Shown: positions 1 through 32,579 of the stretch, piece after piece
How positions within the stretch are numbered: position 1 is the first letter of the stretch
Layout of the letters: the number at the start of each line of letters is the position of its first letter
Source: Thiotrichaceae bacterium
GTDB lineage: Bacteria > Pseudomonadota > Gammaproteobacteria > Thiotrichales > Thiotrichaceae
Assembly: GCA_027083815.1 (NCBI GenBank)
Contig: JALWMR010000169.1
Span: 6,539 to 39,117 of the forward strand
Direction of reading: 5' to 3'
DNA: 32,579 nt
Notes under the pieces: generated by a model
Told to the model about the DNA's origin: nothing
What the model saw: only the letters and a program-made list of their open reading frames with translations
Databases searched by the model: none
Made by a program: the position numbers and the translations under genes

Positions 1-1071
1 TTCTTGACACTCGCTATCGGTAACAACCAGGGTATGGGTGATGTTAAGCAGGCACAAATGCAAGACTTTTATGTGCCTCGTAAAATGTTACAGCTTTATG
101 ATGGTCCTTCAAAGTCTATCAACGATTTATGGACATTACTTGGCCGTGATTATAATAACGGCGGGTACATTGCGGGTACAATTATCAAGCCAAAATTAGG
201 TTTGCGTCCTGAGCCATTTGCGGAAGCGGCTTACCAGTTCTGGCTGGGTGGCGACTTTATCAAAAATGATGAGCCACAGGGAAACCAGGTTTTCTGCCCA
301 ATGAAAAAGGTTATTCCATTAGTTGCTGATGCAATGAAACGTGCTCAGGATGAGACAGGCGAGCCCAAGTTATTCTCTGCAAATATTACTGCTGATGATT
401 ACCATGAAATGCATGCACGTGCCGACTTCATCCTGGAAACATTTGGCGAAGATGCGCCTCGTGTTGCATTCCTGGTTGATGGTTATGTTGGCGGACCTGG
501 CATGGTAACGACTGCACGTCGTAATTACCCAGAGCAATATTTGCATTATCATCGTGCTGGCCACGGAGCGATTACTTCACCGTCAGCAGTTCGTGGTTAT
601 ACTGCGTTTGTATTGGCTAAGCTGTCTCGTCTAATGGGAGCTTCAGGTATCCACGTAGGTACTATGGGCTACGGTAAAATGGAAGGTGGCAAAGACGATA
701 GAAATATTGCTTACATGATTGAGCGTGATAGTGCAGATGGTCCTTTCTTCCACCAGGAGTGGTATGGCATGAAGCCAACTACACCAATCATCTCTGGTGG
801 TATGAATGCATTACGCCTACCTGGATTCTTCGAGAACCTGGGTCACGGTAATGTCATTAATACTTCTGGTGGTGGTTCATATGGTCACATCGACAGCCCA
901 GCTGACGGTGCTATTTCATTGAAGCAATCTTATGAGTGTTATTTAGAAGGTGCTGATCCAATTGAATTTGCTAAAGATCACAAAGAATTTGCTCGTGCAT
1001 TTGAGTCATTCCCTGGTGATGCCGACCAGTTATACCCTGGTTGGAGAGAGAAGCTAGGCGTTCATAAGTAA
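1..1071 (+). CDS. cbbM: Ribulose-1,5-bisphosphate carboxylase, form II (5'-truncated by window edge)
   Basis: Form II RuBisCO, the CO2-fixing enzyme of the Calvin cycle. The reading frame is open from base 1, so about 103 N-terminal residues lie outside the window. Numbering from the first whole codon, the catalytic Lys of IIKPKLG is near residue 63. The carbamylated Lys with its Asp and Glu metal ligands sits in FIKNDE (88-91), the His in HRAGH (about 184), the loop-6 Lys in GYGKMEG (about 226) and the Ser in ISGGM (about 265). The spacings between these (25, 96, 42, 39) match the Rhodospirillum rubrum form II enzyme exactly, so the protein is intact where visible. The C-terminus is about 459 in full-length numbering, normal for the family. 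It is followed at once by a strong terminator. No cbbQ or cbbO lies downstream, although these often follow cbbM. Confidence 0.97.
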
Positions 1072-1102
1072 AATCAAGTCCTTATAGACGATACTTAAGA
1101 AC

Positions 1103-1136
1103 AAAAGCCTCATTCTTAACTGAGTGGGGCTTTTTT
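1103..1136 (+). terminator. Rho-independent terminator of cbbM
   Basis: A 13-bp stem (1103-1115 pairing with 1122-1134, with two G-T pairs) closes a 6-nt loop and ends in a T run. It lies 31 bases after the cbbM stop, so it should end the cbbM transcript before the convergent infA gene. Confidence 0.85.
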
Positions 1137-1175
1137 ATGCCCTGGATTTATGTAAAACGAGATCTGAATCCATAT

Positions 1176-1220
1176 TAAAAGTACACCCCCTACCTTTTTC
1201 CGGTTTTATTCGGCGGCCCT
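1176..1220 (+). repeat. C-tract dispersed repeat, copy 1
   Basis: This copy reads AAAAGTACACCCCCTACC followed by a T run and CGGTTTTATTCGGCGG. It matches the other copies at 9315, 12751, 13710 (inverted), 16807 and 27415/27548, but has only five Cs and a T inside the tract. It sits between the convergent terminators of cbbM and infA. Confidence 0.75.
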
Positions 1221-1243
1221 CTTCATCATAAGAAAAGAGCAAT

Positions 1244-1269
1244 AAAAAAGCAGCCATTTGGCTGCTTTC
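1244..1269 (-). terminator. Terminator of infA (minus strand)
   Basis: On the minus strand the stem AAAGCAGCC/GGCTGCTTT with a 4-nt loop is followed by TTTTTT. This is a typical intrinsic terminator about 80 bases past the infA stop. On the plus strand the T run is short, so it may also weakly stop readthrough from cbbM. Confidence 0.8.
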
Positions 1270-1351
1270 AAAGAATAATTGACGGGCTGTCTTAATATAT
1301 AACAAAGCCAAACAAGTCAGAACAATAAAACGTGTTAGATAAAGAGAGTTA

Positions 1352-1570
1352 TTATTTACTACGGTAGGTAATCCGACCTTTGCTTAAATCATAAGGGGTA
1401 AGTTGTACAGTGACCTGATCGCCCGTCAATATGCGGATGTAGTTTTTACGCATACGCCCTGATATGTGAGCATTGACAACGTGGCCATTCTCCAACTCAA
1501 CTTTGAAGGTTGTGTTTGGTAATGTTTCAATTACCGTACCTTCCATTTCAATACTTTCTTCTTTAGCCAT
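1352..1570 (-). CDS. infA: Translation initiation factor IF-1
   Basis: IF-1 is a small S1/OB-fold protein that binds the 30S A site during initiation. The 72-residue product starting [13 protein letters not shown] and ending KGRITYRSK has the standard family length. It contains the conserved [22 protein letters not shown] core. The frame is open 35 codons further upstream, but the start at 1570 is chosen because it gives the exact family N-terminus. The gene is monocistronic, divergent from fabD across a 275-base gap, and has its own terminator. The ribosome binding site before ATG is weak (AAAAGT). Confidence 0.97.
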
Positions 1571-1615
1571 ACTTTTAACAATACTCTTAAAACGTGTTAC
1601 TTTTAAAAATGGCGT

Positions 1616-1643
1616 ATTATCCATTACTGTAACGAATAAACAA
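1616..1643 (-). promoter_or_regulatory. Putative infA promoter
   Basis: On the minus strand TTGTTT (1638-1643) lies 16 bases before GATAAT (1616-1621), about 45 bases upstream of the infA start. A perfect TATAAT also occurs further up at 1659-1664 but lacks a recognisable -35. Either could serve infA; the assignment is by sequence resemblance only. Confidence 0.35.
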
Positions 1644-1687
1644 GGTTTTTCTGGTGTCATTATAAGCCACGTCACCTTAACGCCGTA

Positions 1688-1718
1688 TTTATGGAGAAAT
1701 CTGTAAGATTTCCATAAA
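1688..1718. other. Inverted repeat in infA/fabD divergent region
   Basis: TTTATGG, two unpaired bases and AAATCT pair with AGATTT-CCATAAA across a 3-base loop, giving a 13-bp stem with a 2-nt bulge. It is followed on plus by TTTTAAAA. It sits between the divergent infA and fabD genes and could be an operator or a leader hairpin. No function can be assigned. Confidence 0.5.
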
Positions 1719-1845
1719 TTTTAAAATGTGTTTTCTATGTACGATCAAACGAGGCGATAAATCAAAATTTGCTTCATTAAAGATGTACATAAACACACAT
1801 TTACGAATATGATATGGCCAATTTGAGAAGATACAAGGACAAGCT

Positions 1846-2796
1846 ATGCAATTTGCCGCCGTTTTCCCCGGGCAGGGTTCCCAGTCAACTGGCATGCTCT
1901 CTGAATTAGCAGACAACTTTTCTGAGGTAGGTAATACCTTTCAGGAAGGTTCTGATGTATTGGGAATAGATTTATGGGCGCTCTGCCAGGATCAAAGCAA
2001 ACAGGATTTACTGAACCAAACTAGTAATACTCAGCCCGTCATGTTGGCTGCGGGTATCGCTGTGTGGCGGGTTTGGCTATCACAGGGTGGCTGTTTGCCG
2101 GTTGGTATGGCAGGACATAGTTTAGGTGAATATTCAGCTCTAGTTGCTGCAGGCGCTTTGAATTACAAAACGGCTATAGAATTAGTTGCTAAAAGAGCCT
2201 CTTTAATGCAACAAGCCGTTGCTGATGGAAGTGGCGCAATGGCTGCCATACTGGGACTGGATGACGACATTATCGGTAAGCACTGTGCTCAAATAAGCGA
2301 GCAAGCTGGAAGAGGGCTTGTTGAAGCAGTGAATTTTAACTCACCCGGCCAGGTGGTTATTGCAGGAGATGCCGATGCTGTTGATCTGGCTATTGAATCA
2401 CTTAAAGAAGCAGGAGCGAAACGTGCTATAAAGTTACCAGTGAGTGTTCCATCCCACTGCTCCTTGATGAAAGATGCGGCTATCCCCCTGGCTAAGGCGT
2501 TAGAGGAAGTTGAAATAAATGCCGATAACAGCATACCTGTAGTTCAAAACACTCAGGCAAGCTCGTATCAATCAGCAGATGATATAAAAAAAGCTTTATC
2601 TAAACAGCTTTATAAGCCGGTAAAATGGGTGGACACCATCAATAATCTTAATAAGGAGTTCGGCGCAGAGAGTATTATTGAGTTTGGTCCCGGAAAAGTA
2701 TTGTTTGGTTTAAACCGACGTATAAATCGACAATTGGGTAATATTTGTATTAGTGACGTAGCTTCACTAGAGAAAGCACTACAGATGTGTGAATAA
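1846..2796 (+). CDS. fabD: Malonyl-CoA:ACP transacylase
   Basis: Transfers malonyl from CoA to acyl carrier protein, supplying the extender unit for type II fatty acid synthesis in the cytoplasm. The 316-residue product begins with the family signature FPGQGSQ. It has the nucleophile Ser92 in GHSLGE, Arg117 and the catalytic His at about 204 in SVPSHC, at nearly the E. coli positions. AAGGAC lies just upstream of the ATG. It is the first gene of the plus-strand fab run; fabG starts 24 bases later. rpmF, plsX and fabH, which often precede fabD, are absent here, and infA occupies that side. Confidence 0.97.
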   Translation: MQFAAVFPGQGSQSTGMLSELADNFSEVGNTFQEGSDVLGIDLWALCQDQSKQDLLNQTSNTQPVMLAAGIAVWRVWLSQGGCLPVGMAGHSLGEYSALVAAGALNYKTAIELVAKRASLMQQAVADGSGAMAAILGLDDDIIGKHCAQISEQAGRGLVEAVNFNSPGQVVIAGDADAVDLAIESLKEAGAKRAIKLPVSVPSHCSLMKDAAIPLAKALEEVEINADNSIPVVQNTQASSYQSADDIKKALSKQLYKPVKWVDTINNLNKEFGAESIIEFGPGKVLFGLNRRINRQLGNICISDVASLEKALQMCE

Positions 2797-2820
2797 GGTA
2801 AACTTAAAGGAAGAATTAGC

Positions 2821-3576
2821 GTGCAAAATATGATAAATCTTGAAGGAAAAGTAGCACTGGTTACTGGTGCAAGTCGTGGAATAGGGCAAGCCATAGCTGA
2901 ATCACTGGGCAAAGCAGGAGCTACCGTTATCGGTACAGCAACGACTGAGGCTGGTGCGCAAGCAATATCTGACTATTTCGCAAAAGATGGTATTAAAGGG
3001 CAGGGGATGATGCTTAATGTCACTGACCCTGAGTCAATCAACAACGTAATAGCTAAGACAACTGCGGATTATGACGCGATTACGATACTGGTTAATAATG
3101 CAGGCATCACCCGCGATAATTTGATGTTACGCATGAAAGATGATGAGTGGGATGATGTGATTGCCACCAATCTTAGCTCCATCTTCCGGGTAAGCAAGTC
3201 GTGTTTAAAAGGCATGCTAAAAGCAAGGCAGGGTCGAATCATATCAATTTCATCCGTTGTTGGTGCCACTGGAAATGCCGGGCAGGCTAACTACGCTGCT
3301 GCAAAGGCCGGTATTGTTGGTTTTTCTAAATCACTGGCACAAGAAATTGGTTCTCGCGGGGTGACGGTTAATGTGGTTGCACCCGGTTTTATCGATACAG
3401 ATATGACAAAAGAATTGTCGGATGAGCAACGCAAGAACTTATTAACGAGTATTCCACTTAAATCTCTAGGTCAACCAGAAGATATTGCAAATGCCGTGCT
3501 ATTTTTAGCTTCAGATATGGGATCCTATATCACTGGCGAAACTTTGCATGTGAATGGCGGCATGTATATGTCATAA
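2821..3576 (+). CDS. fabG: 3-oxoacyl-ACP reductase (NADPH)
   Basis: Short-chain dehydrogenase/reductase that reduces beta-ketoacyl-ACP in fatty acid elongation. The Rossmann signature TGASRGIG is at residues 15-22, NNAG at 92-95, and the catalytic set is Asn117, Ser145 and Tyr158-x3-Lys162 (NYAAAK). Length is 251. A GTG start at 2821 is chosen because AAAGGAAG sits 7 bases before it. The alternative ATG at 2830 would be 16 bases away, though it would give a more usual N-terminus. Lies between fabD and acpP in the expected order. Confidence 0.97.
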   Translation: MQNMINLEGKVALVTGASRGIGQAIAESLGKAGATVIGTATTEAGAQAISDYFAKDGIKGQGMMLNVTDPESINNVIAKTTADYDAITILVNNAGITRDNLMLRMKDDEWDDVIATNLSSIFRVSKSCLKGMLKARQGRIISISSVVGATGNAGQANYAAAKAGIVGFSKSLAQEIGSRGVTVNVVAPGFIDTDMTKELSDEQRKNLLTSIPLKSLGQPEDIANAVLFLASDMGSYITGETLHVNGGMYMS

Positions 3577-3594
3577 AATTGACAAGAATTATAA

Positions 3595-3623
3595 TTGTGT
3601 CGCGGCTTGATTTTCACTACAAT
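3595..3623 (+). promoter_or_regulatory. Putative acpP promoter
   Basis: TTGTGT, 17 bases, then TACAAT, about 50 bases before the acpP start. The -10 is good and the -35 weak. A dedicated promoter would fit the high demand for ACP and the terminator placed after it, but this is inferred from sequence alone. Confidence 0.4.
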
Positions 3624-3672
3624 GGCACAATAGTCTAACAACCGTTTTTATTAAAAGAAGGAAAGTAGGATC

Positions 3673-3909
3673 ATGAGTGATGTTGAGGCACGCGTAAAAA
3701 GTGTTGTAGTAGAGCAATTAGGAGTTGACGAGTCAGAAGTTACAAACGAAGCTTCTTTTGTTGATGATCTGGGCGCGGATTCATTAGATACAGTTGAGTT
3801 GGTAATGGCTCTTGAAGAAGAGTTTGGAACTGAAATTCCAGATGAAGAAGCAGAAAAGATTACAACTGTTCAGTTAGCAATCGACTACGTTAACAATAAT
3901 AAGGGTTAA
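3673..3909 (+). CDS. acpP: Acyl carrier protein
   Basis: Carries growing acyl chains on a phosphopantetheine arm attached to Ser37 in the GADSLD motif. The product is 78 residues, very acidic and of normal family length. AAGAAGGAAAG precedes the ATG. The gene is flanked by fabG and fabF, and has its own leader with a possible promoter and a terminator-like hairpin behind it. This suggests separate, higher expression of ACP than of the enzymes. Confidence 0.98.
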
Positions 3910-3927
3910 ACTTAAGTCGAGTTGTGT

Positions 3928-3967
3928 AAAAAAACCGTAGAGCTCGTTGGCACTGCGGTTTTTTTTT
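3928..3967 (+). terminator. Terminator/attenuator between acpP and fabF
   Basis: AAAAACCGTAG pairs with CTGCGGTTTTT around a long loop, followed by a run of eight or more Ts, 18 bases after the acpP stop. Because fabF follows in the same direction only 33 bases later, it probably acts as a partial terminator that lets some transcripts continue. Confidence 0.75.
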
Positions 3968-4000
3968 AATTAATCATCCAAGTCAGAAAGGGTTTTATTC

Positions 4001-5245
4001 GTGTCAAAACGTAGAGTTGTCGTTACCGGTATTGGAATTGTATCTCCTGTAGGTTCAAAGGTTGAGAAAGCCTGGAAGAATATTACAGAGGGAGTAAGTG
4101 GAATAAATACCATTCCGCCAGAGCTTTTTGACGCAACTGACTTTTCAGTAAAAATAGCGGGCAATGTGGATGATTTTGATGCGAGTGAATATATCGCTAA
4201 AAAAGATCAAAAGAAAATGGATTCCTTTATCCATTATGGTGTTGGTGCCGGCACGGATGCTCTAAGAGATTCGGGTCTTGAAGTAACTGACCAAAACGCC
4301 GAACGTATCGGCGTTATTGTTGGTTCAGGCATTGGTGGTATTGGTACTATCGAAAAGAATACCGCTTCTTTTATTAATAACGGCCCACGAAAAATATCAC
4401 CCTTTTTTGTTCCAAGCGCCATAGTCAATATGGTAGCAGGTAATCTATCCATTATGCTTGGCTTGAAAGGGCATAATATGTCGCCTGTTTCTGCCTGTGC
4501 TACAGCAACCCACAGTATTGGTGATGCAGCACGACTAATTAGCTATGGAGATGCTGAAGTTATGCTCGCTGGCGGTGCTGAAATGTGTTCAACACCTTTG
4601 GGGATAGGTGGTTTTGCGGCAATGCGCGCCCTTTCTACACGTAATGATGATCCACAGGCAGCAAGTCGCCCCTGGGATAAAGATCGCGATGGCTTCGTAC
4701 TGGGTGATGGTGCGGGTGTTCTGGTGCTGGAGGAATATGAGTTTGCCAAAGCACGCGGAGCAGACATCTATTGTGAGCTTGCCGGTTTTGGCATGAGCAG
4801 TGATGCCTATCACATGACGTCCCCTTCTAAAGACGGTGAAGGAGCTGCGCGTTGCATGCTACACGCATTAAAAGATGCTGGTCTAAATCCGGATCAGGTT
4901 GATTATGTCAATGCACATGGCACATCAACGCCTGCGGGTGATCTGGCTGAAACAATGGCGCTTAAAAGAGCGTTGGGTAGTCATGCTAACAATGTGGCAA
5001 TTAGCTCAACTAAATCAATGACAGGTCATTTGCTGGGTGCTGCAGGTGGTATTGAAGCGGTGTTTAGCGTGCTTGCCATTAGAGATCAAATTTTGCCACC
5101 AACTATCAATCTTGACAGTCAAGACCCTGAGTGTGACCTGGATTATGTTGCCAACACGGCAAGAGATGCAAAAGTTGATGTTGCCATGAGTAATTCTTTT
5201 GGTTTTGGCGGCACTAATGGTACCCTGATCTTCAAGAAAATCTAA
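4001..5245 (+). CDS. fabF: Beta-ketoacyl-ACP synthase II
   Basis: Condensing enzyme that elongates acyl-ACP with malonyl-ACP. The thiolase-fold catalytic triad is visible: Cys166 in VSACATA, His306 in [11 protein letters not shown] and His343 in [12 protein letters not shown], with Lys338 nearby. Length is 414, normal for FabF. The start is GTG at 4001, supported by AGAAAGGG ending 8 bases upstream and by the family N-terminus SKRRVVVTG. It follows the acpP terminator and precedes mltG; pabC, found between fabF and mltG in E. coli, is absent. Confidence 0.97.
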
Positions 5246-5271
5246 TTTTCAGTTGTTTTTAGCCTGAATAC

Positions 5272-6309
5272 ATGCGATTTTTTCTTAAAGTACTTTTTCC
5301 ACTTATACTGATTTTTTCGGCAGCTGCAGGGTATTATGCCTACCAGCAGTTCTCTGCCTTTAAACTATCAACGGTAAAACAGGATAATCAGGTTTTTGAA
5401 ATAGCAAAAGGCAGCACCATTGGATCTGTTTCGAAACAACTTGCCCAAAAAAATATTATATCTTCCCCGCTTTATTTTAAATGGTTAGCCAAGCTCAATA
5501 AGCAGGCGAGTAAGATAAAAGCAGGGGAATATCAAATCAAAAAAGGCATGACACCCGATGATTTGCTATCTTTATTTGTTAAGGGTGCTACATTACAATA
5601 TCAAACAAGGCTACCGGAGGGTAAAACTTTTAATGAGCTTGTTTCGATCATACAATCCGATAAGCATTTAAAACAAACGCTCTCTGACGAAGACTATAAT
5701 CACATCATGCAGAAGTTAGATACAGATTATAGTCAATATAAACCTGAAGGGTGGTTTTTTCCTGATACCTACAGTTATCCACGGAATACGACGGATTTGC
5801 AATTTTTACAACGCGCTCACAATGCCATGGTAAAAAAATTAAAAGCAGGCTGGGCAGAGCGCGAACCATTTAAAGGCATTGATTCGCTTTACGATGCGCT
5901 TATATTAGCATCAATCATCGAGAAAGAAACGGGTGACCCACGTGATCGAAAGAAAGTAGCACGCGTTTTTATTAACCGCCTTGAAAAAAATATGCTGTTG
6001 CAAACCGATCCAACCGTTATCTATGGAATGGGCAAAGCTTATAAAGGCAATATCCGTAAAAAAGATTTAAAAAAGGATACGCCATTCAATACCTATACCC
6101 GAAAAGGCTTGCCACCAACACCTATTACAACACCAAGTGCCGCATCCATTGATGCTGTTTTTCATCCGGATAATGATAATAAAATACTCTATTTTGTTGC
6201 TAAAGGTGATGGTTTATCTCATTTTTCCGAGAATTATAAAGCTCACAAAAAAGCGGTTGTTAAATACCTGTTGAACGGCGATAGCAGTCGTTATCAGGGT
6301 GATAAATGA
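5272..6309 (+). CDS. mltG: Endolytic murein transglycosylase (YceG family)
   Basis: Inner-membrane enzyme that cleaves nascent glycan strands in the periplasm and is thought to set strand length. Residues 5-24 are a hydrophobic anchor. A LysM-like region follows (about 38-100), then the YceG catalytic domain with the Glu in SIIEKET at about 217, equal to E218 of E. coli. The LLQTDPTVIYG and GLPPTPITTPS motifs lie after it. Length is 345. The ATG lacks a clear ribosome binding site. Its TGA overlaps the tmk ATG by four bases, suggesting translational coupling. Confidence 0.95.
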   Translation: MRFFLKVLFPLILIFSAAAGYYAYQQFSAFKLSTVKQDNQVFEIAKGSTIGSVSKQLAQKNIISSPLYFKWLAKLNKQASKIKAGEYQIKKGMTPDDLLSLFVKGATLQYQTRLPEGKTFNELVSIIQSDKHLKQTLSDEDYNHIMQKLDTDYSQYKPEGWFFPDTYSYPRNTTDLQFLQRAHNAMVKKLKAGWAEREPFKGIDSLYDALILASIIEKETGDPRDRKKVARVFINRLEKNMLLQTDPTVIYGMGKAYKGNIRKKDLKKDTPFNTYTRKGLPPTPITTPSAASIDAVFHPDNDNKILYFVAKGDGLSHFSENYKAHKKAVVKYLLNGDSSRYQGDK

Positions 6310-6971
6310 GCAGCACGCTAGCCAGGAATAATAAAAGAGGACTTTTTATTACGGTTGAAGGTGTAGAAGGAGCTGGCAAAACAACCAATATCGAACTTAT
6401 TGCAGAAAAAATTAAAGTTGCAGGCCATAACTTGTTATTAACCAGAGAGCCGGGCGGAACTCAAACAGGTGAGGCGATCCGAGAAATACTAATTTCTAAA
6501 GAATTACCCGAAATGCATCCTGATACCGAGTTATTACTCATGTTTGCTGCAAGAGCCGAACATTTACATCGAAAAATAATACCTGCATTGGAACAGGGCA
6601 CCTGGGTATTATGCGATCGTTTTACCGATGCCAGTTATGCCTATCAAGGCGCCGGTCGAGGTCTCAATATTGAACACATAAGCCAATTGGAGGAGCTGGT
6701 TCAGGGTGATCTTAGACCTGACTATACGCTTCTATTTGATTTAGAGGCTGATATTGGTTTAGGCCGGGCCAAAAGCAGGGGAGAAACTGACCGCTTTGAA
6801 CAACAACATATCGATTTCTTTAACCGGGTGCGCAATCAATACTTAAAAATGGCCGAAGATGATAAACAACGCTATAGGCTTATCCATGCTCAATATGATC
6901 TTGCCCAAGTCAGAGCTCAGGTCTCTGATGTTATCGACAAAATTATTGCTCAACACATTCCCGGTCAATAA
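6306..6971 (+). CDS. tmk: Thymidylate kinase
   Basis: Phosphorylates dTMP to dTDP for DNA synthesis. The P-loop GVEGAGKTT is at residues 19-27. The substrate-binding DRF motif falls in CDRFTDASYAYQGAGRG, and the LID region in RGETDRFE. Length is 221, slightly longer than usual because of a short N-terminal extension (MSSTLARNNK) needed to reach the overlapping start. Overlaps mltG by four bases at the 5' end and holB by one base (TAATG) at the 3' end. Confidence 0.96.
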   Translation: MSSTLARNNKRGLFITVEGVEGAGKTTNIELIAEKIKVAGHNLLLTREPGGTQTGEAIREILISKELPEMHPDTELLLMFAARAEHLHRKIIPALEQGTWVLCDRFTDASYAYQGAGRGLNIEHISQLEELVQGDLRPDYTLLFDLEADIGLGRAKSRGETDRFEQQHIDFFNRVRNQYLKMAEDDKQRYRLIHAQYDLAQVRAQVSDVIDKIIAQHIPGQ

Positions 6972-7927
6972 TGATTTACTCATGGCATAAACCAGTTTGG
7001 GACCAATTCAGCAAAGCCAGACGGCAGGATCATCTGCCACATGCTTTATTACTTTCAGGTGAGGAGGGTATTGCTAAAGTTGAACTCGCAAATAATATGG
7101 TTAAATCCTTATTATGTACCGCCCCTGTGAGTAAGGATTTAATCAATTATATGCCCTGCGATTCATGTCAGGCGTGTAAAACCTATGAATCTGATGCAAA
7201 CCCTGACTACTTACATATTGATTTACTTGAATCAAAGCAACAAATTGGTATTGATCAGGTAAGGCTTATCGCAAATTTCTTAAATTACACCCGCAGTTTG
7301 AGTCAGCAACGGGTCGTATTATTGAATTCGGCAGATAGAATGAATGTTCACGCCGCAAATAGCCTGCTTAAATCTCTGGAAGAGCCGACACAGGATACGG
7401 TCATTATCCTTATTAGCTCCCGACCGGAAAGCTTATTGGCGACCATTAAAAGCCGTTGTCAGCTGTTACATATTCCCTTACCTACGAAGCAACAGGCCTT
7501 AGACTGGCTACAAAAACATAAACCAGAGCTTGAAAATCCGCATAAAACTTTGCAAATTGCACATGGTAAACCATTAATCGCTGCTGATATTGATAATGAA
7601 ATAATTAACAACTACGAAGAACTTGCTGGTGATATTTTGGACTGCTGTCTTGAAAAAAAATCAATTACCGAGCTGGCTAAAAAATGGGAAAAGGGTGATA
7701 TCAAACAACTACTCGATTGGCAGATCATCTGGTTGCAAAACTATTTAAAGAACGCGCCTAATATCAGTGACAAACATAAAAAAATAAAAGAAAAACTAAC
7801 AACATCCCAGAAATGGAGCCTGTATCAAGCATTAATTGAACAAAAAAAACTTGTCCATACGTCCGTAAATACTCTGATGTTTATAGAAAATATGTTACTT
7901 TTATGGTTAAAGGCTAGTCGATGCTAA
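6971..7927 (+). CDS. holB: DNA polymerase III subunit delta'
   Basis: Clamp-loader subunit that forms the DnaX complex with tau/gamma and delta. The 318-residue protein has an AAA+ fold without a functional Walker A (LSGEEGIAKVEL in its place), as expected for delta'. Cysteines 49, 63, 66 and 69 form the zinc module. SLLKSLEEP and the SRC motif (IKSRCQ) are conserved. The C-terminal part is Lys-rich and diverged. The start overlaps the tmk stop. Confidence 0.93.
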   Translation: MIYSWHKPVWDQFSKARRQDHLPHALLLSGEEGIAKVELANNMVKSLLCTAPVSKDLINYMPCDSCQACKTYESDANPDYLHIDLLESKQQIGIDQVRLIANFLNYTRSLSQQRVVLLNSADRMNVHAANSLLKSLEEPTQDTVIILISSRPESLLATIKSRCQLLHIPLPTKQQALDWLQKHKPELENPHKTLQIAHGKPLIAADIDNEIINNYEELAGDILDCCLEKKSITELAKKWEKGDIKQLLDWQIIWLQNYLKNAPNISDKHKKIKEKLTTSQKWSLYQALIEQKKLVHTSVNTLMFIENMLLLWLKASRC

Positions 7928-7962
7928 CTAGAATTAAATAAATAAACAAAAATAACTATAAA

Positions 7963-8355
7963 ATGAATACACAGCCAAACCAAAACCCCGCAGTAAAAAA
8001 AACAGATCAGCTACAGCAAAGGCAAAGACGTCTATTGAACCTCGTTTTAAAAGATGACGCTGCACTGCATTCAAGCTATATGCCATTTGTTCGAGGTGGT
8101 GCGATATTCGTTCCCACCAATAGTGAAAACTACACCTTTGGTGATGAAGTCGTAGTCACCATGCATCTACAATCCACCAATAAAAAACTGGCAATCCCAG
8201 GGGTTGTTGTATGGATTGCACCAGCAGGTTGTGAACGTGGGGAAGAGGGCCTGGGCATACAGTTCGCTGGCACAACAAAAGCAAAGGTAAAGCTCATCAT
8301 TGAAACTATGCTGGGCAATAGAGCGAATATACCGCCACTGGTTCGATTCTATTAA
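7963..8355 (+). CDS. pilZ: PilZ domain protein (type IV pilus PilZ type)
   Basis: A 130-residue protein with a PilZ-type beta-barrel: YMPFVRGGAIFVPT near residue 40, VVVWIAPAG and GLGIQF near the end. It occupies the holB-pilZ-tatD position of Pseudomonas and relatives, where PilZ supports type IV pilus assembly. The usual c-di-GMP-binding RxxxR before the barrel is not seen, which fits the PilZ subtype that does not bind the nucleotide. The ATG at 7963 lies behind an AT-rich stretch with no clear ribosome binding site. Confidence 0.88.
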   Translation: MNTQPNQNPAVKKTDQLQQRQRRLLNLVLKDDAALHSSYMPFVRGGAIFVPTNSENYTFGDEVVVTMHLQSTNKKLAIPGVVVWIAPAGCERGEEGLGIQFAGTTKAKVKLIIETMLGNRANIPPLVRFY

Positions 8356-8437
8356 TAGTGAATTTTTGTAGTAAAGATAATTGCACAGATTGACCAATAA
8401 GCCATATACTGCGTTTTTTATTTATTCGCTTTCTAAT

Positions 8438-9214
8438 ATGCTTACTGATTCACATTGTCATCTGGATAAAATTGATTTAGAACCCTTTAATAATGACTTT
8501 TCTGCCATGTTAAAAGCGGCGGAAGATTTTGATGTAAGCCAATTTTTATGTGTTTGCATTGACACCGAGCATTTTAAGCAAGTATTAGAACCGGCGTTAA
8601 ACTACCCGAACATCTACTGTTCGGTAGGTGTACATCCAACCCATAAAGATTCGCATGCTCCCAGTGTCGATGAATTAGTTAGATTAGCGAATCATGAAAA
8701 AGTTATTGCCATTGGAGAAACTGGGCTAGACTATTTTCGATGTGACGATCAGGATATGAGCTGGCAACATGAGTTGTTTCGTACCCATATTCGTGCCGCC
8801 ATAGAAACACAAAAACCGTTAATCATTCATACACGCTCAGCCAAAGAAGACACATTAAGAATCCTTAAAGAAGAAGGCGCTGAACAGGTCGGTGGTGTAA
8901 TGCATTGTTTTGCAGAAGACTGGGAAACAGCACAGCAAGCCATGAAACTTAATTTTTACATTTCATTTTCAGGAATCGTTTCATTTAACTCGGCTAAAGA
9001 GTTACAGGAAGTAGCAAAACAAGTACCAGAAGATAAATTTCTTATCGAAACCGACTCACCATGGTTGGCACCAGTACCAAAACGTGGGAAACCAAATCAA
9101 CCGGCCTATGTAAAATATGTTGCAGAAAAAATGGCAGACTTACGAGATTGCAGTTATCAACACATTGCAAAAACTTCAACAAACAACTTTAATCGCTTGT
9201 TTAAACGGGTGTAA
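8438..9214 (+). CDS. tatD: TatD family metal-dependent hydrolase (DNase)
   Basis: A 258-residue TIM-barrel hydrolase of the TatD/YcfH type, implicated in DNA 3' end processing and quality control. Metal ligands are visible: HCHLD at residues 6-10, the Glu in GETGLDYF, His in IHTR and MHCF, and the Asp in IETDSPWLAP. The frame is open upstream to a TTG at 8381. The ATG at 8438 gives the standard N-terminus MLTDSHCHLD and is chosen. Last gene of the fab-to-tatD run. Confidence 0.94.
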   Translation: MLTDSHCHLDKIDLEPFNNDFSAMLKAAEDFDVSQFLCVCIDTEHFKQVLEPALNYPNIYCSVGVHPTHKDSHAPSVDELVRLANHEKVIAIGETGLDYFRCDDQDMSWQHELFRTHIRAAIETQKPLIIHTRSAKEDTLRILKEEGAEQVGGVMHCFAEDWETAQQAMKLNFYISFSGIVSFNSAKELQEVAKQVPEDKFLIETDSPWLAPVPKRGKPNQPAYVKYVAEKMADLRDCSYQHIAKTSTNNFNRLFKRV

Positions 9215-9535
9215 CTGCCCTGTTAGATATATACAAAGTGCGCATAATCTATATTATGTTAAATAGTATATTTCTTTAATATGACTACCATGTAGATTCC
9301 ACTTAGATAAAGCGAAAAGTACACCCCCCCACTTTTTTACGGTTTTCATCCGCCCTTCGAGTAGTTTTTTGCTTTCGCTCCAATATTCTCACGCTGTTTT
9401 TTAGCGACGTATGGTTTTTCAAGCCACAATACTTATTAACATAGTTAGCGCTGAATACTGAAAAAATAATAATACTATGCTAGCCTCCGGGTTATCACTT
9501 TCGTTTCACTACCATGACTACCGAATATTAATCTA
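9215..9535. other. 321-base gene-free spacer
   Basis: It holds the C-tract repeat copy 2 (9315 onward). The rest is AT-rich with no plausible coding frame and no convincing terminator behind tatD. Confidence 0.6.
9315..9395 (+). repeat. C-tract dispersed repeat, copy 2 (long, degenerate)
   Basis: The core GTACACCCCCCCACTTTTTT is followed by CGCCCTTCGAGTAG and CGCTCCAATATTCTC. The same order (CACCCTTCGGGTAG, then CGCTCCAACATTGTC) occurs in the right half of the element at 27421-27548 read on the minus strand. This copy therefore preserves more than the core and is a decayed relative of that element. It lies in the spacer before the lipoprotein gene. Confidence 0.75.
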
Positions 9536-9931
9536 ATGAAAAAACAACATCAGGGGCTTACAGCCCTACTCTTTATCTTTACTCTAAGTTTTCTAGTAGC
9601 TTGTTCACCACACCCTGGTGCTGGTGTATGGAAATCAAATGGAGTAAACAAGATGGGCATAAAGCGACTTGTTGTAGGCTTTGATGGTAAAGCAGAATTT
9701 GTTAGTAAACAATCAGGCAATGCAAACTGGCATTGTTTCTGGGGTAAATTAAGTGATAACAAACTCAGCCTGAGTTGCACCCCTTCAACCAGACCATCGC
9801 AGAAAAAATCATTTATTCTTGGCACCAGCGGCAAAGATAAAGCCGAGCTCTATGAAATTATGGATGATAAAAATAATACCCTTCTGGCTACTTTTATCAG
9901 GCTTGATGAAAATCCCTCGCCAGGAAAATGA
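9536..9931 (+). CDS. Small predicted lipoprotein, unknown function
   Basis: 131 residues with a lipoprotein signal: charged MKKQHQ, a hydrophobic stretch and a lipobox LVAC ending at Cys23. Ser follows the Cys, so outer-membrane sorting is expected. The mature part has a GVWKSNG start and short beta-strand-like segments with a WHCFWGKL motif, ending PSPGK. I do not recognise the family. It is convergent with pmbA with one base between the stops. Confidence 0.75.
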   Translation: MKKQHQGLTALLFIFTLSFLVACSPHPGAGVWKSNGVNKMGIKRLVVGFDGKAEFVSKQSGNANWHCFWGKLSDNKLSLSCTPSTRPSQKKSFILGTSGKDKAELYEIMDDKNNTLLATFIRLDENPSPGK

Positions 9932-9941
9932 GTTATTTTCC
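9923..9941. other. Hairpin across convergent stop codons
   Basis: A perfect 7-bp stem GGAAAAT/ATTTTCC with a 5-nt loop covers the stop codons of both the lipoprotein gene and pmbA. It may act as a weak bidirectional terminator, though no T run follows the stem. Confidence 0.4.
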
Positions 9942-11288
9942 GGCTATCATCATACCATCCACTAAAATTGAACCAGTGCGTGTTCCACTTCGCAAATCGA
10001 TATCATTGCCAACTGCAATAATATTCTGAAACATATCCTTTAGGTTACCAGCAACGGTTACTTCTTCAACAGGATATTGTATTACACCATTTTCTACCCA
10101 GAAACCGGCTGCACCACGCGAATAATCCCCCGTAATTGCATTAACGCCACTGCCAATTAATTCAGTGACAAAAAATCCAGTACCTAGTTCTTTTAGTAGC
10201 TCATTAAGACTTTGCCCGGTTGATTCTAGTGTTAGGTTGTGTGTGCCACCAGCATTGGCGGTTGTTTGTAAACCAAGCTGTCTAGCGGTGTAACTGCTTA
10301 ATATATACGATTGAACAACACCATCCGTTACAATATCGCGATCTTTGGTAGCCACGCCTTCTTTATCAAAACAAGAGCTACTAAAGCCGCCAGGCAAGTG
10401 AGGCTGTTCATGTAAGCGGATAAATTCGGGGAAGATTTTTTCGCCAACACTATCGAGTAAAAATGTTGATTTTCGGTATTGAGCACCACCACCAATGGCA
10501 CTGGTAAAGTGCCCTAGTAAACTGCGCGCCATTTCAGGTGAATACAGTACAGCAGATTCTCGCGTGTTTATTTGTTTTCCTCTGAGGCGCGCCAAAGTAC
10601 GCTCTGCCGCTTTTTCACCAACACGTTTAGGCGTCTCCAGTGCTTCATTTTTTCTTGCGGTGCTATACCAGTAATCGCGTTGCATATCGCTATCACCCTT
10701 CTCTTGTCCGATAACTGAGCAGCTTAAGGAGTGACGACTGGAAGGGATAATACCCATAAAGCCATGCGAATTAGCAATCAGACTGACACCACTGTAGGTG
10801 CTAATACTGGCACCATCCGAGTTAATAATACGTTTGTCATAGTCCCGAGCCGCTGTTTCACATTCTCGTGCAATATCAATAGCTTGCTCTGCTGCTAAAT
10901 CCCATGGGTGATATAAATCAAGGCTATCATTGTTTGCCTTTGTTTCAGCCATTAATTCCGCAGGTGCCAGCCCGGTAAATTCATCTTCGCCGGTGAATTT
11001 GGCAATATTACAGGCTGCTTTAACCGTGTCTTCAATGGCTTGAGGTGATAAATCACTGCTGGATGCCGAGCCGGTGTGCTGGCCCATATAAACGGTAAGA
11101 TTCAAACCTTGATCGCGGTGATATTCCAGTTTATCGACCTTGTCCATGTGAATTTCAACCGAAAGACCCGTGCCTCGGCTCATGCTTAATTCGGCATCAG
11201 TGGCACCGTGTTTTTTACTGGCTTCAAGAACCTGTTCTGCAATGGCTTGTAATGCTTGTTGCGTTTTATTTTTTGTTTCGATGTCCAT
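9933..11288 (-). CDS. pmbA: Metalloprotease accessory subunit TldE/PmbA
   Basis: Partner of TldD in a heterodimeric protease that degrades unfolded or tagged peptides, and in some bacteria matures peptide antibiotics such as microcin B17. The 451-residue protein shows TldE features: [22 protein letters not shown] near the start and [25 protein letters not shown] near the end. No HExxxH is seen, as expected for this subunit. The ATG at 11288 is chosen over a GTG at 11306 because GGAGG sits 6 bases before it. Only one base separates it from the tldD stop, so the two form an operon. Confidence 0.95.
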   Translation of the reverse strand: [451 protein letters not shown]

Positions 11289-11289
11289 A

Positions 11290-12738
11290 TTATGCCTCCG
11301 TTCCACCGATGGTTAAGCCATCTATCTTCAGTGTAGGTTGGCCGACACCAACGGGTACGCTCTGCCCTGCTTTGCCACACACGCCAACGCCTTTATCCAG
11401 GGCAAGGTCATTACCAATCATGCTGACTTTGGTTAACACATCGGGGCCATTGCCAATTAATGTAGCGCCTTTTACCGGACGGGTGATTTTGCCATTTTCG
11501 ATCAGGTAAGCTTCAGAGGCTGAAAAAACAAATTTCCCAGAGGTAATATCAACCTGCCCGCCGCCAAAATTGACCGCATACAAACCTTTATCCACCGAAG
11601 CGATAATTTCTTGCGGATCATGCTCTCCAGTGCGCATATAGGTATTGGTCATACGTGGCATGGGTAAATGAGCATACGATTCACGACGACCGTTGCCGGT
11701 GGATTGTTCGCCCATGAGTCGCGCATTGAGTTTATCCTGCATATAGCCCTTTAAAATACCGTCCTCAATCAAGGTAGTACAGTTTGTTGGCGTGCCTTCG
11801 TCATCAATACTGAGTGAACCACGACGGTTTTCCAGTGTGCCATCATCCACCACGGTAACCCCTTTGGAAGCGACTCGCTCACCGATACGGCCACTAAAGG
11901 CGGATGTCCCTTTGCGATTAAAGTCACCTTCAAGCCCGTGGCCAATTGCCTCATGTAATAGCACACCCGGCCAGCCTGAGCCAAGCACGACTGTTTGGCT
12001 GCCAGCAGGTGCATCGACCGCATCCAGATTAACCAGCGCAAGGCGCACTGCCTCTTGTGCATATTCACGGACTCTATCCGCCTGGGTAAAATAATCAAAA
12101 GCAAAGCGCCCTCCTCCACCGGTGCTGCCAGATTCTCGCTTGCCATTCTTTTCAACAATGACAGTGATATTCATGCGTACCAGAGGACGAATATCGGCAT
12201 TCAAATTACCCTCAAGATCGGCTACCAATATATACTCGTGTACGCCCGCAATATTAGCAATCACCTGTGTTACATAAGGGCTGGCAGATCGTGCCTCTTT
12301 ATCAGTCAACTTGAGCAAGGCTATTTTTTCATCTTCACTCATTTGAGAAAGAGGATTATTATACGAATATAAACTATTGATATTCTTGGGTGTTCTTGCC
12401 TGCCATGCTTGTGTCTGGCCACTTTTACCTGCTTTGCCAATTCCGGCGGCAGCCTTGGCGGATGCGGTTAGTGCATCAATATTGATCTCATCCGAGTAGG
12501 CGAATCCGGTTTGCTCACCCACCACCATACGCACCCCAACACCCTGGTCGATACTGTAGGTACCGTTTTTAATAATACCATCTTCTAGCATCCAGGATTC
12601 ATAACGACTGGACTGAAAATATAAATCGGCAAGATCAGCACCTTGAAGGTGACTAAAAACCTTATCCAGTTGCTGTTCAGTGATGCCAGCGGGTGCAAAT
12701 AAGTGTTCTTGTGTCAATTGCAAGGGGGATAAACTCAT
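11290..12738 (-). CDS. tldD: Metalloprotease TldD
   Basis: Catalytic subunit of the TldD/TldE protease. The zinc motif HEAIGH is at residues 262-267, in [15 protein letters not shown], followed by the conserved [13 protein letters not shown] and [12 protein letters not shown] segments. Length from the ATG at 12738 is 482, the family size. An upstream in-frame GTG at 12768 lies inside the C-tract repeat and would add residues encoded by that repeat, so it is rejected. First gene of the tldD-pmbA pair; the Nit amidase gene lies upstream on the same strand. Confidence 0.96.
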
Positions 12739-12750
12739 AATGTTACTCTT

Positions 12751-12800
12751 AAAAGTACACCCCCCCACTTTTTCGATGTTTTCTCCGAAGGGGCGTTAAT
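12751..12800 (+). repeat. C-tract dispersed repeat, copy 3
   Basis: AAAAGTACACCCCCCCAC plus a T run, then TTTTCTCCGAAGGGGCG. It sits directly in front of tldD, between it and the Nit gene. Together with the inverted copy at 13710-13736 it brackets the Nit gene. Confidence 0.75.
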
Positions 12801-12814
12801 TGTTAGGTGATTGG

Positions 12815-13663
12815 TTAAAATTTTCGGTGTTTTAAAACTGGAAAACTCTCTCTTAATTTTTGTTGTGCATTTAAGTCCACATTCATGGTGATGATGCCAG
12901 TGCCTTTCAAGCGCAAACCATGAACTTGTCCCAAATAATCGACCATCATACTGTGACCATAGGTATGCCGTCCATTAACATGATAACCACCTTGTGCAGG
13001 TGCAACGACATAACACTGATTCTCAATGGCGCGGGCTTTTATCAAAGGCTCCCAGTGCATTTCACCGGTTGTTTTGGTAAAAGCAGCAGGAATCAGAAAT
13101 ATTTGAGCTCCCTGATTGACCATTTCTCGATAGAGCAGGGGAAAACGCAGGTCATAGCATATCGACATGCCGATTTTACCAAATGGGGTATCAACAACGA
13201 CCACCTTATCACCTGCCTCAAAGGTATCGCTTTCTTTATAAACATCAGGAGACTGCCCCCCTTTACATTTGACTTCAACATCAAACAGGTGGATTTTGTC
13301 GTAACGGGCAACAATCTCGCCCTGGTCGTTAAACATCAAGGAAGCTGCACTGGCTTTATCCGAGTTTTGACTCTTTAAAGGAAGTGAACCGGCAACAATC
13401 CACACTTTATTATCAATCGCCGCCTGGCGAATTATATCCTGAATATAGCCACTGCCCTGCTCTTCTGCCAGATCAATGTTTTCAGACTCGTGCATCGCCA
13501 TCAGGGCAAAATTTTCAGGTAAGACCACCAAATCAGCGCCCTTGCTCGCCGCTTCTCGAATAAGGCGTGAGGCTTCCATCAGGTTCGCCTTGATCTGCGG
13601 GCCAGAGGCCATTTGTATCGCCGCAATGGTCGTGGTGTTTCTCTTTTTACTTGCTGCGCCCAT
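12815..13663 (-). CDS. Carbon-nitrogen hydrolase, Nit1/Nit2 type (probable deaminated-glutathione or omega-amidase)
   Basis: Nitrilase-superfamily amidase of 282 residues. The catalytic triad is clear: Glu50 in VVLPENFALM, Lys123 in YDKIHLFDV and Cys169 in SICYDLRFP. The KIHLFDV and CYDLRFPLLYR context is that of the Nit branch, which hydrolyses deaminated glutathione or omega-amides, but the exact substrate cannot be read from sequence. ATG at 13663 with a weak ribosome binding site. It lies upstream of tldD on the same strand, and is enclosed by oppositely oriented C-tract repeats about 977 bases apart. Confidence 0.9.
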   Translation of the reverse strand: MGAASKKRNTTTIAAIQMASGPQIKANLMEASRLIREAASKGADLVVLPENFALMAMHESENIDLAEEQGSGYIQDIIRQAAIDNKVWIVAGSLPLKSQNSDKASAASLMFNDQGEIVARYDKIHLFDVEVKCKGGQSPDVYKESDTFEAGDKVVVVDTPFGKIGMSICYDLRFPLLYREMVNQGAQIFLIPAAFTKTTGEMHWEPLIKARAIENQCYVVAPAQGGYHVNGRHTYGHSMMVDYLGQVHGLRLKGTGIITMNVDLNAQQKLRESFPVLKHRKF

Positions 13664-13709
13664 ATTATTATCTGTTAGTTAGGCACTTTTAATCGTTAAG
13701 GAAGAAAGT

Positions 13710-13736
13710 GCCAAAAAGGTGGGGGGTGTACTTTTT
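13710..13736 (-). repeat. C-tract dispersed repeat, copy 4 (inverted)
   Basis: On the minus strand it reads AAAAAGTACACCCCCCACC then a T run, the opposite orientation to copy 3. It lies between the thrC stop and the Nit start. Beside it, GGCACTTT and AAAGTGCC (13682-13712) form an 8-bp stem with a 15-base loop. Confidence 0.75.
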
Positions 13737-13767
13737 AAATACTTATTCTGCTCTAATGAGCTCTATT

Positions 13768-15255
13768 TTAACCCAGAAATGCAAGAATCTCCTTCTCTAT
13801 ATCATCTTTATCAATCACGCTGCTCTGTGTGACGTCTTTATTAAATAAATCCTTAATAGATGCCGGAATCTGAATACCTGCTTTAGTCGCAATGGCTTCC
13901 AGTGCATCACGATCGCTCTGCCCTGTTTCGCCGGTTAAGGCATTAGCGATGGTGGGCGAAAACTTGGTCCACTCAGCGGTTGAATAGACGATAGTCTTAA
14001 GTGATTTGTCATCACGACAGGTGTCAAAGGTCTTAAAGCAGGTTGCCGTATGTGGATCCATTAAATAACCTTTTTCAAAGGTTTCCTTAATGTATTGTTT
14101 GCCTTCATCATCGGTGCAAAAATCAGCCGAAAAGATACTTTGTAGCTCGGCCAGTTCACTATCGGTGAGAGCATAACGCTTTTCTTCATCAAGCTGTAAC
14201 ATCAGCTCTTTGGTGCGTTCTTTACCAAATAAATCAAACAGAATACGCTCAACATTGGATGATTTTAAAATATCCATCGCCGGTGAACTGGTTGGAATAA
14301 CGGATGATTCGCTAATATCGTAAATACCTTCCTTAACAAGGTGCGTTAATACATTGTTCTGATTAGAAGCTATTATAATCTTCTCAACAGGCAAGCCCAT
14401 TTTCATGGCGTAATAGCCACCCAGTGCATTGCCAAAATTGCCACTGGGGACATCCAGATAAACCTTGTCCCCCAAACTTATTGCGCCTTGACGCACCAGT
14501 TCGAGATAGCTGTGTATGTGGTACATCAACTGAAAAATAATGCGACCAAAGTTGACCGAATTTGCCGCTGACAGGGAGATGTTTTTTTCTTTCAGTCTGG
14601 CATTGAAGGCCTCTGAACCCAGCAACATTTTCAGGGCGCTTTGGGCATCATCAAAATCACCGTGAATACCGATAACTTTGAGATTATCCGCATCTTCAGT
14701 GACCATTTGCAAACGCTGAACATCAGAGGTGCCACCATCCGGATAAAGACAGACAACACGCACATTGTCACGGTTTTTAAAGGTATCCAGCGCAGCAGGA
14801 CCAGTATCGCCACTGGTGGCAGCCATTATCAGGTATTCCTGTTGATGCTTTTGTGCAAGCGAAGAAAGTACTTTACCAAACGGCTGTAAGGCCATGTCTT
14901 TAAAGGCTCTTGTTGGGCCATGCCAAAGCTCACTGACGTATAGATCATCACTGACTTTCACGACAGGAGCCGGATTACATTGCTCAGCAGAGCAGTCATC
15001 AAAATGGTCGTATAAATCAAGCGCCTCATCAATTACGCTATCGTCGATATCAATCTCAAAGGCTTTTAAAATACTACGCGCCAGTGTTTTATAATCCTTA
15101 TCCAGATGTTCTTCTAAAAAGCTGATACCAAGTTCTGGTAAAGACTCCGGTGAGTAAATACCACCAAACGATGACATCGGGCCAAGAATCGCCTCTGAAA
15201 AAGTCACTGATTCAGGTCGCTGTCCATCATTTCCACGTGTTTCTATAAATTTCAT
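13768..15255 (-). CDS. thrC: Threonine synthase
   Basis: PLP enzyme converting O-phosphohomoserine to threonine. The Lys that binds PLP is Lys119 in GPTRAFKDMALQPFG. SGDTGPAAL and the phosphate-binding SGNFGNALGGYYA follow. At 495 residues it is of the long type (with the N-terminal RGNDG-P-TF-EAIL-G---GG-Y-P domain). AAAAGG lies 7 bases before the ATG. It follows hom on the same strand, but a MITE now lies just upstream of this ribosome binding site. Confidence 0.96.
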   Translation of the reverse strand: MKFIETRGNDGQRPESVTFSEAILGPMSSFGGIYSPESLPELGISFLEEHLDKDYKTLARSILKAFEIDIDDSVIDEALDLYDHFDDCSAEQCNPAPVVKVSDDLYVSELWHGPTRAFKDMALQPFGKVLSSLAQKHQQEYLIMAATSGDTGPAALDTFKNRDNVRVVCLYPDGGTSDVQRLQMVTEDADNLKVIGIHGDFDDAQSALKMLLGSEAFNARLKEKNISLSAANSVNFGRIIFQLMYHIHSYLELVRQGAISLGDKVYLDVPSGNFGNALGGYYAMKMGLPVEKIIIASNQNNVLTHLVKEGIYDISESSVIPTSSPAMDILKSSNVERILFDLFGKERTKELMLQLDEEKRYALTDSELAELQSIFSADFCTDDEGKQYIKETFEKGYLMDPHTATCFKTFDTCRDDKSLKTIVYSTAEWTKFSPTIANALTGETGQSDRDALEAIATKAGIQIPASIKDLFNKDVTQSSVIDKDDIEKEILAFLG

Positions 15256-15273
15256 TTTAAAACCTTTTAATAA

Positions 15274-15350
15274 GAGACCTTTGCACGAAACATATGACGG
15301 ATAAAAATTAGCGTAATTTTTCTCTCACCATACTCTCATGCAAAGGCCTC
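15274..15350. mobile_element. 77-bp MITE with 5-bp target duplication (short copy)
   Basis: Terminal inverted repeats GAGACCTTTGCA and TGCAAAGGCCTC bound the element. AATAA occurs directly on both sides (15269-15273 and 15351-15355), as expected for a target-site duplication. Its two ends match the longer element at 24458-24616, and it lacks about 80 internal bases of that copy. It lies between hom and thrC, close to the thrC ribosome binding site. No coding capacity. Confidence 0.85.
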
Positions 15351-15382
15351 AATAAACATCTAGCTGCCAGGCCATTTAATGG

Positions 15383-16693
15383 TTAACTGAGCGCCTCTAC
15401 CCGTATGCGCATTACATCACCGGCTATTACGTCCAGTTTTTCGATCTGCTCGATGGCGCTATTCATATCACCCTCATTGACCCGATGTGTTAGCAGTATA
15501 ATATCGACTTCGCTTTCACCCTGCTTGGGTTCTTTCTGGATAAAGGCTTTAATGCTAATATTTTTGTCACCCAGTATTCGGGTAACTTCCGCCAGAACTC
15601 CGGCCTCATTTTTGGCAGACATACGCAAATAATAAGCCGTTTCAACCTGATCCATATCAACCACAGGGGTATCCGCCAGCTCATTGGGCTGGAAGGCTAA
15701 ATGGGGCACCCGATTTTCCGGGTCGGTCGTTAAGGTGCGGGTTACGTCAATAATATCAGCGATAACGGCTGATGCGGTTGCTTCATCTCCTGCCCCGGCA
15801 CCGTAATACAACGTAGCGCCAACGGCATCCCCCTTGACCAGTACGGCATTCATTACGCCGTTTACATTGGCAATTAACCGGTCTTTGGGAATCAATGTAG
15901 GATGCACCCGCTGTTCTACACCCGCATCAGTGCGGCGAGCTACACCCAGATGTTTAATGCGATAGCCTAATTCATCGGCATAGGCGACATCTTCCTGGGT
16001 AATTTTAGAAATTCCTTCGGTATAGGTTTTATCAAACTGCAAGGGTATACCAAAGGCTATCGATGATAAAATACTCAACTTGTGCGCAGCATCAATGCCT
16101 TCGACATCAAAGGTTGGATCAGCTTCTGCATAACCGAGCGCCTGTGCTTCAGATAGAACATCAGCAAAATCGCGCCCCTTTTCGCGCATTTCAGTCAAGA
16201 TAAAATTTCCCGTTCCATTGATAATGCCCGCTAGCCATTCGACCTGATTGGCAGCCAGGCCCTCGCGCAAGGATTTAATAATGGGAATGCCACCGGCAAC
16301 GGCGGCTTCAAAGGCAACCACTACGCCCTTTTCTTGTGCTTTGGCAAAGATTTCTTCACCATGAAGTGCAATCAGGGCTTTATTGGCAGTAACGACGTGT
16401 TTGCCATTTTCTATAGCGGTTAAAACCAGCTCTTTAGCTGGTGAATAGCCGCCAATTAGCTCAACCACGATGTCAATATCAGGATCATTAACGACCTCAA
16501 AAGCATCTTTGGTCAGGCGGATATTTTCTACGCCCAGAGCGGCCGCCTGCTCGAGTTCCAGTGTCGCAATAGCATCTATTTCTATGCCACGACCGGCGCG
16601 GCGCGCGATTTCATCCGCATTTCGTTTTAAAACGACTGCAGTACCACCGCCAACAGTCCCCAAACCCAGTAAACCAACTTTAACAGGCTTCAT
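15383..16693 (-). CDS. hom: Homoserine dehydrogenase
   Basis: NAD(P)H-dependent reduction of aspartate semialdehyde to homoserine, the branch point to threonine and methionine. The dinucleotide-binding GLGTVGGGT is at residues 10-18, the catalytic-region VTANKAL has Lys105, and GIINGTGNFILTEM and EADPTFDVEGIDAAHKL follow. A C-terminal ACT domain (about 354-430, AYYLRMSAKNEAGVLAEVT) indicates feedback control, probably by threonine. Length is 436, normal for the monofunctional enzyme. First gene of the hom-thrC pair. Confidence 0.96.
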   Translation of the reverse strand: MKPVKVGLLGLGTVGGGTAVVLKRNADEIARRAGRGIEIDAIATLELEQAAALGVENIRLTKDAFEVVNDPDIDIVVELIGGYSPAKELVLTAIENGKHVVTANKALIALHGEEIFAKAQEKGVVVAFEAAVAGGIPIIKSLREGLAANQVEWLAGIINGTGNFILTEMREKGRDFADVLSEAQALGYAEADPTFDVEGIDAAHKLSILSSIAFGIPLQFDKTYTEGISKITQEDVAYADELGYRIKHLGVARRTDAGVEQRVHPTLIPKDRLIANVNGVMNAVLVKGDAVGATLYYGAGAGDEATASAVIADIIDVTRTLTTDPENRVPHLAFQPNELADTPVVDMDQVETAYYLRMSAKNEAGVLAEVTRILGDKNISIKAFIQKEPKQGESEVDIILLTHRVNEGDMNSAIEQIEKLDVIAGDVMRIRVEALS

Positions 16694-16747
16694 TTGACGT
16701 CCTTACATATCCTAAAAAATAAAGGGGGAACATTACCGCCACACCCC

Positions 16748-16775
16748 TTGACTGTCAATCGGCTTTCACTATGAT
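16748..16775 (+). promoter_or_regulatory. Promoter with palindromic -35 for the Mth938-like gene
   Basis: TTGACT, 16 bases, then TATGAT: both boxes match consensus at five of six positions. The -35 lies within the perfect palindrome TTGAC-T-GTCAA (16748-16758), a possible repressor site. Transcription to the right would pass through the C-tract repeat copy 5 before the gene at 16872. Confidence 0.6.
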
Positions 16776-16806
16776 AAAGGCTTGGAAATCTGATAACGGT
16801 CACTCA

Positions 16807-16851
16807 TAAATACACCCCCCACCTTTTTTGGCCTTTTCTCATGCTTCGGGG
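16807..16851 (+). repeat. C-tract dispersed repeat, copy 5
   Basis: AAATACACCCCCCACC plus a T run, then GGCCTTTTCTCATGCTTCGGGG. It has six Cs and has A in place of the usual G before TACAC. It sits in the leader of the Mth938-like gene. Confidence 0.7.
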
Positions 16852-16871
16852 AATAAAGAGCAATATCTACT

Positions 16872-17243
16872 ATGAAATTTGCAGAAGATCATAATAACGC
16901 ACGTTATCGAATTACAGGTTATGAAGAGGATGGTATTAAAATCAATGGTCGATTATTTAGTCAGTCTCTTATACTTTCTCCCATGGAGTTAGTGGAAGAG
17001 TGGGAACCACAATCATTTTCTGGGTTAAAAGCAGAGCATCTGGATGATCTTTATGCCCTGAAGCCGGATGTGCTTATTCTGGCAAGTGGTAAAACCCAGA
17101 TATTTCCTGACAAGGAAGTCTTGCAACGGTTGGCAAAAGAGCAGATAGGGTTTGAGATCATGTCTACCCAATCAGCCTGCCGAACTTTTAATATTATTAT
17201 GTCCGAGGATCGCAATGTAGTCGTTGCCTTCTTTATGAAGTAA
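16872..17243 (+). CDS. Mth938-like domain protein (DUF498 family)
   Basis: A 123-residue single-domain protein of the Mth938/Xcc981/NDUFAF3 family: ITGYEEDGIKINGRLFSQSL near the start, PDVLILASGKTQIFP in the middle and GFEIMSTQSACRTFNIIMS near the end. Bacterial members have no settled biochemical role; the human homologue NDUFAF3 helps assemble respiratory complex I. It is transcribed alone, divergent from hom and convergent with the OmpA-domain gene. Confidence 0.88.
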   Translation: MKFAEDHNNARYRITGYEEDGIKINGRLFSQSLILSPMELVEEWEPQSFSGLKAEHLDDLYALKPDVLILASGKTQIFPDKEVLQRLAKEQIGFEIMSTQSACRTFNIIMSEDRNVVVAFFMK

Positions 17244-17268
17244 GCAGGGCACACTTGGTGACCTGCTT
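17242..17268. other. Hairpin between convergent genes
   Basis: AAGCAGG and CCTGCTT form a 7-bp stem, with CAC/GTG pairing inside the loop. It overlaps the stop of the Mth938-like gene. There is no strong T run, so termination is uncertain. Three CATGCAA motifs follow at 17271, 17280 and 17292. Confidence 0.4.
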
Positions 17269-17298
17269 TACATGCAATTCATGCAACTACTCATGCAA

Positions 17299-18294
17299 CT
17301 ATGGTTTTCCTATTTTGACTTCAACTCTACGCGCCTCTTGAGGTGAGCCAGTACCGAGTGTTTCTCTTGGCTTCTCAAAGGTCATTTTTTCTTTTGGTAT
17401 ACCCGCTTCAATCAATAAACGGGCAACTTCCTGGGCACGTTTTTTGGACAGAGCAATGTTCGCTTCCTTATTGCCGCTTGCATCATGATAACCTGATATA
17501 ACGGCGACTGCGTCAGGATGAGAGCGCAAATAGGAGATAATACCCGCCAATGAAAGATTGGTATCAGCAGGAAATTCTGAGCTACCGACATCAAAATAGA
17601 GTTTTGCCATTTCAGGCAATGCCGGAGTTGGTGCTGTAGGATGATTCAATAACTGAACGGGTGCACTGGGTGCAGCTGGTGCTACGGGCTCTGCAGGAAC
17701 ACGAACAATCTTTTTTACCACTTTCTCTACTATTTTTATTTTTGGCTTGGCATTTTCAAGTGTTTTAATTTTATTTTGCAGGGCAGATATTTGTGTATTC
17801 TCCTGTTGTAGTTGTCCAATCTGTTGTTTCAGTTTGGCAATTTGTCCGTTTTCTTCTTCAAGCTTATTAATGGTTTCTTTGAGTACAACGATCTCGCTAT
17901 TCTCTTTCTCCAGTTGTTGTAATCGTCCTTTCAGGTCAGGAATCTTACCATTTTCAGCCTCAAGTATTTTCACTCTCTCGAGTAGCTTTGGGTTATCAAC
18001 GATTTTTGGGCCAGCACTTTCAAGCTCTTTTATTCGTGATTGTAAGCCTGCTATTGCTGCATTTTCTTTCTCAAGTGCTTGCAGGCGGTTCAATGTGGAC
18101 GGATTATCAACCAACTTTTCAACCTCAACCGTTTTTTCAACAACCTTGGGAGGAATTTCACATTGCTTTCCTCCGGGGCCATATCCAAGCAACCAAAGTA
18201 ATAGCAGCAGTAACAGCAATAGAATGGCAATGATGATCCATATACGTCTATATCCAGGCCAATTAGATGATATGACTGATTGTTTATTACTCAT
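17299..18294 (-). CDS. Membrane-anchored coiled-coil protein with C-terminal OmpA domain
   Basis: 331 residues. Residues 18-37 are one transmembrane segment (a run of leucines). VEK/VDNP motifs occur at 62-65 and 99-102, and a 17-residue repeat of the form LxxENxxIxxLxxxIxx starts at 74, 111, 128, 145 and 162. A Pro/Ala-rich linker (200-229) leads to an OmpA/MotB-type peptidoglycan-binding domain (about 230-330), with KLYFDVGSSEFP, SGYHDASG and the NIALSKKRAQEVARLL helix. The architecture fits an inner-membrane anchor reaching to the cell wall. The start overlaps the stop of the upstream HhH gene by four bases. The exact role is unknown. Confidence 0.88.
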   Translation of the reverse strand: MSNKQSVISSNWPGYRRIWIIIAILLLLLLLLLWLLGYGPGGKQCEIPPKVVEKTVEVEKLVDNPSTLNRLQALEKENAAIAGLQSRIKELESAGPKIVDNPKLLERVKILEAENGKIPDLKGRLQQLEKENSEIVVLKETINKLEEENGQIAKLKQQIGQLQQENTQISALQNKIKTLENAKPKIKIVEKVVKKIVRVPAEPVAPAAPSAPVQLLNHPTAPTPALPEMAKLYFDVGSSEFPADTNLSLAGIISYLRSHPDAVAVISGYHDASGNKEANIALSKKRAQEVARLLIEAGIPKEKMTFEKPRETLGTGSPQEARRVEVKIGKP

Positions 18295-19538
18295 GATTCA
18301 ACACCTCCATCTAATTTATCCTGCCAGGCTTTTAATTTATCCCACTTGTTTGATGCTGCCATTTCAGCCTGGGCTGGCCAGGTTCCCGGCTTGGCGAGTT
18401 TAAACCTCGGACCCGCATCATCGAGAATTTTCTGTATGTCATCTACATAGGTTTTCGCAAGCTGGGGGAAGGTATGAATACCGGCATTATGGAATAGCTC
18501 ATTAATTTTGGGGCCAATGCCTTCTATAAGGGTAAAGTCAACATGACCATCCTTGTTTACTTTAAGTTTAAACCCAGCTGCCTTTGCCGCTTCTAAATCA
18601 AGTGGCTTTTCTTTTTTTGTTGTAGCTTTAGCTTTGGTTTTGGATGTTTTTTGGCTGCTATTAGCGGAAGCAGAGGTATCAGGATACACACCGCCAATCA
18701 AAACATCCTGAAGTGCCTTTAAGGCAGGCCAACGGTTATTAGCTGCCAGGTTTGCCTGGTCTGGCCAAGTTCCGGGGTTTGCCATTTTAAAGGCAGGGCC
18801 AGCTTTATTTAATGTTTCTTTTAAGTTATCAGGTTGGGTATCCGCTAACAAACTAAAGGTATTGATGCCCTCTTTCTTGATTAAGTCACTAATTTTGGGG
18901 CCTATACCTTCAATTGAAGTTAGATCATGCTCATCTTTTATTTTAATGCCAGCAGCGCGGGCAGCTTCGAGATCTATTTTTGGCCCCTGTTTACAGGCTT
19001 CAAGGGCTTTTTCCAGAGCTTTTATTTTTTGATCTTTATCATCGTCTGAGCCAGAAGTGGTTGATGTAAGCGATTGAGAGTTCTTATTACTAGATGCTTT
19101 AAGTTTCTTCTCCAAATAGTGTATTTTACGATTTTCTTCTTCAAGCTTTTTTAGTTTGGCAAGTAACTCAGGATTATCTACATGAATAATTTTTTCTTTT
19201 ACCTGTGATTCCTGATTAGAAACTTGTGACATCAGAGGAGTCACCTGACTGTTTTCTTTATCCAAAGTGCTAGCATCTCTTCCGTTACCCGTTACGGATG
19301 ATTCCTCAAATGCTGCAATTTGAGCTATTAAGCTCGGTATTTGTTTGTTTTCTTTTTCAAGATCGCTTATAAGTGCTAAATGATCAGGATTATCGACAAT
19401 TTTCTCAACTTCCTTTTCGATAATTTTTTCCACAGGTGGTTCAGAATGTTTTAAACGGCGAGCTATCCAACCGGCTAACAACCACCCAATTAAACCACCT
19501 GCAAGATAAGGCCATAACTTGCACAAAAAAAGCGACAT
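18291..19538 (-). CDS. Membrane-anchored coiled-coil protein with two helix-hairpin-helix modules
   Basis: 415 residues. One transmembrane segment at 7-26 is followed by VEK-rich sequence and VDNP at 48-51 and 120-123. The 17-residue unit LxxENxxIxxLxxxIxx occurs at 60, 92 and 132. Two copies of a roughly 95-residue module follow, at 189-284 and 314-413. Each has LEAAxAAG, a helix-hairpin-helix core IEGIGPKI, then PGTWPxQA and WxxLKAxQD. A Lys/Thr-rich linker separates them. GIGPK hairpins are usually nucleic-acid-binding but also occur in protein-binding folds. AGGAG precedes the ATG. Coupled by ATGA to the OmpA-domain gene, with which it shares its N-terminal plan. Confidence 0.87.
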   Translation of the reverse strand: MSLFLCKLWPYLAGGLIGWLLAGWIARRLKHSEPPVEKIIEKEVEKIVDNPDHLALISDLEKENKQIPSLIAQIAAFEESSVTGNGRDASTLDKENSQVTPLMSQVSNQESQVKEKIIHVDNPELLAKLKKLEEENRKIHYLEKKLKASSNKNSQSLTSTTSGSDDDKDQKIKALEKALEACKQGPKIDLEAARAAGIKIKDEHDLTSIEGIGPKISDLIKKEGINTFSLLADTQPDNLKETLNKAGPAFKMANPGTWPDQANLAANNRWPALKALQDVLIGGVYPDTSASANSSQKTSKTKAKATTKKEKPLDLEAAKAAGFKLKVNKDGHVDFTLIEGIGPKINELFHNAGIHTFPQLAKTYVDDIQKILDDAGPRFKLAKPGTWPAQAEMAASNKWDKLKAWQDKLDGGVES

Positions 19539-19832
19539 TTTCTACTCCTGATTGACACTATTGATGATGATATGAATAATATAGTATAGAAAATATAAAA
19601 TTGCTGACTTCCGGCTGGCTATCAATGTGGATGTCATTTAGGCATAGGTGGCATTTCATCAAAACCCGGTACAACTGCCAGACGCGAACGAACCTGTATT
19701 TGACATATGACTCACCTCGAATTCTCTATAAAACTAGAGTATAGACCTAAATCCAACCTTCGAAATATGCATTTAGCACAAGTTCCATTTCGCTTTTGTC
19801 AGAGTGTTTCAAATTTCGATCCGATTCAGTCC

Positions 19833-20045
19833 TTAATCCGGACTACAGCAGGATGATCCAATAATCTGCGCCTGGGGACAGGGAAAATCGCCAAAGCAAC
19901 AATAAATGCAGCATTCACCACTTCTTGTGTTAATTTTTTCTTTGCAGGAAGGACAACGGTAGCTGTACTGGCTGGTATTCTCCGGCATTTCTTCTTCGTA
20001 TTTGAATCCACATTGCGGACAAGTCAGTATTGAACTTATGATCAT
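19833..20045 (-). CDS. GDCCVxC-type small cysteine-rich protein
   Basis: 70 residues starting MIISSILTCPQCGFKYEEEMPE. There is a CPQC pair, a CPSC pair and a C-terminal GECCIYCCFGDFPCPQ segment, the hallmark of the small GDCCVxC family, whose members may be selenoproteins. Here the relevant positions are Cys. The four CxxC-like clusters suggest metal binding; function is not established. The ATG at 20045 is chosen over one at 20117 because AGGAG lies 6 bases before it and it gives the family N-terminus. Downstream of ygiQ on the same strand by 115 bases. Confidence 0.8.
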   Translation of the reverse strand: MIISSILTCPQCGFKYEEEMPENTSQYSYRCPSCKEKINTRSGECCIYCCFGDFPCPQAQIIGSSCCSPD

Positions 20046-20160
20046 GGTAAACTCCTGCTCCGGTTGTTTCACCCACTTTATTACAGTTTTTAACAGCCCT
20101 TCGGTAATCGTCGCCATATTCCGACATTGTTTCGTTTCGCTCGGCTGACCTTTTCTCCAT

Positions 20161-22416
20161 TTACCTGCGTTTTTTACTTCCCTTATTCATCTGCCGAGTG
20201 GTTGACTTGTTTCCTGTTGATTTTCCATAGCGTTTGCTTGCCGCCTTCTTATAGGGTTTCTTCTTTTTTATTTGGCTGTTTTTTGTTTTGATGCGGTGGT
20301 GATAATCATTGCCTTGCGTCTTTCCTTTTGGACTTTTTTCAAGACGTGGGGTGAATTCAGGTATTAGGTGGTCTTTGCCATTGCCGATCAAGTCTTCACG
20401 CCCCATGCGTTTTAGTGCGGCGCGAATCATCTGCCAGTTATCAGGGTCATGGTAACGCAGAAAAGCTTTGTGCAGTCGTCGCGTTTTGGCTGTTTTGGCG
20501 GTATCAATATGCTCCGTATCTGAGCCAACTGTTTTTAGCGGGTTGACGCCGGTGTGGTACATGGCTGAGGCCAGCGCCATGGGAGTTGGTATAAATTGCT
20601 GTACCTGGTCGGGTTTGAAGTTGTTATTTTTTAACCAGATTGCCAAATTAAGCATGTCCTCATCGGTGGTTCCCGGATGGGATGAGATAAAGTACGGGAT
20701 CAAATACTGTTCTTTGCCAGCCTCTTTGGAGTAGCGCTCGAACAGCTCTTTAAAACGATAGTAGTTGCCGATTGGCGGTTTCATCATGCGTGACAGAGTG
20801 CTTTTCTCGGTATGTTCCGGGGCGATTTTTAAACGCCCACCCACATGATGGGTTACCAGCTCCTTAACGTATTCGGGGTCTTGAATGGCCAGATCATAGC
20901 GCAAGCCGGAGGCGATAAAAACGCGCTTCACACCCTGCACTTCTCGCGCTCGTTTGTACAGCCTGGTCAGTGGCTTATGATCGGTCGTCATGTTTTCGCA
21001 AATACCCGGATAGACACAGGATAGTCGCCGGCAGGACTCTTCGATCTTGTTGCTTTTGCAGGAGAGGCGATACATATTCGCTGTCGGCCCGCCCAAATCA
21101 GAAATTATGCCGGTAAACTCGGGGATATTATCGCGAATCGCTTCAATCTCCCGAATCACAGAATCTTCCGAACGGCTTTGAATAATGCGCCCTTCATGCT
21201 CGGTAATGGAGCAAAAAGTACAGCCACCAAAGCAACCGCGCATTATATTGATCGAAAAACGGATCATTTCATAGGCCGGTATTTTCAAGTCACCATAGGA
21301 TGGATGCGGTTTGCGGGTGTAAGGAAATTCAAATAGATGGTCGAATTCCTGCGCGCTGAGTGGCTGCGGTGGCGGGTTCAGCCAGACGTCGCGTTTACCA
21401 TGCATTTGCACCAGTGCACGCGCATTGCCAGGATTGGTTTCGAGATGAAATACTCGCGAGGCGTGTGCATACAAAACCTTGCTTTCAACAACTTGATTGT
21501 AGGAGGGCAAACGGATTACCGTGGTAGTTCGATCCAGCTTTCGCGGGCGTTCGTGAAAATGAATAATCTGAGCAGCGCCACTATTGAGCCTTTCTTCGAT
21601 CTGCTTGTCTTGCTGTTTGTTTTGCGTATTTTTTTCACAATCAGCGCTTTGTGTGGTATCCAGATAGGGGTTGGTGTCAGGGTGTTCAATTGAGCCGACT
21701 TCATCAATATCGGTAGAATCAATCAACGTCCAGCCTTGTGGAATCCCCTGTCGCATAAAGCCGGTGCCACGTATATCAGTAATCTCGGCAATTTTTTCTC
21801 CCCGCGCTAAACGGTGAGCTAGCTCAACAATAGCGCGCTCTGCATTGCCAAACAGCAGCATATCGGCTTTTGAATCTGGCAGGATTGAACGGCGTACTGT
21901 TTCAGTCCAGTAATCATATTGTGCGATACGTCTCAGACTGGCTTCAATGCCACCAATAATAACAGGCACACCTTTATAGGCTTCGCGGGCGCGTTGCGCG
22001 TAAACCACCGTGGCCCGGTTTGGGCGCTTGCCCGCTTTTGCGCCAGCCGTGTAAGCATCGTCCGAGCGCGGTTTGCGATCGGCCGTGTAATGATTCACCA
22101 TGGAATCCATATTGCCGGCGGCTACGCCATAAAAGAGGTTAGGCTTGCCCAGCTTGCGAAAATCATCTGCCGAGCGCCAATCCGGCTGTGAGATAATCCC
22201 CACGCGAAAACCTTGCCACTCAAGCAAACGCCCAATAATTGCCATGCCAAAGCTGGGATGATCGACATAGGCATCGCCTGTGACAATAATAATATCGCAA
22301 GCATCCCAGCCCAGATCATCCATTTCTTCTCGTGACATAGGCAAAACCGGCGCTGTCCCAAACTTGTGGGGCCAAAACTTGCGATAAGAAAATAGATCGG
22401 GAGCGGTAATATTCAT
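20161..22416 (-). CDS. YgiQ family radical SAM protein
   Basis: 751 residues. The N-terminal part has the [25 protein letters not shown] region typical of YgiQ. The radical SAM cluster motif C-x3-C-x2-C is in [17 protein letters not shown] near the middle, followed by [14 protein letters not shown] and the [18 protein letters not shown] segment. The C-terminus is a strongly basic tail rich in Lys, Arg and Gly, common in the family. The reaction is not established. The gene is divergent from the EamA remnant at 22494. Confidence 0.92.
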
Positions 22417-22493
22417 AGTAGCTTATTGTACCTACAATATCGGCTAAAAACTGTTTCTTTCTATCTTATAGGCTTAAGCATAAACTGCCAGAA

Positions 22494-22631
22494 ATGATCC
22501 GTTTTATACCTATAATTTTTGTATTGCTTTGGTCAACTGGCTTTGTCGGAGCCAAATTCGGCTTGCTATCGTCGTACTTGATTCAAAATAACTTGACGCA
22601 AAACAATCCATTGAGCTATCCAGAAAGGTAA
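22494..22631 (+). pseudogene. Remnant of EamA/DMT transporter N-terminus
   Basis: A 45-codon frame reads MIRFIPIIFVLLWSTGFVGA-KFGL, then leaves the family after about 24 residues and ends at TAA. LLWSTGF-GAK-GL is the typical first helix of EamA/RhaT drug/metabolite transporters, which run near 290 residues. The rest of the gene is missing, and an unrelated membrane protein begins 11 bases later. This is most simply a deletion remnant; its 3' end now supplies the ribosome binding site (GAAAGG) of the next gene. Confidence 0.6.
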
Positions 22632-22641
22632 TATAAGACAT

Positions 22642-23061
22642 ATGAATAGTATAAAAGCCATTATTAGCGGAATCGTGTTTATCCTTACAGCCGTGCTTAT
22701 CATGCAACTGGCCTATCTTTTTATTGCAGCAGGCTTTCACAAGTTAGCCAGAGACTACCCAGCCGTTAATGATTACAGTTTTATTTTCAGGTATCTGATT
22801 GCCATACCCTTGCTATTAATCATTATGTTTATTGGTGGCTATCTGACAGCTTTAATCAGCAAACGTCACATTATAGTGAATACCTTAATTGTTGCTGTTC
22901 TTACCGTTGGTATCAGCCTGTGGTCAGCCCTGCAAAATGCAGAAATAACCATGGCGGGAATAATAGTGAATAGTCTTATGTTAGCCGCTACCCTTGGTGG
23001 TGGACTTTTTTGGTTAAAGAGAGATAAACATTCAAACAAGCAAAAACAGTTACAAGTTTAG
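22642..23061 (+). CDS. Predicted four-helix membrane protein
   Basis: 139 residues with four hydrophobic segments (about 5-30, 48-72, 80-98 and 105-125), a short loop with KLARDYPAVNDYS between the first two, and a basic C-terminus (KRDKHSNKQK). I do not recognise the family. GAAAGG lies about 13 bases before the ATG. It directly follows the EamA remnant and is convergent with the DsrC/TusE gene. Confidence 0.75.
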   Translation: MNSIKAIISGIVFILTAVLIMQLAYLFIAAGFHKLARDYPAVNDYSFIFRYLIAIPLLLIIMFIGGYLTALISKRHIIVNTLIVAVLTVGISLWSALQNAEITMAGIIVNSLMLAATLGGGLFWLKRDKHSNKQKQLQV

Positions 23062-23081
23062 GAGAGTCCTCTAAATTAGGT

Positions 23082-23429
23082 CTACCCTACACACCAGGCC
23101 GTTGGACGACGCATTCCTGCAAGTTGCACGCCTTGTTGCATATAGCCATTAGGGAATAGTTTGAATAAATATTTTTTAGCTTCTTTTTTATCCATACCCT
23201 TAGTTTGAATTAAAAACTTGGTGACATCTCTTACATCGGGCGTGACTTGATGCTCATTATGAAACTCACGAATAAACTCTAAAACGGGGTAGTGTTCATC
23301 GCTAATTTCCAGACCATTCCACTCACTGGCTAAACGCAAGACCATGTCGTGATTCCAGTCATCACTATTTTGTAAATAACCATCTTTGCAACGTTCAACG
23401 CCTAAATCGACCAGTTCTCTCATACTCAT
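23082..23429 (-). CDS. DsrC/TusE family sulfur-carrier protein, single C-terminal Cys
   Basis: 115 residues of the DsrC/TusE fold: DGYLQNSDDWNHDMVLRLASEW, EHYPVLEFIREF, and a C-terminal arm LFPNGYMQQGVQLAGMRRPTAWCVG. The terminal-arm Cys113 is present, the residue that carries persulfide in TusE. The second Cys of true DsrC, about eleven residues earlier, is replaced by Gln102. This points to a TusE-like or DsrC-paralogue sulfur-transfer role rather than the DsrAB partner. It stands alone with no tus or dsr neighbours in the window. Confidence 0.85.
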   Translation of the reverse strand: MSMRELVDLGVERCKDGYLQNSDDWNHDMVLRLASEWNGLEISDEHYPVLEFIREFHNEHQVTPDVRDVTKFLIQTKGMDKKEAKKYLFKLFPNGYMQQGVQLAGMRRPTAWCVG

Positions 23430-23701
23430 TTTGTTTTACCTTTGTTACTACTAAACCCAATTATTTATAAGTTTTATTGTAGTTAATTGATTTAACTGGA
23501 GATACTGGACTAAGGGGGTAGACACATTAGTGCATTGCTGCACCACAAGTGGGCAGCGATGTATAAAACTCTGAAAGGGCTGTGCTAAATGGCCAAGATT
23601 AGCCTCGAATCTTCAATAGGACAGGTTAGAATACACACTGTATCTTTCTAATTAACATAGTTTATTCTCTTAGAGAAAACACAATAGAGGAATCCAGAAT
23701 A

Positions 23702-24448
23702 ATGAAACTGGTAAGCTGGAATTTAAATGGCCTTGAAGACAAGCATCTTGATGAGCGCACCGAGGCCGCCATGTTTCAAATATTACTTGGCGCTCCCATT
23801 GAGAAAGCGCTGCAACAAGGCTTTAAACCCAATACCCCCGATATTGTTCTACTACAGGAAGTCGTACCACGTAGCTATCTGGCTCATATCGTCCCTCACC
23901 TTAAAGCGGCTGGTTTTCATATTTTCCCAGAGTCACCAACCGAGCGCTCTTATTTTGAAATCATTGCAGTAAAATCACCAATACTTGAGACAGCTTACAC
24001 AACATTCTCTTACACCGATCAGGGGCGGGGTTTATCCAGTGTCAGGATAGATGATTTATTAATTTTAACGGCACACATGGAAAGCCAAAAACCTGGCAAG
24101 CCTATGCGTATTGACCAGGCCAATCAGATTTTTGAAAGAATGCAGATGCACCCAGATGCTTCAATCTTTGCCGGCGATACTAATTTAAGAAAATCAGAAT
24201 GGATGAGTTTGCAAGCCAGCAGTATTAAAGGCGACATTAGGGACGCATGGATCAGTGCCGGCTCACCTAAAAAGCATAAAACGACCTGGCAGCGAGATGC
24301 GTACAAGAGTCGGTATGATCGTGCATGGACTCGGAACGTAAAGATTATTAATTTTGAAACTTTTGGACACAACAAGGTTGCCGGCATTAATGAGCGAGCA
24401 TCGGATCACTATGCAATACGGCTTGAGTTTAGAAATAATGCGACTTAA
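23702..24448 (+). CDS. Endonuclease/exonuclease/phosphatase family protein, TDP2-like
   Basis: 248 residues of the Mg-dependent EEP superfamily. Motifs in order: SWNLNGL (Asn7), LQEV (Glu53), HMES (His125), GDTNLR (Asp159, Asn161), DRAW (Asp206) and SDHYAI (Asp235, His236). The HMES and GDTNLR wording, with a D-W---G-PK----TW segment after it, resembles tyrosyl-DNA phosphodiesterase 2 more than exonuclease III. A role in removing protein adducts from DNA ends is inferred, not shown. GAGGA precedes the ATG. Its 3' end is followed by the long MITE. Confidence 0.85.
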   Translation: MKLVSWNLNGLEDKHLDERTEAAMFQILLGAPIEKALQQGFKPNTPDIVLLQEVVPRSYLAHIVPHLKAAGFHIFPESPTERSYFEIIAVKSPILETAYTTFSYTDQGRGLSSVRIDDLLILTAHMESQKPGKPMRIDQANQIFERMQMHPDASIFAGDTNLRKSEWMSLQASSIKGDIRDAWISAGSPKKHKTTWQRDAYKSRYDRAWTRNVKIINFETFGHNKVAGINERASDHYAIRLEFRNNAT

Positions 24449-24457
24449 AAATATTTA

Positions 24458-24616
24458 GAGACCTTTGCACGAAAGATATGACGGATAAAAATTGCTTAAA
24501 TTCCCCTGTTTTTTCGTATATTTTCGGTCAATAGCCCTGCTATTACCCTCAAATCTACAAAAAATCAGGAAAATTACGCTAATATTTCTCTTGCCATACT
24601 CTCATACAAAGGTCTC
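24458..24616. mobile_element. 159-bp MITE with 5-bp target duplication (long copy)
   Basis: Bounded by GAGACCTTTGCACGA at the left and, read inward from the right, GAGACCTTTGTATGA. ATTTA occurs directly on both sides (24453-24457 and 24617-24621). Internally, AATTCCCCTGTTTTTTCGTA and TACAAAAAATCAGGAAAATT are near-perfect inverted repeats, so the element can fold into a long hairpin. Its right duplication includes the stop codon of the minus-strand gene next to it. No coding capacity. Confidence 0.87.
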
Positions 24617-24618
24617 AT

Positions 24619-25053
24619 TTAGAACAATGATTTAAGTAGTAACATGGCAGCCAAACCGATAAATGCCCAGACAAACAAAACCAGAATCCGGAATGGATCC
24701 CAGGAAAACGAATCCAGCGTGGTAATAGCTTTTGCATTACTAATTTGATCGAGAACTCGTTTTTCCGAGGCTTTATGTCTATCTGAATTTATGCGTGGGT
24801 TATGCTTGTTAAAATCAGAGAAATCAACACTGATTTCATCACTGATTTTTGCTTTTGAAAGAGCTTCAACCAATGGTGTCTCACGAAAGTGAATGGGCTG
24901 AACCGATTTGATTTTTTTGATTAAACCCAGCTTGGCAATTGCCGTTACAGTACGCTCCTGCCCCAGATCATCAACCAGGTGATACTGAATCGCTCCCCTG
25001 CCCGGAGAGACTTCTTTACAGGTATATCCTTTAATGGTGTATATTTTTAGCAT
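24619..25053 (-). CDS. Tail-anchored protein, tandem paralogue B, unknown function
   Basis: 144 residues: a soluble N-terminal domain of about 85 residues with YTIKGYTCKEVSPGRGAIQ, YHLVD, AIAKLG, P-H-RETPL and VDFSDFNKHNPR, then a variable linker and one C-terminal transmembrane segment (about 120-142). The same conserved residues occur in the neighbouring gene at 25151, so this is a tandem duplication. The family is not recognised. Topology suggests a cytoplasmic domain anchored by its tail. Its stop codon lies inside the target duplication of the MITE. Confidence 0.78.
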   Translation of the reverse strand: MLKIYTIKGYTCKEVSPGRGAIQYHLVDDLGQERTVTAIAKLGLIKKIKSVQPIHFRETPLVEALSKAKISDEISVDFSDFNKHNPRINSDRHKASEKRVLDQISNAKAITTLDSFSWDPFRILVLFVWAFIGLAAMLLLKSLF

Positions 25054-25150
25054 GAATTAAAACTATCAAAAGATAAATTGGCATTCTATATTATGTAGCA
25101 CTACTGTAATGAAAATAACGACTAGCGGTTTGTCGTTAGACAAGTCTGAT

Positions 25151-25600
25151 CTAACTAAAAAAGCTAAGCTTCACCGACATAATTGCCATAAAAACCAATA
25201 GACCTAGTCCCAGCATTTGCAATAAACGGCCTTTCTTCCGAGTGATTGATTCCATATCATTTATCAATAAATCTTTTTGCTCGTAAGAAACACTGGTATT
25301 ACGTGCGGCAACTGCAACGGGTTGATTTGTATTTCTGGGATGCTTCATATTGTATTCGGTAAAATCGACAACAATAGTTTCATTGATTTCTGTCTGTTTC
25401 AAAATATCAATCAAAGGTGATTCACGTTTATGCAATGGGTGAATCGCCGTAATTTTACCCCTAAAACCAAGTTTCACAATGGCTGATACTTTGCGGTTTT
25501 TACCATCCTTGTCAACAAGGTGATAAGTCACAACGCCCCTTCCCTTAGAGGTTTCTCTAAGCTGGTAGTCTTTTAATGTATAGGTAATTCTCATGCTCAT
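25151..25600 (-). CDS. Tail-anchored protein, tandem paralogue A, unknown function
   Basis: 149 residues with the same plan as the gene downstream: YTLKDYQLRETSKGRGVVT, YHLVD, AIVKLG, P-H-RESPL, VDFTEYNMKHPR, a linker and a C-terminal transmembrane segment (about 128-146). Two ATGs six bases apart (25600, 25594) are possible starts, and neither has a clear ribosome binding site. About 97 bases separate it from paralogue B. Function unknown. Confidence 0.77.
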   Translation of the reverse strand: MSMRITYTLKDYQLRETSKGRGVVTYHLVDKDGKNRKVSAIVKLGFRGKITAIHPLHKRESPLIDILKQTEINETIVVDFTEYNMKHPRNTNQPVAVAARNTSVSYEQKDLLINDMESITRKKGRLLQMLGLGLLVFMAIMSVKLSFFS

Positions 25601-25750
25601 AAGACAAGATTATCAGAATTTGATGAAGCATTTGAGCCGTTTAAGACAAGAGGTAGTTTTTATTAAAATAATTGCCCTGAGCACTAATTTATAAGCATCG
25701 TTTACAAACTAAGTGATTGTTTACTCGGTTAAAGTTTAACGATAGTTCCC

Positions 25751-25942
25751 CTATTTCTCTACATATTCATAAGTGCTATATGCCCAGTACTTTTTCCCAG
25801 GGCTTCGTGGGCCTTTCCAGTTCTGCTTTTGAAGTTCTTTAGCCACAAAATAATTAAGAAAACCATGGCCAACCATCGCCTGAAAAAGCCCTACTAAGCC
25901 AATAACACCCAGAAGCATGGGAGCCATACTTAAAAATGACAT
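25751..25942 (-). CDS. Small predicted membrane protein
   Basis: 63 residues: one or two hydrophobic stretches at 5-28 (MAPMLLGVIGLVGLFQAMVG), then a basic and aromatic tail (KKYWAYSTYEYVEK). No family recognised and the ribosome binding site is weak. The amino-acid make-up looks protein-like rather than random, so it is kept with reserve. Confidence 0.45.
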   Translation of the reverse strand: MSFLSMAPMLLGVIGLVGLFQAMVGHGFLNYFVAKELQKQNWKGPRSPGKKYWAYSTYEYVEK

Positions 25943-26043
25943 GGCACTTTTTTAAGCGCCGCCATAAAGGGAGGACGAGAATCAGGTTTTTTAATGTTGC
26001 TTGATTGTTTTGCTATTGTAAATTATCAATGTATATTGATTCT

Positions 26044-27393
26044 CTATTTTTCAAAAATGGCAATTGACTCTACATGCGCCGTTTGCGGGAACATATCCAT
26101 AATACCCGCTCCAAGTAGTTTATAGCCATGCGTATGTACCAGTTCGCCAGCATCTCTTGCCAATGTTGCGGGATGACAAGAAACATAAACGATACGCTTT
26201 GCACCCAACTTTCCAAAGTGCTCAATAATTTCCCTGGCCCCTGAGCGAGGCGGATCAAGCAAGATGCAGTCATATGTCTGCTTTAACCAGGGCTCAGTTT
26301 TAAGCTCCAGTTCCGTTCCCATCAGATTACAGGAAAAATAATCGGTGTTTTCAATATTGTTAGCCAGAGCGGTTTGTCGTGCCCGCCTGACCATCACCAG
26401 ATCACCTTCTACGCCGGTTACATGAGCAGCTTTGCGGGCAATCGGCAAGGTAAAATTACCCAAACCACAGAATAGATCCAGCACCTTTTCTGACCCGCTT
26501 AATTGTAACAATTCAACCGCTCTTGGTACCATCTGGCGATTAATACTGCTATTGACCTGAAAGAAGTCTTGCGGGCCAAAGTGTACTTTTGTATTAAATG
26601 AAGAGTGCTCATAAAAAAGCTCGGGCGTTTGTTCTTGCGGCCAGATGCAGTGTACCGTATCTGGGCCTTTTGGTTGTAAGTAAAGCTGGAAGTCATGCTC
26701 TTTGGCAAAGTCTGTCCACAGGGCCTGATCTTTATCAGAAAGTGGCTTGAGATGGCGCACAATCAATGCCACGCCTTCATCACCAACCGCTACTTCAATT
26801 TGCGGGGTTGAATCGCGCGAGTCCATTTGATAGATCAAATTCTGAAATTTCTCCAGCTTTTTACCCACCGACTCGTGGAGCACCTCACAACTATCCATGA
26901 CCGCCAGAAAGCCACCATGACGCTCTCTGAAACCAACCAGAACACGATCTTTTTTATGCACATATTTTACACCCAGACGTGCTTTGCGTCGGTATCCCCA
27001 GATATCACCCACAATAGGATCAAATACCTCTTCAGGTTCTACTTTGCCCAGATGTTTGAGTGAATCAAGCATTGATTGCTGCTTGTAGCGGATTTGCGCG
27101 GCTGTGCTTAAGTGCTGCAAGGAGCAACCACCGCAAATATCATAGTGTGGGCATTTGGGCTCAACCCGATCAGGCGATGCTTGCAATACCTGATGAATTT
27201 TTCCTTCATCATGGCTGCGTTTTTTGGAAGTGTAGATAAACGTTACTGTTTCTCCCGGTAAAGCACCGATAATAAAGATTGTTTTATCGTCAATGTGTGC
27301 GACACCGCGTCCTTCATGGCTAAGTGACTTAATTTTAGCCTGTACCGGGTCTTGTGGGAGTCGTTGTGCTCTTGTGCGTCGTCTGCGTGCCAT
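26044..27393 (-). CDS. rlmD: 23S rRNA (uracil-1939-C5) methyltransferase
   Basis: SAM-dependent m5U methyltransferase (RumA/RlmD). N-terminal TRAM domain (about 13-72), then the iron-sulfur cluster ligands Cys81, Cys87, Cys90 (CPHYDICGGC) and Cys169. The methyltransferase part has VLDLFCGLGNFTLPIA, LLDPPRSGA and the nucleophile Cys in YVSCHPATLARD. The N-terminus is very basic (MARRRRTRAQR). Length is 449, as in the family. The 128-bp C-tract element ends 28 bases upstream of the start, so it must lie in or near its promoter. Confidence 0.95.
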   Translation of the reverse strand: MARRRRTRAQRLPQDPVQAKIKSLSHEGRGVAHIDDKTIFIIGALPGETVTFIYTSKKRSHDEGKIHQVLQASPDRVEPKCPHYDICGGCSLQHLSTAAQIRYKQQSMLDSLKHLGKVEPEEVFDPIVGDIWGYRRKARLGVKYVHKKDRVLVGFRERHGGFLAVMDSCEVLHESVGKKLEKFQNLIYQMDSRDSTPQIEVAVGDEGVALIVRHLKPLSDKDQALWTDFAKEHDFQLYLQPKGPDTVHCIWPQEQTPELFYEHSSFNTKVHFGPQDFFQVNSSINRQMVPRAVELLQLSGSEKVLDLFCGLGNFTLPIARKAAHVTGVEGDLVMVRRARQTALANNIENTDYFSCNLMGTELELKTEPWLKQTYDCILLDPPRSGAREIIEHFGKLGAKRIVYVSCHPATLARDAGELVHTHGYKLLGAGIMDMFPQTAHVESIAIFEK

Positions 27394-27414
27394 AATGATT
27401 TATTTTTTATCGGT

Positions 27415-27554
27415 AAAAAAGTACACCCCCCCACTTTTTTGCCCTTTTGTCATGAAAATGGCTAGCCGAGCGTAGCGAGACAATGTTGGAGCGCAGCGAC
27501 GACTACCCGAAGGGTGCGTTAAAACGCATACAAAGTGGGGGGGTGTACGTTTAA
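27415..27554. repeat. C-tract element with perfect 17-bp terminal inverted repeats (copies 6 and 7)
   Basis: GTACACCCCCCCACTTT at 27421-27437 and its exact reverse complement at 27532-27548 bound 128 bases. Inside are GAGCGTAGCGAGAC and GAGCGCAGCGACGAC, the small hairpin ACCC-GAA-GGGT and the hairpin GCGT-TAAA-ACGC. It is non-coding. This is the most complete member of the family seen as single or bracketed copies elsewhere in the window, and it looks REP- or MITE-like. Confidence 0.85.
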
Positions 27555-27574
27555 AAAACTATTTAAAGGGTTAA

Positions 27575-28828
27575 TTAATAGGTTTTACATGATCCCACAT
27601 ATTTCTGGTCTGTCAATCCCCAGCGGTTAACAAAAGGCGCATGCGGATCAGACGAAATTCTATTGGTGTCCAGCGCCTCCCAGAGCTGTCGCAGGTTTAT
27701 GTGCCTTTTATCATCCCCAGGATAGATCGCCAGACCACAAAAGCTATCCAGCTCTTCTAGCAAGCCATCTGGTAACTCAGGATGAAAAATAGTGCGCGCC
27801 AAAATCTGTGCATTGACGACATCTTCTTTTAGTTGTCCGCCTGAATAGGCGATATTTCGTACCTCTTCAAAGAAACGCTTTAGACGTTTATCTCGCGAGG
27901 GCGTGGAATAATAGTCATATTCCTTGGCATTCATACACTGCCTGCCCTGCTCTCTTAAGCGTGTTAAATAAGCCAGGCCATCATTAACGTAGTTAACCCG
28001 CTCCTTGGCAAATGAGCATAAGCTGTGCATTAAGCGCATGGTTTTTTCTTCCAGAGGTTCTTCACGGCGACGCAGCTTTTTGGCGATAATATCGGTAAAG
28101 GGAATGTAATTTAACCCTACTTTTTGGGCAATTTGATATTGTTCATTACTAAACCCCGGTTGTTGCTGCGCGGGTTTATCAATATTGCGCGCCCATTTGA
28201 AGCGTCGATAACCATCGGTCATGCCCACTGCATCATGTGGTATAAAAAAGGGAAAAGAATACAACTGAATCATTTTTTTTGGTGAGGCTGGCGTGGTTGA
28301 ACTCATAATGGCTGTTACGCCCGTTTCGGTAATTCCCGTTATGGCATAAGAATGTGTACCCGGTTCAACATACAAATCACCTGCTTTGATTTGTGATAAA
28401 GCGATAGGGAAGCTATCTCGCGATAAGCTACGTGTGCCTACCCGATCTATCAGAAAGCGGGAAAAGGCCCGAAAACGTTGATCTTCGGGTAGTTTATCCC
28501 ACTTTTTCATGGTGTTAGTGATGTACTTACCTTTTTTATTCAGATAATGAATTTTAAAAGGCAGTTTATTTTCATAAGAAAAGACAGCGCGCATTAAATA
28601 AATGGCATCGGCGCAATCATGTGGAATACGATAATATTGTGGTTTTGCCGGTGACATAAAAAAGTCGGGCTTCCAGTTTTTGGCAACCCAGTTCTGGTAT
28701 TTTATCTCCCAATCACCGTTCCAGTAGTTATTGCCCGTTTTCCAAACATCGGCATAAGTTGTTACGCTTATGAGTAACCCACTGATTAGTAAGGTATATT
28801 GAATAATATACTTAATGATTTGTTGCAT
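27575..28828 (-). CDS. Exported protein with NlpC/P60-like catalytic Cys/His pattern
   Basis: 417 residues from the ATG at 28828, chosen because GGGGAAGA lies 5 bases before it and a clean signal peptide follows (cleavage after TYA, residue 26). IPHDCADAIYLM carries Cys72 and GDLYVEPGTHSYAIT carries His159, the order and context of NlpC/P60 or related papain-like enzymes that cut peptidoglycan peptides or amides. The C-terminal half (about 200-417) is charged and unrecognised. Followed 73 bases upstream by the DUF945-type gene on the same strand, so the two may be co-transcribed. Confidence 0.7.
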   Translation of the reverse strand: MQQIIKYIIQYTLLISGLLISVTTYADVWKTGNNYWNGDWEIKYQNWVAKNWKPDFFMSPAKPQYYRIPHDCADAIYLMRAVFSYENKLPFKIHYLNKKGKYITNTMKKWDKLPEDQRFRAFSRFLIDRVGTRSLSRDSFPIALSQIKAGDLYVEPGTHSYAITGITETGVTAIMSSTTPASPKKMIQLYSFPFFIPHDAVGMTDGYRRFKWARNIDKPAQQQPGFSNEQYQIAQKVGLNYIPFTDIIAKKLRRREEPLEEKTMRLMHSLCSFAKERVNYVNDGLAYLTRLREQGRQCMNAKEYDYYSTPSRDKRLKRFFEEVRNIAYSGGQLKEDVVNAQILARTIFHPELPDGLLEELDSFCGLAIYPGDDKRHINLRQLWEALDTNRISSDPHAPFVNRWGLTDQKYVGSCKTY

Positions 28829-28901
28829 TGTTATCTTCCCCAATTTTACGTTGCCCAATGGTATGCCCAAATACCTGACAAGCTGGCGAATTATAGCAAT
28901 A

Positions 28902-30197
28902 TTACTGATGAATCAGCAACTTATTGTCTTTAAAAACAAGCTTAAAGCGTTTTCTCTTAAGTGGCAGTTTGTTTGAAAGATAGTTAAACAAATCATCCGC
29001 AAGCGTTACCTCGACATTACTTTTAATCAACGATAACAGGCTACTCTTTTTTTCATTCCTGGCAAACGCAGCAAAGTGAAAATCAGGGCTTACTGTGCCT
29101 TTTAATAATGAATCTCCCGCAGCACTTTTACAAGCAAGATCGACCTTAATAAGGGCGTTATTACTGTTAAGATTGTCGCTTATCCGTTTCATTTTATTTT
29201 TCTTTAGCCTATCTATTTGGTCGTATAGCTGCCTGATACGATCCTGGCCTTCAGGGTATTCACCACTTTCTTCAAGAGTCCAGTTTATTTGCTGCTTTAG
29301 ATTATCTATTTCTTCTTTTATCCGACTCCAGGCAACAAAACTATCACGAGGAAAGTCATTAAAAGATATGCGTAACATGGCTGACTCGATTGGCAACTTA
29401 TGAGCACCTTTTCGCTTCATAGCCACATTAATCTGCCCGGATAAACGGTTTTTTTCCGAGGATAATGTAGAGTGTGCCCTGATTTCACTTAAAAAAGGCT
29501 TATCAACAGAGGCTAATTGTAGATTTAATTGTGGAATAGAGAGTGAGCTTGTTCCCGGTTTATAGAATTTGGTAATGCCTTTTTGATGTTGAAAACTCAT
29601 AACCATCTTATCAGCTGATATTCGGTATCCCGCGCTATTCACCTTAAAATCATTAACCAACACAGACCCCCTGTTGCTTTCACTTTGCAGATCAATTAGC
29701 CCTCTAAGTGACAAACGCGCATAAGCGGTACGTGCTTTTGATGCATATGACGCTTGTTGATTAAAGCCCATTGCAATATCAAAATCAGGATTAGAATATG
29801 GAAAAATGGCTTGCAAATTATCTTGTTGCTCATGACTGAGCCTGGATGTATCAATCATAAACCGCCAGTGTGAAGTTCCCGTAGAAATACCAGAGTCGTC
29901 AATAAATAAAGGGCCATTGAGCATTCTAAAATGAATGGGTAAGGCTGCAAACACATCAGACAGATAGGCATTACTAAATCGAAGGCGCAACTTCCCCCTG
30001 GCACCAAGCAGTGTTCTATGATAGTTGATTAAGTCATAGGATATAAATTTACTTGACTTCGTTTCAGTAGTTTCCCTGATATAAGCTTTAAACGTCTTTT
30101 CGGAGCGCTCTCCCAATAACCAACCTAGCATTGCCCAAATAATAAAAAGCAAAACGATCAGTATAGTGATTGTGGAAATAATTCGTCGCATTCGCAT
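28902..30197 (-). CDS. DUF945/YdgA-like membrane-anchored protein
   Basis: 431 residues with an N-terminal signal anchor (about 5-28), then GERSEKTFKAYIRE and a long beta-rich periplasmic region with repeated IDL/VNDFKVNSAGYRISADKMVMSF-like strands. A charged helical stretch lies near 290-340. The layout matches the DUF945 (YdgA) family, about which little is known. The first gene of a minus-strand pair, divergent from the surface-protein genes at 30347. Confidence 0.65.
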   Translation of the reverse strand: MRMRRIISTITILIVLLFIIWAMLGWLLGERSEKTFKAYIRETTETKSSKFISYDLINYHRTLLGARGKLRLRFSNAYLSDVFAALPIHFRMLNGPLFIDDSGISTGTSHWRFMIDTSRLSHEQQDNLQAIFPYSNPDFDIAMGFNQQASYASKARTAYARLSLRGLIDLQSESNRGSVLVNDFKVNSAGYRISADKMVMSFQHQKGITKFYKPGTSSLSIPQLNLQLASVDKPFLSEIRAHSTLSSEKNRLSGQINVAMKRKGAHKLPIESAMLRISFNDFPRDSFVAWSRIKEEIDNLKQQINWTLEESGEYPEGQDRIRQLYDQIDRLKKNKMKRISDNLNSNNALIKVDLACKSAAGDSLLKGTVSPDFHFAAFARNEKKSSLLSLIKSNVEVTLADDLFNYLSNKLPLKRKRFKLVFKDNKLLIHQ

Positions 30198-30346
30198 AAG
30201 CTAAGTCTATAAAGACCGTTCATCTTACATTAATCATCATAAGGTAGAATAGTATTGTCTAAGAATGTTTTTAATAGGAAACGTTGAATAAAAGATAATA
30301 AAAATAATTTTAAGCAGTATAAATAAACAATAAGAAATAAAACAAA

Positions 30347-31429
30347 ATGACACAAACCTCGCTACCAACTTGTGTAATATCACAAGGGTATTACCGTTAT
30401 TTCAAGAAACCCCGTTTCTTGTTAGCGTGTTTTTTTGTCTTATTTTCTCTTTTATTAGCAAGTTTGGCGCACGCTCAAGGCACTCACGCAGGTGTTGATA
30501 TTTCAAATGTTGTAACGGTAAATTATCAGGTTAATGGTACACAACAAGCCCCTGTTCAAAGCTCCACAAACTTTACTGTAGATCGCAAAATTGATTTAGT
30601 TGTCACCGGTGTTAATAACGCCAATGTAATACCCGGAGACACACAGGCAGAGGTTACCTTTAAGTTATTAAATGAAGGCAATGATATTCAAATATTCGAG
30701 CTCACGCCTAACCCGGTTATTAATTCGGATGATTTTGACACCTCTGCCTGTAACACAGTGGTCACATCTGTTACAGGAACACCTTTGCCCGGTGTTAGTT
30801 TACCGACAAGTGCCGATATAAAATTATCACCTGACCAACAGGCTTTAATCAGCGTTAAATGTAACATTCCGTTAAATAATGGCTCAGTTCCATTAAGCAG
30901 TGGCGATACTTCCCTGCTCTCTCTTAAAGCAGTGGCAAAACGAAATGATAATGAAACGCCAGTTGTTGAAAGTTTGGCAACTGACACTGAACTACAGATT
31001 GATACCGTTTTTGCAGATGCCGCAGGCAGCGATGATATAGCCAGAGACGCTTCACATTCAGCAAGAAGAACTTATACAGCAAGCACCTCGACTATCCCGC
31101 CAACATTAACCATTGATAAAAGCATATTGGAAGTAAAAGACTCTTCAGGGGGCAATAGTGCAGTGAGCGGCTCTGAAGTAACGTATAAAATAAAAATTAC
31201 CACAGCTGGGATGGGAACAATCAATAATGCTGTTATTAGCGACCAAACCCCCACCGGAATGACATACAAAGCGGGAACAATAATTCTTGATAATAATTTA
31301 CTTACCGATAGTTCTGATGGGGATCAAGGTGACTTTGGTGTTACCGCACCCAATACGGCTACTATCAATCTGGGAAATATTACTGCTGGTAATCAGTATG
31401 ATATTCAACTTACCTATAAAATTAACTAG
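30347..31429 (+). CDS. Secreted DUF11-type surface protein 1
   Basis: 360 residues. A long signal peptide ends at AHA (residue 43). Residues 48-90 (AGVDISNVVTVNYQVNGT, VDRKIDLVVT) are an N-terminal module shared with the third gene. The C-terminal 110 residues (TLTIDKSILEVKD, GSEVTYKIKITTAG, AVISDQTPTGMTYKAGT) form a DUF11 domain, a beta-sandwich common in cell-surface proteins. Few Cys, rich in Thr, Asn, Asp. No clear ribosome binding site in the AT-rich leader. Opens a run of three related genes. Confidence 0.82.
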   Translation: MTQTSLPTCVISQGYYRYFKKPRFLLACFFVLFSLLLASLAHAQGTHAGVDISNVVTVNYQVNGTQQAPVQSSTNFTVDRKIDLVVTGVNNANVIPGDTQAEVTFKLLNEGNDIQIFELTPNPVINSDDFDTSACNTVVTSVTGTPLPGVSLPTSADIKLSPDQQALISVKCNIPLNNGSVPLSSGDTSLLSLKAVAKRNDNETPVVESLATDTELQIDTVFADAAGSDDIARDASHSARRTYTASTSTIPPTLTIDKSILEVKDSSGGNSAVSGSEVTYKIKITTAGMGTINNAVISDQTPTGMTYKAGTIILDNNLLTDSSDGDQGDFGVTAPNTATINLGNITAGNQYDIQLTYKIN

Positions 31430-31504
31430 GAAGCATAGCTGGAAAAATTAACGACCGATAAACAACCTGTAACTGTGAAACCAACCAAGAAGAAGGAAAG
31501 AAAA

Positions 31505-32023
31505 ATGACCAAAAATAATAAATACATAAAAAAATATACAAAGGCCCTCGCTATCAGTGCCTTATCAACCGTGCTATTAATTGGCTTTCAAGCTCAAGCT
31601 GCACAGCAAGGTCACTTAAGAGTGTCATCTAACGCTGAAAAAATGATTATCGTTAATCAAGGCGGCAAAAAGGCTTATAAATTTATTCCCGCCAAGAAAG
31701 TTTTACCTGGCGAAATTGTGCAATATAAAACCTATTTTGAAAATATCAGCAATAAACCTGCCGAGAATATTAACATTGTTAATCCTATTCCAAAGCATAC
31801 GGTTTATTTACCTAATTCTGCTACTGGACAAAATACCTTTACGGTATTTTCGGTCGATGGCGGAAAACATTATGGGAGAGCAGGCACGCTAAAAGTAAGA
31901 GGAAGAGATGGTAAGTTTCATCCTGCCAAGCCTTCAGATTACACCCATATACGTTGGCAATATAAAGGACGACTAGCGCCAAAAACCAAACAGGCTGTTT
32001 CATTCAGAGTTCGCCTGCGTTAA
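31505..32023 (+). CDS. Secreted DUF11-like surface protein 2
   Basis: 172 residues from the ATG at 31505, chosen because AAGGAAAG lies just upstream and a signal peptide follows (cleavage after AQA, about 32). A GTG at 31475 is the alternative. The mature part is one beta-rich domain: VLPGEIVQYKTYFENISNKPAENI, VNPIPKHTVYLPNSATG and a C-terminal strand RLAPKTKQAVSFRVRLR. It resembles a DUF11 domain without the usual repeats and is very basic. Between the two larger genes, 75 bases after the first. Confidence 0.8.
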   Translation: MTKNNKYIKKYTKALAISALSTVLLIGFQAQAAQQGHLRVSSNAEKMIIVNQGGKKAYKFIPAKKVLPGEIVQYKTYFENISNKPAENINIVNPIPKHTVYLPNSATGQNTFTVFSVDGGKHYGRAGTLKVRGRDGKFHPAKPSDYTHIRWQYKGRLAPKTKQAVSFRVRLR

Positions 32024-32107
32024 CCCTTAGAAGAAAGATACAAGAATTATAAAAATAACCGTATCGATAATTAACTATTTATTACACAAACCTACGAGAA
32101 GATAACA

Positions 32108-32579
32108 ATGAAAATGAAAATAATGAAAACACTCTTAAGCGTTGCTGTACTCAGTGCGCTAACCAATAGTGCTATTGCTGGCGGAACTGCCGCTGGCGTA
32201 GATATTAACAACACGGCAACAATAAGCTATTCAGTGAGTGGTACAGCAGAAGCACCTATCGAAAGTGCCCCCGGCGCGGGTAACTCTACCGCCGGAAGCG
32301 GTAATGGAACGCCTACTGTTTTTAAAGTGGATAAAAAAATTGACCTTACTGTAACGGCTGGCTCTGGTGTGACGGTTGCACCTAATACTATCGGTTCAGC
32401 AATAACCTTTACGGTGCAAAATACCGGCAACAGTGATGAGGATTTTACTCTGACACAGACTCATGTGACAGGTGGTGGTGACGATTTTGATGCAACAGCA
32501 TGTACTATTACATCACCAGCATCACCAGTAAATATTGCAGTAGATGCCACCCAAACGGTGACTGTAAGCTGTAATATTC
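32108..32579 (+). CDS. Secreted surface protein 3 (3'-truncated by window edge)
   Basis: 157 codons are visible with no stop. MKMKIMKTLLSVAVLSALTN leads to a signal cleavage after AIA. The mature start GGTAAGVDINNTATISYSVSGT and VDKKIDLTVT match the N-terminal module of the gene at 30347. VQNTGNSDEDFTLTQ and DDFDATAC also match its LLNEGNDIQIFELT and DDFDTSAC. It is thus a paralogue of that gene, probably also ending in DUF11 domains beyond the window. GAGAAG precedes the ATG. Confidence 0.82.
   Translation, partial: MKMKIMKTLLSVAVLSALTNSAIAGGTAAGVDINNTATISYSVSGTAEAPIESAPGAGNSTAGSGNGTPTVFKVDKKIDLTVTAGSGVTVAPNTIGSAITFTVQNTGNSDEDFTLTQTHVTGGGDDFDATACTITSPASPVNIAVDATQTVTVSCNI

Follow-up and report, generated by a model that had tools for sequence, protein, structure and literature searches.

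A conserved pair of HhH and OmpA-domain genes in Thiotrichaceae that may encode a two-part trans-envelope anchor

In the Thiotrichaceae, a gene for a membrane protein with helix-hairpin-helix (HhH) modules is conserved beside a gene for an OmpA-domain protein, and this pairing occurs in two arrangements. The example analysed here lies in a stretch of 32,579 nucleotides (the window) from a draft genome of 2.78 Mb in 254 contigs. The pairs have in common their two domain types, a spacer in the OmpA protein that can be swapped, a conserved membrane helix in the HhH protein and, at some loci, a related helix that is encoded on its own. As to topology, contact within the membrane, ligand and tethering function, we infer that the two proteins would form a two-part trans-envelope anchor whose HhH modules would most likely bind DNA. 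We favour this proposal tentatively, giving it somewhat less than an even chance. A preliminary description of this DNA did not recognise the pair as a described system, and we likewise found no account of an HhH-OmpA pair in the papers searched. The FtsZl1/OmpA association (PMC2875224) was considered and is a different system.

Both genes are on the minus strand. The first (18291-19538) encodes a predicted membrane-anchored HhH protein of 415 residues, whose orthologues adjoin an OmpA gene in seven other genomes, and the second (17299-18294) encodes a predicted membrane-anchored OmpA-domain protein of 331 residues. The four-base overlap that had been noted between them proved to be ATGA (18291-18294, minus strand). 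In each protein, one hydrophobic helix lies at the N-terminal end, with a Kyte-Doolittle score that is very strong for the OmpA protein (3.4) and weak for the HhH protein (1.5), in keeping with the single membrane helix that the preliminary description had assigned to each; its placing of an OmpA domain in one protein and two HhH modules in the other agrees with both Pfam and NCBIfam. The transmembrane helix of the HhH protein (residues 8-28, LWPYLAGGLIGWLLAGWIARR; 19455-19517) shows a GxxxGxxx[AS] spacing of small residues. It is followed by a helical or coiled-coil stalk (residues ~35-183; 18990-19436), which contains VDNP at 48-51 and 120-123, and by two modules, one at residues ~203-283 (18690-18932; profile A1, 2.5e-36; pLDDT mostly 70-85) and the other at residues ~333-412 (18303-18542; profile A1, 1.1e-39; pLDDT mostly 60-81). 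Pfam recognises two HHH_5/DUF4332 stretches in this protein (2e-9). In the OmpA protein, the transmembrane helix (residues 15-38; 18181-18252) is preceded by positive charges and has a pLDDT of 88 in residues 21-30. A coiled-coil spacer (residues ~53-196; 17707-18138) carries VDNP at 62-65 and 99-102 together with 17-residue units, and the OmpA domain itself occupies residues 231-331 (17302-17604).

Based on its sequence, we assign this domain to the peptidoglycan-binding type and predict that it binds peptidoglycan. Pfam matches it at residues 233-306 (8e-14), and its score for PF00691 (52.2 bits) is above the curated cut-off of 27.2. The best match to its fold is the OmpA-like domain of Acinetobacter baumannii OmpA (3td3, E 5e-8), with 3td4 also matched. 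D271 and R286, the Asp-Arg pair of the diaminopimelate site, lie in a GYHDASG...RA motif and are kept in all rows of the alignments. The protein is not an OmpA porin proper, as it has no N-terminal eight-strand beta-barrel, and one hydrophobic helix followed by the coil stands there instead.

The arrangement seen in the window, in which the HhH gene is directly followed by the OmpA gene, was found at eight complete loci in two genera, which bears out the earlier description of a gene pair with a peptidoglycan-type OmpA domain in one protein and HhH modules in the other. Seven of these loci (the window, G011, G004, G005, G001, G007 and G003) belong to one genus and the eighth (G013) to another, and the flanks of the latter look unlike those of the other loci in the stretch read. 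The genes are separated by at most 2 bases and overlap by at most 4, and the HhH proteins vary from 271 to 900 residues, with one to three modules. In a further genome, G008, both halves are present at contig ends. Upstream of the HhH gene, the window also contains a gene for a GDCCVxC-domain (seleno)protein (19833-20117, minus strand; NF041374, 1.4e-19), and in the genus of the window similar-looking short cysteine-rich frames stand upstream of the HhH gene at most of the window-type loci (L045-L048, L050 and L051).

In the second arrangement, the OmpA gene precedes the HhH gene, an order kept at every one of the 24 loci for which the contig includes the upstream side. These loci come from genera g1, g2, g4, g5, g7 and g8 of the family, including the genome of the window, and from G157, a member of another family. 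At one of them, L119, an antisense frame overlies the OmpA gene, and we counted the locus as paired. The second pair of the window genome is on L052, where an OmpA gene (6296-7909) is followed by an HhH gene with four modules (7998-9950). This genome has six OmpA genes, and two of its three membrane-HhH genes adjoin one. With six OmpA genes among ~2,600 genes in all (a number estimated from genome size), a given HhH gene would adjoin one by chance in about 1 case in 200. Membrane HhH proteins also occur without an OmpA neighbour (L055, L129, L141, L143, L144 and L151-L154), so the HhH half can apparently work alone. Some of these belong to a third class, with a short helix of the GAFILGILAGWLLEWLF type, one module and no OmpA neighbour (L055 3775-4578, L129 197-799, L143 3356-3919 and L151-L154). 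In G157, the OmpA protein (L136 3266-4666) has an extra initial helix, ALFIAFLLGYILRCIFCRRR, which resembles the helix of the HhH proteins; from its sequence, it looks as if an HhH-type helix had been fused to the OmpA half.

The repeats shared by the two proteins were the starting point of the preliminary description. All four VDNP sites are where it had placed them (62 and 99 in the OmpA protein, 48 and 120 in the HhH protein), and the spacing from VDNP to a following EN pair is indeed constant, fitting at four of four sites and at none in 5000 residue shuffles. However, the reported interval of 13 residues applies only when counted from the N of VDNP, and V to E is 15. The 17-residue units, LxxENxxIxxLxxxIxx, are likewise present, but strict counting gives four in the OmpA protein and one in the HhH protein; the five and three given earlier are reached only when at least one position is relaxed. 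The segments that follow the two membrane helices are 47% similar over ~60 residues (E = 0.001; z ~11 against shuffles). Moreover, the OmpA coil of the window is resembled by the HhH coil of every genome (z 11-22), including those in which the OmpA protein has Ig-like domains. Judged from these similarities, the likely origin of the OmpA coil is a copy taken from the adjoining HhH gene. VDNP can be read more simply as a helix-cap or spacer sequence common to neighbouring genes than as a pairing element.

The spacer of the OmpA protein is interchangeable, and consists of a coil, Ig-like domains or TSP3 repeats. A coil is present in five of the eight orthologous OmpA partners; in the other three (G005, G001 and G013), it is replaced by five, five and three Bact_surface_Ig-like domains, respectively, and VDNP is missing, whilst the HhH partner retains its coil. 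TSP3 repeats form the OmpA spacer in the second pair of the window genome. An unrooted tree of the HhH module and OmpA domain sets the Ig-type pairs apart from the coil-type pairs (support 94).

The charges that flank the membrane helices suggest that the two proteins face opposite ways. Each of the eight HhH proteins of the window type has positive charges after the helix (A[RK]RxKH-like) and a short N-flank that is neutral or acidic, a pattern that predicts an outer N terminus and an inner C terminus, although the charge bias is modest, the helix is weakly hydrophobic, and in most of these proteins there is a Lys within the hydrophobic stretch (Lys7). The C-flank is also the more positive one in every HhH protein of the second type. 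Based on this charge rule and on the company the module keeps elsewhere, we predict that the HhH coil and modules are cytoplasmic, on the side of the membrane opposite to the OmpA domain. In the window-type OmpA proteins, Arg or Lys precedes the helix, and this predicts an outer C terminus, as the Ig-like and OmpA domains require. The OmpA helices of the second type have positive charges on both sides, and their orientation is less clear.

The HhH helix is more than usually conserved for this protein: among the eight orthologues, mean identity is highest in residues 1-20 (0.91), compared with 0.7-0.8 in the last module and 0.2-0.7 in the stalk. Small residues at positions 14, 18 and 22, in the GxxxGxxx[AS] pattern, are found in all eight window-type HhH helices, and no conserved small-residue motif was seen in the OmpA transmembrane helix. 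A helix of the same kind is also encoded by itself. At every second-type locus with a gap of 150-208 nt between the OmpA and HhH genes (12 of 12), the gap holds an unannotated single-helix miniprotein of 41-50 residues, with an invariant A and an F.LG.L pattern, in genera g2, g4, g5 and g7. An example is MFEHAVTKTYEMKDASLELLIMLAGSFLLGCLFCWALGSRKRKRNLKEV (L126 3674-3823), and the others are at L119, L120, L121, L124, L125, L127, L128, L142, L147, L149 and L158. The miniprotein is absent from five second-type loci with gaps of 40-107 nt. That the helix is kept as a separate product suggests that the HhH-type helix is a docking element and not a mere anchor.

The HhH module is widespread in the family, being found in 45 of 46 good genomes, compared with 6 of 143 drawn from across the class, which was the widest rank that the whole-genome searches visibly covered. 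It occurs as a C-terminal tail of S2 (L053 1266-2435) and L21 (L054 2-775) in the genome of the window, of L19 in G101 and G165 (L135 4480-5136; L137), of the PHA synthase PhaC (L150 2773-5235) and cytochrome b (L148 3192-4679) in G007, and of a jacalin-domain, lectin-like protein in G157 (L155 1388-2095). It also matches the C-terminal domain of RC-LH1 protein-O and is matched in NuoE. In protein-O, the ends of the two helices come together at the cytoplasmic face, and the function of the module has been called obscure (PMC12079452). S2, L21, L19, PHA synthase and protein-O are all cytoplasmic settings of the module. Searches of phages gave no match to the feature, plasmids gave only the L21 tail of Riemerella, and viral contigs gave seven short partial matches.

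With regard to the ligand, the window HhH protein matches profiles of the EGIGPKI...TWPxQA...W..L...Q..L type (NF009040, 1e-11; the PhaH profile NF045508, 6.6e-10), and a paralogue matches the latter at 1.5e-21. It is not a PhaH phasin over its whole length, as it scores 39.5 bits against the NF045508 cut-off of 250 and its best stretch is the C-terminal half of the profile. A review attributes nonspecific DNA binding to the HhH domain of PhaH (PMC13052382), and by this homology DNA binding is the most likely role of the window modules. Many of the matches to the module are HhH of DNA polymerases, and there is also a weak similarity to SAM-domain profiles. The modules are mostly acidic, with a net charge of -8 to +1 by sequence count; those of the window, at -2 and -1, do not have the net positive charge that is usual in a nonspecific DNA-binding HhH. 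This neutral-to-acidic character speaks for docking to proteins as an alternative. A Foldseek search with the HhH model, which is poor outside the modules, returned nothing better than E 0.77.

In the anchor that we propose, the HhH protein would span the inner membrane, its N terminus facing outwards and its coil and modules lying in the cytoplasm. The OmpA protein would share this membrane and extend its spacer and OmpA domain into the periplasm, and the OmpA domain would there hold peptidoglycan. Contact between the two halves would be made by the transmembrane helices and not by the coils, and the HhH modules would most likely grip the nucleoid nonspecifically, as PhaH is reported to do, or else other bodies that carry the same HhH tag. 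A stricter version makes the pair a dedicated nucleoid-to-cell-wall tether, in which the modules hold the chromosome, the OmpA domain holds peptidoglycan, and the halves join in the membrane with the ~45-residue helper helix of some genera, HhH-tagged ribosomes and PHA granules perhaps being held too; this we consider unlikely. The same trans-envelope architecture with a different ligand would result if the modules were SAM-like protein docking tags, shared among membrane anchors, ribosomes, PHA granules and enzymes, with the OmpA protein fixing the anchor to the wall. Their acidity, their SAM-like profile similarity and their presence on S2, L21, L19, PhaC, cytochrome b, NuoE and protein-O all fit such tags, but the reported binding of DNA by PhaH through a related module (PMC13052382) and the many DNA polymerase matches do not, and we regard this reading as somewhat unlikely.

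Other explanations dispense with the proposed architecture. The preliminary description had the coils of both proteins zip together in one compartment, with the OmpA protein anchored to the wall and the HhH modules presented there. The strong juxtamembrane likeness and the coil in five of eight OmpA partners speak for this model; however, Ig-like domains in the remaining three and TSP3 repeats in the second pair of the window genome show pairs without an OmpA coil, the opposite charge bias at the two helices would put the HhH coil in the cytoplasm and the OmpA coil in the periplasm, and AlphaFold draws the HhH stalk not as a single long coil but as broken helices that start at VDNP, with pLDDT below ~55. 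Pairing through the coils is thus distinctly improbable. ComEA has one N-terminal helix and C-terminal HhH modules, a plan that the HhH protein shares, and a periplasmic OmpA partner would make sense if the HhH protein handled DNA outside the membrane and the OmpA protein clamped it to the cell wall. We find this very improbable, given that searches of Pfam and NCBIfam that admitted E values up to 1 gave no match to a ComEA-type HhH family, that the charges after the helix favour a cytoplasmic C terminus, and that the same module is found on ribosomal proteins and PHA synthase. Adjacency could also reflect co-expression only, of envelope proteins with separate functions in one operon, as the membrane HhH proteins that lack an OmpA neighbour would allow. 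Yet exactly the same two partners meet in opposite gene orders and in different neighbourhoods, and in the window their frames overlap, which makes mere co-expression improbable.

The proposed anchor has partial counterparts among known systems. PhaH, the HhH phasin of Caulobacter crescentus (NF045508), has the same kind of C-terminal HhH module and serves as a tether for a cytoplasmic body, by what is reported to be nonspecific binding to DNA (PMC13052382), but it is bound to granules, whereas in the window the modules follow a membrane helix and a stalk, and an OmpA protein is the partner. Protein-O of Dinoroseobacter shibae RC-LH1 (PDB 8YY9) and the C-terminal tail of NuoE place a related module on a membrane protein and on a subunit of a cytoplasmic complex, respectively; protein-O differs in having two membrane helices, in belonging to a photosynthetic complex and in having no reported OmpA partner. 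In fold and in its two conserved residues, Asp and Arg, the window OmpA protein agrees with OmpA/Pal/YiaD-type domains (PF00691). Unlike those proteins, it is apparently in the inner membrane, with one helix, a spacer that across pairs is coil, Ig-like or TSP3, and no beta-barrel. Inner-membrane OmpA proteins of the MotB/TssL type likewise begin with a membrane helix and have their OmpA domain in the periplasm, but the window protein scores far below their curated cut-offs and is partnered by an HhH protein instead of a stator or secretion subunit. ComEA, for all the likeness of its single helix and C-terminal HhH, differs in HhH family and in predicted orientation, being N-in and C-out, the opposite of what the charges favour for the window protein.

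The HhH module is of largely unexplained function, and is carried by ribosomal proteins, complex I, a photosynthetic complex and storage-granule proteins. Its recurrent pairing with a cell-wall-binding protein gives it a context that can be tested. If the DNA-binding reading is true, the pair would link chromosome to wall in a way for which we found no description in the papers searched. More generally, the pairing suggests that the fixing of cytoplasmic bodies to the envelope may be a family-wide trait.
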